A stretch of DNA of 64,000 nucleotides. Origin: Acidaminococcus massiliensis (GTDB lineage: Bacteria; Bacillota; Negativicutes; Acidaminococcales; Acidaminococcaceae). The DNA lies in NCBI RefSeq assembly GCF_900095825.1, contig NZ_LT608315.1:2107628-2171627 (forward strand), read 5' to 3'. The notes below the pieces were generated by a model, which was not told where the DNA came from, did not search any database, and saw only the letters and a program-made list of their open reading frames with translations. Both the position numbers and the translations under genes were made by a program. Shown here piece by piece: positions 1 to 64,000 of this stretch. Every line of letters begins with the position of its first letter. The first letter of the stretch is position 1.

Positions 1-161
1 TAGTAGGTGATACTGGTTCCCAGCTGGCTGAAAATAAAGGATAAGACCAGAATTGCCACCAGGAGGATACCAAACAGGATGAAGGGATGCGGGAGTTTGT
101 TGCCGCCTTTTTCGATGATATCAATAAAGCGGTTCATGAGAGATTTTTTTTCTTTTTCCAT
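1..161 (-). CDS. AbgT-family transporter, N-terminus only (cut by window edge)
   Basis: The visible 53 residues begin MEKEKKSLMNRFIDIIEKGG, followed by NKLPHPFILFG and a hydrophobic segment. This matches the start of AbgT-family (p-aminobenzoyl-glutamate transporter type) membrane proteins, which have a short amphipathic head, a NKLPHP motif and then the first membrane helix. The ATG has an AGAGGTG ribosome site 5 bases upstream. The rest lies outside the window, so substrate and completeness cannot be judged. A promoter with a striking inverted repeat precedes it. Confidence 0.75.
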   Translation of the reverse strand, partial: MEKEKKSLMNRFIDIIEKGGNKLPHPFILFGILLVAILVLSFIFSQLGTSITY

Positions 162-169
162 GGGATCAC

Positions 170-223
170 CTCTTATAATGATTTGATTACACTCATTATA
201 AGAGATATTGAATTATTCGTCTA
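170..223 (-). promoter_or_regulatory. Promoter with 12-bp perfect inverted repeat upstream of the AbgT gene
   Basis: On the minus strand a -35-like TAGACG (218-223) is followed after 17 bases by TATAAT (195-200). CTCTTATAATGA (170-181) and its exact reverse complement (193-204) form a 12-bp palindrome with an 11-base spacer, and the -10 box lies in one arm. That arm is at or upstream of the expected start point, so the repeat is more likely a DNA operator than an RNA hairpin. The cognate regulator is unknown. Confidence 0.6.
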
Positions 224-338
224 GTATGAATTTTATTAATTTACGATAATTTCCAATAATTTATCTTTCTGTCAAAGGACTGTGTACCGTCAAGGCAAAA
301 GAGCAGAATTCTGTATATTCCAAATGGACAATTGAAAA

Positions 339-380
339 GGGAGCTGCTGCGTGTGCAAATCCACACATGCAGCAGCTCCC
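339..380 (-). terminator. Hairpin terminator after the Asp23-family gene
   Basis: GGGAGCTGCTGC (339-350) pairs exactly with 369-380, extended by GTGTG/CACAC. It starts 4 bases after the upstream gene's stop, and on the minus strand the stem is followed by TTTTC. It belongs to a family of GC-rich hairpins with a GCTGYTGC core that recurs through the window. Confidence 0.6.
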
Positions 381-384
381 CTTT

Positions 385-816
385 TCATTGACCATTCTCC
401 CGGTCTTGCTCTTCTTCAGCCGTCTCTTCCGCAGCAATGGGAAGCTGTTCCGCTCCTTCCAGCTGGGCCACGATGATATCCACCCGGTCCACCTGGAAAT
501 CCGTGATCCGGACCACTTCTTTCACCACGGCTTCCCGCAGTTCTTCCACAGTTTCCGGAATGGAAGCATCATAAGCAGCGGACACTTTCAGGACAAAACT
601 CACATGGCCTTTTTTCACCGTGCCATTTTCCTGGACTTCCGCATCCGTCTTTTCCACCGAGACTGCAGGAGTATTCTTCCCGGCCAGCCCCTTGGCAAAA
701 GACATGAGGCCGCCTCCGCTCTGTTCCCACAGGGTCACTTTCTCCACCCGGGCAGCAGCCAGACGGACCAGCTGGACAAAAACTTCTTCACAGATAATGG
801 TTTTTCCCTGGATCAT
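385..816 (-). CDS. Asp23/Gls24 family protein
   Basis: The 143-residue protein starts with an isoleucine-rich strand (residues 2-9), has the IPETVEELREAVVKEV helix typical of Asp23/Gls24 proteins near residues 85-100, and ends with a VDRVDIIVAQL strand and an acidic tail. Family members are small envelope- or alkaline-stress-associated cytoplasmic proteins; several contribute to cell-envelope homeostasis. The start has AGGAG 8 bases upstream. It follows the ferredoxin-nitroreductase gene by 15 bases and is probably cotranscribed, with a hairpin terminator right after its stop. An insertion around residues 30-60 is longer than in classical members. Confidence 0.75.
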   Translation of the reverse strand: MIQGKTIICEEVFVQLVRLAAARVEKVTLWEQSGGGLMSFAKGLAGKNTPAVSVEKTDAEVQENGTVKKGHVSFVLKVSAAYDASIPETVEELREAVVKEVVRITDFQVDRVDIIVAQLEGAEQLPIAAEETAEEEQDRENGQ

Positions 817-831
817 GGAATCAGCTCCTTT

Positions 832-1644
832 TTACCGGAACTCTACCTTTAGATGCTGCCGGTCCACCAAACGGTTATATTTATACTTGGGATACCCCAC
901 CAGCAGAGTCCCTACAATGACTTGTTTCTGAGGCACCTGGAGCAGTTCCCGCAAGGGGGCATAATCTGCCCGGGCACAGGTTTCAATAAAGCCCATGATC
1001 GTGGTTCCCAGGCCCAGGGTGGGTGCATATAGTTCCACATAGGCCCAAGCCTGTTCGCAGTTGCTCACACCAGTGACGTTCAGCCGGCGGGCCAGGGCAA
1101 AGACCAGCTGTTTGGCATTCCGTCCGATGATATCCACGCCCCGGTCCCGGTAGACTTCCAAGACTTTCCGGAAATACCGGCGGCGGGGAGAATTGTTGTC
1201 GATTTCCTCCTGCATCCAGTCGGCCACACAGTCCGTGATCTTTTTGATCAGTTCCCGGTCTGACACAACAATATAGTACAAGCCCTGGGAATTGGCAGCT
1301 GTAGGAGCATACCGAGCGATATCCAGCAACTGCTTCATCTTTTCTTCGCTGACCAGTTCAGGCGTGAAATTCCGGATGCTCCGGCGCATACGCAGGAAGT
1401 TGTAGGCCGTCTTGGCATCCAGCACTTCCATGGGGATGGGTTCAGTCTCTGCATAAGGGCAGCGGGAATTGTCAAGAGCACCGGTGGGGCAGACGGAAAC
1501 GCAGTGACCACAGGACATGCAGGACATATCATTGATGCAGACGGGGCCGTTTTCTCCCATTTCAATGATACAGCTGGGACAGACTTTGGAGCAGATCCCA
1601 CACTTTACACATTTATCTTGATCAACCGTTAAAATTCCAACCAA
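832..1644 (-). CDS. Ferredoxin-nitroreductase fusion (FMN oxidoreductase)
   Basis: The N-terminus carries two [4Fe-4S] motifs, CVKCGICSKVCP and CMSCGHCVSVCP, within residues 10-60. A nitroreductase-fold domain follows, with RRSIRNFTPE near 88, the PTAANSQ stretch and the ANLAF-like C-terminal region. Such fusions pass electrons from ferredoxin-type clusters to FMN and reduce nitro or other small substrates; the physiological substrate is unknown. I place the start at TTG 1644 because GAGGTG lies 6 bases upstream. The longer GTG option at 1653 sits inside that ribosome site. A TATAAT (1701-1706) lies about 57 bases upstream, just after the tRNA-Asn terminator. Confidence 0.85.
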   Translation of the reverse strand: MVGILTVDQDKCVKCGICSKVCPSCIIEMGENGPVCINDMSCMSCGHCVSVCPTGALDNSRCPYAETEPIPMEVLDAKTAYNFLRMRRSIRNFTPELVSEEKMKQLLDIARYAPTAANSQGLYYIVVSDRELIKKITDCVADWMQEEIDNNSPRRRYFRKVLEVYRDRGVDIIGRNAKQLVFALARRLNVTGVSNCEQAWAYVELYAPTLGLGTTIMGFIETCARADYAPLRELLQVPQKQVIVGTLLVGYPKYKYNRLVDRQHLKVEFR

Positions 1645-1710
1645 ATAAAACACCTCATATTCTCTTGGACAGCTTCGGTGCCGGGCAAAGCGGCAAACCC
1701 ATTATAATTT

Positions 1711-1735
1711 AAAAAAAGCCGGACATCCGTCCGGC
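1711..1735 (-). terminator. Intrinsic terminator of tRNA-Asn
   Basis: GCCGGAC/GTCCGGC forms a 7-bp stem (1718-1724 with 1729-1735), followed on the minus strand by seven T residues. It lies 12 bases after the tRNA 3' end. Confidence 0.85.
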
Positions 1736-1747
1736 ATGATTTGCAAT

Positions 1748-1822
1748 TGGCTCCCCGAGTAAGACTCGAACTTACAACAACTCGATTAACAGTCGAGTGC
1801 TCTACCATTGAGCTATCGGGGA
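1748..1822 (-). tRNA. tRNA-Asn(GTT)
   Basis: A full cloverleaf is visible on the minus strand. The acceptor stem TCCCCGA pairs with TCGGGGA, the D-arm holds AGCTCAATGGTAGAGC, the anticodon stem-loop is CTCGA-CTGTTAA-TCGAG with anticodon GTT, and the T-arm holds GTTCGAGTC. The CCA end is encoded. The gene is monocistronic with its own terminator. Confidence 0.97.
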
Positions 1823-1894
1823 ATCTCAACGAAGATTATTCTACACGAAATCTTCATTGGTGTCAACAACAAATTTCAAAAAGACGGGATTTTT

Positions 1895-2326
1895 TTATTT
1901 TTCCATTTCCAAGGTCTTCTTCATCCATTGATGGAGCACGCCCTCTTCTGGTTCTTCCGGCCCATAGGCCTGATACCCCAGGGTTTCGTAGAAATGCCGG
2001 GCCCGTACTTGGGCATGGAGCTGGATTTCCCGTCCGCCCAGTTTCCGGACAGCCTCCTCCATCCCCCGGATCAGTTCCGATCCCACACCGGTTTTCCGCA
2101 GGGCTTTTTTGACAGCCACCCGCCCCAGGATCCAGGTTCCTGGTTCTGGGCCTGGGAAGAACCGGCAGACCCCTACAGGCTGGCCTCCATCATCCCACAA
2201 GAGGCCATGATGGGCCGTGCGGTCGGTTTCATCGAATTCCTCCTGGAAACCCTGTTCCCCGCAGAACACCTCTTCCCGCAGAGCCCGTGCTTCTTGAGGC
2301 AGCTGTTCGTAAGCCGTAAAACGCAT
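1895..2326 (-). CDS. GNAT family N-acetyltransferase (ElaA-like)
   Basis: The 143-residue protein fits a single GNAT domain. It has the acetyl-CoA pyrophosphate-binding loop RKTGVGSEL near residue 76 and the ARHFYETLGY motif near residue 109 that precedes the last strands. Length and pattern resemble ElaA-like acetyltransferases, but the acceptor substrate cannot be read from sequence. I chose ATG 2326 because AAAGGAGG lies 6 bases upstream; the 13-residue longer frame has no ribosome site and runs into the hairpin that ends the upstream regulator gene. Confidence 0.8.
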   Translation of the reverse strand: MRFTAYEQLPQEARALREEVFCGEQGFQEEFDETDRTAHHGLLWDDGGQPVGVCRFFPGPEPGTWILGRVAVKKALRKTGVGSELIRGMEEAVRKLGGREIQLHAQVRARHFYETLGYQAYGPEEPEEGVLHQWMKKTLEMEK

Positions 2327-2349
2327 GTTGTTTCCTCCTTTTGTGAAAG

Positions 2350-2388
2350 CACAGGGGTGCTGCACGTGATCCGCGCAACACCCCTGTG
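2350..2388 (-). terminator. Hairpin terminator after the DtxR-family gene
   Basis: CACAGGGGTG (2350-2359) pairs with CACCCCTGTG (2379-2388); the loop carries a further GCGxxx/CACGTG-like stretch. It starts 6 bases after the regulator's stop. The T-run is poor, so termination strength is uncertain. Confidence 0.55.
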
Positions 2389-2393
2389 ATCGG

Positions 2394-2777
2394 TTATTTT
2401 TTAGAACGAAGCCTGAGATATTCCTTTTTCAGGGCATCGAATGTCTCATCGCAGATATCGTGCTCAATCTTGCAGGCGTCATGTTCCGCATGTTCCCGAG
2501 ATACCCCCAGGGACATAAGGATATGGGTCAGCACCTGATGCCGTTCATAAATCCGTTCGGCAATATCCCGCCCCGCTTCCGTTAAGTTGACGAACCCGGA
2601 TTCATCCACGGTGACCAGGCCCTCTCCCCGGAATTTTTTCATGGCCACGCTGATGGTGGGCTTAGAATAGCCCATTTCATTGGCTATGTCAATGGAGCGC
2701 ACCAGCCCCAGCCGATTTTTCAGCACCAGGATGGTTTCCAGGTACATTTCCGTCGATTCAGATTCATGGTATTCCAT
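2394..2777 (-). CDS. DtxR/MntR-family metal-dependent transcriptional regulator
   Basis: The 127-residue protein has the family's N-terminal winged helix (MYLETILVLKN near 11-21, VRSIDIANEMGYSKPTIS near 26-43) and the metal-binding dimerisation helix with ERHQVLTHIL and DACKIEHDI. No C-terminal SH3/FeoA domain is present, as in MntR-sized members. Family proteins bind Mn(II) or Fe(II) and repress or activate metal transport genes. The neighbouring CDF metal transporter (2937-4070, same strand, upstream) is a plausible partner, but I see no shared operator. The start is preceded by AAGGTG. Confidence 0.88.
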   Translation of the reverse strand: MEYHESESTEMYLETILVLKNRLGLVRSIDIANEMGYSKPTISVAMKKFRGEGLVTVDESGFVNLTEAGRDIAERIYERHQVLTHILMSLGVSREHAEHDACKIEHDICDETFDALKKEYLRLRSKK

Positions 2778-2936
2778 TCATTTCACCTTATTGCTGCAGC
2801 ATCCAAGATGCCTGAATTTTGATAGTCTTTACATACTATTCTACACTATGCAAAGGAAATGTGCAAATTGGCAGGACGGGCCTTCCAAGACCTATTCATT
2901 CCGCCAGGAAATGACCATTCCTCATAGGCAAATGGA

Positions 2937-4070
2937 TTATCCTTGGAGAGCCGAAATATCCCGGTCGATATCCACGGAGACCTGATAATCAGGATACAGC
3001 CGGGTGATTTCCTGCTGGAGCTCCTGGATGAGCGGCTCCCGATCCCGGCCAAAGGTGACCACCACATCAAAGCGCATGGTTTTCTTCGTCCTGTCCACAT
3101 AGAATCCATGGACCTGGAGTGCCCAGGGATGCTTCATCACCAGCTGGCTCACCTGTTCCCGCATCTGGGCCGCTTCCGGATCCCGGGTGTTGTAAGAATA
3201 CACGGTGACCCCGGACAGATGGACGCCGGTGGCTTTGAAGACCTTTTCGTGGATCCGGTGGGTCAGCCGGTCCACCTGCTCTACGGTCATCACATCGGGC
3301 AGTTCGATGTGGACGGAAGCATAGTTTCGGCCGGGTCCATAATTATTGATCATCAGGTCGTAGGCTCCCCGGATCTCCGGTTCTTCCACCAGGAGGTTCT
3401 TGATCTGCCGGACCAGAAGGGGATCCGGCCGCTCTCCTAAGATTTCGTTCAGGGTATCCCGGAGCATGCCAAAACCGCTTTTCAGGATGAAACAGGCAAT
3501 CACCGTGCCCACATAGGATTCCAGGGAGACTCCGCAGCCCAGGTAGATCAAAGCCGCCACCAGGACGGAAAAGGAAAGGACTGCATCGAACAGGGCATCG
3601 GATCCGGAACCGATCAGGGCCCCGGAATCAGCTTCTGCTCCCTTGCGCTTCACGTACCGGCCCAGGATGATCTTGACGATGACAGCCACCGCCAGGAGCA
3701 CGAGGGAAGCCGTGGTATATTCCGGAACTTCCGGATCCAGGATCTTTTTCACGCTTTCCACCATGGCGGTGACGCCAGCGTAAAAGATGATGATGGAAAT
3801 CACCAGGGCACTGAGGTATTCATATCGGCCATGGCCGAAAGGATGCTCGAAATCTGGGTTCCGGTCCGCCAATTTGGCTCCGGCCACGGTGATCACTGAA
3901 GACAGCACATCGGACAGGTTGTTCAGTGCATCCATCAGGATGGCGATGGAGTTGGTGCTGAAGCCGACCACAGCCTTGAATCCAGCCAGCAGGAGATTGA
4001 CCAGGATCCCGATGCAGCTGGTCCGCAGGATGATATTTTCCCGCCGCCCGTTTGTCAATGAAATACCCAT
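2937..4070 (-). CDS. Cation diffusion facilitator (CDF) metal transporter
   Basis: A 377-residue protein with an N-terminal CDF membrane domain (about residues 15-200, six helices) and a cytoplasmic ferredoxin-like dimerisation domain, followed by a second such domain. The metal sites read DALNNLSD (residues 47-54) in helix 2 and DALFD (158-162) in helix 5. The second is D-x-x-x-D rather than the H-x-x-x-D usual in zinc exporters, which hints at Mn or Fe and fits the DtxR-type regulator next door (inference). HPFGHGRYEY (76-85) is the family signature. I reject the ATG at 4109 because it is part of the TATAATG of the promoter. ATG 4070 is the next candidate, although its ribosome site is weak. 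Confidence 0.85.
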   Translation of the reverse strand: MGISLTNGRRENIILRTSCIGILVNLLLAGFKAVVGFSTNSIAILMDALNNLSDVLSSVITVAGAKLADRNPDFEHPFGHGRYEYLSALVISIIIFYAGVTAMVESVKKILDPEVPEYTTASLVLLAVAVIVKIILGRYVKRKGAEADSGALIGSGSDALFDAVLSFSVLVAALIYLGCGVSLESYVGTVIACFILKSGFGMLRDTLNEILGERPDPLLVRQIKNLLVEEPEIRGAYDLMINNYGPGRNYASVHIELPDVMTVEQVDRLTHRIHEKVFKATGVHLSGVTVYSYNTRDPEAAQMREQVSQLVMKHPWALQVHGFYVDRTKKTMRFDVVVTFGRDREPLIQELQQEITRLYPDYQVSVDIDRDISALQG

Positions 4071-4107
4071 AAGTACCAGCCAGCCTCTCTCGTACAGAAT
4101 TGCCCCC

Positions 4108-4135
4108 ATTATAGCACAAATGGAATGGTTGGAAA
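4108..4135 (-). promoter_or_regulatory. Sigma-70 promoter with extended -10 for the CDF transporter
   Basis: TTTCCA (4130-4135), a 16-base spacer and TGC-TATAAT (-10 at 4108-4113) read towards the CDF gene. The extended TGTGCTATAAT is repeated before the methyltransferase and pheS. The -10 overlaps the first in-frame ATG of the ORF, so translation must start further down. Confidence 0.75.
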
Positions 4136-4156
4136 ACGGCCATCCCGGCGTTTTCC
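4121..4156 (-). repeat. Hairpin/promoter repeat unit, copy 1
   Basis: GGAAAACG (4131-4138) and CGTTTTCC (4149-4156) form a hairpin. Together with the flanking AATGGTT and TTCCGA bases the unit recurs at 5185-5220. Here the right arm also supplies the -35 box of the CDF promoter. Confidence 0.6.
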
Positions 4157-4170
4157 TTCCGATGAATAGA

Positions 4171-4280
4171 AAGAAGTCAAAACGGCCTTCACGGGCCCTT
4201 CAGAAATTAGACGTCAGATTGTTGGCAATCAGCAGGACGGACTTGCTGCTTAACCGTACAAAACTGACGTCTGACTTCTT
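4171..4280. repeat. Composite inverted repeat after the EamA gene
   Basis: AAGAAGTC (4171-4178) is complementary to GACTTCTT (4273-4280), and AGACGTCAG (4209-4217) to CTGACGTCT (4264-4272). The left arm with its AAACGGCC continuation resembles elements near 31016 and 34641. It may act as terminator for the EamA gene or be a degraded mobile repeat. Confidence 0.45.
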
Positions 4281-4281
4281 C

Positions 4282-5166
4282 TCAAGCCCCCTGGCGGGCC
4301 GCCAGGCTGTTCAGTACCATGGCCGCTACGATGCAGGCGGCTCCCAGGAGCAGGTGCGGGGTCATGACTTCTCCCAGCATGGCTACCCCTAGGACCATGG
4401 AAGTAAGGGGCTGGAGGGGATAAAAGGAGGCACAGTAGGTGGCCGGCAGCTTCTGGAGCAGCTCATTCCACAGCAGATGGGCCAGGGCCGTGCACACAAT
4501 ACAAGTGTACAACAAAGGAGCCCAGATATTCCCCGTAAAAGATACCGCAGCCCCGGTGGTCCGTACAAACACCCAGGCGCTGGGCAGAGACAGCAGGGCC
4601 GCAATGGCCATGCCGTACCCGGTGACCAGCAAAGGATCGTACCGGGCGGTAAGTTTTTTCAGATGGATGGTGGCATAGGCCCAGGAAAACAGGGCAAAGA
4701 CGCAGATCACCATACCGGCGGTGGTCACCCCCTGGGTGGGCCTGCCGATGATGACGGCTGCCCCCACTACCGCCACCAAAAGGGATAACCCCTGGAGTTT
4801 GGTCACCTTTTCCCCCAGCAAAACAATGGCCAGGCCGGAAATCACCACCGGAGTCAGGGAATTGATCAGGGAAGCAAAAGAAGCACTGGAATATTGGATA
4901 CCCAGAAACAGAGCCGCATTGGACAGGAAGTATCCCACCACTCCCACAAACAGCAGCTCGCCCCAATCCTTTCGGGCAATGGCGATTTGGCCGTGGAGAC
5001 TGTGGTATCCCACCCCCAGCAGGATCACCGAAGAAAGGGCATACCGGATGAACAGCACCCACAGGGCCGGAATCTGCTGGAGCACCAGCCGACCGGAAAT
5101 GTACAGGCTCCCCCAAATTACAATCACCAAGGTGCAGAGCAGCGGGCTCCGCCAATTTTTATCCAT
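4282..5166 (-). CDS. EamA/DMT-superfamily permease
   Basis: 294 residues with about ten hydrophobic helices arranged as two EamA repeats (roughly 5-140 and 150-285). The first has the typical IWGSLYISGRLVL opening and the LNSLTPV-type segment after helix 4. Members move small metabolites such as amino acids or nucleotide precursors; the substrate is not predictable here. The GAGG ribosome site is 9 bases upstream. The gene is flanked on both sides by copies of the same hairpin repeat, so it is probably a single-gene unit. Confidence 0.85.
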   Translation of the reverse strand: MDKNWRSPLLCTLVIVIWGSLYISGRLVLQQIPALWVLFIRYALSSVILLGVGYHSLHGQIAIARKDWGELLFVGVVGYFLSNAALFLGIQYSSASFASLINSLTPVVISGLAIVLLGEKVTKLQGLSLLVAVVGAAVIIGRPTQGVTTAGMVICVFALFSWAYATIHLKKLTARYDPLLVTGYGMAIAALLSLPSAWVFVRTTGAAVSFTGNIWAPLLYTCIVCTALAHLLWNELLQKLPATYCASFYPLQPLTSMVLGVAMLGEVMTPHLLLGAACIVAAMVLNSLAARQGA

Positions 5167-5192
5167 GAATATCGCCTCGAAATAGAATGGTT

Positions 5193-5214
5193 GGAAAACG
5201 CCCGGACGTTTTCC
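5193..5214 (-). terminator. Hairpin after the 162-residue ORF (repeat unit copy 2)
   Basis: GGAAAACG (5193-5200) and CGTTTTCC (5207-5214) form a perfect 8-bp stem 10 bases after the stop of the ORF ending at 5224. The 5185-5220 stretch is the second copy of the unit at 4121-4156, but here no -10 follows. Confidence 0.6.
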
Positions 5215-5223
5215 TTCCGAGCA

Positions 5224-5712
5224 CTACACCATCCGCCCCTTCTCCCGTTTCAGGATCAGGGCCAGTTCTGGGTCTTCTCCCAGATCCACCGGGCCGAAGT
5301 TGGTGTGGTTCCCTTCTCCGTCCCAGCTGCAGAGCATGTATCCCATGGTGTTGGCATCATATTCCACAGTATAATACCGGGGATCTTCTCCCTGGAGCCC
5401 GTGGACCAGATAGGCCCGAGGACACAGGGTGTTGAAGTTCCAGCCTTCTTCAAAGGGAAAATGCATCCGCAGCACATAGCACTGGGGCTGTCCCGTGTGT
5501 TCGTTGCGGATTTCCAGTCCTTCCGCAGCGAAATCTTCTTCCTGATAGAACCTTTCGTTCTCGTCCCCGGTTTCCGGCAGGTCCGTCAGGACACTGGCAC
5601 ACAGGGTCCCAAAGGCATTTCCCAAAAGGAAAGGACTGATCTGCTTCCCCTCCGGATCCGGATAGACCACAGCAGGGAAGAATTGATGTTCCAGGAAATA
5701 CAAAGGGTTCAT
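5224..5712 (-). CDS. Conserved-looking hypothetical protein (162 aa)
   Basis: I do not recognise this family. The 162-residue protein is acidic, rich in aromatic residues and has no membrane segment or signal peptide. It contains YVLRMHFPFEEGWNFNTLC near residue 85, and alternating hydrophobic stretches that suggest a beta-rich soluble fold. It has an excellent GGGAGG ribosome site and follows the FKBP gene by 13 bases on the same strand, so the two form an operon ended by the 5193-5214 hairpin. Coding character (third-position GC, clean start) supports a real gene. Confidence 0.7.
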   Translation of the reverse strand: MNPLYFLEHQFFPAVVYPDPEGKQISPFLLGNAFGTLCASVLTDLPETGDENERFYQEEDFAAEGLEIRNEHTGQPQCYVLRMHFPFEEGWNFNTLCPRAYLVHGLQGEDPRYYTVEYDANTMGYMLCSWDGEGNHTNFGPVDLGEDPELALILKREKGRMV

Positions 5713-5725
5713 GAGAATCCTCCCT

Positions 5726-6154
5726 TTACCCTTCCACCTCGACCAGTTCGATCTTGAAATTCAGTTCTTTGCCGGCCATTTCGTGGTTGGCATCGAAAGT
5801 GATGGTGGACCCGGTCTTTTCGGTGACCCGCACCGGGATCTGCTGGCCGTTAGGGGTGCCCAGGGCCACCCGCTGGCCCAATTCCAGGTTTTCCGAGCCG
5901 GGCATCTTGGCGATTTCCACGGTGAGGATGTTCTGGGGATTGGGCTGCCCATAGGCTTCTTCCGGCATCAGATGGATGTTCTTCACTTCCCCTACGGCCA
6001 TGTCCCGGACCGCATCATCGAATCCCTTGATCATCATGCCGGCCCCGACCACGAATTCCAGAGGCTCTCCCCGGTCATAGGAAGAATCGAATTTGGTCCC
6101 GTCGTTCAGGGTGCCTTCATAATGGACTTTCACTTTTTTGTTTTCGTTGCTCAT
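5726..6154 (-). CDS. FKBP-type peptidyl-prolyl isomerase, SlyD-like
   Basis: The 142-residue protein has the SlyD architecture: an FKBP half (VKVHYEGTLNDGTKFDSS near residues 8-25, then the GMMIKGFDDAVRDM segment), an inserted IF chaperone domain (about 68-115, MPEEAYGQPNPQN and following), and the returning FKBP strand ending in LNFKIELVEVE. It catalyses proline isomerisation and acts as a cytoplasmic folding helper. Unlike E. coli SlyD it lacks the histidine-rich nickel-binding tail. ATG 6154 is chosen because GGAG lies 7 bases upstream; the ATG at 6166 has no ribosome site. Confidence 0.93.
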   Translation of the reverse strand: MSNENKKVKVHYEGTLNDGTKFDSSYDRGEPLEFVVGAGMMIKGFDDAVRDMAVGEVKNIHLMPEEAYGQPNPQNILTVEIAKMPGSENLELGQRVALGTPNGQQIPVRVTEKTGSTITFDANHEMAGKELNFKIELVEVEG

Positions 6155-6240
6155 GATTGGCTCCATTCTGTCAGTTTTCTCAAAAATTATCAGACGGTTC
6201 TTATTGTACCGTACTGGGGAGAGAAAGTAAATGGCAGAAA

Positions 6241-6263
6241 GGCCGCCGGTTGGTCCGGCGGCC
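6241..6263 (-). terminator. GC-rich hairpin, GGCCGCCGG type (copy 1)
   Basis: GGCCGCCGG (6241-6249) and CCGGCGGCC (6255-6263) form a perfect 9-bp stem with a 5-base loop and AAA/TTT on both sides, so it could stop transcription from either side. A near copy with the same flanking TTTGTCA lies at 8829-8852. The 140 bases between it and the SDR stop show nothing else. Confidence 0.6.
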
Positions 6264-6404
6264 TTTGTCAGCGGTCAATTGTCGATTGTCAATGGGCGTT
6301 GGAGATCAGATGCTCCCCCATCTGGTTTTAAACTTATCGGCCTCTTGACGACCGTATTTGCTGGTACAATGGAACAGTCCCATCCAGCCAGTCAAATCCA
6401 TTCC

Positions 6405-7175
6405 TTACAGAAATGCACCGTTGCAGACCTGGATGACCTGTCCTTTGACATGTTTTCCCATATCCGATGCCAGGAACAGACAGGCATTGGCCTGATCTTC
6501 CGGTTCACATTCCGGTCCTGGGAAATACACAAAATGCTTGCTGTATTCCAGCATTTTGGCGCCTCCCGGCTGCTTGCCCGCTTTGTTGGCCAAGTGAGCC
6601 GGGGTAATGGTGGATCCGGGAGCCACCGCATTGATCCGGATATTGGTATCGATCAGCCGCATGGCCACATTCTTGGTCAGCGTATTGATGGCGCCTTTGG
6701 AGGAAGTATAGGAAGCTCCACAAAAAGGCCGGGTCCCGTTTACGGAAGAAATATTGATGATGCACCCTTCATTTTTCGGCAGGAAGATTTTCAGGGCTTC
6801 CCGGATGAACCGGAAGGGTCCGAACACATTGGTTTGGTACACATATTCCAGCCATTCATCATCGGTTTCATCGATCATCTTCTGTTCCCCGATGGCCGCG
6901 TTGTTGATGACGATATCCAGATCTCCGTAGGTCTCCAATGCCATCTGGAATACCCGCTGTACATCTTCCAGATTCTTGTTGTCCGCCGCCACTCCGGTTA
7001 CTTCATATCCTTTGTCCCGGAGCGCTTTTACCGCCGCTCCCAATTTTTCCTGGCCACGGGCAGTCATGATCACTTTGGCCCCTTCCCGGGCAAACACCTC
7101 AGCCATGGAAAAGCCCATACCGTAACTGGCTCCCGAAATAATGGCCACTTTTCCCTCCAGCATCTTTGCATCCAT
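6405..7175 (-). CDS. Short-chain dehydrogenase/reductase (SDR)
   Basis: A 256-residue classical SDR. It has the nucleotide-binding loop GASYGMG (residues 15-21), NNAA (91-94), the catalytic serine in NISSVNG (143/144) and the catalytic Y156-x-x-x-K160. It is an NAD(P)H-dependent oxidoreductase of unknown substrate; length and layout fit FabG/dehydrogenase relatives. I use ATG 7175 because GGGAGG lies 9 bases upstream. The longer frame begins with TTG inside the intergenic spacer. It follows the flavodoxin-like gene by 28 bases and may be cotranscribed with it. Confidence 0.9.
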   Translation of the reverse strand: MDAKMLEGKVAIISGASYGMGFSMAEVFAREGAKVIMTARGQEKLGAAVKALRDKGYEVTGVAADNKNLEDVQRVFQMALETYGDLDIVINNAAIGEQKMIDETDDEWLEYVYQTNVFGPFRFIREALKIFLPKNEGCIINISSVNGTRPFCGASYTSSKGAINTLTKNVAMRLIDTNIRINAVAPGSTITPAHLANKAGKQPGGAKMLEYSKHFVYFPGPECEPEDQANACLFLASDMGKHVKGQVIQVCNGAFL

Positions 7176-7203
7176 TGATTGTTTCCTCCCTATCTTGTCC
7201 AAA

Positions 7204-7746
7204 TCATTGCAGTTTCATTCCAAAGTCATAGGCTCTGGCCAGATCCTTTTCCCGGGTTTCTGCTTCTTTCCCATCATTGACACCGCCACAGAAGAAAGAA
7301 CCTGCCAGTTCTGCCCGGCCAAAGCAGTCCACCCAGCCCTGGAGCCCGGACAGTGCCTTCTCCGGCACATGAGGAGCATCCTCTGCCGCAGTAGACACCA
7401 GATACACCTTCCTGAACTGGTAATCGGACCCGAACAGGGGATTGCACCGGTCCAGCAGAGTTTTCATCTGGCCGCTCATTTCATAGTAGTAAATAGGCGT
7501 AGCGAACACCAGGGTATCGGCACGGCGGACCTTTTCCGCAATTTCCGCAGCCCCGTCATGGAATATGCATTGATGGTTTTCCAGACAGGCGAAGCACCCG
7601 GTGCAGAAATGGATTTCTTTTCCCTTCAGCGTCACCCATTCCACCTCATGGCCGGCGGCTTTGGCACCCCGGACCACTTCTTCCGCGAATCTGTCAGAGT
7701 TGCTTCCAGTCCGGAGACTGGTCCCGATTACAAGTACTTTGCTCAT
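7204..7746 (-). CDS. Flavodoxin-fold NAD(P)H-dependent FMN reductase family protein
   Basis: 180 residues with the FMN phosphate-binding start VLVIGTSLRTGSNS (residues 4-17), a CTGCFACL cysteine pair near 48-55 and the ATPIYYYEMSGQMKTLLDR flavin-contact segment near 80-100. This layout fits the iron-sulphur flavoprotein/NADPH-dependent FMN reductase branch of flavodoxin folds. The electron acceptor is unknown. AGGAGG precedes the ATG. The 238 bases upstream contain a TACACT -10-like box and a long leader, with no other gene. Confidence 0.85.
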   Translation of the reverse strand: MSKVLVIGTSLRTGSNSDRFAEEVVRGAKAAGHEVEWVTLKGKEIHFCTGCFACLENHQCIFHDGAAEIAEKVRRADTLVFATPIYYYEMSGQMKTLLDRCNPLFGSDYQFRKVYLVSTAAEDAPHVPEKALSGLQGWVDCFGRAELAGSFFCGGVNDGKEAETREKDLARAYDFGMKLQ

Positions 7747-7984
7747 ATGACCTCCTGTTGTCTCTCCAGCGTATTTCCCGCCCCGGAATCCAGGGTAAGG
7801 TGCTGTGTTTCTTACAGGGACCAGTGTAACACAGATTGGTATCCATTGCTAATTGTTATAATTCATGTTTAACGATACGTTTTTTGTATTGTTTAAAGAA
7901 AAAAGGAGGGACGCACCTGCGCCGCTGCATCCGCCTTTGAACATATCGGCTTCCGGGCAGCCAGGGTACGCCCTTCCCTGTTCC

Positions 7985-8782
7985 TTACTTTCTTCCCACC
8001 AGGAGACAGGACCCGGTGAGCATGGCTCTGCCGGCTCCTTCTTTTGTCATGAGGGTTCCATTATCGGTAGAGATGAGTTTGGCTTCTTTGCAGCCGCTTT
8101 CCAGGACCCGTTTCAGCAGGATGTCCCGGTCTCCATAGAATCCTTTGGTCATTAGGTCGTGGATCACAAAAATACCTCCCGGCTTCAAGGTCCGCAGGGC
8201 TTCCAGAATGGCGTCCACCCGATCCATACCCCGGACGTGGTGATAGACATAGTTGCTGATCACGGCGTCGAAAGTGTTGTCGGGGAATTCCACTTTCTGG
8301 GCGATGCCGTACATGAAGACCACGTGCTTTGCCCCTTCGGCTTTGGCATTGGCCTGGCACAGTTTCTGGTCCACGCCCGGGGTGACTTTGGGATCCCAGG
8401 GATCGGTGCCGATGATCACGGCGTCAGGATGTGACTTGGCCACTTCCAGAGTCAGGGCGCCGCTGCCGCAGCCGATATCCAGACATCTGCCCCTGGGTGG
8501 CAGTTCCACATAAGAGGCCACCCCTTTGAGGATCTTCCAGGCCAAGGAACTGGGGTTGGTCAGATCCATGGCTTTCCAGGCCGTCCACAGTTCCCAGGCC
8601 CGATACCCGAACCAGAATGCGGCCATGGTAAAACAGAACACCAGCACCAGACGGATGGGTACCGGAAGACCTCCCACGCCCCATGCCCCGAACACAATGG
8701 CCAGCAGCAGGGGGATCAGGGCCTTCACGCCGCTTTGGATGACAAATTTTTCAGGAAACCAGTTTTTATAATCAGGTTCCAT
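7985..8782 (-). CDS. Membrane-anchored class I SAM methyltransferase
   Basis: The 265-residue protein has two predicted membrane helices (about 21-38 and 42-61) before a Rossmann methyltransferase domain. Motif I reads LDIGCGSG (101-108), followed by IIGTDPWDP, and a motif IV/V region with DAVISNYVYHHVRG and LKPGGIFVIHDL. It methylates an unknown, probably small-molecule or membrane-proximal, substrate. The start at 8782 has GGGAGGTG 6 bases upstream. The longer frame to 8860 is excluded because a promoter -10 box (8807-8812) and the upstream hairpin lie within it. Confidence 0.85.
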   Translation of the reverse strand: MEPDYKNWFPEKFVIQSGVKALIPLLLAIVFGAWGVGGLPVPIRLVLVFCFTMAAFWFGYRAWELWTAWKAMDLTNPSSLAWKILKGVASYVELPPRGRCLDIGCGSGALTLEVAKSHPDAVIIGTDPWDPKVTPGVDQKLCQANAKAEGAKHVVFMYGIAQKVEFPDNTFDAVISNYVYHHVRGMDRVDAILEALRTLKPGGIFVIHDLMTKGFYGDRDILLKRVLESGCKEAKLISTDNGTLMTKEGAGRAMLTGSCLLVGRK

Positions 8783-8806
8783 AATTCCACCTCCCATACC
8801 GGGATA

Positions 8807-8812
8807 ATTATA
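8807..8812 (-). promoter_or_regulatory. Extended -10 promoter of the methyltransferase gene
   Basis: TGTGCTATAAT on the minus strand, with the -10 hexamer at 8807-8812, is identical to the CDF promoter core. No good -35 is seen. The start point would give a leader of about 18 bases before ATG 8782. Confidence 0.65.
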
Positions 8813-8828
8813 GCACAAAGGTAGGAAA

Positions 8829-8852
8829 AGGCCGCCGGAAAATCCGGCGGTC
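8829..8852. terminator. GC-rich hairpin, GGCCGCCGG type (copy 2)
   Basis: CCGCCGGA pairs with TCCGGCGG across an AAA loop. The sequence and its TCTTTGTCA flank match the hairpin at 6241-6263. It sits directly upstream of the methyltransferase promoter and behind the ACT gene's own terminator. Confidence 0.55.
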
Positions 8853-8883
8853 TTTGTCAACGGTCAGCGGCCGGCGTAAGACT

Positions 8884-8924
8884 GAAGGGGATGCTGCACC
8901 CATTTCACGTGCAGCATCCCCTTC
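8884..8924 (-). terminator. Strong hairpin terminator after the ACT gene
   Basis: A perfect 16-bp stem (8884-8899 with 8909-8924) around a 9-base loop starts 9 bases after the ACT stop. The core GATGCTGCAC/GTGCAGCATC belongs to the same hairpin family as those at 339, 25161 and 48021. Confidence 0.75.
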
Positions 8925-8933
8925 TCTGTTCTC

Positions 8934-9347
8934 TCAGAACCGGTCCAGCAGGGTATACCCCTTCCCCTGGAGGAAGGTTTCGGTTTCGGGCTCATCGGTT
9001 TTCAGCACCACGATGGGGCTGGAAGTCTTCCGGTCGAAGGAAATATACAGATAACGGACAAACACGTTGGCCTGGCTCAGGTGGGTCAGGATCTTATCCA
9101 GGGTACCGGGCTGGTCGGAGCCCATATCCACAGCCAGCACATAGTCGATCCGGCACTGGTAGCCGGCTTCCTGGAGGGTGTCCAGCGCCTTGTCAGGATT
9201 GTCCACGATCAGCCGGATGATGCCGAATTCGGCGCTGTCCGTAGCCAGCATGGTGTAAATATTGATGTTGTCCTTAGCCAAGTCATTGGTGATCTTTCCC
9301 AAGGCCCCTTTGTGATTGGCCGCAAAAATAGAAATCTGCTTCAGCAT
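8934..9347 (-). CDS. Tandem ACT-domain protein
   Basis: 137 residues made of two ACT repeats (about 1-70 and 72-137). The first begins QISIFAANHKGALGKITNDLA, the ligand-binding glycine turn of ACT domains. Stand-alone double ACT proteins are thought to be amino-acid sensors. This one lies 19 bases downstream of the DAHP synthase gene on the same strand, so a role in sensing an aromatic or related amino acid is plausible but unproven. GGAGG precedes the ATG, and a strong terminator follows. Confidence 0.85.
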   Translation of the reverse strand: MLKQISIFAANHKGALGKITNDLAKDNINIYTMLATDSAEFGIIRLIVDNPDKALDTLQEAGYQCRIDYVLAVDMGSDQPGTLDKILTHLSQANVFVRYLYISFDRKTSSPIVVLKTDEPETETFLQGKGYTLLDRF

Positions 9348-9366
9348 GCAGTTTGCCTCCTTTTTC

Positions 9367-10407
9367 TCAGTAATCCACCCGGCCTGCCAGTTCCAGGATC
9401 AGTTCTTCGGTTTTCTGCCAGCCCAGACAGGGATCGGTGATGGATTTCCCATAGACCCCTTCTCCGATTTTTTGGCTGCCGTCTTCGATATAGCTTTCGA
9501 TCATGATGCCTTTCACCATCTTCTTCAGATCCGTATTCATATGACGGCTGTACAGGACATCATTGGAGATCCGGATCTGTTCCAGGTATTTCTTGCCGGA
9601 ATTGGCATGGTTGGCATCGATGACCACGGCCGGATTCACCAGGTCCCGTTTCCCGTATTCTTCGTAGAGCCGGACCAGGTCTTCATAATGGTAGTTGGGC
9701 AGGCTCTTACCGAATTTATCCACATACCCCCGGAGGATGGCATGGGCCAGAGGGTTCCCCTTGGTCCGCACTTCCCAGCCCCGGAACAGGAACTGCTGCT
9801 CATGCTGGGCAGCGGCAATGGAATTGAGCATGACGGAGATGTCGCCGGAAGTGGGATTCTTCATCCCCACCGGGATCCCCACCCCGCTGGCAATCATCCG
9901 GTGGAGCTGGTCTTCCACGGACCGGGCTCCGATGGCTGCATAGGAGACCAAATCGGAAAGATACCGGTGGTTTTCCGGATACAGGATCTCTTCCGCACAG
10001 GTGAAGCCGGTTTCCCGGATGACCCGGATGTGCATGTTCCGGCAGGCAATGATCCCCGCCAGCATATCTTCCTTCCCTTCCGGGTCGGGCTGGTGGGCCA
10101 TGCCCTTGTAGCCCACTCCGATGGTCCGGGGCTTGTTGGTGTAGACCCGGGGAATGATGTACAGGGTATCCTTCACCTGCTCCTGGACTTTGGCCAGCCG
10201 GTGGCAGTAATCTACCACCGCATCCTCATTGTCCGCAGAACAGGGACCGATGATCAGCAGGAAGCGCTTATCCTTCCCAGTGAGGATATCCCGGATCTCG
10301 GCGTCCCGCCGCCGTTTGGTTTCATAGATGGCCGGCTCCACAGGATGTTCCACTTTCAATTCCTGGGGAGAGGGCATTTTCCGGATGAATTCCATTTCCA
10401 GTTCCAT
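9367..10407 (-). CDS. aroF: 3-deoxy-7-phosphoheptulonate (DAHP) synthase, AroFGH type
   Basis: The 346-residue enzyme condenses PEP and erythrose-4-phosphate in the first step of the shikimate pathway. The type I alpha family is recognised from LLIIGPCSADNEDA (near 80), the RVYTNKPRTIGVGYKG segment, GARSVEDQLHR, VGMKNPTSGD and DANHANSGK. Metal ligands typical of the family (the C in GPCS, H in DANH, later E and D) are present. It lies between the M16 peptidase gene and the ACT gene, all minus strand. The symbol refers to the family; the sensitivity to aromatic feedback cannot be assigned. Confidence 0.93.
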   Translation of the reverse strand: MELEMEFIRKMPSPQELKVEHPVEPAIYETKRRRDAEIRDILTGKDKRFLLIIGPCSADNEDAVVDYCHRLAKVQEQVKDTLYIIPRVYTNKPRTIGVGYKGMAHQPDPEGKEDMLAGIIACRNMHIRVIRETGFTCAEEILYPENHRYLSDLVSYAAIGARSVEDQLHRMIASGVGIPVGMKNPTSGDISVMLNSIAAAQHEQQFLFRGWEVRTKGNPLAHAILRGYVDKFGKSLPNYHYEDLVRLYEEYGKRDLVNPAVVIDANHANSGKKYLEQIRISNDVLYSRHMNTDLKKMVKGIMIESYIEDGSQKIGEGVYGKSITDPCLGWQKTEELILELAGRVDY

Positions 10408-10430
10408 TGTATCCCTTCTTTCTTACGCTC

Positions 10431-13358
10431 TTATGCTTTGATGATTTTCTTGAAGAGCTCTTTATTCTCCTGGATCTTCCCTTCTCCGCCCACTACACAA
10501 AGGTATCCATCGGAAAGCGTGTCTTTGACCAAGGGTGCCAGAGCCCGGATATCGTCGACAGTACAGTCGATGATCTGGTCCCGCTTCTTCTGGGCGACGG
10601 CTTCCGGCGTCCCTTTCAGCCGGGCGGTAATGGCCTTTTCCAGATGCATAGCCGGGGTCAGCGGGGTATCCACCAAGCTGATGGTCCCGATCACATACTT
10701 GGTCATTTCCCGGTCGGAAGCCTGGAATTTTTCCAGGTAAGCCGGCAGATCCCGATAGGCCTGGAGGCTTTCCGCCAGTTTAGGATCCCGGTAGGAAGAC
10801 AGATAGAAGGTACCGCTGGGATCGAACCGGGTACCAGCTCCGTAGGCGCCGCCCTGGACCCGGATCTTGGTCCACAGATAGCCATACCGGAGGATGGTCT
10901 CCAGCACCTTCATGGCTCCCGTATAATGGTAGCCATGGTCATGGAAGTTCCCTCCAGCCAGCACGTACTGGACCTTTCCGGAAGTGATGATCCCTTCATC
11001 CTTCCCAGGTGCTTCCAGCCGGGGCATGGGCTGGCCTGCATAGGGAGAATGGGGCAGCTGTTCCGTGAAGGCAGCCATCTTTTCCAGGGCTTCCTTCTCC
11101 ATCTCTTTGTCACAGGAAAGGGATTGGAGCTGTTCATCCTGGTGGAAGAAAGCCGGCAGCAGCTGCTGGAGCTTTTCGATCACCTGATCCACCCGCTCCT
11201 CGAAATGGGCCCACAGATCCTGGAGGAACTGGTAATAAGTCAGCTGGTCGTGTTCCATGCTCCGGGCAGATTTGGAGAAATAGCTCATGAGCCGCAGGGT
11301 GGCTACCGTCATCCCCCGAGCAAAGAAGTTGTTGTCCCAGTCCGTCTTCACTTCGCTGACGATTTCCTTCAGCCGCTTCTTGTCATCCAGATGGCTCCGG
11401 AGAGCGATGCTGCTGAGGATCTCAAAGAGCTTGTCCTCGTTCTTTTCCAGCACCTTGGCCGACACCTTGAACACGTTCCGGTAGGTATTGGTGTCATTGT
11501 AACAGGTGTAGGGCTTCACTTCGAAGTTCAGTCCCCCCAGATACAGGTCCGCCAGAGTGGTCAGTTCCTCATAGGAATAGTCGTCGGTGTCCACTTTTCC
11601 CAGTACATCCGTCAGCAGATAGGCATAGCACAGCAAGTCTTCCGGCACCCCGGTCAGATCGAAGCACCAGTCGAAATAAGCAATCTTGTTGGTGAACTGA
11701 TGGAGCACAAGACGGATATGTTTCCCTTCCTGGGTCACCTGGGGATGTTCAAAATCATTTTTCCGGGTAATGTCGGACCGCTGGAGCAGAGGAATGGAAG
11801 CCAGGGCTTCCGGAGTGTCAGGGGCAGCCTGGCGGGCATGGAGCTCGTCGGCGATGGTTTCCACTTCCTGGAGCTGACTGGCATCCATCTTTCTCTTCTT
11901 TTCCGCCATCTCTTGGGCGAACTGGGCAGCATCCCGGGCTTCCTTCCCCGGTTCAGGGGTCAGTGTCACCAGGCATTTATGGGTGTTGTCCAAGAGCACC
12001 GTTTCAATCAATTGTTCATAATACCCTTTGTCAATGGCACTGCGCAGGAAGTCCAGGCAGTCGGTGAACCGGAGGCAAGCAGTAGGGTCTCCCCCGTAGA
12101 GCCAGGTTTCCATCACATTCAGGCCATAGATCAGGCCTTTGGGATAGATATTGAAATCCGCTTCCCGCATCTTGAATTCTTCCGAATTCAGTTCTGCTTC
12201 CAGGAGCCGGCGAGGGATCCCGTTCCGGGACAGTTCCTGGAGGGTCCGGTACAATACCTTCACGAACTGGTCTTCCTTATCCGGATCGGATCCGCTCACT
12301 TCCACAGAGAACACCGGTTGGAGCTGGGATCCATTCAGGCTGCCGGACACATCGCTGCCGATGCCCGCCCGGAGAAGGGCCAGCCGCAGGGGAGCATTAT
12401 TCCCGTCCAGGAGCACATGGGTCAGGAGCTTCAGGGCCATGATCCGTTTCTGGTCCAGGGCGGACCCTACTACGATGTTCATGGAAAGATAGGTCTTGTG
12501 AGCGGTGTCATCCCCTTCCGGCACCGGATAAGATGCCTTCACTTCCCGGGTCTGGTCGAAAGGTACCTGGAGGGGGATTTCCACCTTCAGCTTCCCCGTT
12601 TTGGGGAAATGGCTCAAGTAGTCCCCATCCAGGTAAGAAAGATAATCTTCCAGATCCATATTCCCGTACAGATAGATATAAGCATTTTCCGGGCTGTAGT
12701 ACTTTTTGTGGAAGGCCACGAAGCCTTCCTGGGTCAGCTGGGGAATGGCGGACGGCAGGCCGCCGGATTCGAACCGGTAGGGGGAATCCGGGAACAGGGC
12801 CTTCATCACTTCATGTTCTTCAATGGCGTCGGGGGACGAATAGACCCCCTTCATTTCGTTGTATACCACCCCATTGTAAATCAGAGGTTTATCCCCTTCT
12901 TTCCCCAGTTCGTAATGCCAGCCTTCCTGGCGCAGTGTGAAGGGATTTTCTCCAATCAGGGGATAGAACACCGCATCTAGGTATACATCCACCAGGTTCC
13001 GGAAATCCTTATCATTCCGGCTAGCCACCGGATACACCGTCTTGTCCGTATAGGTCATGGCATTCAGGAACGTGTTCAAGGACCCTTTGACCAGTTCCAC
13101 GAAGGGTTCCTTCAGGCGGTATTTCCGGCTGCCGCAAAGCACGGAATGTTCCGTGATGTGAGCCACCCCAGTATCATCCTGGCTGGGAGTCCGGAAACCG
13201 ATGGTGAACACCTTGTTGTCATCGGCACAGCCCAGATAGAACAAATGGGCACCGCTGGCATCGTGGATCATCTCATAGGCTGTAGCTTCGATATCCGGCA
13301 GGGCTGTGATTTTTTGTACGGTAAAACCGTGGAGTTTCGTTCCAACAGAAAGTTCCAT
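10431..13358 (-). CDS. M16C (PreP-like) zinc metallopeptidase
   Basis: The 975-residue protein carries the inverted zinc motif H67-x-x-E70-H71 within GVAHITEHSVLCGS, followed by KGSLNTFLNAMTYTDKT and the NEMKGVYSSPD segment that supplies the third metal ligand. Four M16-type half-domains in a single chain, including the M16C-associated linker, match presequence-protease/falcilysin relatives that degrade short unstructured peptides in a closed chamber. ATG 13358 is favoured because AGGAG lies 9 bases upstream. The upstream 21 codons of the longer frame overlap the purL terminator hairpin. Confidence 0.92.
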   Translation of the reverse strand: MELSVGTKLHGFTVQKITALPDIEATAYEMIHDASGAHLFYLGCADDNKVFTIGFRTPSQDDTGVAHITEHSVLCGSRKYRLKEPFVELVKGSLNTFLNAMTYTDKTVYPVASRNDKDFRNLVDVYLDAVFYPLIGENPFTLRQEGWHYELGKEGDKPLIYNGVVYNEMKGVYSSPDAIEEHEVMKALFPDSPYRFESGGLPSAIPQLTQEGFVAFHKKYYSPENAYIYLYGNMDLEDYLSYLDGDYLSHFPKTGKLKVEIPLQVPFDQTREVKASYPVPEGDDTAHKTYLSMNIVVGSALDQKRIMALKLLTHVLLDGNNAPLRLALLRAGIGSDVSGSLNGSQLQPVFSVEVSGSDPDKEDQFVKVLYRTLQELSRNGIPRRLLEAELNSEEFKMREADFNIYPKGLIYGLNVMETWLYGGDPTACLRFTDCLDFLRSAIDKGYYEQLIETVLLDNTHKCLVTLTPEPGKEARDAAQFAQEMAEKKRKMDASQLQEVETIADELHARQAAPDTPEALASIPLLQRSDITRKNDFEHPQVTQEGKHIRLVLHQFTNKIAYFDWCFDLTGVPEDLLCYAYLLTDVLGKVDTDDYSYEELTTLADLYLGGLNFEVKPYTCYNDTNTYRNVFKVSAKVLEKNEDKLFEILSSIALRSHLDDKKRLKEIVSEVKTDWDNNFFARGMTVATLRLMSYFSKSARSMEHDQLTYYQFLQDLWAHFEERVDQVIEKLQQLLPAFFHQDEQLQSLSCDKEMEKEALEKMAAFTEQLPHSPYAGQPMPRLEAPGKDEGIITSGKVQYVLAGGNFHDHGYHYTGAMKVLETILRYGYLWTKIRVQGGAYGAGTRFDPSGTFYLSSYRDPKLAESLQAYRDLPAYLEKFQASDREMTKYVIGTISLVDTPLTPAMHLEKAITARLKGTPEAVAQKKRDQIIDCTVDDIRALAPLVKDTLSDGYLCVVGGEGKIQENKELFKKIIKA

Positions 13359-13406
13359 GCAGAATCTTCTCCTTTGTGTCTGATTTCGTCTTTTGTATAA
13401 AAGAAA

Positions 13407-13433
13407 GGGGAGCTGCTCCATAGCAGTCTCCCC
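13407..13433 (-). terminator. Intrinsic terminator of purL
   Basis: GGGGAGCTGCT (13407-13417) pairs with AGCAGTCTCCCC (13422-13433), followed on the minus strand by TTTCTTTTAT. It lies 12 bases after the purL stop. Confidence 0.8.
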
Positions 13434-13445
13434 TTCCCTGAAAAA

Positions 13446-16400
13446 TTACTTGAAATACTGCACACCGCCCAGGAACAGGGGCTGCAGTTTGTTGCCTGGG
13501 ATGTTCTTCATCAGGCCGTCAGTGAACCGTTCTGTATGGCCCATCTTCCCCAGGATCCGGCCGTCGGGGCTGGTGATGCTCTCAATGGCATACAGGGAAC
13601 CGTTGGGGTTGTAAGGACTTTCCAGGGTGGGATCCCCAGCCTGGTTCACATACTGGGTGGCTACCTGGCCGTTGGCGAAGAGCTTCTTGATTTCCTCTTC
13701 CGTGGCCACGAACCGGCCTTCCCCATGGGAAACAGCCACCGTATGGATATCTCCCGGTTCCGTCAGGGCCAGCCACGGGGACTTGTTGGAAACCACTTTC
13801 GTCTCCACCATCCGGGAAATGTGCCGGCCGATGGTGTTGAAGGTCAGGGTGGGAGATGTTTCCGTCAGAGGACGGATGTCTCCGTAAGGCACCAGGCCCA
13901 GTTTGATCAGGGCCTGGAAGCCATTGCAGATTCCCAGGGCCAGGCCGTCCCGGTTGTACAGGAGATCCATCACGGCTTCTTTCAGGGCCGGGTTCCGGAA
14001 CATGGTAGCAATGAACTTGCCGGAACCTTCCGGTTCGTCACTGGCAGAGAATCCGCCAGGGATGGCCAGGATCTGGGCTTCCTTGATCCGTTTGGCCATT
14101 TCTTCCACGCTCTCTTTGATGGCTTCCGCTGTCAGATTCCGGATCACGCAGATATCGGCTTTGGCACCGGCTGCTTCAAAGGCAGCAGCGGTGTCGTATT
14201 CACAGTTCAGGCCCGGGAACACGGGAATGAAGACCCGGGGCTGAGCCACATTATACGGTGCAGTGAGAGGCAGGTCGTTCCGGTAATAGGGCATCCGACA
14301 GATATCCTTTCCGGAATCCTTCACCACAGAGGGGAATACTCCTTCCAGGGTACGGGTATAGGCAGCCTTGATTTCGTCCAGGGTAATGGCCGTGTCGTTG
14401 ACGGTGACTTTCCCATCGTCAGTCAGGGACCCCAGCACCAGGAAGTCGTTGCCTGCAAAGACTTTTTCCACATCGGCTCCCGGTGCCATTTCTACCAGGA
14501 AACCGCCGGGCTGCAGGGTGAACAGGCATTCCTCATGGAGGAAGGGTTTCACGAAGCCAAAGCCCAATCCGTTGCCCAAGCACATGGTGGAGATGGCGGC
14601 TGCCACGCCCCCTTCCTTCACCACACCGGCGGTGAGGATCCGTTTGCCCAGGATGGCTTTGTGGACATTGTCTAAGAGAGTCCGGAGGGCCGGGTAATCC
14701 ACCACTTCGTGCTCATCGCAGGGCACGGGGATGAAAACCACGGTGTTGCCGGCCTGTTTGAATTCGTTGGAGATGGTATCGCGGCCGTCCATGACCCCCA
14801 CTGCAAAGCAGATCAGGGAAGGCGGGACTTCCAGATCCATGAAGGTACCGCTCATGGAATCTTTGCCGCCAATGGCCGGCAGTTCCAGTTCGCAGCAGGC
14901 TTTATAGGCACCCAGGAGAGCGGCAAAGGGCCGGCCCCAGGTATGTTCCGTATGGAGTTTGGGGAAATATTCCTGCATGGAAAGACGCAGTTTCTTCGGA
15001 TCGGCGCCCATGGACGCAGCCCGGCACACGGCTTCCACCACCGCGTACATAGCCCCGTGGTACGGGCTCCAGCAGCACACATTGGGATCATAGCCGCTGG
15101 CCATGATGGAGGTAGCGTTGGTCTTGCCATGGAGGACGGGCAGACGGGCTGCCATACCTTCGGTACGGGTCAGCTGGTTCCGGCCGCCGTAGGGCATCAG
15201 TACGCTGCCCCGGCCGATGGATCCGTCGAACCGTTCACCCAGTCCTTCTTCGCTGCATACGTTCAGCCGGTCTAAGTTGGCCAGCCAGGCTTCCTTGATG
15301 TCCTTCTTCCCTTCCACTTCTGCAGGGGTGCTATTGAAAGGAGAGGTTTCTTCCACTCCATCCACCACAACATTGGACTTTTGAGGAATGCCGTTGGTGT
15401 CCAGGAATGCCCGGGACAGGTCCACGATCTTTTCCCCTCTCCAGTACATCACCAGACGGGGATCTTCCGCCACTTCAGCCACTACCGTGGCTTCCAGATT
15501 TTCTTTGGCGGCAGCAGCCATGAACTTGTCCAGGTCGCCGGCGGCAATGCACACCGCCATCCGTTCCTGGGATTCACTGATGGCCAGTTCCGTGCCGTCC
15601 AGGCCTTCGTACTTCTTGGGTACCTTGTCCAGATTGATCACAAGACCCGGCGCCAGTTCCCCGATGGCCACAGAGACGCCGCCAGCCCCGAAGTCGTTGC
15701 ACCGTTTGATGAGACGGGTCACTTCCGGATCCCGGAACAGCCGCTGGATCTTCCGTTCGTTGGGAGCGTTCCCCTTCTGGACTTCTGCACCGCATTCGCT
15801 GAGGGACTTGGTGGTGTGTTCCTTGGAGGCACCAGTGGCGCCGCCCATGCCGTCACGGCCGGTACGGCCGCCCAAAAGGATGATCAGGTCGCCGGCAGCT
15901 GGCCGTTCCCGGACCACAGCATCCCGGGGAGCAGCCCCGATGACGGCCCCTACTTCCATGCGTTTGGCCACGAATTTGGGATGATAGTATTCTTCCACAG
16001 AACCGGTGGCCAGACCGATCTGGTTGCCGTAGGAGCTGTACCCGGCAGCGGCCCCCAGGGTGATCTTCCGCTGAGGCAGCTTGCCCTTCAGGGTCTTTTC
16101 ATAAGGAGTCCGGGGATCGCCGGATCCGGTGACCCGCATGGCCTGGTATACATAGCTCCGGCCGCTGAGGGGATCCCGGATGGCTCCGCCCAGGCAGGTG
16201 GCAGCGCCCCCGAAAGGTTCGATTTCGGTGGGATGGTTGTGGGTCTCGTTCTTGAACATCACCAGCCAGTCTTCTTTTTTGCCGTCCACGTCAATGGGGG
16301 CCACGATGCTGCAGGCGTTGATTTCTTCCGAAGCATCCAAATCGGGGATCTTCCCTTCCTTTTTCAGCTTCTTGGTGGCCAGGCAGGCCATGTCCATCAG

Positions 16401-17222
16401 GGTGATGGGGCGCTGGGTATCTTTCCCATAGACGAAATCCCGGTCTTTTTTATACAGGTCGTAGGCTTCTGCCACCGGCTGGGTGTAGACACCGTCGGTG
16501 ATGGAAACGTTTTCCAGTTTGGTTTCAAAGGTGGTGTGCCGGCAGTGGTCGGACCAGTAGGTATCCAGCACCTTGATTTCGGTGATGGAAGGATCCCGGT
16601 CTTCTTTTTTAAAGTATTCTTGGATGAAAGCCAGATCTTCCAGGCTCATGGCCAGTTCCTGTTTGTTCAGGAAATCTTCCAGCCCTTTCCGGTCCAGGTC
16701 CCGGAACCCCTTCAAGACGGCTACCGGTTTGGGGACGTCCCAGGTCATATCCAAAGTTTCCGGTTTTTCGATGGCGGCTTCCTGGGCTTCCACCGGGTTG
16801 ATGCAGTAATCCTTGATTTTTTCAAAGTCGGCGTCGGACAGATCCCCTTCCAGCAGGTATACTTTGGCGGCTGCCACAATGGGACGCTGTCCCTGGGTGA
16901 TCAGCTGGATGCACTGAGCGGCAAAATCTTCTCTCTGGTCATACTGGCCGGGGAGCAGTTCCACGGCAAAGCTCCGGACCCCAGCAGGGATCTCCAGTTC
17001 TTCGTCCCGGACCACATCCACCGGCGCTTCGCTGAGCACCAGGTTCCTGGCAGCCTGGTAGTCCTCCTCGCTGAGGCCTTCCAGATCATACCGATTGACG
17101 ATCCGGACGCTTTTCAGGTTCTTCAGGCCCAGGGTCTGCTGCAGATCAGAACACAGACCTGCTGCTTCCACAGCATATGCTTTCTTCTTCTCCACATAAA
17201 TTCTTGTAATCTTGTCGCTCAT
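13446..17222 (-). CDS. purL: Phosphoribosylformylglycinamidine synthase, single-chain PurL
   Basis: A 1258-residue FGAM synthase fusing the PurS-like N-terminus, the two AIRS-like synthase halves and a C-terminal glutamine amidotransferase. The synthase contains YWSDHCRHTTFET near residue 225 and GGDS-type loops. The glutaminase contains FPGLNCEYD, GGFSASDEPEG, the nucleophile in LGICNGFQ and the histidine/glutamate pair in SHGEGR. It converts FGAR, glutamine and ATP to FGAM. Size and order fit the second single-chain clade found in clostridia. It lies 38 kb from the main pur operon, 11 bases after the GNAT gene, and ends at its own terminator. Confidence 0.97.
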   Translation of the reverse strand: MSDKITRIYVEKKKAYAVEAAGLCSDLQQTLGLKNLKSVRIVNRYDLEGLSEEDYQAARNLVLSEAPVDVVRDEELEIPAGVRSFAVELLPGQYDQREDFAAQCIQLITQGQRPIVAAAKVYLLEGDLSDADFEKIKDYCINPVEAQEAAIEKPETLDMTWDVPKPVAVLKGFRDLDRKGLEDFLNKQELAMSLEDLAFIQEYFKKEDRDPSITEIKVLDTYWSDHCRHTTFETKLENVSITDGVYTQPVAEAYDLYKKDRDFVYGKDTQRPITLMDMACLATKKLKKEGKIPDLDASEEINACSIVAPIDVDGKKEDWLVMFKNETHNHPTEIEPFGGAATCLGGAIRDPLSGRSYVYQAMRVTGSGDPRTPYEKTLKGKLPQRKITLGAAAGYSSYGNQIGLATGSVEEYYHPKFVAKRMEVGAVIGAAPRDAVVRERPAAGDLIILLGGRTGRDGMGGATGASKEHTTKSLSECGAEVQKGNAPNERKIQRLFRDPEVTRLIKRCNDFGAGGVSVAIGELAPGLVINLDKVPKKYEGLDGTELAISESQERMAVCIAAGDLDKFMAAAAKENLEATVVAEVAEDPRLVMYWRGEKIVDLSRAFLDTNGIPQKSNVVVDGVEETSPFNSTPAEVEGKKDIKEAWLANLDRLNVCSEEGLGERFDGSIGRGSVLMPYGGRNQLTRTEGMAARLPVLHGKTNATSIMASGYDPNVCCWSPYHGAMYAVVEAVCRAASMGADPKKLRLSMQEYFPKLHTEHTWGRPFAALLGAYKACCELELPAIGGKDSMSGTFMDLEVPPSLICFAVGVMDGRDTISNEFKQAGNTVVFIPVPCDEHEVVDYPALRTLLDNVHKAILGKRILTAGVVKEGGVAAAISTMCLGNGLGFGFVKPFLHEECLFTLQPGGFLVEMAPGADVEKVFAGNDFLVLGSLTDDGKVTVNDTAITLDEIKAAYTRTLEGVFPSVVKDSGKDICRMPYYRNDLPLTAPYNVAQPRVFIPVFPGLNCEYDTAAAFEAAGAKADICVIRNLTAEAIKESVEEMAKRIKEAQILAIPGGFSASDEPEGSGKFIATMFRNPALKEAVMDLLYNRDGLALGICNGFQALIKLGLVPYGDIRPLTETSPTLTFNTIGRHISRMVETKVVSNKSPWLALTEPGDIHTVAVSHGEGRFVATEEEIKKLFANGQVATQYVNQAGDPTLESPYNPNGSLYAIESITSPDGRILGKMGHTERFTDGLMKNIPGNKLQPLFLGGVQYFK

Positions 17223-17233
17223 GACAGCCTCCC

Positions 17234-18415
17234 TTAAAAATACTCATTGATAAAATTATTCTCCCGGGGGAACAATTTGTCAAGGATTTCCAGTGCATTT
17301 TCACTGTCCCCATAAATCATGCCAGCCTGTTGGAGCTGCCGGGCCCCATAGAGTCCGAAGAACAGCTGGGTGAAGGTTCCCGCATCCAGCAGCACTTCCG
17401 GATCATCCAAGGTATTCAGCAGCTGGATGCCCTTTTCCGTGAAGTCCAGTTTCACCAGCATGGTGTTGAGGGCGATCTGTTCATCTTTCAAGCCCAGGAC
17501 CAGTTTCTTTCCCACCAGTTCCCGGGGTACGGGCATAGCTTTCAGACAGGCCGCGGCATTGAGGACCCGCCCCATCATGAAAGGGGCTTCCTGAGGGGCC
17601 AGGGCCTGGTCCGGCAGCTGGAGGTATGTCAGATCATCCTCCGCAGCCAGCCATTTCAGCCTTTGATAGATGCCGGCCAAGCCTTTGAAATACTGGAGCA
17701 GCCGGATCCTGCTGGGCGCATCCACAGCCAGGAGTTCCTGGACCGTCACCGTCCCACTCTCCCTATTATACAACGCATAAGCCGTCGGTGCACCGTCAAA
17801 CTTTACAACAACCGTCTCAAAATTCTCCTGGGCTGCCGTCACTAAGGTATTTTCCCAGACCCGGTGATCCCGCTCGGCATAGCCGTGGTACCGGACCATG
17901 GTTTTGGCGTAAATCGGAGCCAGCAGGCTTTCCGCCTGCCGGGTATCTACCCGTTCCGCCGTAAAGCCGTCCAAGATCCGGCCTGCCAGGTCCAACTGGG
18001 CCAAGGGCAGGGTATACCGTTTCCGCAGATGGGTCCAGGCAAAGCCGTAAGGCTGGTAGATCCCGGCATAAATGGGCATGAGGATGGCAAAAGGCACCTG
18101 CATGGCCCGGAGAGTGGTAAAAGCCGTCTCCATCAGCTGGCCCATTGCATGCTGTCCCCGGGCCACTGGATCTGTAGCTACGCCTACGATATAAGGGACC
18201 TTCCAATCCTTTCCCCGGACCCGCAGCACATAGGGGTTCAGATGGAGCATAGTCTGGAGCCTCCCATCCTGGAACCCGCCCAGGATCCGGTTCTGCTTCA
18301 AGGCATATTCCTTGAAATACCATTCGTAAAAGGGCGTCCCCTTCTTCTCAAAGCAGTAATCCCATAGGTCCGCCGCCTGGGACAGGGTATCCTGCTGGAG
18401 CAAACGAAAATCCAT
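17234..18415 (-). CDS. Eis-like GNAT acetyltransferase with C-terminal sterol-carrier-like domain
   Basis: The 393-residue protein has the Eis layout. A GNAT domain covers about 1-130 (VGVATDPVARGQHAMGQLMETAF is the acetyl-CoA loop and helix), a second GNAT-fold domain about 145-290, and an SCP2-like domain about 295-393. The extreme C-terminal hydrophobic/acidic tail provides the family's catalytic carboxylate. Eis proteins acetylate amines on diverse small molecules; the native substrate here is unknown. It sits between purL and the DUF2156 gene with 11- and 13-base gaps, suggesting one transcript. Confidence 0.8.
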   Translation of the reverse strand: MDFRLLQQDTLSQAADLWDYCFEKKGTPFYEWYFKEYALKQNRILGGFQDGRLQTMLHLNPYVLRVRGKDWKVPYIVGVATDPVARGQHAMGQLMETAFTTLRAMQVPFAILMPIYAGIYQPYGFAWTHLRKRYTLPLAQLDLAGRILDGFTAERVDTRQAESLLAPIYAKTMVRYHGYAERDHRVWENTLVTAAQENFETVVVKFDGAPTAYALYNRESGTVTVQELLAVDAPSRIRLLQYFKGLAGIYQRLKWLAAEDDLTYLQLPDQALAPQEAPFMMGRVLNAAACLKAMPVPRELVGKKLVLGLKDEQIALNTMLVKLDFTEKGIQLLNTLDDPEVLLDAGTFTQLFFGLYGARQLQQAGMIYGDSENALEILDKLFPRENNFINEYF

Positions 18416-18428
18416 GGCAATCCTCCTT

Positions 18429-19316
18429 TTAGCGGATGATCGTATTGTATTTTTTCACCATGAACACAGGCTTATAGGATTCCTTGGCTTCCCGGAGGCC
18501 CTCCTTGCCCATATCCTCTTCCCGGTTGATGTAGGTCACATCCGGCCATTCATGGGCGATGTATTCCTTGTTGATGGCGGTGTACAGGCCCCGGATGTCC
18601 GGATCCGCCTTTTCCACGTGGATCACCGCCGTATTCTTGCCGGTCCGCTCGCCAAAAGTAAAGGCCTTCACCTGGCCGTCCAGCCGGATCAGCCCGCCCC
18701 GGAGCTGGAGTTTGTCCAAATTATCCAGGCCTTCCCGGATGGCATCATATTCCGCCACAATGGAAGGATCGGTCAGTTCCCGTTCTTCCACCCACTGTTT
18801 GCCATAGGCGATGCATTCATCTTTGTTGGCCAGAGTGATGGGTTCGTAGACGAAATCCGGATGGTCCTTGATGAATTGATTGTAATGGTTCTTTTTGCCG
18901 TGGAGCTTGCGCCCGCTGAGGCTGGCCAGGCTGGCACGCTGATACACATAGTCCCAGTTGTCCCGGTCAGGGGTGAAGGTATTCACCTGAGGCAGATACT
19001 TCTGGAACCGTTCGATGGTATGCTCGTAGATGCCATGCATTTCAAAAGGTTCCCCTTTGAAATACTGCTTCAGGGCACAGATCACTTTGGGCAGATCCTC
19101 GTTGACTCCTCCAAACGGAGGCAGGACGAAGGTATTTCCGTTCACGGTCACTTTGATGAGCAGACAGCCATGGCTGATGCCCCAATAACTGTCATACTGG
19201 TTCCGCCAAATAAAGATGGAACCGAAACAGCATTCCGAGGCATGGTAATCCTCTTCGGTAAAATAATCATCGAATATCGGCTTGTCGTCAATACTGATGT
19301 GCTTGAATTCTAAAAT
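18429..19316 (-). CDS. DUF2156 (phosphatidylglycerol lysyltransferase-like) protein, apparent ATT start
   Basis: A GNAT-fold protein of the DUF2156 group. Starting from GTG 19151 would lose a conserved N-terminus that is plainly encoded upstream in frame: LEFKHISIDDKPIFDDYF, then SECCFGSIFIWRNQYD. The frame is open to an AGGGAG ribosome site (19325-19330) but contains no ATG, GTG or TTG near it. The codon 8 bases after the site is ATT (19314-19316), giving 295 residues, the usual family length. A TATAAT at 19361-19366 is consistent with a short leader. Function is unassigned; members often neighbour other acetyltransferases, as here. Confidence 0.8.
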   Translation of the reverse strand: MLEFKHISIDDKPIFDDYFTEEDYHASECCFGSIFIWRNQYDSYWGISHGCLLIKVTVNGNTFVLPPFGGVNEDLPKVICALKQYFKGEPFEMHGIYEHTIERFQKYLPQVNTFTPDRDNWDYVYQRASLASLSGRKLHGKKNHYNQFIKDHPDFVYEPITLANKDECIAYGKQWVEERELTDPSIVAEYDAIREGLDNLDKLQLRGGLIRLDGQVKAFTFGERTGKNTAVIHVEKADPDIRGLYTAINKEYIAHEWPDVTYINREEDMGKEGLREAKESYKPVFMVKKYNTIIR

Positions 19317-19416
19317 AAAAATCGCTCCCTCATTTGTAAGATGATTGATTTGTATCTATTATTATAACAGATGAGTCAAGAGGCATAAACTGCCAGCGGG
19401 CAGGCAACAGCCCCCC

Positions 19417-20025
19417 TTACAGCATCCCCATATCATTCAGCCGATCCACCCGGAAGCCGTAATCTTCCGTCTGGACTACCTGGACGAAGGCCGTATTGGC
19501 CAGGCTCATCCGCCACATATTATCAATGGGAAAGCCTAGGATCCGGCAGACCAGGAGCCGGATCAATCCTCCGTGGCTGACGCACAGGATGGTGCCGTCC
19601 GGTTCCATTTCTTCTACCAGATCTGTAAAGGCCTTCCAGCCACGTTCCTGAGAAGCGGCCAGATTTTCCTCCGCTGCCAGATCCACCTGTCCCGGCTTGA
19701 GGAAAATATCCCGGAGCGTATCCGGATCCTTTTCCTGGATCTCTTTCAAATGGTGGCCATCCCATTTGCCGAAAGAGATTTCCCGCAGGCCCGGCACCAC
19801 CATTGGTTCCAGGCCCCGAGCAGCAGCCAGAGGAGCAGCGGTTTCCTGGGTCCGGATCAAGTCCGAGGTATAGAGCGCATCCACTGGTACCCGGGATGCC
19901 CGGGTCACCAGGGCCGCCGCCTGCTTCCGGCCGGTATCATCCAAGGGATTGTTGCTCCAGCCCTGGAGGATGCCCTGCCGGTTGGCCAAGGTCTCCCCAT
20001 GGCGTACCAAATAAATCGTCTTCAT
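19417..20025 (-). CDS. Histidine phosphatase family protein (phosphoglycerate-mutase-like)
   Basis: The 202-residue protein begins MKTIYLVRHGET, with the catalytic RHG motif (H9 is the phosphohistidine). The second arginine is in TSDLIRTQETA, the acid in LREISFGKWDG and the second histidine in CVSHGG. This fits cobC/GpmB-like broad phosphatases; the substrate is unknown. ATG 20025 has AAAAGGA 8 bases upstream, whereas the 14-residue extension has none. It follows efp, separated by a terminator hairpin. Confidence 0.88.
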   Translation of the reverse strand: MKTIYLVRHGETLANRQGILQGWSNNPLDDTGRKQAAALVTRASRVPVDALYTSDLIRTQETAAPLAAARGLEPMVVPGLREISFGKWDGHHLKEIQEKDPDTLRDIFLKPGQVDLAAEENLAASQERGWKAFTDLVEEMEPDGTILCVSHGGLIRLLVCRILGFPIDNMWRMSLANTAFVQVVQTEDYGFRVDRLNDMGML

Positions 20026-20080
20026 AAAGCCATCCTTTTCTAAACATTCCAGGCCAGCAAGAAACAAAAGGATACAAAAC

Positions 20081-20102
20081 GGGGCTGTCCACGGACAGCC
20101 CC
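20081..20102 (-). terminator. Intrinsic terminator of efp
   Basis: GGGGCTGTCC (20081-20090) and GGACAGCCCC (20093-20102) form a perfect 10-bp stem with a 2-base apex, followed by GTTTTGT on the minus strand. It lies 12 bases after the efp stop. Confidence 0.75.
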
Positions 20103-20114
20103 ATTTTCTGCTTC

Positions 20115-20672
20115 TTAAGCTCTTGCAATGTAATCGCCGGTACGGGTATCGATCTGCAGCACATCCCCTTCGTTGATGAACAGAGGGACCTTTACGACAT
20201 AACCGGTATCCATCTTGGCGTTCTTGCTGCCGCCGGTAGCGGTATCCCCTTTGATCCCCGGTTCGGTTTCCACTACGGTCAGTTCCACCGTGTTGGGCAG
20301 TTCCACGCCCAGGATCCGGTCCTTGAAGGTGATGACCTTCACATCCATGTTTTCTTTCAGGAAATTCACGGCCTTGCCCAGCTGGTCCTTGTTCAGTTCC
20401 AGCTGATCATAGGTTTCATTATCCATGAACACATAGGTGCCGTCGGATTCATACAGATACTGCATGCCCTTTCTTTCAACAATGGCATTTTCCAGACGTT
20501 CAGCAGCGTTGAAAGTCCGTTCCACCACAGCGCCGGTGCACAGATTGCGCATCTTGGCCCGTACGAAAGCGGCGCCTTTGCCGGGTTTTACATGCTGGAA
20601 TTCAACGACCTGCCATGCATCGCCGTCAATTTCAACCGTTACGCCTGTTTTGAAATCATTTGTAGAAATCAT
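20115..20672 (-). CDS. efp: Translation elongation factor P
   Basis: 185 residues in three beta-barrel domains: a KOW-like domain (1-64), an OB domain (67-127) and a second OB domain ending in [17 protein letters not shown]. The modifiable loop reads VKPGKGAAF with K32 at the tip. EF-P binds between the P and E sites and relieves stalling at polyproline. I use ATG 20672 because GGAGG lies 8 bases upstream; the longer frame adds only five residues. It is downstream of the Xaa-Pro peptidase gene (40-base gap), an association common in Firmicutes. Confidence 0.97.
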
Positions 20673-20712
20673 GAAAACAACCTCCAAAATAGTAGTTTCT
20701 AATCTATAAGAA

Positions 20713-21762
20713 TCAAAGTTCTACCAATTCTTTCGGGACGGAAGTAAGCCGCTCACAGCCGTCCCCGGTGACCAGCACCGTGTCTTCGATCCGGACCCCG
20801 CCTTGGTCAGGCAGGTAGATGCCCGGTTCGATGGTCACCACTGCCCCTGCCGGCAGCGGCCGGTCATTGGCTTTGTTCAGCACCGGTTTTTCATGGATGT
20901 CCAATCCTACGCCGTGGCCCAGTCCATGGCCGAAATTCGGTCCATATCCTTTGGCAGTGATGAAATCACGCACAGCCCGGTCCACCTGGATGCCGGTCAG
21001 CCCGGCCTTCAGGGTCTTTTCCCCCAGCAGGTTGGCCTCAAGGACGATTCCATAGATTTCCTTCTGCCAGGGCGCTGCCTTCCCCACCACCACCGTACGG
21101 GTGATGTCAGAGCAGTAGCCTTCGTAGGTAGCACCGAAATCAAAAGTGATGAAATCGCCCGGCTCCACCACCTTTTCCGAAGCCACCCCGTGAGGCAGGG
21201 CACTCCGTTTCCCAGAAGCACAGATTGTCTCAAAGGAAGGTTTGGTGGATCCCAGCTTCCGCATATTGTATTCCAGCTCAGCTGCCAAATCGCTCTCTTT
21301 CCGGCCGGCCCGGATATGGGGCAGCAGCTGCAGGAAAGCCTCATCAGAAATCGCTACGGCCTTGCGGATCAGGGTCATCTCTTCAGGGGTCTTCACCGCC
21401 CGGAGACCTACCAGATTCACATTCTTCCAGCGGACATCCGGCAGGGCTTTTGCCAGAGCACACTGTTCCGTATAGGAAAAATAGTCTCCATCCAGGGCCA
21501 GGTTCTCAGAATTCGGCAGCTTGGCCGCTTCCGGCCAGAATCCATGCTGGTGTTCGATCAGTTCACATTCCGGAGACTGCTGGCGTACCTGCAAAGTATA
21601 CCGGGAATCCGTGATGATCACCGCCCGCCGGGGATCCACATACAGCAGGCTTTCTCCTCCTGTAAACCCGGTGAAGTACCGGATGGAGGAATCGCCTTTG
21701 ATAAAGATGCCATCCACCTTTTCCTGTTCCAGGAAAGTCCGCAGCCTGTCCAAAGCCTTCAT
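20713..21762 (-). CDS. Xaa-Pro aminopeptidase/dipeptidase (M24B family)
   Basis: 349 residues with a creatinase-like N-terminal domain (about 1-120) and a pita-bread catalytic domain. The dimetal ligands are visible: D in [16 protein letters not shown] and in SDITRTV, H in [13 protein letters not shown] in TIEPGIY and E in GVRIEDTV. Such enzymes remove an N-terminal residue before proline. GAGGAG precedes the ATG. An inverted repeat GTCGAAC/GTTCGAC (21784-21804) lies just upstream in the leader, and efp follows. Confidence 0.93.
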
Positions 21763-21875
21763 CCTATCGTCTCCTCGTCCATGGTCGAACAGAATCAGTT
21801 CGACTAATCTATTTTACTCTTAAACCCCTGAAAAAAGCAAGGGTTTCTATACAGTTTGTTACAAATAGTTTCGGT

Positions 21876-23096
21876 TCATCCTTTCAGCCGGCGTACCAAA
21901 GAGAAAGGTTCCATCCGGGAATCTCCTTTGGCAGTAAAGATCATCTGGGCATGGGGAGCGGCCTGGATGGGATTCCCTTCTCCATCCTGCATCTCTTCCA
22001 AGGTCCAGGAGAAGATTTCCCCGCCGGGAGTCAGCACTTCCAGCTGCTGGCCTTCCTTCACATGGTTCCGCTGTTCCAAGGCTGCCCGGCCGGTGCCAGG
22101 GTCAAAGCCCTTGACCAAGGCCACGAAATCCGCGCTCTGTTCATAGGAACTGGTGGTATAGACCTGGTCTTCCGGGCCGGTCCTGCGGACAGCGAATCCC
22201 GTAGTATAGGGCCGGTGGGACACTTTCTCCAGTTCTTCCCGGAGACTCTCCGGCACGGTGAAATGGGCCGGATCCTGCCAACACAGATCGATGGCCTTCC
22301 GGTAGGCGCTGACCACCGTAGCCACATAATGGACGCTTTTCATCCGTCCCTCGATCTTCAGGCTGCTGACCCCTGCCTCCATCAGTTGGGGCAGGTACTC
22401 CATCAGGCACAGGTCTTTGGAATTCATGATATAGGTGCCCCGCTCATCTTCCGCTATCGGGAACACCTCTCCAGGCCGGTTCTTTTCCGTCAGGCCGAAC
22501 TCCCAGCGGCAGACCTGGGCACAGGCGCCCCGATTGCTGTCCCGGCCGGTGAAATAATTGCTCAGGAGGCAGCGGCCGGAATAGGAGATACACATGGCCC
22601 CATGGACGAAGACTTCCAAGTCTGCGGAGATTTTTTCCCGGATCTCCCGGATTTCCTGGATAGACAGTTCCCGGGCCAGCACCACCCGTTCTGCTCCCAG
22701 CTCTTCCCAGGCCTTTGCCGCAGCCCAGTTGGTCACATTGGCCTGGGTGCTCACATGGAGTCCCAGTTTGGGTACCGTCTTTCGAGCCGTCATCCAGACG
22801 CCCAGATCAGAAACCAGCAGGGCATCTACCCCGGCTTCTTCCAGATTCCGGAGGTATTCCGGCAGCGCGGTAAGATCGCTGTTGTGGGGGTAGATGTTCA
22901 CGGTCACATAGACCTTCTTTCCCCGTGCATGGGCAAAAGCCGCCAGTTCCCGGATCTCCTCCAGGGAAAAATTGGCGGCAAAAGCCCGGAGCCCGAAAGC
23001 CTTTCCTCCCAGATAAACGGCATCGGCTCCGTACAGCAGGGCCATCCGGCCCTTTTCCAGGCTCCCGGCGGGAGCCAGCAGTTCTGGTTTGTTCAC
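21876..23096 (-). CDS. trhP: Peptidase U32 family protein, TrhP-like tRNA hydroxylation factor
   Basis: 406 residues beginning KPELLAPAGSLEKGRMALLYGADAV in the family manner, with the U32 signature EVFVHGAMCISYSGRC and the later cysteines RGACAQVCRWEF. In B. subtilis and E. coli TrhP-type U32 proteins form 5-hydroxyuridine at tRNA position 34. The neighbourhood (mltG, DUF1292, ruvX, ireB, alaS) matches the B. subtilis yrr cluster that holds these genes, which supports this over the rRNA-modifying RlhA. The start is GTG, overlapping the mltG stop by four bases. Confidence 0.85.
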   Translation of the reverse strand: MNKPELLAPAGSLEKGRMALLYGADAVYLGGKAFGLRAFAANFSLEEIRELAAFAHARGKKVYVTVNIYPHNSDLTALPEYLRNLEEAGVDALLVSDLGVWMTARKTVPKLGLHVSTQANVTNWAAAKAWEELGAERVVLARELSIQEIREIREKISADLEVFVHGAMCISYSGRCLLSNYFTGRDSNRGACAQVCRWEFGLTEKNRPGEVFPIAEDERGTYIMNSKDLCLMEYLPQLMEAGVSSLKIEGRMKSVHYVATVVSAYRKAIDLCWQDPAHFTVPESLREELEKVSHRPYTTGFAVRRTGPEDQVYTTSSYEQSADFVALVKGFDPGTGRAALEQRNHVKEGQQLEVLTPGGEIFSWTLEEMQDGEGNPIQAAPHAQMIFTAKGDSRMEPFSLVRRLKG

Positions 23097-24121
23097 TGTG
23101 CTTCTCCTATGATTTCTCCAGGGTTCAGTTTCTGTATCATGGCTACATGTTCTTCGTAGGTTTTGGTGAAATGGTGATAGCCTTCCTTGTCAGCCACGAA
23201 ATACAGATAATCGGTCATTACCGGATGGATCACCGCCCGCAGGGCATCCATACTGGGGTTCCCCACTGGTCCTGGGGGCAGCCCCTTGTTCAGATAGGTA
23301 TTGTAGGGAGATTCCAGCTTCAGATCGTCATAAGTGACTTCTTTTTTCTGGGCCCCCAAGATATACTGGATGGTGGTATCGGACTGGATGGGCATCCCCA
23401 TCTGGAGCCGTTTTTCAAAAACGCCGGCAATAAGAGGCATCTCCTCCTTATGGGTGGCTTCCCGTTCCACCATGGAAGCCAATGTCACGATATCCCGCAG
23501 GGGCAGATAGCTTTTGTTCAAATCGCTCCGCAGATCCGGCGTCAGTTTCTTGTTGAACTCCTGGACCATCATGGCCACAATGTCCTTGGCTGTAGCATTT
23601 TCCGGTACATTGTAGGTGGCCGGGCAGATGAACCCTTCCGCTTTGTAGACCACATCCGGATTGCTGGTCTCCATATAGGTATAAGGGGTGTAATTCCGGC
23701 AGGCATCCTTGAAGGCCTGGGCTGTGGCCAGGTGTTCCCGTTCCAGTTTCAGAGCCACTTCATTGATGGTAGCGCCTTCCGGCACAGCAAAACGGTTGGA
23801 ATGGACCTTGCCCTTGGATAGGATATTGATGATTTCCCCATCGCTCATGCCGGCTGTGATTTCATAGGTCCCGGCCTGGAGGTGGTTCTCCAGACCTTTG
23901 ACCCGGGCTGCCAGCCGAAAGGATTCCGGGGTCTGGATCAGTTTCTTGTCATGGAGCATAGTGGCGATATCCGAGGTGGTCATGCCCTGGGTTACGGTGA
24001 ATTTTATCTTCTGCCCAGTAGCCAGGCTGGTGTTGGTATTGAAATAATCCAGGTACCAGTAGGCACCGAACAGCGCCGCCAGCAGCAGTGCGATCCCGAT
24101 GGGTAAGAATTTTTTCCGCAT
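23093..24121 (-). CDS. mltG: Endolytic murein transglycosylase MltG
   Basis: 342 residues with a positively charged head, one membrane helix (about 8-26), a LysM-like region (about 45-120) and the YceG catalytic domain. The catalytic glutamate is in ASMVEREATHKEE, followed by RLQMGMPIQSDTTIQYILG and the GLPPGPVGNPSMDALRAV motif. It cleaves nascent glycan strands at the membrane. It is translationally coupled to the following U32 gene (GTGA overlap) and lies 16 bases after the DUF1292 gene. Confidence 0.95.
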   Translation of the reverse strand: MRKKFLPIGIALLLAALFGAYWYLDYFNTNTSLATGQKIKFTVTQGMTTSDIATMLHDKKLIQTPESFRLAARVKGLENHLQAGTYEITAGMSDGEIINILSKGKVHSNRFAVPEGATINEVALKLEREHLATAQAFKDACRNYTPYTYMETSNPDVVYKAEGFICPATYNVPENATAKDIVAMMVQEFNKKLTPDLRSDLNKSYLPLRDIVTLASMVEREATHKEEMPLIAGVFEKRLQMGMPIQSDTTIQYILGAQKKEVTYDDLKLESPYNTYLNKGLPPGPVGNPSMDALRAVIHPVMTDYLYFVADKEGYHHFTKTYEEHVAMIQKLNPGEIIGEAQ

Positions 24122-24137
24122 GATGCTTCAGTCTCTC

Positions 24138-24452
24138 TTATTGGGCGTCCATTTCGTCCATGATTTCTTCATAGGCTTTGCGGACTGCTTCGAATTCTTC
24201 ATCGGTGGGGTCCAGATACACCGGTTCCCCGTTCTCATCGAAATCCACCCGGGCGATGATCACATTGTCTTCCCCATCATCCGGATCCGTATCATCGTCT
24301 TCCGGTATCTGGGTCAAGAGGGCAAAATTCTTCTTGTCCATGGGGATCACCATTTCTTCCAGGTAATAGGTCTCATTCCCCTTTTCGTCGGTGATCACCA
24401 CCACCGCTTCCTGGTCTTCCGTCGCCAGCAGCTTTTCGTCTTTCTTCTCCAT
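24138..24452 (-). CDS. DUF1292 family protein (YrzB-like)
   Basis: A 104-residue, very acidic protein. Its central VVITDEKGNETYYLEEMVIPMDKKNFALL and the later VIIARVDFDENGEPVYLDPTDEEFEAV define DUF1292. The function is unknown. Its position between ruvX and mltG is conserved in Firmicutes, including B. subtilis yrzB. GGAGG is 7 bases upstream of the ATG, and the gene starts 2 bases after the ruvX stop, so it is coexpressed. Confidence 0.9.
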   Translation of the reverse strand: MEKKDEKLLATEDQEAVVVITDEKGNETYYLEEMVIPMDKKNFALLTQIPEDDDTDPDDGEDNVIIARVDFDENGEPVYLDPTDEEFEAVRKAYEEIMDEMDAQ

Positions 24453-24454
24453 TG

Positions 24455-24874
24455 TCAGTTCCTCCTCGGGCTGTCCAGATAATTTTGCAGGATGACCACA
24501 GCGGCCATCATGTCGATGATCTTCTTCCGTTTTTTCCTCTGGAGATCCGCCTCGATCAGGACTTTTTCCGCTGCTACCGTAGAGAGCCGTTCATCCCACA
24601 GGACAACCGGGATGGACGGGAAGCGTTCCTCCAGGATTTTTTTGAATTCTTCGCTGGCCCTGGCTCTGTCGCCAATGGACCCGTTCATGTTCTTGGGGTA
24701 GCCCAGTACAAACTGCCCCACTCCTTCTGCTGCCACCAGTTCTCCCAGGCGCTGCAGGTCATTTTCCAGGCCTTTCCGGCGGATAGTCTCCACCCCCCGG
24801 GCCAAGAAGCCGGTTTCGTCGCTGACGGCCACCCCGATGGTCCGGGTGCCCAGATCCAAGCCCATGATCCTCAT
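24455..24874 (-). CDS. ruvX: RuvX/YqgF RNase H-fold nuclease
   Basis: 139 residues with the RNase H-like start [17 protein letters not shown] (D7 is the first catalytic acid), the [12 protein letters not shown] segment and [13 protein letters not shown]. YqgF proteins take part in 16S rRNA 5' end maturation and have also been called putative Holliday junction resolvases. The ATG overlaps the ireB stop by one base (TGATG), indicating translational coupling. Confidence 0.95.
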
Positions 24875-25134
24875 CAGCGGCCCGATTCTTCCAGATAAGC
24901 CTGGAGCAGGGCTTCGATCAGCTCATATCTCTCGAAACGCCGGATCTTCAGCCGGGCATCTTTGTAACTGGTCACATAGGCCGGATCCCCGCTCAGGAGA
25001 TACCCAGCCAGCTGATCGATGGGATTGTATCCCTTTTCTTTCAGGGCTTCTGCCACCTCCCGGATGGTTTCCGCCACACTCTTGGTTTCCGGAACCGGTT
25101 TGAACATAGTGGTTTCCTGTGTAGTACGAGACAT
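24874..25134 (-). CDS. IreB family regulatory protein (YrzL-like)
   Basis: 86 residues matching the IreB family: a short N-terminus rich in S/T (SRTTQETTM), then the helical core [44 protein letters not shown]. In Enterococcus IreB is phosphorylated by the PASTA kinase IreK on N-terminal threonines, and TTQETT here offers similar sites. GGAGG precedes the start. It is normally found directly after alaS; here a TetR gene and two hairpins intervene. Confidence 0.92.
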
Positions 25135-25160
25135 GTCTCTCCCTCCTTTTTTGTCAAGAA

Positions 25161-25184
25161 GGGGCTGTTGCGTGCAACAGCCCC
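25161..25184 (-). terminator. Hairpin with GGGGCTGTTGC core upstream of ireB
   Basis: GGGGCTGTTGC (25161-25171) and GCAACAGCCCC (25174-25184) form a perfect 11-bp stem with almost no loop. It sits only 27 bases upstream of the ireB start. It is the shortest version of the family also seen at 48021-48063. The following 185 bases hold only degenerate GTCTCGAG repeats. Confidence 0.5.
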
Positions 25185-25368
25185 AGTCTCGGGTCTCGAG
25201 TCTCGGGCCGATGGAGAGGACCCGTCCCTTAATGCCGGGTTCTTTTGATTATACAGAACCACATCCGTACTGTATAGAGAAACGCATATCTGGATTTCAG
25301 ACAATCTGGTTCCCCACATTCAAAAAAAATTGCCTGCAAATTTATCCATCGGCTAGAGACTTGAGACT

Positions 25369-25405
25369 GATTGGCTGAACGTGCGGTTTTCACGTTCGGC
25401 CAATC
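25369..25405 (-). terminator. Hairpin after the TetR-family gene
   Basis: GATTGGCTGAACGTG pairs with CACGTTCGGCCAATC (15 bp with one G-U) around a CGGTTTT loop, starting 4 bases after the TetR stop. No T-run follows, so it may be a terminator or an mRNA-stabilising end. Confidence 0.55.
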
Positions 25406-25408
25406 CAC

Positions 25409-25939
25409 TCAATAAAAATACTGACTGATGATCAGTGGAATGGATTCCTGGAACAGGACCAGCATCACCTCGATGGGGACTTTCATCCCTTCCTGGATCC
25501 AGCGCATGGTCATTTCTTCTCCCCCGTAGATCACCATTTCTGTGGCGAACTGGATATGGGGGTTCTTCAGATCCGCACCGGCTTTTTTTAGCATTAGGTG
25601 ATAGGCATCCCGGACGAACCGCCGGTTGGTCTTTCGGATGTCTTCCACATCGCAGCTGGCATACAGATTCTGCAGGAATTTCAAGTTGGCTTCGTACAAT
25701 TTGAACTTTTTGTACAAGGCTTCCGACCAGCACCGGCTCTTCAAGATTTCCCGCCCATGCCGGGCCAGGATATGCAGATACACCCAGTGGGCCAGTTCCT
25801 TCTTGTTCTTGCAGCAGCGCTCAAAATCTTCGTTTTTCAGCCCCGCATCCCGGACAATCTCGTCCACCGTGATGTCGCGGAGGTGTTTCTTCTCCAGCAG
25901 ATGGTACAGGGCTTTTCCCAGTTTTTCCTTTGGATCCAT
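25409..25939 (-). CDS. TetR/AcrR-family transcriptional regulator
   Basis: 176 residues. The N-terminal helix-turn-helix reads LRDITVDEIVRDAGLKNEDFERCCKNKKEL (about 20-50), typical of TetR proteins, with a helical C-terminal ligand domain resembling the TetR_C_8/DhaS-like group. The start ATG 25939 has AGAAGG 7 bases upstream. It lies 37 bases after alaS on the same strand, between alaS and ireB. No divergent target gene is adjacent, so the regulon is unknown. Confidence 0.8.
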   Translation of the reverse strand: MDPKEKLGKALYHLLEKKHLRDITVDEIVRDAGLKNEDFERCCKNKKELAHWVYLHILARHGREILKSRCWSEALYKKFKLYEANLKFLQNLYASCDVEDIRKTNRRFVRDAYHLMLKKAGADLKNPHIQFATEMVIYGGEEMTMRWIQEGMKVPIEVMLVLFQESIPLIISQYFY

Positions 25940-25976
25940 TTCCACACCTTCTTGTCAAGCAATCGTATTTTCTGTT

Positions 25977-28604
25977 TTACTGCAGCTGGCCTTCCACCAG
26001 TTCCCAAGCTTTATCCAGCCCGGCCTGGAGTTTGCTGGCATCCTTGCCGCCAGCTTGGGCCATATCCGGCCGTCCGCCGCCGTTGCCGCCCATGGCCTGG
26101 GCCACACCTTTGGCGATTTTGCCAGCATGGATGCCCTTCTGCACTGCCTCTTTAGCAGCCATGACCAGGATGTTCACCTTGTCGGCGCTCATGGGAGCTG
26201 CCAGGACCACCACCCCGCCGGTCTTATCCCGAAGGGTATCACCCATTTTCCGCAGGGCATCTACATCCTGGACTTTTACTTCCTGGACCAGCACAGGGAC
26301 ACCTTTTACTTCTTTGGCATCCGCCGTGACGCTGGCAGCCTGAGCAGCCACCAGTTTCTTTTCCATTTCATCGGCCCGGTGCTTTTCTGCCCGCAGGTCT
26401 TCCTGGAGTCCATTGATCCGGCTCACCAGGTTGTTGGGACGGCCCTTCACCGCAGCCGCCACTTCTCCGATCAGGCTTTCCAGTTCCCGGGTGTAAGCCA
26501 GGGAACCCCGGCCGGTCACTGCTTCGATCCGCCGCACCCCTGCGCCTACGCTGGATTCGGAAAGGATCTTGAAGAGCCCGATATGGCTGGTATTGGACAC
26601 ATGGACCCCACCGCACAATTCCATGCTGTAACCGGGCACATTCACCACCCGGACGATTTTGCCGTATTTTTCTCCAAAGAGAGCCATAGCGCCCATTTCT
26701 TTGGCTTTTTCCAGTTCCTGCTGGGAAATTTCCACATCCACCGCATCCAGGATCTTTTCATTGACGATATCTTCTACCTGGGCCAGTTCTTCTTCCGTCA
26801 GAGGAGAGAAATGGGAGAAGTCGAACCGGAGACGGTCCGGTCCCACATAGCTGCCGGCCTGGTTCACATGGCTGCCCAGCACCTGTTTCAGAGCTGCATG
26901 GAGCAAATGAGTGGCCGTATGGTTCCGGGCAATGTCTGCCCGCCGTTTCAGGTTCACTTCGAATTCCACTTCATCCCCTACGCTCAGGGTACCTTGTTCC
27001 AAGGTCCCCAGCTGGATGGTGAAGCCGTCAGGCAGCTTTTTCGTATCCGTTACATTAAAGATGCCCTTGTCAGACACCAGCCGTCCCGTATCTCCCAGCT
27101 GGCCGCCCCCTTCAGCATGGAAGGCCGTATTGGTTAGGATCACCGCCAGTTCATCCCCGCTCTTGGCGTTTTGGATGGCCTGGGTATCGTGAGCCGGGAA
27201 GATGGCAGCTACTTTGCCACTCTTGCTGGCTTCATCTACGGTCAAGTTCCCCAATTTCAGGTGACGGGTTTCGTAGAGCACCGGTTTGCCCTCTTTGTCG
27301 TTCCGAGCAGCCCGGGCTCTTTCCCGCTGGGCTTCCATGGCCTTTTCAAAGCCTTCCTTATCCATGGTGAAGCCCTGTTCTTCCAGGATTTCTTCCGTCA
27401 GTTCCCAAGGGAAGCCGAAGGTATCATAGAGCTGGAAGGCATCTTCCCCGTCAAGGACCGTGCTGCCAGCTTTCCGCATGGCATCGATTTTCTGGTTCAG
27501 CAGATCCGTCCCCTGTTCCAGGGTCTGGAGGAAGGAATTTTCTTCCATGGCGATGACTTTTTCAATGTAGCTTTTCTTTTCCCGCAGGTCCGTGTAATGG
27601 TCCCCATACATGTCGATGACCAGATCCGCGGCTCCTACCAGGAATTCCTTCCGGATGCCCAGCAGACGGCCGTGGCGGATGGCCCGGCGCAGCACCCGGC
27701 GGAGGATATAACCCCGTCCCTCATTGGAAGGCAGGATCCCGTCCCCGATCATGAAGGTGACGGAACGGGCATGGTCGGCAATGACCTTCAGGGAAATATC
27801 ATCCTTGGGATCCGCATTGTAAGTCTTGCCAGAAATCTTGCAGGCATATTCGATGATGGGGAAGATCAGGTCCGTCTCGAAGTTGCTGGGTTTGTTCTGG
27901 AGCACAGAAGCCACCCGTTCCAGCCCTAGGCCGGTATCGATGTTCTTGTGCTGGAGCGGGGTGTAGCTGCCGTCCGCTTCTTTGTTGTACTGGGTGAACA
28001 CCAGGTTCCACAGTTCCAGGAAACGGCCGCAGTCACAGCCAGGTCCGCAGTCAGGACTGCCGCAGCCCCGTTCTTCGCCCAGATCGATGTGGATTTCGGA
28101 ATCCGGTCCGCAAGGGCCGCCGCTGGCAATTTCCCACCAGTTGTCGTCCAGCTTCACGATCCGTTCCGCCGGGACTCCGCATACATCATGCCACAGGTCA
28201 TAGGCTTCCTGATCTTTGGGATAGACCGTGATCCACAGTTTGTCTTTGGGGAGTTCCAGGACTTCCGTCAGGAATTCCCAGGCCCAGGGAATCACTTCTT
28301 TCTTAAAATAATCCCCGAAGGAGAAGTTCCCCAACATTTCGAAATACGTATGGTGCCGGGCAGTGCGGCCCACATTTTCAATATCTCCGGTCCGGACGCA
28401 TTTCTGGCAGGTGGTGATCCGTGTCGCAGGCGGTTTCACCTTGCCGGTAAAATACGGCTTGAAAGGAGCCATGCCTGCGCCGATCAAGAGAAGCGTAGGG
28501 TCATCGTGGGGAATGAGGGACGCACTGGGCAGCACCAGGTGGCCTCGTTCCTTAAAGAAATCAAGATATTTCTGCCGAATCTCATTACCACTTAAATATT
28601 TCAT
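25977..28604 (-). CDS. alaS: Alanyl-tRNA synthetase
   Basis: 875 residues with all AlaRS parts: the class II catalytic domain (N-terminal SGNEIRQKYLDFFKERGH, later RTARHHTYFEMLGNFSFGDYF), the tRNA-recognition domain, the editing domain with HTATHLLHAAL and CGGVHV zinc ligands, and a DHHA1/C-Ala tail ending in a GGNGGGRPDMAQAGG segment. It charges tRNA-Ala and hydrolyses mischarged Ser/Gly-tRNA. ATG 28604 is chosen from GGGAG 8 bases upstream; the TTG at 28619 overlaps that site. No T-box precedes it, only a consensus promoter. Confidence 0.98.
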   Translation of the reverse strand: MKYLSGNEIRQKYLDFFKERGHLVLPSASLIPHDDPTLLLIGAGMAPFKPYFTGKVKPPATRITTCQKCVRTGDIENVGRTARHHTYFEMLGNFSFGDYFKKEVIPWAWEFLTEVLELPKDKLWITVYPKDQEAYDLWHDVCGVPAERIVKLDDNWWEIASGGPCGPDSEIHIDLGEERGCGSPDCGPGCDCGRFLELWNLVFTQYNKEADGSYTPLQHKNIDTGLGLERVASVLQNKPSNFETDLIFPIIEYACKISGKTYNADPKDDISLKVIADHARSVTFMIGDGILPSNEGRGYILRRVLRRAIRHGRLLGIRKEFLVGAADLVIDMYGDHYTDLREKKSYIEKVIAMEENSFLQTLEQGTDLLNQKIDAMRKAGSTVLDGEDAFQLYDTFGFPWELTEEILEEQGFTMDKEGFEKAMEAQRERARAARNDKEGKPVLYETRHLKLGNLTVDEASKSGKVAAIFPAHDTQAIQNAKSGDELAVILTNTAFHAEGGGQLGDTGRLVSDKGIFNVTDTKKLPDGFTIQLGTLEQGTLSVGDEVEFEVNLKRRADIARNHTATHLLHAALKQVLGSHVNQAGSYVGPDRLRFDFSHFSPLTEEELAQVEDIVNEKILDAVDVEISQQELEKAKEMGAMALFGEKYGKIVRVVNVPGYSMELCGGVHVSNTSHIGLFKILSESSVGAGVRRIEAVTGRGSLAYTRELESLIGEVAAAVKGRPNNLVSRINGLQEDLRAEKHRADEMEKKLVAAQAASVTADAKEVKGVPVLVQEVKVQDVDALRKMGDTLRDKTGGVVVLAAPMSADKVNILVMAAKEAVQKGIHAGKIAKGVAQAMGGNGGGRPDMAQAGGKDASKLQAGLDKAWELVEGQLQ

Positions 28605-28689
28605 TACCAACTCTCCCAAATTCGCTCCAGCAAAAAGGAAAACTGCATCCCATCAGCCAGAAAATTAAATTCTCTTTCGTATCCCATAA

Positions 28690-28718
28690 ATTATATAAAA
28701 AGTAAAGAGGGCTGTCAA
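28690..28718 (-). promoter_or_regulatory. alaS: Consensus sigma-70 promoter of alaS
   Basis: TTGACA (28713-28718), exactly 17 bases, then TATAAT (28690-28695) on the minus strand, about 80 bases upstream of the alaS start. The -35 box is separated by only 8 bases from the radA terminator stem. Confidence 0.9.
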
Positions 28719-28726
28719 ATAAATAA

Positions 28727-28750
28727 GGGGTGTGAATAAATTCACACCCC
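28727..28750 (-). terminator. Intrinsic terminator of the ctsR-radA unit
   Basis: GGGGTGTGAA (28727-28736) and TTCACACCCC (28741-28750) form a perfect 10-bp stem followed by TTATTTATTT on the minus strand, 44 bases after the radA stop. Confidence 0.85.
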
Positions 28751-28770
28751 GGTCACGGGCCGCGACCTGT

Positions 28771-28792
28771 GGCTGCTGCCCGGGCAGCAGCC
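28771..28792. repeat. 22-base perfect palindrome after radA
   Basis: GGCTGCTGCCC is followed at once by its reverse complement GGGCAGCAGCC (28771-28792), next to CCCTAC. It starts 2 bases beyond the radA stop. The GCAGCCCCTAC junction resembles the CCCCTAC motif of the IS110 target repeats, but no insertion is present. Confidence 0.5.
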
Positions 28793-28793
28793 C

Positions 28794-30167
28794 CTACTCC
28801 CTATACATCCCTGCAATAGCCTCTTCCACGGTCCTTGCTTGGATGATGGTCAATCCTTCTGGTTCTTTTCCGAATGGGAAGCTGCCTTTGGGGACGATGA
28901 ACCGTTTGAATCCCAGCTGGGCAGCTTCTTTGATCCTCCGGTCCGTCAGTCCTACCCGGCGCAGTTCACCCGTAAGGCCCACTTCCCCGATGGCCAGCAC
29001 CCCCATGGGCACCGGACGGTTCCGATAACTGGAAACCAAGGCCCCCAGGATGGCCAGGTCCGCCGCCGGTTCCTTGATTTTCATACCGCCTACTGCGCAC
29101 ACATAGGCATCCTGGTCTCCAAAATTCATGCCGCAGCGCTTTTCCAGCACCGCCAGCAGCATATTCACCCGGTTGAAATCCACTCCCACCACGGTCCTCC
29201 GGGGCAAGCCAAAGGGAGTATGGGAAACCAGGGCCTGGATTTCTGTGAGGATCGGCCGGTTCCCTTCCATGGCCGCCGTGATCACCGAGCCGGAAACCGC
29301 CTCTTCTTTGGCTTCCAAGAACAGGCCGGAAGGATTGGACACTTCCCGGAGCCCTTCTTCTTCCATAGAAAAGATCCCGCATTCACTGGTGGAGCCGAAT
29401 CGATTCTTCAGCGCCCGGAGCACTCGATAGGTGTAGGAGCGGTCTCCTTCGAACTGGAGCACCACGTCCACCATATGTTCCAGCAGCCGAGGCCCGGCGA
29501 TGTTCCCCTCTTTGGTCACATGGCCGATGATGATCACCGCGATCCCCGTCTCTTTGGCAAAAGTCAGCAGCTTGGCGGTACATTCCCGCACCTGGCCCAC
29601 GCTGCCCGCCGCGCTTTCCAGCTCCTGGTTGTACATGGTCTGGATGGAATCGATGACCAGGAGGCGGGGTTTCACCTGTTTGGCCTGGACCAGGATGGTC
29701 CCCAGTTCTGTAGCCGTCATGATCTGCAGGGCATCCGTTGCCTGTCCCAGCCGCTCTGCCCGCATGGCCGTCTGGGCTTCACTTTCTTCCCCCGATACGT
29801 AGAGCACCCGTTCTCCACTAGCTGCCGCCTTCATGGAAACATCCAGGGTGATGGTGGATTTGCCGATGCCCGGAGCCCCGCCCAAAAGGATCAGGGAACC
29901 GGGGACGATGCCGCCCCCCAGCACCCGGTCGAATTCGTGGATCCCGGTAGTCATCCTCCGTACCTTCACCTTCTCCACCTGCTTCAAGGTCTTAGGGGTA
30001 GGAGATTCCGTCACCGCCAGATAGGAAGGCCGCTGCCGGCTGGGAGCCGGAACTGCAGTTTCTTCCACCAGAGTATCCCACTTCCCGCATTCCGGGCATT
30101 TACCCAGCCATTTGGGTGTAGAATACCCACAGTTCTGACATACGTAATGGGTCTGTGTTTTGGCCAC
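28794..30167 (-). CDS. radA: DNA repair protein RadA
   Basis: 457 residues. The N-terminal C4 zinc finger has C10, C13, C24 and C27 (CQNCGYSTPKWLGKCPECG). The RecA-like ATPase has the Walker A GGAPGIGKST near residue 95 and the RadA-specific KNRFGSTSE motif. The C-terminus is a Lon-protease-like domain. RadA is a branch-migration helicase in recombinational repair. The start is GTG, with GGAGG 8 bases upstream, and it follows the ctsR stop without a gap, so the two form one operon. Confidence 0.96.
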   Translation of the reverse strand: MAKTQTHYVCQNCGYSTPKWLGKCPECGKWDTLVEETAVPAPSRQRPSYLAVTESPTPKTLKQVEKVKVRRMTTGIHEFDRVLGGGIVPGSLILLGGAPGIGKSTITLDVSMKAAASGERVLYVSGEESEAQTAMRAERLGQATDALQIMTATELGTILVQAKQVKPRLLVIDSIQTMYNQELESAAGSVGQVRECTAKLLTFAKETGIAVIIIGHVTKEGNIAGPRLLEHMVDVVLQFEGDRSYTYRVLRALKNRFGSTSECGIFSMEEEGLREVSNPSGLFLEAKEEAVSGSVITAAMEGNRPILTEIQALVSHTPFGLPRRTVVGVDFNRVNMLLAVLEKRCGMNFGDQDAYVCAVGGMKIKEPAADLAILGALVSSYRNRPVPMGVLAIGEVGLTGELRRVGLTDRRIKEAAQLGFKRFIVPKGSFPFGKEPEGLTIIQARTVEEAIAGMYRE

Positions 30168-30602
30168 TTATTCTTCCTCCTGGAGCAGCCGATACGCATT
30201 CCGCACGATCTGTTCCTTGTTTTCCTCGCTGACATGGTCTCCCAGCACATGGAGGAAATAATCCAGCAGCCGGGCTTCCCGGCCAGTGATCAGTTTGTGG
30301 GCGGCCAGAGCCTGGACCAGCTGATTGGAAGACAGGTCTCCTTTGCCCGCTGGCAGCTGGGATTGGACGGCTGTCTGCCGAGGCAGGCGGATGATCCGGA
30401 TGAAGCCCCCGTTTCCCCGTTTGGACTCCACCTCATAGCCCCGTTCTGGGGTAAAGCGAGTGGTCAGGGTATAAGTGATCTGGCTGGGCGCACAGGACAG
30501 CTTTTCCGCCAGCTGGCTCCGCTTTACGTCCACCCGGTCCTGTTCGTTGGCGAACAGCTCGCTGATGATGAATTGCTCTATGGCATCTGCTATATTGCGC
30601 AT
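30168..30602 (-). CDS. ctsR: CtsR family heat-shock regulator
   Basis: 144 residues beginning RNIADAIEQFIISELF, with the DNA-binding domain KRSQLAEKLSCAPSQITYTLTTRFTPERGYEVESKRGNGGFIRI. The glycine-rich RGNGGFIRI wing is the CtsR thermosensing and DNA-binding signature. CtsR represses clp and other heat-shock genes. In many Firmicutes it heads ctsR-mcsA-mcsB-clpC-radA. Here only radA follows, so mcsA/mcsB/clpC are absent from this locus. Tandem GTCAAA motifs in its own promoter suggest autoregulation. Confidence 0.92.
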   Translation of the reverse strand: MRNIADAIEQFIISELFANEQDRVDVKRSQLAEKLSCAPSQITYTLTTRFTPERGYEVESKRGNGGFIRIIRLPRQTAVQSQLPAGKGDLSSNQLVQALAAHKLITGREARLLDYFLHVLGDHVSEENKEQIVRNAYRLLQEEE

Positions 30603-30644
30603 GATGATTACCTCCTATGGGAAAGACAGGTTCTCCCATGCTCT

Positions 30645-30673
30645 ATTATATTTGACATTTTGACGTTTGGCAA
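30645..30673 (-). promoter_or_regulatory. ctsR: ctsR promoter with two GTCAAA motifs between -35 and -10
   Basis: TTGCCA (30668-30673), 17 bases, TATAAT (30645-30650). The spacer contains GTCAAA twice (30659-30664 and 30651-30656) in direct orientation, offset by 8 bases. The CtsR operator in B. subtilis is a direct GTCAAA heptad repeat with a 3-base spacer (offset 10), so this is related but differently spaced. Confidence 0.75.
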
Positions 30674-30685
30674 GAGGGAATTGTT

Positions 30686-30958
30686 TCACCCCATCACCCG
30701 CGCTCCCACAAAAATCTGCAGCCCCAGGATCACCGGCACCCCGATGGTGAATTTCAGATGTTTCGTCTTGTGCCTGAACAGAAACATGGCCAAAAGGGCC
30801 CCTGCACTGCCCCCCAGGGCCGCCAGACCCAGCAGCCGGATTTCCGGCACCCGCCAGGCCCCCTTTTTGGCACAGAATTTGTCATAGCCGTACACGGCAA
30901 AAGTAATGGCGTTGATCAGAAGAAGCCCCGTTGTAAGCGGGGTAAATGGGAAAGGCAT
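30686..30958 (-). CDS. DUF1294 small membrane protein
   Basis: 90 residues with three hydrophobic segments (about 8-25, 40-62, 70-88). The family pattern is clear: NAITFAVYGYDKFCAKKGAWRVPE, then LLGLAALGGSAGALLAMFLFRHKTKHLKF. The function of DUF1294 proteins is unknown. GGAGG is 10 bases upstream of the ATG. It follows the mini-lipoprotein ORF by 34 bases on the same strand and ends close to the ctsR promoter. Confidence 0.9.
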   Translation of the reverse strand: MPFPFTPLTTGLLLINAITFAVYGYDKFCAKKGAWRVPEIRLLGLAALGGSAGALLAMFLFRHKTKHLKFTIGVPVILGLQIFVGARVMG

Positions 30959-30992
30959 GACATATACTCCTCCATGGTTTAGCGTGGATTGT

Positions 30993-31166
30993 TCATCGTT
31001 TCGGAAGCCATAAGAAAGAAGTCAGACCGGCCCTCTGGGCCATGATCCTCACCGGCGATGCCCCGGTCTTTCCGTCCCGCTGCCTCTGGTCCACCCTGCA
31101 TCCTGCCAGAAGGACCAGCAGCAGGCACAGGGCCGCCAGGGCCATGGTCTTTCGTGGACATTTCAT
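30993..31166 (-). CDS. Very small putative lipoprotein (57 aa)
   Basis: An ORF of 57 codons with AGGAGG 9 bases upstream of ATG. It reads MKCPRKTMALAALCLLLVLL followed by AGC, a textbook lipoprotein signal with lipobox LAGC (Cys23). The mature part is only about 35 basic residues. Its last 12 codons run into a copy of the AAGAAGTCAGACCGGCCC repeat, so it may be a truncated gene. It lies divergent from the SNF2 helicase gene and upstream of DUF1294. No function is known. Confidence 0.6.
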   Translation of the reverse strand: MKCPRKTMALAALCLLLVLLAGCRVDQRQRDGKTGASPVRIMAQRAGLTSFLWLPKR

Positions 31167-31214
31167 CGTGGCCGTCCTCCTTGTTTCTTTCTATTGTAGC
31201 ATATAAAGGAAATA

Positions 31215-31243
31215 TTGACTCTTTTCCCCCTTTTCCCTACAAT
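31215..31243 (+). promoter_or_regulatory. Promoter of the SNF2-SWIM operon
   Basis: TTGACT (31215-31220), 17 bases, TACAAT (31238-31243) on the plus strand, about 32 bases before the SNF2 ATG. Confidence 0.8.
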
Positions 31244-31275
31244 GAAATTACCTGCAGTATAAAGGAGATCTGTCT

Positions 31276-33888
31276 ATGAAAGCCCGCACACAACCCCTGG
31301 ATTTTTTCTTTACCCCCGGCGGTTTCCAGCCGGATTCCCCGGAAAAAGGTCTATCTGCTGAACAAGCCCGGCTTCGGAAAAACTTCCAGGAACATCCCTG
31401 GCTGACCCTGTATCAGCTGGGCTTCTCTTCCCTTTCTCAGGATGCCAGTCCTTCCTTCCAGTTCCTTCATCGTCTAGCCGCCGCTTTTGTGGAAGCCCTG
31501 AGCCATGATCCGTTCCTCCAGATATCCCTGTCAGAAACCCGAATCCCTCTTTCCCCGGAACAGGAGGACAGGCTGCTGGACGGGGTTCCCTTTGCCCCCG
31601 GCAGCACCTGGATCGACTCAGGCTGGCTCCATCACGCCTGGGACCAGCTGAATCAGGCCTTTGCCCAGGATCTGGGGAAATTTTCCGGCACTGTGGAAGA
31701 TTATCTGAAGACCCGGAGCGGTGCCCTCCGCCCGGCTGACCGGATCTACTTCCACCTGGTGGAAAACAAAAGGAGCGAAACCTATCCTTTCGCCTTCCTG
31801 GCCACCTATGCAACCTATGATGCAAAGAAAGAGGCCCGTCACATGCCTCTTTCCTATGCCCTCCAGGAATACAAGGATGACCGGGACAAGCTCATGCAGC
31901 TGCTTTCCTCCCTGGACAAGGTGGCCCAGATTTCTCCCTTCCACGGCCGGTTCATCTCCTCGGGAGAGATCTTCCACCCCTTTGGACTGACACCTTCGGA
32001 AGCCTATGAATTCCTGAAGACCATCCCCCAGGTAGAAAGCCTGGGCATCCGCTGCCGGATCCCCAACTGGTGGCGCCAGGGAAAACGCCAGGTCTCCCTG
32101 TCTGTGAAAATCGGAGACCAGGAAAAACCCCTGCTGGGCGCCGAGACCCTGCTGACCCTCCAACCTTCCCTGACTGTGGACGGGGTAACCCTCACCCCGG
32201 AAGACATTGCCCGGCTGCTGTCCGGTACCGAAGGCCTGGCCCTGATCAAGGGCAAATGGGTCGAAGTGGACCACCAGCATCTGAAGGAACTGCTCCAGCA
32301 ACTGAAGGGATTTTCCGGCACCGTCACCGTGGCGGTGGCCCTCCGGGAAGAACTGTCCGTTCAGGACGGGGTGACTTTCACCCACGGCCAGTGGCTGACC
32401 AGGCTCCTGGACCGGCTGCGCCACCCGGAAAAGGCAGCTCCTCTGGAGGTTCCGGAAGCTGTCCAGGCCACCCTCCGTCCCTACCAGAAAACAGGATTCT
32501 CCTGGCTGTGCACCCTGTCCGATTATGGATTCGGCATGTGTCTGGCCGATGACATGGGGCTGGGAAAGACCCTGGAAGTCCTGACCTATCTGGCCCGTCA
32601 GCAGCAGAAGCTTCCGGAAGGACGGTTCCTGCTGGTAGTCCCGGCTTCTCTGCTGGACAACTGGTCCCGGGAACTGGACCGTTTCACTCCTTCCCTTTCC
32701 TATACCGTGCTCCACGGACGGACGGCCAAAAAGCTGGAAGAAGTGCTGGCTGATTCTCAGACCTTCCTGACCCTGACCACCTATGCCCTGGTCCCCCGTC
32801 TGGCCGGCCTCCAGAAAATCCCCTGGGACGGAGTGATCCTGGACGAAGCCCAGGCCATCAAGAACCCGGGCACCCGGCAGGCCCGTCAGATCAAAGAGCT
32901 GAAAGCCCGCCACCGTCTGGCCATGACCGGGACGCCGGTGGAAAACGACCTGTCCAATCTGTGGTCTCTTTTCGACTTTCTGGACCCGGGACTCTTGGGA
33001 AGCCGGAAAGAGTTCGCTGCCTACGCCGCAGGCCTGAAAAACAGCGGGAACTACGAACCCCTGCGGGCGGCTCTTTCTCCTTTTATCCTGCGCCGCCTCA
33101 AAACGGACAAGTCCATTATCTCCGATCTGCCGGAAAAGATCGAAAAGAACGAGTACATTTCCCTGTCTCCCCGCCAGGTGGCCCTGTACCGCAGCGAAGT
33201 CAGCCATTTCCGCACCTTGCTCCAGGAAGACACGGAAATCAGCGGGATCAGACGGAAAGGTCTGGTGCTGGCCATGCTCAACAAACTGAAGCAGATCTGC
33301 AACCATCCGGACCAGTTCCTGGGCACAGGGAACTACCAGGAAACCGAAAGCGGGAAATTCCGCCGTCTGGGGGAACTGTGCCGGAACATCTACGAAAAAC
33401 GGGAGCGGGTACTGGTATTCACCCAGTACCGGGAAATCACCGATGCCCTGTCTGCCTTCCTGACAGAAGTATTCGGCCGGCCCGGCTTTGTGATCCACGG
33501 GGGCGTACCGGTGAAGAAGCGGCAGGCCATGGTGGACGCCTTTAACGGGGAAGACTATATGCCCTATATGGTCCTGTCCCTGAAGGCAGCCGGCACCGGA
33601 CTGAACCTGACCAGCGCCAGCCATGTGATCCACTTCGATCGCTGGTGGAATCCGGCCGTGGAAAACCAGGCCACCGACCGGGCCTACCGGATCGGGCAGA
33701 CCCGGAATGTGATCGTCCACAAATTCATCTGTTCCGGTACCATCGAGGAACGGATCGACGCCATGATCAACAGTAAAAAAGACCTGGCAGAACAGGTCAT
33801 TGGAGGCAGTACCACATGGATCACCGAGCTTTCCGACCGGGAGCTGCTGGATCTGATGAAGTTGGACCTGCCGGAAAAGAGGCGGTAG
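31276..33888 (+). CDS. SNF2-family helicase/ATPase
   Basis: 870 residues. The N-terminal 400 form a bacterial SNF2-associated region without recognised motifs. The SNF2 ATPase follows: motif I D426-MGLGKT, motif Ia LLVVPASLLDNWSREL, motif II D523-EAQ, motif III MTGTPVEN, and a C-terminal helicase lobe with QTFLTL-, GTGLNLT and QATDRAYRIGQT (motif VI). Such proteins translocate on DNA to remodel nucleoprotein. AAGGAG precedes the start. The next gene encodes a SWIM zinc-finger protein 3 bases later, a pairing seen repeatedly in bacteria but of unknown purpose. This is one of the few plus-strand genes here. Confidence 0.93.
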   Translation: MKARTQPLDFFFTPGGFQPDSPEKGLSAEQARLRKNFQEHPWLTLYQLGFSSLSQDASPSFQFLHRLAAAFVEALSHDPFLQISLSETRIPLSPEQEDRLLDGVPFAPGSTWIDSGWLHHAWDQLNQAFAQDLGKFSGTVEDYLKTRSGALRPADRIYFHLVENKRSETYPFAFLATYATYDAKKEARHMPLSYALQEYKDDRDKLMQLLSSLDKVAQISPFHGRFISSGEIFHPFGLTPSEAYEFLKTIPQVESLGIRCRIPNWWRQGKRQVSLSVKIGDQEKPLLGAETLLTLQPSLTVDGVTLTPEDIARLLSGTEGLALIKGKWVEVDHQHLKELLQQLKGFSGTVTVAVALREELSVQDGVTFTHGQWLTRLLDRLRHPEKAAPLEVPEAVQATLRPYQKTGFSWLCTLSDYGFGMCLADDMGLGKTLEVLTYLARQQQKLPEGRFLLVVPASLLDNWSRELDRFTPSLSYTVLHGRTAKKLEEVLADSQTFLTLTTYALVPRLAGLQKIPWDGVILDEAQAIKNPGTRQARQIKELKARHRLAMTGTPVENDLSNLWSLFDFLDPGLLGSRKEFAAYAAGLKNSGNYEPLRAALSPFILRRLKTDKSIISDLPEKIEKNEYISLSPRQVALYRSEVSHFRTLLQEDTEISGIRRKGLVLAMLNKLKQICNHPDQFLGTGNYQETESGKFRRLGELCRNIYEKRERVLVFTQYREITDALSAFLTEVFGRPGFVIHGGVPVKKRQAMVDAFNGEDYMPYMVLSLKAAGTGLNLTSASHVIHFDRWWNPAVENQATDRAYRIGQTRNVIVHKFICSGTIEERIDAMINSKKDLAEQVIGGSTTWITELSDRELLDLMKLDLPEKRR

Positions 33889-33891
33889 TCC

Positions 33892-34635
33892 ATGAGTGCC
33901 AAACGAAAATATTCCTGGGGTTTTTCCTATGCAAAGTATCCCCAGCCTACCATCGAAGCCCTGCAGAAGCAGGCAGAACAGACCCTGCGGAAGGCCGGTG
34001 AAAAAAGCCGACAGTATCAGCCGGTCCATGTAACCGGGACCCAGCTTTGCCGCCACTGGTGGGGCAAAGCCTGGTGCAGGGCCATCGAATCCTATTCAGA
34101 TATCAGCAACCGGCTGGCCCGGGGACGCCGGTACCTGAAGGCGGATACCGTACTGGATCTCCAGCTGGCACCGGGAGAAATCCATGCCCTGGTCCAGGGA
34201 TCCCGGGTGAGACCCTATAAGGTCCAGATCACCCTGGGCCCTCTTTCGGACCAGAACCGGAAGAAAATCGAGGAAGCCTGTGTGGGATTCCTTCCCAACA
34301 TGGAAGCGCTGCTTAACGGAGATCTGCCTCCCACGGTAGCGGAGGTGTTCACCCAGGAAGGGGGCTTATTCCCCCGGCGCTGGGAACTCCATATCCGCTG
34401 CAGCTGCCCTGACGACGCCATTCTGTGCAAACATGCGGCCGCCGTACTCTACGGCGTGGGGGTGCGTATCGACGAAAATCCCTTCCTGTTTTTCCAGCTG
34501 AGAGGTATCTCGGTGGAAAAGCTGATCGGCCAGAAACTGGAAAGCCGGGTGGAAGAAATGCTGTCCCATGCCCAGGACGCCCCCACAGACCGAACCCTGC
34601 CGGAGGAGGAGATCGGGAAGCTGTTTGGGGTATAA
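33892..34635 (+). CDS. SWIM zinc-finger protein paired with SNF2 helicase
   Basis: 247 residues. The SWIM motif reads C170-S-C172-x6-C179-K-H181 (CSCPDDAILCKH), within a domain that begins WELHIRCSCP. The N-terminal half (residues 1-150) contains KYSWGFSYAKYP and THWWGKAWC-like residues typical of the SNF2-linked SWIM family. SWIM domains bind DNA or proteins; the protein probably targets or regulates the helicase (inference). It starts 3 bases after the helicase stop and ends before a hairpin terminator. Confidence 0.88.
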   Translation: MSAKRKYSWGFSYAKYPQPTIEALQKQAEQTLRKAGEKSRQYQPVHVTGTQLCRHWWGKAWCRAIESYSDISNRLARGRRYLKADTVLDLQLAPGEIHALVQGSRVRPYKVQITLGPLSDQNRKKIEEACVGFLPNMEALLNGDLPPTVAEVFTQEGGLFPRRWELHIRCSCPDDAILCKHAAAVLYGVGVRIDENPFLFFQLRGISVEKLIGQKLESRVEEMLSHAQDAPTDRTLPEEEIGKLFGV

Positions 34636-34638
34636 AAC

Positions 34639-34671
34639 GGCAAGAAATCAGACCGGCCCTGACTTCTTGCC
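34639..34671 (+). terminator. Hairpin after the SWIM gene, AAGAARTCAGACCGGCCC repeat
   Basis: GGCAAGAAATCAG (34639-34651) pairs with CTGACTTCTTGCC (34659-34671) with one mismatch. The left arm plus ACCGGCCC is a repeat also found at 31016 and, more diverged, at 4171. Confidence 0.6.
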
Positions 34672-34678
34672 TTGCTCT

Positions 34679-34741
34679 GCCGGGCGGCCGGGAAGGGCTT
34701 GCCTGCGGCAAGCCCCTACGCCGTCGCTGCCCTACGGCCGA
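34679..34741. repeat. Intergenic repeat, unoccupied IS110 target
   Basis: A 63-base unit containing CTTGCCTGCGGCAAGCCCCT, then ACGCCGTCGCTGCCCTACGG. The first IS110 copy splits an almost identical unit (37869-37907 and 39430-39453) exactly between CCCCT and ACGCC. This copy therefore shows the empty target with its CT core at 34716-34717. Confidence 0.8.
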
Positions 34742-34949
34742 TGCAACACCGAACAACCGATGATAATCCCCGTAGGGGCGGTTCAAAACTTTTGCCCCTG
34801 GCAAAATGTTGCCAGAGCCGCCCGCCTCCTGCTGAATGTGAAAACTGCCCATTGTTCGCTCTTGGGTGCTTGCTTTCTTCCCAGGCGTCCAGGGTCCGCT
34901 GCATCCTGCCCAGCTTGATTCCGATTGCCAGTGCATCTTTTGTTTTCAT
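34716..34949 (-). pseudogene. Phage gene fragment running into the intergenic repeat
   Basis: A 77-codon frame with a strong GGAGG site. The first 40 residues (MKTKDALAIGIKLGRMQRTL, then DAWEESKHPRANNGQFSHS) look like phage head-protein sequence. The DAWEESKHPR..NGQF motif recurs as DSWEEGKHPRGG..NTGQF in the portal-like gene at 36253. The rest of the frame is translated intergenic repeat, ending in a TAG formed by the repeat's CTA. It is most simply a truncated prophage gene. Confidence 0.65.
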
Positions 34950-34973
34950 CCTGTTTCCTCCTGTTTTCGGGTA

Positions 34974-35000
34974 TAAAAATGCCGCCCCGCTAGGGACGGC
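34974..35000 (-). terminator. Intrinsic terminator after the 59-residue ORF
   Basis: On the minus strand GCCGTCCC-TAGC-GGGGCGGC forms a stem (one mismatch) followed by ATTTTTAT. It lies 10 bases after the stop of the ORF at 35010. Confidence 0.75.
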
Positions 35001-35009
35001 TACTTTCAA

Positions 35010-35189
35010 TCAGTCGACAATGATTCCTCTTTTTTCCCGCATTTCCTTTTTCCACTTTAAATAGTTTGCAAATGCTTTTTGGATTTCTAAAGGAGTATCT
35101 TTTTTTAGCCTGTTGCTGCACGCTGGAGCATTCTTGTCGAGATAATCCCAGAATTCCCGATATCCCCATTTTGAATAATCTTTTTCCAT
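35010..35189 (-). CDS. Small prophage-type hypothetical protein (59 aa)
   Basis: A 59-codon ORF with GGGGG 7 bases upstream of ATG and a terminator right after the stop. The protein (MEKDYSKWGYREFWDYLDKN onward) is charged and helical, ending in KWKKEMREKRGIIVD. I do not recognise it. Its lower GC and position between two prophage remnants suggest phage origin. Confidence 0.55.
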   Translation of the reverse strand: MEKDYSKWGYREFWDYLDKNAPACSNRLKKDTPLEIQKAFANYLKWKKEMREKRGIIVD

Positions 35190-35240
35190 GGCATCTACCC
35201 CCTTTAAGTTTAATTATCTCCTATCCCCCGAAGAAGTCAA

Positions 35241-35671
35241 CTAAAATTTAATATTCGCGTCATTCATGAATCGTTCTGTTTCCTCAAGAACTTGGGAAGC
35301 AGTTTTTCTAGGATGCGGTGATGTTAAGGCTTCCGCTATTGCTTCAGCAAAAAATTCTGCATGGTCTTGGTATGCATATTTGCTTAGAAGACGTGTAATT
35401 TCATTTTCAGTTTTCCCCCTCATCTTACACACATCCAAAACTATATAATCGCTGAAATTTTTAACAGTAGAACTTGCTGCGTTATTCTTGGTTAAAAATT
35501 CGTCTATCACATGACCATATTCATGGACTATGATGGATTGCCATTGAGTTCCTTTCGGATGAAATCCAATTTTTACATCTTTACGATGATCCAGACAATG
35601 GCCAGCAGCCGGCGCCGGAACGCTGCCTCAATACGGCGTTTGGGCTCCCAGAGATGACGGTTCTTTTTCAT
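35241..35671 (-). pseudogene. Phage minor head protein remnant with HEYGH motif, internally deleted and frameshifted
   Basis: ATG 35671 opens MKKNRHLWEPKRRIEAAFRR, a typical Mu-F-like minor head start, but stops after 32 codons (TAA at about 35573). The overlapping frame then reads KIGFHPKGTQWQSIIVHEYG and HVIDEFL, containing a metallopeptidase-like HEYGH (35511-35525), and continues to 35241. The parts belong to one gene class. A deletion of the middle several hundred codons with a frame change explains the arrangement. Neither piece is likely to be functional. Confidence 0.7.
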
Positions 35672-35694
35672 GGTTGCTCACTTTCAGGCATGAA

Positions 35695-35726
35695 AAAACC
35701 GCCGACGTTTTCACGAAGGCGGTTTT
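35695..35726. terminator. Bidirectional-type terminator after the YjcQ gene
   Basis: AAAACCGCC (35695-35703) pairs with GGCGGTTTT (35718-35726). The A and T tracts suit termination of the minus-strand YjcQ gene, whose stop abuts it. Confidence 0.75.
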
Positions 35727-35727
35727 G

Positions 35728-36033
35728 TTAAAATCCAGGTGTATATAAGGGGTTGAGCTTTGTTTTTTCATAATCATCAGGGTACAGTCGATCCAGGCCT
35801 TTCAGAGTAATCTTTGGACGTCCTTTGCTGACCAGGAAGTGTCCATCTGTATCCACGTCCACGGAGATTCCTTCCGCCAGCCCTCCCTGGATCAGCATCC
35901 TCATCAAGGCTAGAAACCTGACCCGGGTGATTCCCAGGGTTTCCGGCGAAAGGCTGCGCTCATCGAAGGTTTCTGTATCCATGCTGGAATTCAACACGGA
36001 TAGGATACGGTAAATGATTCGGATGTTATCCAT
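35728..36033 (-). CDS. YjcQ family (prophage) protein
   Basis: 101 residues beginning MDNIRIIYRILSVLNSSMDT, with a winged-helix-like core (LGITRVRFLALMRMLIQGGLAEGISV) and the terminal PKITLKGLDRLYPDDYEKTK strand-helix that defines YjcQ-like phage proteins. The function is unknown; they occur in head/packaging gene clusters. Its start overlaps the stop of the upstream 76-residue ORF by 8 bases. Confidence 0.75.
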   Translation of the reverse strand: MDNIRIIYRILSVLNSSMDTETFDERSLSPETLGITRVRFLALMRMLIQGGLAEGISVDVDTDGHFLVSKGRPKITLKGLDRLYPDDYEKTKLNPLYTPGF

Positions 36034-36256
36034 GAGGAACGCCTTCTTTATCTAGCTGAAGAGCATAATAGATGGCATCTTCTTCTGTCTGGACGTCGCC
36101 ATCTTTAATAGCTTCACTCATTTCCTGGCGCAGCTCATCTGTTTCAAGAGTCGCCCGGATTCCAAACAGAAATTTTTCATCTTTGGATATACTTTCAAGC
36201 GCCTCTATCATTTTTTGTTCGATAGCCGTAGGCTTCGGCAGTTTATATCCATTCAT
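36026..36256 (-). CDS. Small prophage hypothetical protein (76 aa)
   Basis: 76 residues, acidic, with no recognised family. The central part is helical (IEQKMIEALESISKDEKF) and followed by DGDVQTEEDAIYYALQLDKE. The ATG overlaps the stop of the portal-like gene (ATGA), and its end overlaps the start of the YjcQ gene, so these genes are translationally coupled as in phage operons. Confidence 0.65.
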   Translation of the reverse strand: MNGYKLPKPTAIEQKMIEALESISKDEKFLFGIRATLETDELRQEMSEAIKDGDVQTEEDAIYYALQLDKEGVPHG

Positions 36257-37314
36257 TTCAGTTTTCTTCTCCCTATAAACTGGTATTGATTAAACCCGCA
36301 ATTCCGAAATGTGTATAAATAGTTCCCGATTGCTCTTTGAAGTACCGGCTTTGCTCTTTCTTCTTCAGTAAGGTTGGTATTCAGCTCACTGACCACTTTA
36401 GCATATTCCTCTTTTGGAAGTTTAACCTCTCGATGCTGACGATCAATCTTCCTTGACGTCTTCACCTTACCATTGTTTCTGGGATTTTTCAAGCTGTTCT
36501 TGCTACCGCTTGCTTTAGAGAACTGGCCCGTGTTGTTAGGGTTGCCTCCCCTGGGATGTTTCCCCTCCTCCCAGGAATCCATAGTTCTCTGGGGCCCTTT
36601 AGGTTGTGCAGATTCGTCCGGCCTAGGCGACGGGTCCTGCTTGCCATTTTCCCCGCTCTCACCCTGGTTTCCGAGGCTGCTGCGGGCATTTCCAAAGAAT
36701 CCATCCATGTCGCCCATCCCCTTGTTGGGGTCCTGTATGGTATCGTCAGCCTTTTCGATGTCCTCATCGGTGATGTTGGTCCACATCCCGGTGATCTCGC
36801 TCTGGCTGCGCAGCTCTTTGAGAGCTGTGCGCTGAGAGATCAGGCCAGCCTGGAAGGTTATGGTCACAGAGTTGGTGTTCTTAGATGCCAGGTCGCTCAT
36901 TTCATCTTCGTCTGGCCGCCGGACTGCGTTAAACTCAAAGTCCAGGCCGTCCGGGACAGCCCCAATGGCAGACATGGCCATAATGGGCAGCAGCTTGTCA
37001 TAGATGGGTCGGAGGATGGATTCCTGCTTCTCTTCTATGGTGTCATAGTAGTTCTGCATGTCGCTTTCCCCTGTGGCATTCATACCGGCAGGGCTGCGGC
37101 CAAACAGTTTGGTGACCGGGGTCTCTGCGGCTCCGGCTACGTCCATCATGAACCGGTCATAGGTATCGGCAATCCCCCCGAAGGTGTACTGGTGAGTCTC
37201 GAAGCTGTCGTTTTCCCCGTCGATGACCGCAGCAAGCACACGGATTTTTAAATCCAGGTTTTTCCCATTTGTAGAGCTAATGAATTTCTCAGGGCAACAG
37301 TTCCCTGCACTCAT
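36253..37314 (-). CDS. Truncated phage portal (DUF1073-type) fused to a C-terminal domain of unknown function
   Basis: 353 residues. Residues 1-26 look like an unrelated leader. About 30-215 match only the C-terminal half of DUF1073-type portal proteins (QYTFGGIADTYDRFMMDVAG, KLFGRSPAGMNATGESD, YDKLLPIMAMSAIG). A low-complexity linker with DSWEEGKHPRGG..NTGQF follows, and then a basic 70-residue domain (KLPKEEYAKVVSELNTNLTE, AIGNYLYTF, FIGRRKL). That last part resembles phage head-protein tail domains proposed to be nuclease toxins, but I cannot confirm this. A full portal would be 100-200 residues longer, so the gene arose by deletion. GAGG precedes the ATG. Confidence 0.7.
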   Translation of the reverse strand: MSAGNCCPEKFISSTNGKNLDLKIRVLAAVIDGENDSFETHQYTFGGIADTYDRFMMDVAGAAETPVTKLFGRSPAGMNATGESDMQNYYDTIEEKQESILRPIYDKLLPIMAMSAIGAVPDGLDFEFNAVRRPDEDEMSDLASKNTNSVTITFQAGLISQRTALKELRSQSEITGMWTNITDEDIEKADDTIQDPNKGMGDMDGFFGNARSSLGNQGESGENGKQDPSPRPDESAQPKGPQRTMDSWEEGKHPRGGNPNNTGQFSKASGSKNSLKNPRNNGKVKTSRKIDRQHREVKLPKEEYAKVVSELNTNLTEEERAKPVLQRAIGNYLYTFRNCGFNQYQFIGRRKLK

Positions 37315-37463
37315 TACCTCTGCTGTGTATCTAATTCAGGTATAGGATTCCTCCGTACACACTCAGCCCATTTTTCTTCCAGGATTTTTCGTTCCTTTTC
37401 ATCTGTACATTTTTTTAATTTCTCGCATATTTCATATTCTTCTTTTGACGGTTGAATCATCAT
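37314..37463 (-). CDS. Small prophage ORF (49 aa), coupled
   Basis: 49 codons from ATG 37463, with GGAGG 9 bases upstream. The product is a charged helix (MMIQPSKEEYEICEKLKKCT onward). Its TAA overlaps the ATG of the portal-like gene by one base. It is too short to classify. Confidence 0.55.
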   Translation of the reverse strand: MMIQPSKEEYEICEKLKKCTDEKERKILEEKWAECVRRNPIPELDTQQR

Positions 37464-37465
37464 TT

Positions 37466-37654
37466 CTATTTTCCTCCATCAAAATGTCTCCAGCTGCCAC
37501 ATTTCCTGCAAACCAGGGTAATGGATCTTCTGCCTTTATCCAAAACAGTTATTTCTATATCCCTGCTGCCACACCGTGGACAGGGCCGGATTTCTCCTGT
37601 TGCCGCGTAAGCAATGGCATTGTCCAGCCAGGGGATATTTTTTCTTTTCTTCAT
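37466..37654 (-). CDS. Small zinc-ribbon prophage protein (62 aa)
   Basis: 62 residues starting MKKRKNIPWLDNAIAYAATG, with a four-cysteine ribbon CPRCGS...CRKCGS (about residues 23-55). ATG 37654 overlaps the upstream stop as ATGA, a better start than the ATG ten codons earlier, which has no ribosome site. Similar short zinc ribbons accompany phage structural genes. The role is unknown. Confidence 0.65.
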   Translation of the reverse strand: MKKRKNIPWLDNAIAYAATGEIRPCPRCGSRDIEITVLDKGRRSITLVCRKCGSWRHFDGGK

Positions 37655-37794
37655 TTTTTCTTTTTCCAATCCAAAAATCTGCATATCATATAGATAACAT
37701 ACAAACCCCAGATGATATAACTCAATGTGTCAATCTTGTGAGTGGATCCCAGTACACAGATTGTCATAAGGATATCAGTGGTTTTCAGTTTCAT
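37651..37794 (-). CDS. Small membrane peptide (47 aa) at the prophage edge
   Basis: 47 codons with AGAGGA 6 bases upstream. MKLKTTDILMTICVLGSTHK is followed by one strong membrane segment (YIIWGLYVIYMICRFL) and a lysine-rich end. Its stop overlaps the next ATG by four bases. It is the first gene of the remnant phage string; about 110 bases upstream the IS110-carrying repeat begins. Confidence 0.55.
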   Translation of the reverse strand: MKLKTTDILMTICVLGSTHKIDTLSYIIWGLYVIYMICRFLDWKKKK

Positions 37795-37868
37795 GCAGGA
37801 TTCCTCTCTTTCATTTTATACAAAGGAGGCCAAATGATGTCGCATTTGCCTTGAAACATATAGGCCCT

Positions 37869-37907
37869 GCCGGGAGGCCGGGACGGGCTTGCCTGCGGCA
37901 AGCCCCT
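37869..37907. repeat. Left half of the intergenic repeat interrupted by IS110 copy 1
   Basis: GCCGGGAGGCCGGGACGGG, then CTTGCCTGCGGCAAGCCCCT, ending in the core CT (37906-37907). The right half continues at 39430. It matches the unoccupied copy at 34679-34741. Confidence 0.8.
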
Positions 37908-37921
37908 CGTATAATAGAGTT

Positions 37922-38110
37922 GTACCAGATATTCTCTTTTATAGTGAATTACGGTACGATTAGAATGGAGCTGTGGATCGGTTGCGAACCCCTACCGCTT
38001 GACGGTTTTCGTAGAGTCCGACCACAGACTTCATTCAATTTGTTAATGAGTTGGATACCGCTCGACGGTTCATATCTAGCGAGGATACATTATGATGAAG
38101 TCTCTGTGGC
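37922..38110 (+). ncRNA. Candidate IS110 bridge RNA, copy 1
   Basis: Seven bases after a TATAAT (37910-37915) the leader folds as follows. A 5' stem-loop is GTACC (37922-37926)/GGTAC (37953-37957). Loop 1 is closed by CTGTGG (37971-37976)/CCACAG (38022-38027) and TCGG/CCGA, with guide strand TTGCGAACCCCT (37982-37993), hairpin ACCG-CTTGA-CGGT (37994-38006) and 3' strand TTTCGTAGAGT. Loop 2 is closed by GACTTCAT (38027-38034)/ATGAAGTC (38095-38102) and carries AGTTGGAT, hairpin ACCG-CTCGA-CGGT (38057-38069). By analogy with IS621, loop 1 would bind the target and loop 2 the donor: AGTTGG equals the element's right end, and CGTAG is complementary to CTACG of the target. The transcript ends are inferred. 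Confidence 0.75.
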
Positions 38111-38153
38111 TTTGATGCACAGCTGCCAATTCAAAAAAAGGAGGTTGATTTTT

Positions 38154-39323
38154 ATGCTTTGTATCGGAATTGACGTTGCAAAGCGGAAACATGACTGCTG
38201 TATCATTGACTCGGATGCATTGAAAACAGTTGAATCTTTTACATTTCCCAATTCACGGGAAGGCTTTGACATGCTCCTTTCCAAGATTTCTGAACTGGGC
38301 ATTCCAAAAGATAAAATAAGAGTAGGATTGGAAGCAACCGGTCACTATTCCTCGAATCTCGCCCATTTCATCTCAGAACATGACCTTCCACTGCTCACTT
38401 TCAATCCGCTTCTCACGAATAGATACAAGCAAGGATTCAGCCTGCGTAAAACCAAGACTGATAAAGTCGATGCCTGCGCTATTGCACAGATGATTGTGTC
38501 AGGGAAAGGATCCCAAACCTACTCTTCTTCATTGTACCATAACGAGGAAATGAAATCACTCTCTCGTTACAGATCTCAAACCATGCAGAAGTGTTCCAAG
38601 CTAAAGATATCAGTTTCCCGTCTGGTTACGATTTTATTCCCAGAGCTGGAAGGGCTGACATCTTCCATCCATCTTGCTTCAATCTATGCGCTTCTAAAAG
38701 CCTATCCTGGCCATGAACAGATTGCTCATTGCAGCATGAAGCGGCTGACGCGCCTGTTAAGTGATGCCTCACAGGGGAGATTTGACAAAAGCAAGGCTTT
38801 GGAAATCCACCAGGCAGCATGCCGTTCTATCGGTAAAGTCTCGCTTTCGGCTTCTATGGAACTCGTCCATACCATTACGGATATTGAAGTGTTGAAGCAG
38901 CATATCGTTGAAATCGATGAGAAGCTTAAGGAAATGGTGGACCAGGAAGAATCTTCGATTATTGACATACCAGGGATCGGTTATACCCTTTGTGCCAGCA
39001 TTCTGGGCGAAGTTGGTGATTTCAAGCGTTTTCCGGATGTCGACAAGCTCCTTGCTTACGCAGGGATGTCACCTTCCAAACATGACTCTGGAGACTACCA
39101 TTCGAAGCATAACAAGATGGAAAAAAGAGGATCCCCCTATCTGCGAAAGACACTGTACCTTGCCGCCCGCCTGGTTGCACAGAACGTACCGAAATTCAAA
39201 GAATACCTTGAAAAGAAACTGTCAGAACACAAGCCTTACAAAATCGCTTTGTCCCATGTAGCCAAGAAACTGATCCGATTGATTTACCGGCTTGGTATTA
39301 GTGGCTGCCCTTATTTAGCCTGA
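38154..39323 (+). CDS. IS110-family transposase, copy 1
   Basis: 389 residues. The N-terminal RuvC-like DEDD domain has D7 (GIDVAKRKHD), E60 (GLEATGHY), D103 and D106 (KTDKVDA). The C-terminal IS116/IS110/IS902 domain has PGIGYTLCASILGEVGD, a candidate catalytic serine region in YAGMSPSKHDSGDY, and KRGSPYLRKTLYLAA. AAGGAGG lies 9 bases upstream of ATG 38154; longer in-frame extension back to 37851 runs through the RNA-coding leader and is not the real start. IS110 enzymes recombine DNA guided by the bridge RNA encoded next to them. The protein differs from copy 2 by one residue (I4 versus V4). Confidence 0.95.
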   Translation: MLCIGIDVAKRKHDCCIIDSDALKTVESFTFPNSREGFDMLLSKISELGIPKDKIRVGLEATGHYSSNLAHFISEHDLPLLTFNPLLTNRYKQGFSLRKTKTDKVDACAIAQMIVSGKGSQTYSSSLYHNEEMKSLSRYRSQTMQKCSKLKISVSRLVTILFPELEGLTSSIHLASIYALLKAYPGHEQIAHCSMKRLTRLLSDASQGRFDKSKALEIHQAACRSIGKVSLSASMELVHTITDIEVLKQHIVEIDEKLKEMVDQEESSIIDIPGIGYTLCASILGEVGDFKRFPDVDKLLAYAGMSPSKHDSGDYHSKHNKMEKRGSPYLRKTLYLAARLVAQNVPKFKEYLEKKLSEHKPYKIALSHVAKKLIRLIYRLGISGCPYLA

Positions 39324-39429
39324 TTTTTTTAAGCCCACAAAAGGGGGCTTGGGTAAGTGCGCCCTTTTGCCAAGATCCATAGCAACTGAAATTTATTTTA
39401 AAATTGGCTTGACTTTATATAGTTGGTCT

Positions 39430-39622
39430 ACGCCGTCGCTGCCCTACGGCCGAGAACAACGGTGTCCTCCGGTTGTTGTCCTTGGCGGGCCGGCCGCTGG
39501 CCGGACCTCTTGCACGGACAACCGCAGATTCCGTCCACCCGATTGAACAGTCACCATCCGCCCCTAACGTGGTAGGGGAGTGCCGCAGGCCCGCCCGTCC
39601 CGGCCTGCGGTTTTACAAGTTC
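39430..39622. repeat. Right half of the interrupted repeat plus GC-rich intergenic sequence
   Basis: 39430-39453 (ACGCCGTCGCTGCCCTACGG and four more) completes the unit split by IS110. The remaining 170 bases contain several short palindromes (CCGGCCGCTGGCCGG near 39490, GGCCTGCGG repeats) and a CCGCCCCTAACG variant of the target motif, but no coding sequence that I can support. Confidence 0.6.
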
Positions 39623-39652
39623 AGACCCATCTGCCTCCTGGCAGATGGGTCT
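39623..39652. terminator. Perfect 13-bp hairpin before the HIRAN gene end
   Basis: AGACCCATCTGCC (39623-39635) pairs with GGCAGATGGGTCT (39640-39652) around TCCT. It lies 58 bases downstream of the HIRAN stop on the minus strand and may terminate it. Confidence 0.6.
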
Positions 39653-39710
39653 CCTTTGACGCGAGACGAGAGACAATGAGCGTTAGACTGAAAAGCGGCT
39701 TCCCCGCTTT

Positions 39711-40004
39711 TCACCCCTTCACCCGCGCCACCACTCCCCGGTCGGTGATCAGCACCACTTTGGCATGGGCTTTTTTGCCGATCTTGTCATAGATCCGTCC
39801 TGCACTGCAGGTATCTCCCAGCACGGTGTGGGTGCTGTTGGCCACGTAGCCCACTTTCCCGATACCCGGCAGTTCTGCTCGGATGGCTTCACGATCATAC
39901 TCATTGTCCGGCTCCTTTTTCAGCACCAGCTCCATTTTCCGCCGAAATACTCCGTAACCCATATAATGATTGCAGCCTGTGATCGTAATGAAAATCTTTT
40001 TCAT
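39711..40004 (-). CDS. HIRAN-domain protein
   Basis: 97 residues forming a single HIRAN domain: KIFITITGCNHYMG, then KMELVLKKEPDNEYDREAI and KVGYVANSTHTVLGDT. HIRAN domains bind DNA ends or single-stranded DNA and occur alone or fused to SNF2 helicases and nucleases. ATG 40004 has AAGGAAGG 8 bases upstream. No nuclease or helicase is adjacent; the SNF2 gene lies 6 kb away. The gene sits at the edge of the accessory region, just downstream of a DUF4417 fragment. Confidence 0.85.
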   Translation of the reverse strand: MKKIFITITGCNHYMGYGVFRRKMELVLKKEPDNEYDREAIRAELPGIGKVGYVANSTHTVLGDTCSAGRIYDKIGKKAHAKVVLITDRGVVARVKG

Positions 40005-40207
40005 ATTTCCCACCTTCCTTTTCTTGTTTCCATTATAGAAGATTTGATGGGTAAAATGGGGGACAGATAAGAGGCAATGGATTCCTTATCTCGTTTCACT
40101 CCGATGGTGGAAACAGAAACCGTTCCGCCGGGTTCAATCCCATCAAAGCAGAATTGAAAGCTGGCATCTTCCGCCCAGGACAGTGTTGGGATTGCCTTTC
40201 CCTGCAT
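40001..40207 (-). pseudogene. DUF4417 gene fragment
   Basis: The frame contains AIPTLSWAEDASFQFCFDGI, followed by EPGGTVSVSTIGVKRDKE, a match to the central region of DUF4417 proteins, which are frequent on mobile elements. The preceding codons stay open back to about 40243 (IPRRTRQGAVFQQD) but no start is evident. Sequence after RDKE is unrelated, and a complete protein would be some 200 residues longer. It is probably the scar of a deleted gene. Confidence 0.6.
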
Positions 40208-40274
40208 ATCCTGCTGGAAAACCGCACCCTGCCTTGTTCTGCGGGGTATGATTCCCTATTTTTTATAAAAAATA

Positions 40275-40308
40275 TCCCTATATTTTCCGAATAGGGAAAA
40301 TATAGGGA
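40275..40308. repeat. AT-rich 14-bp hairpin
   Basis: TCCCTATATTTTCC (40275-40288) pairs perfectly with 40295-40308 around GAATAG. A third partial repeat, TTCCCTATTTTTTA, lies just upstream (40251). The local AT-richness stands out from the surrounding GC-rich DNA and suggests imported sequence. The region 40208-40387 holds no supportable gene. Confidence 0.6.
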
Positions 40309-40387
40309 ATCCGTTCGTGCATTACACGATATTTAGTGATACATGACAACAGGTCGAAATCCTGAGAAACAAAGCTCCATTGCGAAA

Positions 40388-40415
40388 AAAGGACTTTCCT
40401 TTCGGAAAGTCCTTT
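40388..40415 (-). terminator. Intrinsic terminator of the tRNA operon
   Basis: AAAGGACTTTCC (40388-40399) pairs with GGAAAGTCCTTT (40404-40415), with a T tract following on the minus strand, 9 bases after tRNA-Trp. Confidence 0.9.
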
Positions 40416-40423
40416 AAAGTCTC

Positions 40424-40497
40424 TGGCAGGAGTACTAGGATTCGAACCCAGATCGACGGTTTTGGAGACCGTTGCTCTACCATTGAACTATACTCCT
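40424..40497 (-). tRNA. tRNA-Trp(CCA)
   Basis: Acceptor AGGAGTA pairs with TACTCCT; the anticodon arm is ACGGT-CTCCAAA-ACCGT with anticodon CCA; the T-arm holds GTTCGAATC; CCA is encoded. It is the last of three tRNAs in this operon. Confidence 0.97.
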
Positions 40498-40498
40498 A

Positions 40499-40573
40499 TG
40501 GAGCGGAAAACGAGATTCGAACTCGCGACCCCCACCTTGGCAAGGTGATGCTCTACCACTGAGCTACTTCCGC
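40499..40573 (-). tRNA. tRNA-Gly(GCC)
   Basis: Acceptor GCGGAAG pairs with TTTCCGC (one G-T pair); the anticodon loop TTGCCAA gives GCC; the T-arm holds GTTCGAATC; CCA is encoded. It is separated from tRNA-Trp by one base. Confidence 0.97.
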
Positions 40574-40575
40574 AT

Positions 40576-40652
40576 TGGCGACCCAGGACGGACTCGAACC
40601 GACGATCTCCGCCGTGACAGGGCGGCATTCTAACCAACTGAACTACTGGGCC
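40576..40652 (-). tRNA. tRNA-Asp(GTC)
   Basis: Acceptor GGCCCAG pairs with CTGGGTC; the anticodon arm is CCGCC-CTGTCAC-GGCGG with anticodon GTC; the T-arm holds GTTCGAGTC; CCA is encoded. It is the first tRNA of the operon. Confidence 0.97.
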
Positions 40653-40688
40653 GTTGCCTCAACGCCTTCCAGCGCTGTCGACTTGTTT

Positions 40689-40717
40689 AGTATACGATAC
40701 ATCTGCCAGATTGTCAA
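40689..40717 (-). promoter_or_regulatory. Promoter of the Asp-Gly-Trp tRNA operon
   Basis: TTGACA (40712-40717), 17 bases, TATACT (40689-40694), followed by a short GC-rich stretch before tRNA-Asp. It is a strong consensus promoter, as expected for stable RNA. Confidence 0.9.
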
Positions 40718-40725
40718 GGGAATTT

Positions 40726-40917
40726 TTAATCTTCCACCTTTTCAATGGCACCTACTGGGCAGCCTTCCATGGCAGCCACTGCATTGGCTTCTTCCTCTGC
40801 AGGCACAGCATCCGGAATGGCTTCTGCCTGGCCGGCATCCGTCATATGGAACACTGCCGGGCAAGTCCCTTCACACAAACCACAACCGATGCAAGTTTCA
40901 TTGACTTTGAATTTCAT
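40726..40917 (-). CDS. Small [4Fe-4S] ferredoxin
   Basis: 63 residues with CIGCGLCEGTCP near residue 9 and a distal CP in EGCPVGAI, the pattern of single-cluster ferredoxins. It carries electrons in the cytoplasm; the partner is unknown, but fermentative Negativicutes use such proteins widely. ATG 40917 has a GGGGAGTGGG ribosome site. A longer frame up to 41001 contains the TATACT of the gene's own promoter and is rejected. Confidence 0.92.
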   Translation of the reverse strand: MKFKVNETCIGCGLCEGTCPAVFHMTDAGQAEAIPDAVPAEEEANAVAAMEGCPVGAIEKVED

Positions 40918-41046
40918 ATTTCCCACTCCCCTTTTTACTGGAGCCAGGAGCCGGTCCCGTTGACCGTCTCCCTTGCTCTTTCTGGCTCCAGTATAGGGCA
41001 AAGGGGAAATGCAGACAGTTGGTATGACAACGTTCTGCGAAAAAAT

Positions 41047-42222
41047 TCATTCAGCCACTTCTTTTTCCCATTCTAAGACATACTGGACGAAATACTGGAC
41101 ACCCAGGCCCAGGGCTTTTTCGTCGATGTCGAAATAAGGGCTGTGCTGCGGATACCGTTTGGCTTCATCTGCAAAGCCGCCGCCCAGGAGCAGCAGGCAT
41201 TTGGGATTGTAATACTTGGCGAAGTCTTCCCCACCCATCTGCAGTTCCCAGTCGATGATCTTGTCTTTGTCGAAGACCTTTGCACAGGCCCGGCGTCCCG
41301 TATCCACACAGGCATCATCGTTGATCATAGGAGGCGGTCCGAAGTGGTATTCAGTGCGGATGGCAGCCCGGGTTGCGGTCCCGACACCTTGAGCTACCCG
41401 TTCCAAGATATGGGGGTAGGCTTCCCGCAGTTCCTTATTGAAGGTACGGGCAGTGCCGGACAGATGGGCTTCGCCCGGGATCACATTGGAAGTGGTGCCG
41501 CTCTGGAAGCTGGTGACGCTGAGCACGGCCGGTTCCAGGGGATTGACTTCCCGGCTGACCACGGTCTGGAGGGCGGTGACGAATTCTGAACCAGCCACAA
41601 TGGGATCGATGGTCTGATGAGGCAGGGCCCCATGGCCCCCTTTCCCTTCCACATAGATATCGAAGGTATCCGCCGCACTCATCACGGGACCATAGCGCAG
41701 GGAAGCACAGCCTGCTGGGATCTTGCTCCAAATATGCAGGGCGATGAGCCGGTCACATTCCTTCACCAGGGGTTCTTCCTTCATATAGTAAGCCCCGCTG
41801 TCCTCGATGAATTCTTCTGCCGGCTGGAACAACAGCCGGACAGTGACTTTCAGCTGGTCTTTCATCCCAGCCAAGATCTTGGCCGTCCCCAGCAGGATGG
41901 TGATGTGGGTATCATGGCCACAGGCATGCATGGTGCCTTCATTCTGGGATTTATAGGCTTCCGTCCCCAATTCTGTGATGGGCAGAGCATCGATATCTGC
42001 CCGGATGCCGATGATCTTGTCCGAAGAATGCGGCCCCTTGACGGTGGCAATCACACCGGACTTGCAGGCTTTCACGCAGGGGATCCCCAATTTCCCCAGA
42101 TACTCCATGATGTATTTCTGGGTTTCAAATTCCTTCCAAGATCTTTCTGGATGCTCGTGGAAATGTCTCCGCAGGGCAACCAGTTCTTCTTGGATTCCAT
42201 TGACTTGTTCTTTTACATCCAT
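41047..42222 (-). CDS. M20 family amidohydrolase (aminoacylase/AbgB-like)
   Basis: 391 residues with the M20D metal-binding motifs: RADIDALPI near 75, MHACGHDTH near 100, LLFQPAEE near 135, HIWSKIPAG and GEDFAKY near the end. The lid/dimer domain has GKGGHGALPHQTIDP. These enzymes remove acyl or glutamyl groups from amino acids or peptides. It lies 17 bases downstream of a YfcC permease gene, and with cyuA they form one minus-strand operon, suggesting uptake and breakdown of an amino-acid conjugate, possibly a cysteine derivative (inference). Confidence 0.9.
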   Translation of the reverse strand: MDVKEQVNGIQEELVALRRHFHEHPERSWKEFETQKYIMEYLGKLGIPCVKACKSGVIATVKGPHSSDKIIGIRADIDALPITELGTEAYKSQNEGTMHACGHDTHITILLGTAKILAGMKDQLKVTVRLLFQPAEEFIEDSGAYYMKEEPLVKECDRLIALHIWSKIPAGCASLRYGPVMSAADTFDIYVEGKGGHGALPHQTIDPIVAGSEFVTALQTVVSREVNPLEPAVLSVTSFQSGTTSNVIPGEAHLSGTARTFNKELREAYPHILERVAQGVGTATRAAIRTEYHFGPPPMINDDACVDTGRRACAKVFDKDKIIDWELQMGGEDFAKYYNPKCLLLLGGGFADEAKRYPQHSPYFDIDEKALGLGVQYFVQYVLEWEKEVAE

Positions 42223-42239
42223 TGTTCAACGCCTCCAGA

Positions 42240-43643
42240 TCAAAATGGACCATAATTGATTTTTGTAGCGACCAGCAGTGCAATCACACATACCACAGTC
42301 AAGATCAGCAGCAATGGCGTCACGAACTTCCACCATTTCTTCAGCGGAATCCCAGCAATGGTCAGGAAGATCAGCAGGGTGCCGCTGGTGAACCAGGCGG
42401 AGTTGGTCAGCCCATCCCCGAATTGGAAGGCCAGGATCATGGTCTGCCGGGTCATCCCCACCAAATCTGCCAGAGGGATCAGGATGGGCATGAGGGCCAT
42501 GGCTTTGGCGGAACCGGAAGTGATCAGTCCGTTGAACAGGGCGATGACGATCATGACGGCGATCGGAGTCAGGTATTTAGGCATAGCCATCAGAGGTTTG
42601 GAGATGCTGTTGATGATCGGGTCGATGATGGCAGAAGCGGTCAGTATCCATTGTATCCCTCTTGCCAGGCCGATGACAAGTGCCGGTGCCAGGCCGTCTT
42701 TTGCCCCGGCGATGATCACATTGACCAGTTTGCTGGCGGGGATCCGGTTGATCAGCCCGGCAGCGATGGCCGTGAAAAGGAAGCAGGCGGACAGGTCATT
42801 CATGGACCAGCCCATGGTGGAAACCCCCACGATGGAAGCTACGAAGGTGACCAGGAACACTACCAGAGAGATGCTCTGCCGCTTGTTCAGGGGGTCTTTC
42901 AAGGTTTCACTGTAATCGATGCGGAATTTGCTGTCGTCCAGATCCGCCGTCAAGGACGTGATCTTGCCGGATTTCACGCCTCTTGCATACCGCAGTACAT
43001 AGACGGCCATGATGATATTGGCGATGATCAGCAGCACCAGACGGAAAAGGAAACCGGAGAACATAGGCAGCTGGGCGATTTCATCGGAAATGCCCACGGT
43101 GTACACACTGGTGGGAGAGAAGGAAAAGCTGATCATATCCACCATGGCGGAACAGGCCACACCGGTCATCAGGTCATAGCCCAAAGCCAGGCAGAGGGAA
43201 ATGATGATGGGGATAAAGGGAACGATCTGTTCGTTCCACCCCAAAAAGCCGCCCAGGCAGCCAAAGACGAACATGATGGCGCAGAGGATTTTTTCAGAGC
43301 CCATGGTGTCTGATTTGGCCAGGACGCCGGCTACGGCCTTATCCAGGGTACCTGTCTGTTTGTAGACCTCGATGCACCCTGCTACCAGCATGACCAGGAA
43401 CATCATGCTGGCACTGGAAACCAGCCCGTTGGGGATGGCCTGGAAGATAGCCTGGGGTCCCAGATAGATCTTGGGGACACTGTGGAAAGAATTGGGGACC
43501 ACTACGGTCCGTCCGTTCATGCCCGTCCGTTCAAAGGCGCCAGGGGCGATCAGGAAGGACAGCAGCCAGCAGCCTATGATGACAGCGAAGACAATGACAA
43601 AGGCATTGATCGTGCCCACTTTCTTTTTTTCTTTTTTCTCCAT
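42240..43643 (-). CDS. YfcC/DcuC-type permease
   Basis: 467 residues with about 12 hydrophobic helices. Family landmarks include FLGWNEQIVPFIPIIISLC, SFSPTSVYTVGI, GLITSGSAKAMALMPI and FQFGDGLTNSAWFTSGTLL. YfcC proteins are secondary carriers linked to peptide or amino-acid catabolic genes; the substrate is unknown. ATG 43643 follows AGGAG by 9 bases. The ATG three codons earlier abuts the ribosome site and is unlikely. It lies between cyuA and the M20 hydrolase gene. Confidence 0.88.
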   Translation of the reverse strand: MEKKEKKKVGTINAFVIVFAVIIGCWLLSFLIAPGAFERTGMNGRTVVVPNSFHSVPKIYLGPQAIFQAIPNGLVSSASMMFLVMLVAGCIEVYKQTGTLDKAVAGVLAKSDTMGSEKILCAIMFVFGCLGGFLGWNEQIVPFIPIIISLCLALGYDLMTGVACSAMVDMISFSFSPTSVYTVGISDEIAQLPMFSGFLFRLVLLIIANIIMAVYVLRYARGVKSGKITSLTADLDDSKFRIDYSETLKDPLNKRQSISLVVFLVTFVASIVGVSTMGWSMNDLSACFLFTAIAAGLINRIPASKLVNVIIAGAKDGLAPALVIGLARGIQWILTASAIIDPIINSISKPLMAMPKYLTPIAVMIVIALFNGLITSGSAKAMALMPILIPLADLVGMTRQTMILAFQFGDGLTNSAWFTSGTLLIFLTIAGIPLKKWWKFVTPLLLILTVVCVIALLVATKINYGPF

Positions 43644-43674
43644 TTTTTTCATCTCCTGTTACGTATTGGACAGG

Positions 43675-44979
43675 TTACTGCAGTGCAGCATCTACATCGA
43701 CTTTACCGATCATGGTCTTCAAGATTTCGATATCCGTCTGTTTCATCCCTACCTTTCCCAGATACCCGATATTTTTGATGGTCTCTTCGATATTTTTGCC
43801 CACCAGTCCTTCGCCTTCCTTGAACACCTGGCCGTGCATGCTCATATAATGGCCCATGAGAGCTGCATGGACGGCAGCGGCGATTTTGGCGGCACAGCTG
43901 GGTTTGGCACCATCGCAGACCATCCCGCCCACATTGCACAGGGTGTTGGTGATGGTATCTGCCACATGCTGGTAATCCCGGGTGGCCATCCAGGTGATGG
44001 CTGCCCCTGCCCCGCAGGCGGCATTGACAGAACCGCAGAAAGCGGAAAGAGGCCCGATATAATGCTTGATGTAGACAGAGATCAGATCCCCGACGATCAG
44101 TGCCCGGAGTGTCTCATCGTGGGAGAGACCCCATTCTTTGGCATAGACCAAGATGGGCATGGTGACGGTGATCCCCTGGTTGCCGCTCCCGGCATTGATG
44201 ACCACCGGTTTGGGGCATCCGCTCATCCGGGCATCGCTCCCAGCGGCAGCGGCTGCCTCGGCTCGGGCCATGACGCTATCCCCGATGGTCTCCCGGATGG
44301 TCCGGCCCACTTGCGTCCCCCAAGGATGATCCAGCCCTTCCTGGCTGATGGCCGCATTGTCTTTGATTTCTGTTTCCAGTACATCCCGCACTTTTTCCAG
44401 ATCCACCGTGGAAGCATATTCCAGGATCCCTTCCAGGGACATGAGGTTCCGATCAGCCCCTTTATGCTTCCCTTCCTTGGCTTCCAGGCTCTGGTCATAG
44501 AGGACGTTGCCGTCCTGGACGATTTTGTACACATTGGTATGGTTCCCGGAAAGAATCACTTCTGAACTGTGTTTCTCTCCCCAGAGCTTTACATCGATGT
44601 ACAGCCCCGGAACCCCTTCCACCAATTCCACATCACATACATTCCGAGCCACCAGTTCCCGGCAGGCTTCCCGCTGGGCGTCGGTGACACCGGCAATGAC
44701 TTCCAGGACCTTCGACGGATCCCCGCCGCAGATGCCCAGTGCCGCAGCCGCTGGAATCCCTTTCTGGCCGTTGGAATTGGGGACGGTTACGCCTTTCACG
44801 TTCTTGATCATGTTCCCGGAGCAGTCCACCTCGTAACGGACCACCTCTTCCGGCAGGTAGCTTTTTGCCTTGGCAGCGGCATAGGCGATGGCAATGGGTT
44901 CTGTACAGCCCATTGCGGGGATCAGTTCCTCCTGTAGGATTTGCGAATAGTTATCCATGATTGCAGCAGACAGTGCCAT
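43675..44979 (-). CDS. cyuA: CyuA-type L-cysteine desulfidase / serine dehydratase-alpha family
   Basis: 434 residues of the UPF0597 family: LQEELIPAMGCTEPIAIAYAAA near the start, SGNMIKNVKGVTVPNSNG, GSGNQGITVTMPI, and CGAGAAITWMA, then CDGAKPSCAAKIA. The conserved cysteines (C25 and those in the C-terminal half) hold a [4Fe-4S] cluster in studied members. CyuA converts cysteine to pyruvate, sulfide and ammonia. It is first in the operon, with two palindromes in the promoter region and the GntR gene next upstream. A GGGG ribosome site lies 8 bases before ATG. Confidence 0.88.
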   Translation of the reverse strand: MALSAAIMDNYSQILQEELIPAMGCTEPIAIAYAAAKAKSYLPEEVVRYEVDCSGNMIKNVKGVTVPNSNGQKGIPAAAALGICGGDPSKVLEVIAGVTDAQREACRELVARNVCDVELVEGVPGLYIDVKLWGEKHSSEVILSGNHTNVYKIVQDGNVLYDQSLEAKEGKHKGADRNLMSLEGILEYASTVDLEKVRDVLETEIKDNAAISQEGLDHPWGTQVGRTIRETIGDSVMARAEAAAAAGSDARMSGCPKPVVINAGSGNQGITVTMPILVYAKEWGLSHDETLRALIVGDLISVYIKHYIGPLSAFCGSVNAACGAGAAITWMATRDYQHVADTITNTLCNVGGMVCDGAKPSCAAKIAAAVHAALMGHYMSMHGQVFKEGEGLVGKNIEETIKNIGYLGKVGMKQTDIEILKTMIGKVDVDAALQ

Positions 44980-45036
44980 CTTGCTTACCCCTTTTCTCCA
45001 AGAGATTTCGGATTATTGTCCTTGTTTATAATATAT

Positions 45037-45083
45037 CACTAATATGATTAGTGTGCAAGAATTTTCTGAATACATAGTGTATT
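45037..45083 (-). promoter_or_regulatory. cyuA promoter region with two palindromic operators
   Basis: CACTAAT-ATG-ATTAGTG (45037-45053) and AATACA-TAG-TGTATT (45069-45083) are both perfect inverted repeats with 3-base centres. The first lies between a weak TTGCAC -35 and a TATATT -10 of the cyuA promoter. They are good candidates for binding by the FCD-type GntR regulator encoded upstream. Confidence 0.65.
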
Positions 45084-45093
45084 GCTAGCAATT

Positions 45094-45130
45094 AAAAAAG
45101 TAACGAGACGATAAAAGCCATCTCGTTACT
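45094..45130 (-). terminator. Intrinsic terminator of the GntR gene
   Basis: AGTAACGAGA (45099-45108) pairs with TCTCGTTACT (45121-45130), followed by TTTTTTAA on the minus strand. Confidence 0.85.
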
Positions 45131-45187
45131 AAGGTCTAACTTTTTTTGGGGTCACATCAGGCTTCACACACATGCAGCAGCCCCTTT

Positions 45188-45817
45188 TCACTTCAACAAG
45201 GTAAAATCTCCCAGATCCTGTTTCAGCATTTTTACCGCTTTGGCACTGTTCTTTTCCCGCAGGGCTCCCAAGATGGCTTTGTGATGCCGACAGTCGCAGG
45301 ACATGTGGAGTTCCTGTTTGTCCACTCCCCACCGGAACTGGGCATAGGCACGGGTCAGCCGTCCCATACAGTTCTTTACCTGCTGATCGATGTAGTCGTT
45401 GCCGCAGGCATGGATCAGAGCCACATGGAATGCCAGATTGGCCATCCAGTGTTCCCGGGGCGTCACATCATCCCGCAGACATTCCTGGTTCAGCTTTTCC
45501 AGTTCGTCGATCTGATGATCGGTGATCCGATTTCCCCGGTTCAAGAGGGCCCCGCCTTCCAAACAATAGCGGAATTCCAGCATTTCCCGGATATCATCCA
45601 TGGTCAGCCGGGTCACTTCGTAGCCATATCGGGGGATGTTCCGGAGCACATGGTTCTCACACAGGGCGATCAGGGCTTCCCGCACCGGAGATTTGCTGCA
45701 CCGGTATTTCGCCACCAGGGTCCCCTCGTTCAGGATGTCCCCGGGCTTATGGACTCCTGCATAGATGTCTTCCATGATGGCATCATATACTATATCCTTA
45801 AGGTATTTTTTCTTCAT
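45188..45817 (-). CDS. GntR family transcriptional regulator (FCD/FadR subfamily)
   Basis: 209 residues. The winged helix covers about 1-70 (YDAIMEDIYAGVHKPGDILNEGTLVAKYRCSKSPVREALIAL), and the all-helical FCD ligand domain about 80-205 has the metal-site residues in NLAFHVALIHACGN and DCRHHKAIL. It is likely to control the downstream cyuA operon. ATG 45817 follows GAGGG by about 8 bases. The ATG at 45853 is rejected because it is the ATG of TATAATG, the gene's own -10 box (45852-45857). Confidence 0.9.
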   Translation of the reverse strand: MKKKYLKDIVYDAIMEDIYAGVHKPGDILNEGTLVAKYRCSKSPVREALIALCENHVLRNIPRYGYEVTRLTMDDIREMLEFRYCLEGGALLNRGNRITDHQIDELEKLNQECLRDDVTPREHWMANLAFHVALIHACGNDYIDQQVKNCMGRLTRAYAQFRWGVDKQELHMSCDCRHHKAILGALREKNSAKAVKMLKQDLGDFTLLK

Positions 45818-45881
45818 CCTGCCACCCTCTTCCTTCCCTGCATCTCTTTTCATTATACTCTCTTTTTTTAGAAAGAGATAA

Positions 45882-45920
45882 AAAAGGACCCAGCCGGAAA
45901 AGCTCCGCTGCTTCCGGCTG
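45882..45920 (-). terminator. Intrinsic terminator of the nitroreductase gene
   Basis: CAGCCGGAA (45891-45899) pairs with TTCCGGCTG (45912-45920), followed on the minus strand by GGTCCTTTTTTAT. Confidence 0.85.
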
Positions 45921-45929
45921 GCCTTATGC

Positions 45930-46469
45930 TCAGTATTTTCCCCAGTGGATCCGTTCCGGCCGGGCTTCTTCCAGGGTCCGGGGCCGCAGTTCCCGGGCCG
46001 GATGGCCTAGGGCCAAGATGGCTTCTACTTCCACCCCTTCCGGAAGGTCCAGGAGCTGCTGGAGATATTGATGGGAGGTCAGCGGCTGACCGTCTTTGCC
46101 AAGGGTTTCCGAAACCATATGACGCACCTGGACCCAACAGCTGCCCAGCCCCAGTTCTTCTGCCTGGAGCATCATGGCGAAAAGAGCCAGAGAAGCGTCT
46201 TCCACCCAGGCATGGGAAGCCAGCTGCCCCATGACCACCACAGCCGCCCGAGCCTCTTCAAGCATCCCGGCGAAATGGGGTTTACAGCGGGCCAACGCAT
46301 GGATGGTTTGCGGATCTTCCACTACCAGGAGTTCCGTACTGTGGAGATCCTTGCTGCTGGGAGTCATCAGTCCGGCTGCGGTGATTTTCTCCAGATCCGC
46401 CCGGCTCACCGGTTCCTCCGTATAATGGCGGACACTCCGCCGTTTTGCCAATAGGTCAAAGAATGCCAT
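45930..46469 (-). CDS. Nitroreductase family FMN oxidoreductase
   Basis: 179 residues: RRSVRHYTEEPVSRADLEKI at the start, PSSKDLHS near 37-44, AEELGLGSCWVQVR near 105 and AILALGHPA near 150, the standard small nitroreductase pattern. The substrate is unknown. AGGAGG precedes the ATG. It is the last gene of a unit starting with pncB (11-base gap), which could link it loosely to NAD supply. Confidence 0.9.
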   Translation of the reverse strand: MAFFDLLAKRRSVRHYTEEPVSRADLEKITAAGLMTPSSKDLHSTELLVVEDPQTIHALARCKPHFAGMLEEARAAVVVMGQLASHAWVEDASLALFAMMLQAEELGLGSCWVQVRHMVSETLGKDGQPLTSHQYLQQLLDLPEGVEVEAILALGHPARELRPRTLEEARPERIHWGKY

Positions 46470-46480
46470 CCTGCGCCCTC

Positions 46481-47941
46481 CTATTTCCCTTTCTTGGCGT
46501 CTTCCAGCAGCCGCATCTTCATGGCATAGTATTTGGGGCTCATATCCAGAAAATGGGTATGGGGGTTGCTGAAGCGCTGTTCTTCCGGCCAGATCTCATG
46601 ATCCAGCTGCTGCCGTACATAATGGCGGATTTCTTCCAGAGATGGAGAGGGATGGGTCCGTTTCCCTTTTTCCAGGACCAATTCCTGGAGTTCTCGGAAG
46701 GTGCAGTCCCGGAAAGTCATCTTCTTCCAGGGCCGCTGGGTATCCACAAAGGGGAATTCCTTCACTTCCCGAGGATCTTCATCCAAGAGGGTCAAGAGAT
46801 CCGCAATGGCATGACCGGTCTTATCATACACCCTCCAAGCCCGTTTCCGGCCTGGATTGGTGATTTTTTCAAAGGTCTCGGAAATCTTGATTTTGGGGAT
46901 GATGGCCTTGTCCTTGTGGACGGCAACCAGTTTGTACACCGCTCCGAACACTGGATCGCTCTTGGCGGTGATCAGCCGCTCTCCTACCCCGAAGGAATCC
47001 ACACAGCCTCCCTGTTCCAGGATCGAGCTGATGGTGTATTCATCCAAGGAGTTGCTCATGACGATGATGGCATCGGTGAGCCCAGCTGCATCCAACATCT
47101 TCCGGGCCTTCTTGGACAGATAGGCCAGGTCCCCGGAATCGATCCGGATGCCCTTCAGCCGCTTGCCCATGGGTTCCAGGACTTCCTTAGCCACCCGGAT
47201 GGCATTGGGGACCCCGGAATCCAGCACATCATAGGTATCTACCAAGAGGATGGCGTTGTCCGGATAGATTTCTGCAAACCGTTTGAAAGCAGTGTATTCG
47301 TCATCGTAATACATGACCCAACTGTGGGCCATGGTCCCGCTGACCGGAATGTTGAACATCTGCCCGGCCAAGACTGTCGCCGTACTGTTGGCCCCGCCGA
47401 TGTAGGCAGCCCGAGCCCCGTAAACGGCAGCATCCATGTTGTGGGCCCGGCGGGCTCCGAAATCAGAGACACCCCGCCCCTGGGCTGCCTTGACGATCCG
47501 CTGGGCCTTGGTGGCGATCAGGGACTGGTGGTTGATCTCACAGAGGATGGCGGTTTCTACCAGCTGGGCATCGATGAGAGGAGCATAGACTGTCAGCAGG
47601 GGTTCATCGGGATAGATGATGCTCCCTTCCGGCATGGCATAGACGCTGCCCCGGAACTGGTAGGTTTCCAGCCACTGGAGGAAGGGTTCGCTGAACACAT
47701 GGAGGCTCCGGAGATAAGAGATGTCTTCTGTGGAAAAATGCAGGTTCTCCAGATAATCCAGGACCTGCTCCAGCCCGGCGAAAATAGCGAAACCGCCGGC
47801 ATCCGGATTGTTCCGATAAAACACATCAAAAGATACGTAATCGTCCCGGTCCCGTTCTTTATCTTCAAAATATCCATTGGCCATGGTCATTTCGTACAAG
47901 TCGAACATCATGGACAGGTTCCTTGCGTCAAATTGTTTCAT
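46481..47941 (-). CDS. pncB: Nicotinate phosphoribosyltransferase
   Basis: 486 residues. It converts nicotinate and PRPP to nicotinate mononucleotide for NAD salvage. Family hallmarks: FDLYEMTMANGYF near 13-25, YRNNPDAGGFAIFAGLEQVL, EGSIIYPDEPLL, and SDFGARRAHNMDAAVYGARAA with the phosphorylated-histidine region SGTMAHSWVMYY, then KGIRIDSGDLAYLSKKAR. Length fits the bacterial type. GGCGGAGG precedes the ATG. Confidence 0.95.
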   Translation of the reverse strand: MKQFDARNLSMMFDLYEMTMANGYFEDKERDRDDYVSFDVFYRNNPDAGGFAIFAGLEQVLDYLENLHFSTEDISYLRSLHVFSEPFLQWLETYQFRGSVYAMPEGSIIYPDEPLLTVYAPLIDAQLVETAILCEINHQSLIATKAQRIVKAAQGRGVSDFGARRAHNMDAAVYGARAAYIGGANSTATVLAGQMFNIPVSGTMAHSWVMYYDDEYTAFKRFAEIYPDNAILLVDTYDVLDSGVPNAIRVAKEVLEPMGKRLKGIRIDSGDLAYLSKKARKMLDAAGLTDAIIVMSNSLDEYTISSILEQGGCVDSFGVGERLITAKSDPVFGAVYKLVAVHKDKAIIPKIKISETFEKITNPGRKRAWRVYDKTGHAIADLLTLLDEDPREVKEFPFVDTQRPWKKMTFRDCTFRELQELVLEKGKRTHPSPSLEEIRHYVRQQLDHEIWPEEQRFSNPHTHFLDMSPKYYAMKMRLLEDAKKGK

Positions 47942-48020
47942 GATCCTCCGCCTTTCCAGGTACTGTATTTGTAACCCATTGTACCACAGTTTGTCCGTTT
48001 TCGGAAAAGTAAATTAAGAA

Positions 48021-48063
48021 GGGGCTGTTGCACGTGTATAGTTTTTACACGTGCAACAGCCCC
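48021..48063 (-). terminator. 17-bp hairpin terminator of pheST
   Basis: GGGGCTGTTGCACGTGT (48021-48037) pairs perfectly with 48047-48063 around ATAGTTTTT, 8 bases after the pheT stop, then TTCTTAATTT follows on the minus strand. It is the longest member of the GCTGTTGC hairpin family. Confidence 0.85.
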
Positions 48064-48071
48064 CTATCCCT

Positions 48072-50510
48072 TTACTCTCTCAGCGCTCCTTCGAAGCGAT
48101 CCTGTACTTTCTTCACCACCTGGTTGATGATGTCGTTGATTTCCTTGTCTTTGAGAGTCCGTTCCAGATCCTGGAAGGTGAGGCTGAAGGCCACGCTCTT
48201 GCAGCCGCTCTTCACCTGTCTGCCGCTGTACACGTCAAACAGACGTACATCCTTCAGAAGAGGACCGGCCTGTGTGCGGATCTCCGCCATCAGATCCACG
48301 GCACTCACGGCCTTAGGCACCACCACGGCGATATCCCGGCTGGTGCTGGGGAACTGGGGAATATGGGTGAACTGGGGGATCCGTTCCGCGTCTTCCACGA
48401 AGCTGCTCAGGTCCATCTCCAGCACATAGGTTTCCGCACTGAGGCCGAACCGTTCCTGGACTTCCGGATGGAGAGCCCCCATGAAGCCCACAGCCTTCCC
48501 GTTGTGGAGCACGGTGCAGCTCTTGCCGGGATGGAGGAACTTTTCTTCCGGTTTGGCGTAAGTGACGCCGGAGGATTGGAGCACTTCCAGCACCCCTTCC
48601 AGAACCCCCTTCAAATCGAAGAAGTCCACTGCATCCTTGCTTTCGGTCCAGTTCAGTTCGTTCCGTTTCCCGGCCAATACCAGGCAGAGACGGGTCTTTT
48701 CCGCCGGCTGTTCCGTGAGAGGCAGGGCTTTTGGCAGGAACACCCGGCCCACTTCGAACAGGGCCACCCGGTCGTTCTGCCGGGCCAAGTTATAGGAAGC
48801 GGTATTCAGCAGGCTGGGCACCAAAGTCGTCCGCATGGTCCGGAAATCGTCGCTGATGGGATTGATGATCTGGATGGCTTTCCGGCGGCTGTCTTCTGCC
48901 GGAAGGCCCAGCTTATCGAAATCTCCGGCGTTGATGAAAGTGTAGGTCATCACTTCGTCCATTCCTGCATCGGCCAGGTAATTCCGGATCTTATCCTTCA
49001 CATCTTCGATGGGAGCCTGCCCGCCCCGGGCCATATCCAGCTGAGGCAGGGTGGACGGGATCTTGTCGTAACCGTACATCCGGGCCACTTCTTCCGAAAG
49101 GTCCGCATCGCAGGTACAGTCATTCCGCCAGGTAGGGACCGTCACCAGCCAGCTGCCGTCGGCTTGGGGTTCCACTTCGAACCGGAGTCCTTCCAGGATG
49201 GTCCGCATCTGGTCATCCGTGATTTCTTCCGTGCCGATCCGGCGGCGGAGAGCTTCCGGCACGGCTTTGATCCGGACCGGTTCCTGGGGCACCGGGTAGT
49301 CTTCCACCACACCGGCTACAGCTTTGCAGGCCCCCATCTCTTCCAGCAGATGGACGGCCCGGTCCAGGGCATCGTGGTCCCGGATGGTATCCACGCCCCG
49401 TTCGAACCGCTGGGAAGCCTCACTGCGCAGGCCCAGATCTTTGGAGGTATGCCGGATGCTGGGTCCGTAGAAGGTGGCAGATTCCAGCATCACGTTCACG
49501 GTCTTGCCGGTGACTTCCGTCGCCAATCCCCCCATGACCCCGGCCAGGCCGATGGCCTTTTCCGGGTCTGCAATGACGATCATATTGGAGGTCAGGTCCC
49601 GTTTCTGGCCGTCCAAGGTCACCAGTGTCTCCCCTTCTTCCGCCCGACGGACGATCCAGGTGTGATCCTTTACCGTGTCATAGTCGTAGGCGTGCATGGG
49701 TTGGCCCAGTTCCATCATCACATAGTTGGTCACATCCACCACATTGTTGATGGGACGGATGTTCACGGCCCGGAGGAGTTTCTGCATCCACTCAGGGGAT
49801 TCCGTTACCTGGATGTCCTTCACCAGACGCATAGCGAACCGGCTGCACAGATCCGGGCAGCCGATTTCCACCTTGGCACAGTCTGCCGCACTGCCAGCAG
49901 CTGCATCCCGGGTGGCCAACTTGGGAAGGCGCAGGTTCTCACCCAGCACCGCCGCCGTTTCCCGGGCCAGGCCCAGCATGTTGAAGCAGTCACTGCGGTT
50001 GGCGGTCAGATCGATATCCAGCACCACATCGTCCAGGCCCAGGAGCTTCTTCACATCCACCCCGATGGGAGTATTGGCCGGCAGGATGAAGATCCCGTCC
50101 CTCTGTTCCGGCAACAGCAGTTTGGCATCGATGCCCAGTTCTCCAGCGCTGCACAGCATGCCGTTGGAATCCAGTCCCCGCATCTTGGCGGCTTTCAGAG
50201 TCATGCCGTTGGGAAGATGGGACCCCACCACGGCCACCGGCACCATATCTCCCTGGTGTACGTTCTGGGCTCCAGTGAGGATCTGGACCAATTCCTGCTG
50301 TCCCAGGTCCATCTGGCACACCCACAGATGGTCGGAATCGGGATGCCGTTCAATCTGGGCCACCTTCCCGGTGATGACTCCTTCCAGGCCTTCCCCCAGA
50401 TGGATCACCTGTTCCACTTCCAAACCCACCCGGGTCAGTTTATCCGCCAGCACTTCCGGCGTAACGGGAATATCCACATATTGTTTTAACCAGTTGATCG
50501 AAGCTAACAT
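48072..50510 (-). CDS. pheT: Phenylalanyl-tRNA synthetase beta subunit
   Basis: 812 residues: MLASINWLKQYVDIPVTPEV start, EMAP/tRNA-binding domain (about 40-150, VAQIERHPDSDHLWVCQ), B3/B4 editing domain, B5 domain, catalytic-like core (GYDKIPSTLPQ) and the C-terminal ferredoxin-fold anticodon-binding domain ending FSLTFQDLERTLKDKEIND. With PheS it forms the alpha2-beta2 enzyme that charges tRNA-Phe. It follows pheS by 14 bases under T-box control. Confidence 0.97.
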   Translation of the reverse strand: MLASINWLKQYVDIPVTPEVLADKLTRVGLEVEQVIHLGEGLEGVITGKVAQIERHPDSDHLWVCQMDLGQQELVQILTGAQNVHQGDMVPVAVVGSHLPNGMTLKAAKMRGLDSNGMLCSAGELGIDAKLLLPEQRDGIFILPANTPIGVDVKKLLGLDDVVLDIDLTANRSDCFNMLGLARETAAVLGENLRLPKLATRDAAAGSAADCAKVEIGCPDLCSRFAMRLVKDIQVTESPEWMQKLLRAVNIRPINNVVDVTNYVMMELGQPMHAYDYDTVKDHTWIVRRAEEGETLVTLDGQKRDLTSNMIVIADPEKAIGLAGVMGGLATEVTGKTVNVMLESATFYGPSIRHTSKDLGLRSEASQRFERGVDTIRDHDALDRAVHLLEEMGACKAVAGVVEDYPVPQEPVRIKAVPEALRRRIGTEEITDDQMRTILEGLRFEVEPQADGSWLVTVPTWRNDCTCDADLSEEVARMYGYDKIPSTLPQLDMARGGQAPIEDVKDKIRNYLADAGMDEVMTYTFINAGDFDKLGLPAEDSRRKAIQIINPISDDFRTMRTTLVPSLLNTASYNLARQNDRVALFEVGRVFLPKALPLTEQPAEKTRLCLVLAGKRNELNWTESKDAVDFFDLKGVLEGVLEVLQSSGVTYAKPEEKFLHPGKSCTVLHNGKAVGFMGALHPEVQERFGLSAETYVLEMDLSSFVEDAERIPQFTHIPQFPSTSRDIAVVVPKAVSAVDLMAEIRTQAGPLLKDVRLFDVYSGRQVKSGCKSVAFSLTFQDLERTLKDKEINDIINQVVKKVQDRFEGALRE

Positions 50511-50524
50511 ATCTCTTTGCCCCC

Positions 50525-51547
50525 TTAGAATTGACGGATGAACCGCAGATCATTTTCAAAGAACAGACGGAGATCGTCGATGCCATAGCGCAGCATAGCG
50601 ATCCGTTCCACGCCCATCCCGAAGGCAAAGCCCTTCATCTTATCCGGATCATAGCCGCTCATCCGCAGCACGTTGGGATGCACCATCCCAGCTCCCAGGA
50701 TTTCCAGCCAGCCGGAATTCTTACACACCCGGCAGCCCTTGCCTCCGCACATGACACAGCTGATGTCCACTTCACAGGAAGGTTCCGTAAAGGGGAAGAA
50801 ACTGGGCCGCAGCCGGATTTTTACGCTGTCCCCGAACATTTCCTTGCAGAACAGTTCCAGGGTCCCTTTCAAGTCCGCCAGGGAAATATCCTTATCCACC
50901 ACCAGTCCTTCCACCTGATGGAACATGGGAGAATGGGTGGCATCGTAGTCATTCCGGTACACGGTGCCCGGGCAGATCATCCGGATGGGGGTATTGGGTT
51001 CCCGGCTCTGCATAGTGCGGGCCTGTACCCCGGAAGTCTGGGTCCGGAGCAGCAGATCATCGGTGATGTAGAAGGTGTCCTGCATATCCCGGGCCGGATG
51101 GTCCTTGGGCAGGTTCAGGGCCTCAAAGTTGAAGTAGTCCGTTTCGATTTCTGGGCCTTCTTCCACTTCGAACCCCATCCGCATGAAGACTTTCTTGATG
51201 TCCCGCAGGGTCTGGGTCACCGGATGGAGATGGCCCAGGGCCGGTTTCCGCCCCGGCAGGGTGAAATCCAAGGTCTCGCTGGCCAGTTTTTCTTCCAGTT
51301 GATGGGCTTCCAGCAGCTTCATCTGGTCATTGATCCGCTGTTCCATCTTAGCCCGGACTTCGTTGACCATCTTGCCGATCTTCGGCCGTTCTTCTGCCGC
51401 CACGTCCCCCAGGCTCCGGAGGATGGAGGTCAGGGCCCCCTTCTTCCCCAGGTACTGGACCCGGATGTTCTTCAGATCTTCCACACTTTTGACTTCGCTG
51501 AGATCCTTCTGGATCTTCTCCCGCAGTTCCTGCAGTTTGTCACTCAT
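50525..51547 (-). CDS. pheS: Phenylalanyl-tRNA synthetase alpha subunit
   Basis: 340 residues: N-terminal coiled coil (about 1-90), class II motifs [25 protein letters not shown], motif 2 [38 protein letters not shown]-like segment and motif 3 [31 protein letters not shown] cysteine insertion near 270 is as in many Firmicutes. The start at ATG 51547 has GGAGG 7 bases upstream; the 12-residue upstream extension overlaps the T-box terminator. Confidence 0.98.
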
Positions 51548-51560
51548 GTTCACGCCTCCT

Positions 51561-51786
51561 AAAAAATAGAACCTCCGCCCCACAAGGGGCGAAGGTTCGC
51601 GGTACCACCCTATTTTTCACTCATTCAGCCGATAACGCAGCCAGCGCCGGGCCTACTCCGTTCAGTCCGGTTGCTCCCAGGTGAACTTCCTCATCTCTTT
51701 CCGTGCGGGGCTCCCACCTGCTCCCCACTCTCTGTGACCTCCGGAAATGCGTACTCTCCTGTTCATGGCAAGGTATGGAATTGAAT
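51561..51786 (-). promoter_or_regulatory. T-box riboswitch (Phe) controlling pheST
   Basis: The T-box sequence AGGGTGGTACCGCG lies at 51598-51611. It is followed by a terminator stem GAACCTTCGCCCC/GGGGCGGAGGTTC (51569-51598) and six T. Upstream Stem I elements are visible (AGAGAGTGGGGAGC, later GTTCACCTGGGAG), with TTC as the likely Phe specifier before ACC. Uncharged tRNA-Phe should stabilise the antiterminator. A TGTGCTATAAT promoter (-10 at 51793-51798) starts the leader. Confidence 0.92.
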
Positions 51787-51850
51787 GAAAATATTATAGC
51801 ACAGTTGGAAAAAGGGGGCAAGAGGGCAGCTGCCGGCGGACTACAGTGCC

Positions 51851-54082
51851 TTATAAAGCTGCAGCCTGTTCCAGCTGTTCACTTAAGCGTCCCTGCTCCT
51901 TCAGTCTTTGAATATGGGCCCGGGTCAATTTTTTGCAGCTCTTTCCTGGCAGGGTCAGGCCGAACTGAAGCAGCTTCTCCTCGTCGATATCCACCTGGCT
52001 TTCGTCAATCACCTGGAGGATTGTCTGATAGGCCTCCATTTCCAAATTGAGAAAAATCTGGCCGTCCAGACAGTTCTCCTTCCCTCCGGTGACTTTTTCC
52101 ACAAAGAAATCTGCCATTTCCTGGATATCTGATGGCTTATCCAACAGATGCAGCAGGTGGAAATTTGCCTCCCAGTCTCTGCGGAAAGCAATCTTGGCTC
52201 CCTGGGCAGCGTCCAATCCTTCCATGGCAGCCAGGAAAACCAAATTCCCCTGTTCCTGCTGCTTTTGGAGATACTCCAGGCAAACAGGAGTTTGGAGAAT
52301 TTGCTCCGCCTGCTGCACAATTTTCTTTCTGTGGGTCCGTTCTGCATACTGCTGGACGTAGAAAGCCATCTGATACAAGGTGCCGTCGGGTTCCGCTTTG
52401 CCGATTTTCTCCAGGAAGCTGCGGAGCAGTTCCTTTTTCCCATGATAGGCTTCGATATCCGGAGCAGGACCACCTTTGATCATGGAACAAAGGATCTTTC
52501 CGGCATCCAGAAGATCTGCGCTGTCCGGCTGGCAGTTCCTGACCACCTCTGTCAGATCGATTTTCTGAGCGGCTTCCAGCGAGGAATATTCCGGCAGGAT
52601 GATGTTGTCGATGCCTTCATGGAGGAGCCAGGCTTTGACTTCTTCATTGCATGGCTGCAGCTGATGGACCGCAAAGATCCGTCCCCAGCCATGGACTTTC
52701 TGCGCCAACTGAAAGATTTCAGCATCCCGGTTTTCCCAATTTTCCATATTCCGCAGCACATGGAAAGTGAATTCATCTGCCTGGCCCAGTTCACGGAGCA
52801 TCTCTTTGTCCTTTTCTTCCCAGGGATGCCGGCTCTGTGCTGTCAAAAACAGAGCTGCTTTGACACATTCGATTTCTCCGGAACGTTCCATGAGATTCCA
52901 GGCAAAATCCAACAGCTTGTACACATCCAAAGATTCTTGGTGCCTGTAGAGCCAGGAACCGAGTGCATCCATATAAGGGAGCAGGATCTCATCCGAATCG
53001 GCAAAGAATGCTTTCAGGCAGTTTTCCGCAGCCACGCCATCTCCTTGGCTGGCCAGCCGGAAGGCTTTCTTCAGAGGCCGTGGCACCGGCCTGGGAACAT
53101 AAGCATGATGATACCCGACCCCATCCGGGAACCCATCGATGAAAGAAGATTTCTGGGATTCCTTGGGAGGGCGCAAGGTAAAATCAGGAGACAGGCTTCC
53201 CTTTTCCTCCAGTTCGTGATGGATTTTCTGATACAGGGACTGTTCCCCGGAAGAGGCAATGCCCATGGCCCGCCGTCCCAAAGGGCCCCGGTAAAAAGAG
53301 AGGAGCGGTCCATCTGCTTTGGCCTCAGTCCTTTTCAGGATAAATGCCTCCTTCCAAATCCCTGTATACCGCCCAGCAAGCTGATTATGGACCGCCTTCA
53401 GCAGTTCCCCTTCGGTAAAAGCCATTTTGTTCTCTGCCTGGATCCGGGCCTTTATGATAAAACGGGAATAGGCGCTTCCCGGGATTTCTTCTTTCTTGAT
53501 CAGCTTTTCATTCTCTCGCAGATATGGCTCCTCTTTTTCACAAAACAGCAAGTCCAGATAGCATACAGGGTACGCTACAGCCGTGAAATCCGGATGCCAA
53601 TTTCCTGCATTCCCGGGGCTAAAGGCGTTGACAGCTTCTACAAAAGTATGGGTATCTTGGTAGGGCTGGGAAGGAAAATTCCAGTGCAGCTGCCCTTTGC
53701 CCATAAGAGGGCCTGAACCAAAGACATTGACGAACAGCCATCCACTAAAATTAGGAACCCTATGGGCTGTAAAATACTCCTCAAAGATTTTTTCCAACTG
53801 AGACTGGGGAGCCGGATAATTCCGCATGATCATATTTTCTCCATCTTTCAGCCTGAATCCGAATTCGATTCCATAAAGCATACCATCAGCAGGATCAAAT
53901 TCATAAGATGCCTGCAAAAAAGCAGTTTCTCCAATCATACGGGAAGGCTGCAGAACCAGGAATTTGATTTCCTGCCTTTCCAGCCGTTCCAGCTGTTCCC
54001 TCAGCCGTTTTTCCGTTACCTTGCCATAGGTTTCCAGATCCGTTATCAGTTCCCAGCCAAGTGCCTTCTTTTTCACTGCCAT
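51851..54082 (-). CDS. Large uncharacterised protein (743 aa)
   Basis: I cannot assign a function. The N-terminal half (about 1-350) is a mixed alpha/beta region with FLVLQPSRMIGETAFLQA and FVEAVNAFSPGNAGNWHPD. The C-terminal half (about 370-743) is strongly helical. It includes LGQADEFTFHVLRNMENWEN and QKVHGWGRIFAVHQLQPCNEEVKAWLLHEG, a pattern I associate with a family often labelled 'limonene hydroxylase', a label that should not be trusted. There is no signal peptide or membrane helix. AGGGGAGGAG precedes ATG 54082; the 11-residue extension has no ribosome site. It stands alone between the pheS leader and guaB, and its somewhat lower GC hints at a different history. Confidence 0.8.
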   Translation of the reverse strand: MAVKKKALGWELITDLETYGKVTEKRLREQLERLERQEIKFLVLQPSRMIGETAFLQASYEFDPADGMLYGIEFGFRLKDGENMIMRNYPAPQSQLEKIFEEYFTAHRVPNFSGWLFVNVFGSGPLMGKGQLHWNFPSQPYQDTHTFVEAVNAFSPGNAGNWHPDFTAVAYPVCYLDLLFCEKEEPYLRENEKLIKKEEIPGSAYSRFIIKARIQAENKMAFTEGELLKAVHNQLAGRYTGIWKEAFILKRTEAKADGPLLSFYRGPLGRRAMGIASSGEQSLYQKIHHELEEKGSLSPDFTLRPPKESQKSSFIDGFPDGVGYHHAYVPRPVPRPLKKAFRLASQGDGVAAENCLKAFFADSDEILLPYMDALGSWLYRHQESLDVYKLLDFAWNLMERSGEIECVKAALFLTAQSRHPWEEKDKEMLRELGQADEFTFHVLRNMENWENRDAEIFQLAQKVHGWGRIFAVHQLQPCNEEVKAWLLHEGIDNIILPEYSSLEAAQKIDLTEVVRNCQPDSADLLDAGKILCSMIKGGPAPDIEAYHGKKELLRSFLEKIGKAEPDGTLYQMAFYVQQYAERTHRKKIVQQAEQILQTPVCLEYLQKQQEQGNLVFLAAMEGLDAAQGAKIAFRRDWEANFHLLHLLDKPSDIQEMADFFVEKVTGGKENCLDGQIFLNLEMEAYQTILQVIDESQVDIDEEKLLQFGLTLPGKSCKKLTRAHIQRLKEQGRLSEQLEQAAAL

Positions 54083-54187
54083 GGTATCTCCTCCCCTTTT
54101 TCTACAGTATACCATATCATCTGTGGCATTTTCTGGACTGGGAAATACAACAGGAATGTTGAGTGGTTTGATTCTCCCTAAAGACGC

Positions 54188-54227
54188 AAAAAAGAAGGAC
54201 CGTGATGATCCACAGTCCTTCTTTTTT
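54188..54227. terminator. Intrinsic terminator of guaB
   Basis: AAAAAAGAAGGAC (54188-54200) pairs with GTCCTTCTTTTTT around TGTG-type inner bases and a GATGATC loop, starting 10 bases after the guaB stop. A and T tracts flank both arms. Confidence 0.85.
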
Positions 54228-54236
54228 GTTTCTGGA

Positions 54237-55748
54237 TTATTTCGGATAGTTGCTGCTGGAATTTTCCTTCAGCAGTACGTCGTGGGCCCCGCCTTCTACC
54301 AGGCTGGTAGCGGATACCAAGGTCAGTTTGGCCTTTTTCTGCAGTTCGGGGATGGTGAGGGCCCCGCAGTTGCACATGGTGGACCGCATCTTAGAGATGG
54401 TCAGGTTCACATTGTCCTTCAGGCCGCCGGCGTAGGGTACGTAGGAATCCACCCCTTCTTCGAAGGAGAGTTTCTTGTCGCCGCCCAGGTCATACCGCTG
54501 CCAGTTCCGGGCACGGGCAGAACCTTCGCCCCAATATTCCTTCATGTAGGTGCCGTTGATGTTCACCTTGTTGGTGGGGGATTCATCGAACCGGGCAAAA
54601 TACCGGCCCAGCATCAGGAAATCAGCCCCCATGGCCAGCGCCAGGGTCATATGGTAATCATACACGATGCCGCCATCGGAGCAGATGGGCACGTAGATGC
54701 CGGTTTCCTTGTAGTATTCGTCCCGGGCCTTGGCCACTTCGATTACAGCCGTAGCCTGGCCCCGGCCGATACCCTTCTGTTCCCGGGTGATGCAGATGGA
54801 GCCGCCGCCGATCCCGATCTTCACGAAGTCGGCACCACATTCTGCCAGGAAACGGAAGCCTTCGGCGTCAACCACGTTGCCGGCCCCTACCTTGACGGAA
54901 TCACCGTATTTGTCCCGGATCCATTTCAGGGTCCGTTTCTGCCATTCGCTGTAGCCTTCGGAAGAGTCGATGCACAGTACATCTGCACCGGCATCCACCA
55001 GGGCCGGTACCCGCTGTTCGTAGTCACGGGTATTGATGCCGGCGCCTACTACATGGCGCTTCTGGTTATCCAGCAGTTCCAGGGGATACTGTTTGTGAGT
55101 GGAATAATCCTTCCGGAACACCATGTACATCAAATTGCCTTCCTTGTCGATGATGGGCAGGGTGTTCAGTTTGTGTTCCCAAATGATATCGTTGGCTTGT
55201 TTCAGGGTGATGTCGCTGCTGCCGACCACCATTTCAGAAACCGGAGTCATGAAATTCCGTACCTGGTCTTCCATGTCCATCCGGCTGATCCGATAGTCAC
55301 GACTGGTGACGATCCCTTCCAAATGGCCGTTCTTGGTGCCGTCGCTGGTCACGGCCATGGTACTGTGGCCGGTCTTTTCCTTCAGGGCCAGCACATCAGC
55401 CAGGGTGCTGTCAGGGCGCAGGTTGGAATCGCTGACCACGAAACCGGCCTTGAAGCTCTTGACACGAGCTACCATGGCAGCTTCGCTTTCAATGGTCTGG
55501 GACCCGTAGATGAAGGAGATGCCCCCTTCCCGGGACAGGGCAATGGCCATATTGTCATCAGATACAGACTGCATGATGGCAGAAACCAGGGGAATATTCA
55601 AGCTCATCGCCGGTTCTTCACCTTTTTTGAATTTCACCAGCGGAGTCTTCAGACTCACGTTTGCCGGAATGCATTCACTGGATGAATATCCAGGAACTAA
55701 AAGATACTCACTGAAAGTATGGGCAGGTTCATCATAGATAAAAGCCAT
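54237..55748 (-). CDS. guaB: IMP dehydrogenase
   Basis: 503 residues oxidising IMP to XMP with NAD. The TIM barrel is interrupted by a CBS pair (about 95-215, [22 protein letters not shown]). Substrate and cofactor loops are present: [45 protein letters not shown] with the catalytic cysteine, and the mobile flap near [13 protein letters not shown]. The active-site loop reads SICITRE where the E. coli enzyme has SICTTR, a variant I associate with about 500-residue IMPDH forms. ATG 55748 follows AAAGGGGG. A TTGCAT-17-TAAAAT promoter lies upstream. Confidence 0.9.
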
Positions 55749-55777
55749 TGTATATCCCCCTTTAAAATATTTTTTCC

Positions 55778-55806
55778 ATTTTAGCACCAGTCTGTCACAA
55801 ATGCAA
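55778..55806 (-). promoter_or_regulatory. guaB: Promoter of guaB
   Basis: TTGCAT (55801-55806), 17 bases, TAAAAT (55778-55783), preceded by a TGC extended -10 element (GGTGCTAAAAT). Confidence 0.7.
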
Positions 55807-55853
55807 CAGGTTTTTCTGGTTTTTTCCAAAAAACAACAGATCCACTGCAGAAA

Positions 55854-55887
55854 CAGACCGCAGCGGCTGGTATCGGGCTGCGGTCTG
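55854..55887 (-). terminator. Terminator of the pur operon
   Basis: CAGACCGCAG (55854-55863) pairs with CTGCGGTCTG (55878-55887), 11 bases after the purD stop; TTTCTG follows on the minus strand. Confidence 0.7.
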
Positions 55888-55898
55888 GTGTCTGTACA

Positions 55899-57182
55899 CT
55901 ATTTCGTTTTCAGCCGGCGCAGGGCTCTCCAAGCAATATCCTGCCGGAAATGGGCTCCTTCAAAATGGATTTTATCCACCGCGTCATAGGCTTTCTGCTG
56001 GGCAGAGGGAATATCGTCCGCCACAGCGGTGACTCCCAGCACACGGCCGCCGTTGGTGAGGATCTTCCCATCCTCTTCCCGGGTACCGGCATGGAACACC
56101 ACCACGTCTTCCATGGCGCCGGCTGCTTTCAAGCCGGTGATGGGAAGACCTTTCTTGTAAGATCCCGGATAGCCGCCGCTGGCCATGACCACGCAGACGG
56201 CCGCCTTATCGCTCCATTCCACCATTTCAGGCCGCAGGGTGCCCTTGGCGCAGGCCGTCATGATCTCGGCCAGGTCGCTTTGCAAGAGGGGCAGTACCAC
56301 CTGGGTTTCCGGATCCCCGAACCGGGCGTTGAATTCCACCACTTTCACACTGTCCCCTTTGATCATGAGGCCGGCATACAGGCAGCCGGAATAAGGCCGT
56401 CCTTCCTTGGCCAGGGCATCCACGATGGGGCGCAGCACTTCTTTCACGGTCTTTTCTTTCAGGGCAGCGGTCATTACAGGCGCTGGGCAGTAAGCGCCCA
56501 TTCCCCCCGTATTGGGGCCCTGGTCCCCATCGTTCACCCGCTTGTGGTCTTGGGCGGCCAGCATGGGGACGATGGTCTTTCCATCGGTGAAGGCCAGGAG
56601 GGAAGCTTCCTCCCCTTCCATGAACTCCTCGATGACCACCCGGTTGCCGGCGCTGCCGAACTTGTGATGCCCCATCATATCGTCCAGGGCATCCAGTGCT
56701 TCATCCTTGGTCATGGCCACCACGACCCCTTTGCCGGCAGCCAGTCCGTCTGCCTTGATCACGATGGGAGCGCCCTTTTCCTCTACAAAGGCACGGGCGT
56801 CAGCCAAATTGTCGCACACTTTGAAGAAGGCCGTGGGTACTCCGTATTTCTCCATCAGCTCCTTGGAGAAGATCTTGGAGCCTTCGATTTCCGCCGCTTT
56901 GGCACTGGGTCCGAAAATGGTCAGTCCCCGGGCTTTGAACACGTCCACGATGCCGGCCACCAGCGGAGCTTCCGGCCCCACCACCGTCAGGTCGATGGCA
57001 TGCTTTTCCGCCCAGTCCGCCAGGCCGTCCAGGTCCGCGATATCAAGGTCCACACATTCCGCCAGGCCCTTCATCCCCGGGTTCCCCGGTGCTGCATAGA
57101 TTTTCGTCACACTCTTGCTTTGGGCCAGCTTCCAGACCAGGGTATGCTCCCGGCCGCCGCCCCCGATTACCAGTACCTGCAT
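55899..57182 (-). CDS. purD: Phosphoribosylamine-glycine ligase
   Basis: 427 residues with the GARS ATP-grasp layout: MQVLVIGGGGREHTLVWKL (Rossmann start), VGPEAPLVAGIVD, EKYGVPTA, IKADGLAAGKGVVVA (ATP-grasp loop), GPNTGGMGAYCPAPV and EFNARFGDPETQ. It makes GAR from phosphoribosylamine, glycine and ATP. It is the last gene of the purEFMNHD run, 13 bases after purH, with a terminator behind it. Confidence 0.97.
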   Translation of the reverse strand: MQVLVIGGGGREHTLVWKLAQSKSVTKIYAAPGNPGMKGLAECVDLDIADLDGLADWAEKHAIDLTVVGPEAPLVAGIVDVFKARGLTIFGPSAKAAEIEGSKIFSKELMEKYGVPTAFFKVCDNLADARAFVEEKGAPIVIKADGLAAGKGVVVAMTKDEALDALDDMMGHHKFGSAGNRVVIEEFMEGEEASLLAFTDGKTIVPMLAAQDHKRVNDGDQGPNTGGMGAYCPAPVMTAALKEKTVKEVLRPIVDALAKEGRPYSGCLYAGLMIKGDSVKVVEFNARFGDPETQVVLPLLQSDLAEIMTACAKGTLRPEMVEWSDKAAVCVVMASGGYPGSYKKGLPITGLKAAGAMEDVVVFHAGTREEDGKILTNGGRVLGVTAVADDIPSAQQKAYDAVDKIHFEGAHFRQDIAWRALRRLKTK

Positions 57183-57195
57183 GCTATGGCCTCCC

Positions 57196-57798
57196 TTATT
57201 CTGCGCTTTCCAGCTGTTTCTTCAGATAGGCTGCGATGGCCGTGTCGTATTCCGCCGTATGGGCAAAGGCTTCCTGGGCCAGCAGTTTCCGGGTATGGAG
57301 ATCGATGTCCCCTTTTTCTTTCAGCATGTGGATCAAGTCTTCATACCGGTCCGGATTGGTGATGATCACCACATCATGGAAGTTCTTGGCGGAAGCCCGG
57401 ACCATGGCCGGACCGCCGATGTCGATGTTCTCGATGGCTTCGGCTTCCGTCACATCCGGTTTGGCAATGGTTTCCTGGAACGGGTACAAGTTCACCACCA
57501 CCAAGTCGATGGGCTGGATCCCGTTTTTCTTCATGTCTTCCATGTGTTTGGGGTTGCTACGCACCGCCAGGATGCCCCCGTGGATCTTGGGATTCAGGGT
57601 CTTCACCCGGCCGTCCATCATTTCCGGAGTCCCGGTCACGTCACTCACATAAGTCACCGGCACGCCGGCTTCCTTCAGTACTTTCATGGTGCCGCCGGTG
57701 GAAATAATCTCTACTCCATTGTTGCTGAGGAAATAGCCCAGCTTCACAATGCCCGATTTATTGGAAACACTCAGTAATGCTCTGCGAATTTTTAACAT
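57196..57798 (-). CDS. purH: Stand-alone IMP cyclohydrolase (PurH N-terminal domain only)
   Basis: 200 residues corresponding only to the MGS-like IMP cyclohydrolase domain: RRALLSVSNKSGIVKLGYFL, ISTGGTMKVLKEAGV, VTGTPEMMDGRVKTLNPKIHGG, DLVVVNLYPF and IENIDIGGPAMVRASAKN. Ordinary PurH proteins have about 510 residues, with an AICAR transformylase domain following. Here the frame ends cleanly at residue 200, a normal stop 13 bases before purD, and no remnant of the second domain is seen. AICAR formylation must be encoded elsewhere (separate AICARFT or PurP-type enzyme). AGGAG precedes the start. Confidence 0.92.
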   Translation of the reverse strand: MLKIRRALLSVSNKSGIVKLGYFLSNNGVEIISTGGTMKVLKEAGVPVTYVSDVTGTPEMMDGRVKTLNPKIHGGILAVRSNPKHMEDMKKNGIQPIDLVVVNLYPFQETIAKPDVTEAEAIENIDIGGPAMVRASAKNFHDVVIITNPDRYEDLIHMLKEKGDIDLHTRKLLAQEAFAHTAEYDTAIAAYLKKQLESAE

Positions 57799-57810
57799 GG
57801 ATCATTCTCC

Positions 57811-58422
57811 TTATTTCCGGATTTTCACTTTCCGGCCGTTTACGGTCAGCCGGTCTTCCGCCCACAGCTTCACCACTTCCGGCAGGATGGTATGTTCCTG
57901 GACCAGGATCCGGGCGGCCAGGGTATCATGGGTATCTTCATCCAGCACTGGCACAGCAGCCTGCATGATGATGGGGCCGGTATCCATCCCCGCATCCACA
58001 AAGTGGACGGTGCAGCCGGCAATCTTCACCCCGTAGTTCAAGGCCTGTCCCTGGGCGTCCAGCCCAGTAAAGGCAGGCAGCAAGGCCGGATGGATGTTGA
58101 TGATCTTATGGTACCAGGAATTCACGAAATCTCCGCTGAGGATCCGCATGAACCCAGCCAGCACCACCAGTTCCACCTCCGCTTCCCGGAGTGTCTTGTC
58201 GATGGCTGCTTCAAAGGAAGCTTTGTCCACAAAGTCCTGGCGGGCAATGGCGTAATGGGGGATTCCCATCTTCTCCGCCCGCTGGAGGGCATAGGCTTCC
58301 GGACTGTCGCTGATCACCACGGCGATCTCGATGGGGAGATTTTCCTTCTGGATCTTGTCGGCCACGGCCTGGAAATTGCTTCCCCGGCCGCTGACCAGTA
58401 CTCCGATTTTCCGTTTAGTCAC
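57811..58422 (-). CDS. purN: GAR formyltransferase PurN
   Basis: 203 residues: IGVLVSGRGSNFQAV near the start, LAGFMRILSGDFV, the catalytic NIHPALLPAFTGLDAQGQAL with N, H, and the later D in HFVDAGMDTGPII. It transfers formyl from 10-formyl-THF to GAR. The start is GTG inside the purM 3' end (8-base overlap), so the two are translationally coupled. Confidence 0.95.
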   Translation of the reverse strand: MTKRKIGVLVSGRGSNFQAVADKIQKENLPIEIAVVISDSPEAYALQRAEKMGIPHYAIARQDFVDKASFEAAIDKTLREAEVELVVLAGFMRILSGDFVNSWYHKIINIHPALLPAFTGLDAQGQALNYGVKIAGCTVHFVDAGMDTGPIIMQAAVPVLDEDTHDTLAARILVQEHTILPEVVKLWAEDRLTVNGRKVKIRK

Positions 58423-59470
58423 CGAAGACCCCGCCTTTCATGACGGTCTTCTTCGTCCCAGGCACCACATGGCCTAGTTCGTAGAAAGTTTCCCCGTTTT
58501 CTTTCAGATGGGCCCGGACAGCATCGGCTTCGGCGGGATCCACCACCAGCACCATGCCCACACCCATGTTGAAGGTCCGGTACATCTCTTTCACCGGCAC
58601 ATTGCCCCATTCCTGGAGTTTCTGGAATACGGCAGGCACTTCCCAGGCATCTGCATGGACTTCTGCATCACAGTCTTTCGGCAGGATCCGGGGAATGTTG
58701 TCGTAGAAACCACCCCCGGTGATGTGGACCATCCCGTGGAGGTCGAATTTTTTAATCATGGGCAGGATGGTCTTGGGATACAGCCGGGTGGGGGTCAGCA
58801 GTTCTTCTCCCAGGGTCTTGCCGAATTCCGGGATATACGTGTCCACCGTGAAGCCCTGGGCTTCAAAGCAGATCTTCCGGACCAGGGAGAACCCGTTGGA
58901 ATGGACCCCAGTGGAAGGCAGACCCAGGAGCACGTCCCCCGCTTTCACCTTATCTCCGGTGATCATTTTGCTCCGTTCCACCACACCGACGCTGAAACCG
59001 GCGATATCGTATTCATCCTTGGCATAGAAGCCGGCCATTTCAGCGGTTTCCCCGCCGATCAGGGCACAGCCGCTTTCTTTGCAGGCATTGGCCACCCCTT
59101 TGACGATGTCGGCGATCTTTTGGGAATCCACTTTGGCAGTAGCGATATAATCCAGGAAGAACAAAGGTTCTGCCCCCTGGACCAGGATATCATTGACACA
59201 CATGGCCACGGCGTCCTGGCCGATGGTATCGTGCCGGTCCATCAGGAAGGCGATTTTCAGCTTGGTGCCCACACCATCGGTGCCGGATACCAGCACCGGA
59301 TCCTGGTATTTATTCCCCAGGGCAAAGAGACCGCCGAAGCCCCCCAGATCCCCAATGACTTCCGGACGGTAGGTGGCCCGGACGCTGTCCTTCATCAGTT
59401 CCACGGCTTTATTTCCTGCGTCGATGTCCACCCCTGCATCTGCGTATGTAATGACCTTTTTCTCGCTCAC
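58415..59470 (-). CDS. purM: AIR synthetase PurM
   Basis: 351 residues: TYADAGVDIDAGNKAVELMK, GFGGLFAL, VSGTDGVGTKLKIA, DILVQGAEPLFFLDYIA, IGGETAEMAGFY and THITGGGF-like GMVHITGGGFYDN. It closes FGAM to AIR with ATP. The start is GTG with AAGGAGG 7 bases upstream. It lies 12 bases after purF. Confidence 0.96.
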   Translation of the reverse strand: MSEKKVITYADAGVDIDAGNKAVELMKDSVRATYRPEVIGDLGGFGGLFALGNKYQDPVLVSGTDGVGTKLKIAFLMDRHDTIGQDAVAMCVNDILVQGAEPLFFLDYIATAKVDSQKIADIVKGVANACKESGCALIGGETAEMAGFYAKDEYDIAGFSVGVVERSKMITGDKVKAGDVLLGLPSTGVHSNGFSLVRKICFEAQGFTVDTYIPEFGKTLGEELLTPTRLYPKTILPMIKKFDLHGMVHITGGGFYDNIPRILPKDCDAEVHADAWEVPAVFQKLQEWGNVPVKEMYRTFNMGVGMVLVVDPAEADAVRAHLKENGETFYELGHVVPGTKKTVMKGGVFGD

Positions 59471-59482
59471 GCTGTTTCCTCC

Positions 59483-60925
59483 TTAGCAACCCAGTTCAAA
59501 CTGTAATTTGGATCCTTTTTTCATCTCTTTATCTGCTTCATCCGGATAATGGGAATTGAAGCAGGCATAGCACATATCATCCGGGTTCAGCACGGACAGG
59601 CTGGCCCGCAGGCCTTCCATGGTAATGTAATGGAGACTGTCCGCCTTGATGTACTGGCGGATCTCTTCTTCCGTCTTGCTGGCGGCAATCAGTTCTTTCC
59701 GTTCAGAAGTATCAATGCCATAATAGCAGGAATCCATCACCGGAGGAGAGCTGATGCAGACATGGACGGCCGTAGCCCCGGCATCCCGAAGGAGCTGGAC
59801 GATCTTGCCGCTGGTGGTACCCCGGACAATGGAGTCATCCACCATTACCACGGATTTCCCTTCCACCAGGCTCCGGTTGGCGTTCAGTTTCAGCCGCACC
59901 GCATTGAGGCGCTGCTTCTGGGTAGGCTGGATGAAAGTCCGGCCGATGTATTTGTTCTTGGTAAGGCCTTCCACAAAGGGGATTCCTGCTTCCAAGCCAT
60001 AGCCGATGGCAGCGGGCGTACCGGAATCCGGGACGGATATCACCACATCCGCCTTGATTCCCTTGGTTTCCCTAGCCAGGATCCGTCCCATGTTCAACCG
60101 GGCCTGGTACACACTTTCCCCGTCGATGATGCTGTCCGGACGGGCAAAATACACGTATTCGAAAATACAGTGGGCACAGTGAGCCGGCACATGAGTGCTG
60201 TACATGATGCTCTTGGGTTCTGTTTCCTCGTTGTCGATGACGATCATTTCCCCGGGCTTCACGTCACGCACATAGTGGGCCCCCACCAGGTCCAGGGCGC
60301 AGGTTTCACTGGTCACCACCCAGCCATGATCCAGCCGGCCCAGGCAGAGAGGCCGGAACCCGTAGGGATCCCGGAAGGCGATCAGCTGGTCATCATTCAT
60401 GATCAGGATGGCAAAGGCACCCCGGATGGTATCAGCGGCTTCCGCCACCCGTTCCGGCAGTGTCTTTTTCCGGCTCCGGGCAATCAAGCTCAGCACCACT
60501 TCACTGTCGATTGTGGTCTGGAACACCACTCCGTCATTGGCCAGGTCCCTCCGGAGCTGGGCCGCGTTGGTCAGGTTTCCGTTGTGGCTCATAGCCAAGT
60601 TGCCCCCGTCGTAGAACACCTTCAGAGGCTGGACATTGTAGGGCATGCTGGCCCCTGTGGTGGAATAGCGCACATGGCCCGTAGCAATATATCCGTCCAG
60701 GCCCTTCAAGCCGTCCTTGAACACGTCGTTCACCAGACCCATGCCCTTCTTGATGTGCATGTTCCGGCCGTCGGTCACTGCAATGCCGGCGCTTTCCTGG
60801 CCTCTGTGCTGCAGAGCGAACAGCCCCCAGTAGGTATTCAGTGCTACATCGTCTTTCTTGGAATAAATGCCGAAGACACCGCATTCTTCATGGAGCTTGT
60901 CTTCTGCGAAATACTTTTCCCCCAT
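59483..60925 (-). CDS. purF: Amidophosphoribosyltransferase PurF
   Basis: 480 residues. The N-terminal glutamine amidotransferase nucleophile is C15 in LHEECGVFGIYS; the 14 preceding residues (with EDKLHEE) look like the propeptide removed in B. subtilis-type enzymes. The PRTase PRPP loop is VVMVDDSIVRGTTS. C-terminal CYACFNSHYPDEAD matches Fe-S-cluster-bearing PurF proteins. It commits PRPP to purine synthesis. GGGAGG precedes ATG. Confidence 0.96.
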   Translation of the reverse strand: MGEKYFAEDKLHEECGVFGIYSKKDDVALNTYWGLFALQHRGQESAGIAVTDGRNMHIKKGMGLVNDVFKDGLKGLDGYIATGHVRYSTTGASMPYNVQPLKVFYDGGNLAMSHNGNLTNAAQLRRDLANDGVVFQTTIDSEVVLSLIARSRKKTLPERVAEAADTIRGAFAILIMNDDQLIAFRDPYGFRPLCLGRLDHGWVVTSETCALDLVGAHYVRDVKPGEMIVIDNEETEPKSIMYSTHVPAHCAHCIFEYVYFARPDSIIDGESVYQARLNMGRILARETKGIKADVVISVPDSGTPAAIGYGLEAGIPFVEGLTKNKYIGRTFIQPTQKQRLNAVRLKLNANRSLVEGKSVVMVDDSIVRGTTSGKIVQLLRDAGATAVHVCISSPPVMDSCYYGIDTSERKELIAASKTEEEIRQYIKADSLHYITMEGLRASLSVLNPDDMCYACFNSHYPDEADKEMKKGSKLQFELGC

Positions 60926-60940
60926 AATTCCTCCCGTTTT

Positions 60941-61444
60941 TTATGCTTTGGCAGCAGCGGCTCTGGCCTGGGCCAGTTTTTCCCCTTTGGCTTTCACTTC
61001 TTCCTGCATCTTCACCCTGGCATCCGCCAGTTTCTTCACCAATTCCGGATGGGCTCCGGCCAGGATCTCCACTGCAAAGATGGCAGCGTTCTTGGCTCCA
61101 TTGATAGCCATGGTGGCCACAGGGATCCCAGAAGGCATCTGGACGAAGCTCAGGAGAGAATCCATCCCGTTGAGGGGCGTAGCATTGATGGGGATCCCGA
61201 TCACCGGCAGGGTGGTATAAGATGCAATCACGCCGCCCAGATGGGCTGCCGCCCCGGCAGCAGCGATGATAGCTTCCACACCCCGATCACGGGCGCCAGC
61301 GGCAAATTCCTTGACCAGTTCCGGAGTCCGGTGGGCACTGGCTACCACCACTTCCACCTCTACCCCGAACTCCTTCAGGGTCTTTTCCGCAGGTTCCAGC
61401 ACCGGCCAGTCCGAATTACTTCCCATGATAATTGCTACTTTCAT
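60941..61444 (-). CDS. purE: N5-carboxyaminoimidazole ribonucleotide mutase PurE
   Basis: 167 residues: MKVAIIMGSNSDWPVLEPAE, VVASAHRTPELVKEFA, IIAAAGAAAHLGGVIASYTTLPVIGIP, LLSFVQMPSGIPVATMAI. These are the class I PurE motifs. No purK follows in this operon. The C-terminus has an Ala/Lys-rich helical tail longer than in E. coli. ATG 61444 has GGAGG 9 bases upstream; the 15-residue upstream extension has no support. It is the first gene of the operon. Confidence 0.95.
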   Translation of the reverse strand: MKVAIIMGSNSDWPVLEPAEKTLKEFGVEVEVVVASAHRTPELVKEFAAGARDRGVEAIIAAAGAAAHLGGVIASYTTLPVIGIPINATPLNGMDSLLSFVQMPSGIPVATMAINGAKNAAIFAVEILAGAHPELVKKLADARVKMQEEVKAKGEKLAQARAAAAKA

Positions 61445-61450
61445 TCGTGA

Positions 61451-61572
61451 GCACCTCCAATGAAAAAAGGCCCTTGATACCGCCCGCACAGCCAGTGTTC
61501 AAGTTTCTCAGAGCCAAACCACCACAATCATTTTTCTTCTCTTATTCTATCAATGGACTGTTTCTCTGTCAA
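61451..61572 (-). promoter_or_regulatory. pur operon promoter and leader with attenuator-like hairpin
   Basis: TTGACA (61567-61572), 17 bases, TAGAAT (61544-61549) drive purE. The roughly 90-base leader contains CTTGA...TCAAG arms around a GC-rich centre and then GGGCC plus six T, just before the GGAGG of purE. That order resembles an intrinsic attenuator. CGAAC (61581-61585) and GTTCG (61610-61614) form an inverted pair upstream, reminiscent of PurR boxes but wider spaced. No known purine or ZTP riboswitch pattern is recognisable. Confidence 0.7.
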
Positions 61573-61615
61573 TGTTTTATCGAACTTTTATAACATAAGT
61601 TACACTATCGTTCGA

Positions 61616-61785
61616 AACGGGGAAGGCTGATGCAGGGGCAACAGCCCCTTTTAGGAGTCCCGAGTCGTCAGTCTCGAGACCCGCGACCGATTCGCTATGC
61701 GGCTCTATAGCCAGGGGTTGTTGCACTTAGTGTAAAATAGTTCTCGGTGAAATGAATAATCCCTTATAAACTTGCAAAAAGGAAG
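61616..61785. other. Intergenic stretch with short repeats, no gene seen
   Basis: It contains GGGGC-AACA-GCCCC-TTTT (61635-61650), a GTCTCGAGACCCG stretch (61670s) similar to the one near 25186, and AGGGGTTGTTGCAC near 61713, reminiscent of the GCTGTTGC hairpins. I see no supportable reading frame. Confidence 0.5.
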
Positions 61786-62037
61786 ACCTTCATCCTATAC
61801 CACTACAGAGAGGAAGAGAATGTCAGGAAACTGCGGGCTTATTTGGAACATAACTGGGAATGCCTGACTCCTTTGCCGCTGAGGGAGGGACTGGAAGACT
61901 GTCGGAAAGGGCTGGGGACTTGTGAAAGCAACCATCGGACGTATACCTATCGGATGAAGAAACAGGGACGGCGCTGGAGCTATAGAGGCGGCCTGGCAAT
62001 GGTCAAGGTAATCTGGGACTGCTGGCCGCAGCACTGA
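61786..62037 (+). pseudogene. ISLre2-family transposase, C-terminal fragment
   Basis: An open frame without a start codon encodes YREEENVRKLRAYLEHNW, then LGTCESNHRTYTYRMKKQGRRW and SYRGGLAMVKVI. The CESN..R..YRMK..G..WS..G..AM pattern is that of the C-terminus of ISLre2 (UPF0236) transposases, which are about 450-550 residues in full. Only about 80 remain, followed by a TGA. It is therefore the relic of an older insertion. Confidence 0.7.
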
Positions 62038-62039
62038 AC

Positions 62040-62364
62040 TGGTGATAAGGACGGTCCCAAAGTCCGCCCTGTGAGGGGCGGACTTGGCCTCCGGCTATGC
62101 TGGTACTCTTTGCGGGTATACGTCGATACCCCGGGAGCTGGGAGGGCAGGCCCAGGAGGAGTCGGCGGGATAACATCGACAGTGGTCGTTCCACGGGTGG
62201 AGCACGCGGGCGATAGTGTCCGGCTTCCTGGTCCGTAGCCGCTGCCTTTGACCGACAGGGCAAGGCGATAGGCTGTGAGCCTCCCGCCAGGGACGAACGG
62301 GTCTGCCCTCCCGGCGGAAAGGTGAGGTGCAGGTCAGTACGGGTATAGGAGGACTTTTTCCCTC
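62040..62364. other. GC-rich, highly structured non-coding stretch (candidate RNA)
   Basis: It carries many hairpin-forming segments, for example AAGTCCGCCC/GGGGCGGACTT (about 62060-62083), GGTAT/ATACC (about 62116-62131), and GGGTCTGCCCTCCCGGCGG near 62300. The base composition is uniformly high in G and C, without codon-like periodicity that I can see. It lies between the ISLre2 relic and IS110 copy 2. It may be a structured RNA or part of a mobile element; I could not match it to a known family. Confidence 0.4.
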
Positions 62365-62401
62365 TGGGAGGCCGGGACGGGTTTGCCTGCGGCGAACCCC
62401 T
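62365..62401. repeat. Intergenic target repeat left of IS110 copy 2
   Basis: GGGAGGCCGGGACGGG, then TTTGCCTGCGGCGAACCCCT, with core CT at 62400-62401. Compared with copy 1's site it differs as GTTTGCC..GGCGAAC instead of GCTTGCC..GGCAAGC. Two of the three substitutions compensate within the palindrome. Confidence 0.75.
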
Positions 62402-62415
62402 CGTATAATAGAGTT

Positions 62416-62604
62416 GTACCAGATATTCTCTTTTATAGTGAATTACGGTACGATTAGAATGGAGCTGTGGATTGGTTGCTCGCCCCTACCGCTTGACGGT
62501 TTTCGTAGAGTCCGACCACAGACTTCATTCAATTTGTTAATGAGTTGGATACCGCTCGACGGTTCATATCTAGCGAGGATACATTATGATGAAGTCTCTG
62601 TGGC
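62416..62604 (+). ncRNA. Candidate IS110 bridge RNA, copy 2 with altered target loop
   Basis: The fold is the same as for copy 1 (positions +24494). Its guide strand reads TTGCTCGCCCCT (62476-62487) instead of TTGCGAACCCCT. The stem base at 62473 is T instead of C, keeping a U-G pair with the unchanged CCGA partner. The remaining leader bases, including the proposed donor loop, are identical. This concentrates all leader variation in the element that would choose the insertion site. Confidence 0.75.
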
Positions 62605-62647
62605 TTTGATGCACAGCTGCCAATTCAAAAAAAGGAGGTTGATTTTT

Positions 62648-63817
62648 ATGCTTTGTGTCGGAATTGACGTTGCAAAGCGGAAACATGACTGCTGTATCAT
62701 TGACTCGGATGCATTGAAAACAGTTGAATCTTTTACATTTCCCAATTCACGGGAAGGCTTTGACATGCTCCTTTCCAAGATTTCTGAACTGGGCATTCCA
62801 AAAGATAAAATAAGAGTAGGATTGGAAGCAACCGGTCACTATTCCTCGAATCTCGCCCATTTCATCTCAGAACATGACCTTCCACTGCTCACTTTCAATC
62901 CGCTTCTCACGAATAGATACAAGCAAGGATTCAGCCTGCGTAAAACTAAGACTGATAAAGTCGATGCCTGCGCTATTGCACAGATGATTGTGTCAGGGAA
63001 AGGATCCCAAACCTACTCTTCTTCATTGTACCATAACGAGGAAATGAAATCACTCTCTCGTTACAGATCTCAAACCATGCAGAAGTGTTCCAAGCTAAAG
63101 ATATCAGTTTCCCGTCTGGTTACGATTTTATTCCCAGAGCTGGAAGGGCTGACATCTTCCATCCATCTTGCTTCAATCTATGCGCTTCTAAAAGCCTATC
63201 CTGGCCATGAACAGATTGCTCATTGCAGCATGAAGCGGCTGACGCGCCTGTTAAGTGATGCCTCACAGGGGAGATTTGACAAAAGCAAGGCTTTGGAAAT
63301 CCACCAGGCAGCATGCCGTTCTATCGGTAAAGTCTCGCTTTCGGCTTCTATGGAACTCGTCCATACCATTACGGATATTGAAGTGTTGAAGCAGCATATC
63401 GTTGAAATCGATGAGAAGCTTAAGGAAATGGTGGACCAGGAAGAATCTTCGATTATTGACATACCAGGGATCGGTTATACCCTTTGTGCCAGCATTCTGG
63501 GCGAAGTTGGTGATTTCAAGCGTTTTCCGGATGTCGACAAGCTCCTGGCTTACGCAGGGATGTCACCTTCCAAACATGACTCTGGAGACTACCATTCGAA
63601 GCATAACAAGATGGAAAAAAGAGGATCCCCCTATCTGCGAAAGACACTGTACCTTGCCGCCCGCCTGGTTGCACAGAACGTACCGAAATTCAAAGAATAC
63701 CTTGAAAAGAAACTGTCAGAACACAAGCCTTACAAAATCGCTTTGTCCCATGTAGCCAAGAAACTGATCCGATTGATTTACCGGCTTGGTATTAGTGGCT
63801 GCCCTTATTTAGCCTGA
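62648..63817 (+). CDS. IS110-family transposase, copy 2
   Basis: 389 residues, identical to copy 1 apart from V4 for I4, with the same D7/E60/D103/D106 RuvC-like set and C-terminal serine region. The frame is intact and has AAGGAGG 9 bases upstream, so both copies look active. Two further silent differences (an ACC/ACT threonine codon and a CTT/CTG leucine codon) separate the genes, indicating recent common ancestry. Confidence 0.95.
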   Translation: MLCVGIDVAKRKHDCCIIDSDALKTVESFTFPNSREGFDMLLSKISELGIPKDKIRVGLEATGHYSSNLAHFISEHDLPLLTFNPLLTNRYKQGFSLRKTKTDKVDACAIAQMIVSGKGSQTYSSSLYHNEEMKSLSRYRSQTMQKCSKLKISVSRLVTILFPELEGLTSSIHLASIYALLKAYPGHEQIAHCSMKRLTRLLSDASQGRFDKSKALEIHQAACRSIGKVSLSASMELVHTITDIEVLKQHIVEIDEKLKEMVDQEESSIIDIPGIGYTLCASILGEVGDFKRFPDVDKLLAYAGMSPSKHDSGDYHSKHNKMEKRGSPYLRKTLYLAARLVAQNVPKFKEYLEKKLSEHKPYKIALSHVAKKLIRLIYRLGISGCPYLA

Positions 63818-63923
63818 TTTTTTTAAGCCCACAAAAGGGGGCTTGGGTAAGTGCGCCCTTTTGCCAAGATCCATAGCAACTGAAATTTATTTTAAAATTG
63901 GCTTGACTTTATATAGTTGGTCT

Positions 63924-64000
63924 ACATCGTTGGGGTCAAAGACTCGTACATCTGGCGAGCCGCCGGTTGTGCGGCCTCTACGGGCCCATGCTCTTCACTC
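63924..64000. other. Right flank of IS110 copy 2
   Basis: 77 bases beginning ACATCGTTGGGGTCAAAGAC, then a GGCGAGCCGCCGG/TGCGGCCTC stretch. It differs from the right half of the other target repeats. No gene can be recognised before the window ends. Confidence 0.4.

Follow-up and report, generated by a model that had tools for sequence, protein, structure and literature searches.

A gene for a protein of the DUF2156 group raises a simple question in the stretch of DNA analysed here (64,000 nucleotides from Acidaminococcus massiliensis, hereafter the window): where does its translation begin, when no ATG, GTG or TTG (collectively NTG) lies within range of its ribosome site? An earlier note on this DNA had proposed an ATT codon as the start. 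We followed this codon through the family of the window (Acidaminococcaceae), its class (Negativicutes) and other classes of the phylum, with AUH standing for AUU, AUC or AUA and with the residues of the DUF2156 protein counted from ATT 19316-19314 of the window. Our overall reading, to which we give a probability of roughly 0.8, is that the AUU is a real start, that non-NTG initiation at this gene is old and class-wide, and that selection would preserve a weak start, discriminated against by IF3, so as to limit the amount of a probable acetyltransferase. The sequences show the start site in the family, its conservation, the ribosome site and a start of the same type in infC; the low yield, the IF3 dependence and the acetyltransferase activity are the parts of this reading that we infer.

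Results

Start of the DUF2156 gene in the window

The gene occupies 18429..19316 on the minus strand (295 codons and the stop) and encodes an LPG_synthase_C-domain protein with a tandem-GNAT fold, as assigned from Pfam PF09924.15, the AlphaFold2 model and a match to 2HQY. The minus-strand frame that contains it extends over 308 codons, beginning at 19355 and closed by the stop at 18429. Not until the GTG at 19149..19151 (minus strand), which encodes residue 56, does this frame have an NTG, and a start restricted to NTG would cost 55 residues, just as the earlier note stated. The Shine-Dalgarno site AGGGAG (19325..19330, minus strand), recognized from the sequence, the G-rich peak and the duplex energy described below, is separated by a spacer of 8 nt from ATT at 19314..19316 (minus strand; CGATTTTT from the site to the start), which agrees with the correct spacing claimed for it. 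The second codon is TTA (19311..19313, minus strand). Another in-frame ATT is present at 19322-19320, just 2 nt from AGGGAG.

The GTG at residue 56 is a normal start codon and, if it were the true one, the open frame upstream would be due to chance. To this reading we give next to no credence. Residues 1-55 are conserved (an alignment of 33 sequences has F31, W37 and R38 in all of them) and are aligned to 2HQY from its residue 2. They open the fold, as helices and strands in a confident model (mean pLDDT 88-96 per ten-residue block), and residue 56 itself falls inside the modelled strand 51-58. Moreover, the first downstream NTG corresponds to residue 56 in only 4 of the 125 class loci with AUH starts described below and varies in position among loci between residues 7 and 101; no later start common to the orthologues was found. 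The GTG start was rejected on N-terminal conservation, the alignment to 2HQY, the model and the NTG positions in the class.

Another candidate is the ATG at 19333-19331 of an overlapping short frame (ATG AGG GAG CGA TTT TTA TTT TAG, 19310-19333, minus strand), which ends inside codons 2-3 of the long frame; ribosomes that started there would have to enter the long frame by a shift within the T-rich stretch. The short frame was seen by eye only in the four closest species (L001-L004) of the 56 family loci and is therefore probably a chance occurrence, whereas ATT is kept in 55/56. Moreover, the ATG of the short frame touches the ribosome site and is without one of its own. We rejected the frameshift, which we consider very improbable, because the short frame is missing from the other family loci.

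Codons 1 and 2 in the family

The DUF2156 protein is present in 56/59 genomes of the family, and the DNA of all 56 loci was read; the protein of another genome of the same genus (G004) is 95% identical to that of the window. Codon 1 is ATT in 55/56 family loci and TTG in 1/56, and codon 2 is TTA in 55/56. In the 56-locus codon alignment, conservation of these two exceeds that of every other degenerate codon in the gene and comes next after that of the Trp codons. One of the 55 ATT loci (G021) has TTG as codon 2, which is an alternative possible start. The internal Ile codons of the 56 loci comprise 420 ATC, 396 ATT (42%) and 118 ATA, and codons are mixed throughout the other columns that reach 60% Ile (seven in all), while TTA accounts for 13% of the other Leu codons in these genes. 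Codon 1 is nearly invariant while internal Ile codons mix and thus behaves as a start codon, not as an internal Ile. Sequencing error as the source of ATT was also rejected, because ATT is shared by 55 genomes (55/56 family loci), and the concern in the earlier note that resequencing might show ATG or TTG here can be set aside.

Among all loci with ATT at residue 1 alone, 63/64 have TTA as the next codon, and U is found at -1 in 50/63 loci starting at residue 1. One idea on the invariance of TTA is that it avoids TTG or CTG, either of which would give a second start, and another idea is that the region stays unpaired. Pairing of U at -1 with A37 of the initiator tRNA is a further idea on the context of ATT-TTA. 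The strict second codon is a testable hint on what makes an AUU start usable.

Start codons across the class and beyond

A match to the protein is present in 238/252 class genomes (at least 90% complete). We collected 80 loci outside the family from 79 genomes, hand-picked across genera among the matches listed, to give a class set of 136 loci (56 + 80) from 135 genomes; a second copy in G022 (L057) was excluded from this set, and L095, which covers residues 214-295 alone, was excluded as well. AUH without any NTG at residues 1 and 2 was found in 125/136 loci, each from its own genome, which together with ATT in 55/56 family loci upholds the proposed start. NTG at residue 1 or 2 was found in 10/136 and another arrangement in 1/136, and the weak start is therefore not indispensable. 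A start of the DUF2156 gene at AUU 19316-19314 is well supported by these sequence comparisons, according to which the start codon is also a class-wide feature, with the predicted start one codon downstream of the window's position in much of the class.

In 58/125 loci, 33 of them in the window's family, the stretch between the upstream stop and residue 1/2 is free of in-frame NTG, and the conserved N-terminus thus needs a non-NTG start there; in 34/58 of these forced loci, no NTG follows before residue 20. In several loci the upstream stop is inside the ribosome site, for example in the family coded f30 (TAG-GAG-GCG-AGT-CCT-ATT-TTA). The other 67/125 loci have an in-frame NTG somewhere upstream, the nearest being at codon -2 in 27, mostly touching the ribosome site. 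In at least 8/67, an upstream NTG is preceded, at a distance of 4-11 nt, by an exact match to a ribosome site, in a check that counted exact matches alone, so that G-U pairing was uncounted and GGGGG sites were rated weak (duplex energies were used separately). Judging from their sequence, two of these loci that are still counted among the 125, G086 and G087, probably start at GTG, and G038 may start at ATG. An in-frame NTG at residue 7 or 9, as found in 39/125 loci, is beyond the reach of the ribosome site, yet little protein would be lost if it were used.

The start was assigned to residue 1 in 63 loci, invariably as ATT followed by TTA, and to residue 2 in 62 loci (32 ATT, 17 ATC and 13 ATA), where it is forced in just 17/62 (12 + 5). 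Two members of the class, G063 and G066, have ATG and then TTA at exactly these codons. Moreover, 37 named loci (L058-L094), some of which share genomes with the 136 set, were read by eye. ATT at residue 1 was found in 7/37 (Acidaminococcus, Phascolarctobacterium and an Acidaminococcaceae MAG), ATA at residue 2 in 14/37 (Selenomonas, Mitsuokella and other Selenomonadaceae), ATC at residue 2 in 4/37 (Pectinatus), ATT at residue 2 in 4/37 and ATG in 6/37, two of which are MAGs titled Clostridia; 2/37 were unclear. In many of the named ATA loci, the ribosome site is touched or closely followed by an in-frame ATG or GTG.

A tree of 176 rows requires no fewer than 11 changes between AUH and NTG, and the third base within the class needs at least 17 changes among T, C and A and 5 between G and the rest. 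The third-base changes may be taken as weak evidence of selection against AUG. The gene appears to start at AUU, AUC or AUA in more than 100 other species, and the weak start thus seems to be kept by selection.

Outside the class, 40 loci were taken from a longer match list for other classes of the phylum. Their starts, labelled partly by script and partly by eye, are 26 ATG, 5 TTG or GTG, 5 ATC or ATT and 4 unclear. The earlier note had suggested a search of orthologues for ATG at this codon, and 19 of the 26 ATG starts are indeed at the ATT column (residue 1), 5 at residue 2 and 2 elsewhere. Similarly, the alignment of PDB 2HQY with the window protein begins at residue 2 of both, which places the Met of 2HQY at the ATT column. 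The five outgroup loci that perhaps start with ATC or ATT are L190 (G278), L193 (G314), L204 (G290), L207 (G488) and L216 (G450), and an in-frame GTG is present at codon -2 in L190, L193 and L216. AUH starts of this gene may predate the class, or they may have arisen anew.

Ribosome site, leader and probable promoter

A G-rich peak is located about 9-13 nt before the assigned start in both the residue-1 loci (63) and the residue-2 loci (62). The duplex energy of the ribosome site has a median of -11.2 kcal/mol over the 125 loci, compared with -6.05 in shuffles, and pairing of -6 kcal/mol or lower was found in 125/125 loci but in 51% of shuffles. Exact TATAAT occurs 15-74 nt before residue 1 in 73/136 loci in a search of 80 nt upstream, where about 10 are expected. 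On this enrichment, TATAAT at 19361..19366 (minus strand) of the window is a probable -10 box with a short leader; a consensus promoter scan of the window gave no promoter pair using it. Because TATAAT is so close, the leader is often short, with little room for a riboswitch. With regard to 5' structure as a switch, the RNA fold of 93 nt around the start was no better than that of shuffles (z -0.46).

Eis-like neighbour, infC and other window genes as controls

The next gene of the operon encodes an Eis-like GNAT + SCP2 protein (17234..18415, minus strand; Pfam PF13527, PF17668 and PF13530) and has ATG with AGGAGG at 18427-18422. The Eis-like gene begins 12-29 bp past the end of the DUF2156 match in 30/30 family loci with flanks, and its first codon is ATG in 29/30 and TTG in 1/30. 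This row alone served as the start-codon control, and the purL and efp rows, which have arbitrary ORF starts, were left out. Since the Eis-like neighbour is ATG-started, AUU is a property of the DUF2156 gene and not of the genomes or the assembly. Pairing with Eis is not the general reason for the weak start, in that among the 30 named loci L065-L094 no Eis-like neighbour was found except next to the two MAGs titled Clostridia. The DUF2156 gene is downstream of purL instead in 10/30 of these named loci. In the window, the genes at 13446-23096 on the minus strand are what we take to be those for U32 peptidase, PepP, EF-P, a phosphoglycerate-mutase-like protein, the DUF2156 protein, the Eis-like protein and PurL.

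For infC, the start was readable in 26 of 31 class loci (5 were missed by the search pattern) and read as ATA in 11 and ATT in 15; thus infC appears to start with AUA or AUU in the class, and it is likewise prone to wrong start annotation in these genomes. The infC of the window's genome (L105 about 1242-1262, G000:C4) has a probable ATA start behind GGAGGTGA. This ATA is likely, not forced, because codon -3 is a GTG that overlaps the ribosome site; several infC reads, that of the window's genome included, have an in-frame NTG close to this site. An in-frame TGA is present in the infC ribosome site in 14/26 reads, and ATG directly follows the TGA in 2, which leaves a forced start in 12/26.

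These infC reads also bear on the Selenomonas-like DUF2156 loci with the layout SD-ATG/GTG-ATT-xxx-ATA, where the NTG at codon -2 might be the true start and Ile at residue 2 an internal residue, as in the outgroups with Met-Ile. Of the 67 loci with any upstream NTG, 27 have the nearest one at codon -2, as described above, and several outgroups have ATG-ATT or ATG-ATA at residues 1-2. On the other hand, a spacer between the ribosome site and the codon -2 NTG is lacking in most cases, whereas the Ile codon has the usual spacing, and the same layout in infC includes the in-frame TGA in those 14/26 reads. Moreover, five loci with AUH at residue 2 alone are without any upstream NTG. We therefore regard a start at codon -2 in the Selenomonas-like loci as unlikely and keep AUH at residue 2 as their assigned start.

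With regard to other genes of the window, a crude ORF scan found at least 20 open codons before the first NTG in 10/48 kept ORFs; the scan is incomplete, in that the DUF2156 gene itself is missing, being covered by a longer antisense ORF. Inspection by eye of 9 of the 10 ORF extensions (all but that of the phosphoglycerate-mutase-like gene) gave no convincing second gene of the same kind in the window.

The protein

Pfam PF09924 (LPG_synthase_C, formerly DUF2156) is the sole Pfam domain of the protein (181.6 bits against a cut-off of 27.5, residues 25-290), and no NCBIfam model was found for it at E 0.001. The AlphaFold2 model has a pLDDT of 93.6. The Foldseek match of rank 1 is 2HQY (E 4.8e-31, TM 0.94, 32% identity), with a phmmer E of 1.4e-45 against the same protein. 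Among the best 50 Foldseek matches listed, MprF and A-PGS/L-PGS structures have TMq values of 0.58-0.67; MprF synthase domains, FemX and tandem GNATs are well behind 2HQY at TMq of about 0.48-0.67. An MprF-type membrane flippase domain is absent from the 308-codon frame.

According to excerpts of PMC10700544, 2HQY holds acetyl-CoA, and the DUF2156 protein HPB8_1270 of H. pylori takes part in acetylating RNase J. Relatives of the MprF and VlmA types are described in parts of PMC11630815 and PMC9379638 as aminoacyl-tRNA-using transferases. The window protein is a stand-alone two-GNAT-domain protein of the 2HQY type and, in view of the acetyl-CoA in 2HQY and the role of HPB8_1270, most likely an acetyl-CoA-using acyltransferase or acetyltransferase. 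An aminoacyl-tRNA-using, MprF-like role would come second, because 2HQY is by far the closest structure.

Discussion

How a start of this kind would work can be outlined in a few steps. The good Shine-Dalgarno site would bring the 30S subunit to AUU, where the initiator tRNA would mispair at the third base and IF3 would tend to reject the complex. Protein output would then be a small fraction of the AUG rate and, as with infC, would increase on a drop in IF3 activity. Selection would hold the start weak, permitting drift among AUU, AUC and AUA and seldom to AUG, and the Eis-like downstream protein would meanwhile be translated from its ATG. In S. aureus reporters, AUU and AUA gave about 10% of AUG, and ccpN reached up to 30% in rich medium, according to excerpts of PMC13009471, and the GTC start of sigR was repressed by IF3 according to a part of PMC5472188.

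The AUU may also be a real start without any regulation, namely, a low fixed output or a product of drift behind a strong ribosome site, in cells whose IF3 level is too steady to matter. We hold this to be possible, at somewhat below even odds. Drift among AUU, AUC and AUA is what is expected if weakness alone matters, and the AUU start of cvfC1 in S. aureus showed no medium-dependent effect in the excerpts of PMC13009471. However, the strict ATT-TTA of the family exceeds what mere weakness would need, and infC appears to have a start of the same type, so that a shared IF3 dependence is likely in principle. A stronger form of the regulated AUU start, which we put forward tentatively and with more doubt than conviction, is that the DUF2156 acyltransferase may be under IF3 control and may couple acetylation (or whichever group is transferred) to the status of translation initiation, in parallel with the autoregulation of infC, with ATT-TTA as a tuned initiation element.

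A start that is conserved class-wide sits in a probable metabolic or protein-modifying enzyme, not in a translation factor, and it offers a clean test of IF3 discrimination as a general regulator. Gene callers that accept only NTG are expected to give wrong N-termini for the DUF2156 protein in many species. Within the titles and abstract beginnings of the matches listed in the open literature, which includes few subscription journals, we recognized no report of a non-NTG start in DUF2156 genes, and in the open literature we found no ribosome profiling of Veillonella parvula.

Among known systems, infC is the classical example, as its AUU, AUC or AUA start is kept across many species and IF3 autoregulates its own synthesis via this codon. 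The DUF2156 gene resembles infC in that its AUN start is non-NTG, follows a good Shine-Dalgarno site and is kept in many species. On the other hand, infC encodes the discriminating factor itself, whereas the DUF2156 product is a probable acyltransferase, and codon 2 and the leader differ. With regard to the product, BT_3689 of Bacteroides thetaiotaomicron (2HQY) and HPB8_1270 are, like the window protein, stand-alone two-GNAT proteins of the DUF2156 group, but at the AUU column of the window BT_3689 has Met.

Characterized non-NTG starts are very few in bacteria, as stated in the excerpts of PMC5472188, and AUU has been proposed for a few lepA genes in a part of PMC1780047. The sigR gene of Streptomyces is similar in that a non-canonical start keeps its product scarce relative to the partner RsrA, and differs in that the start is GTC and not AUN, the product is a sigma factor and the control by IF3 was measured (passages of PMC5472188). 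In Staphylococcus, ccpN (AUA) and cvfC1 (AUU) likewise combine a conserved start and a strong ribosome site with about 1/10 of the AUG output; they encode unrelated proteins, and the conservation of cvfC1 is among staphylococci and that of ccpN between S. aureus and B. subtilis (passages of PMC13009471). The pcnB gene of E. coli is also reported to have an AUU start that limits translation of an enzyme, although the enzyme is another one. The start of the DUF2156 gene thus joins those of infC, sigR, ccpN, cvfC1 and pcnB, and the depth of its conservation is unusual among them.
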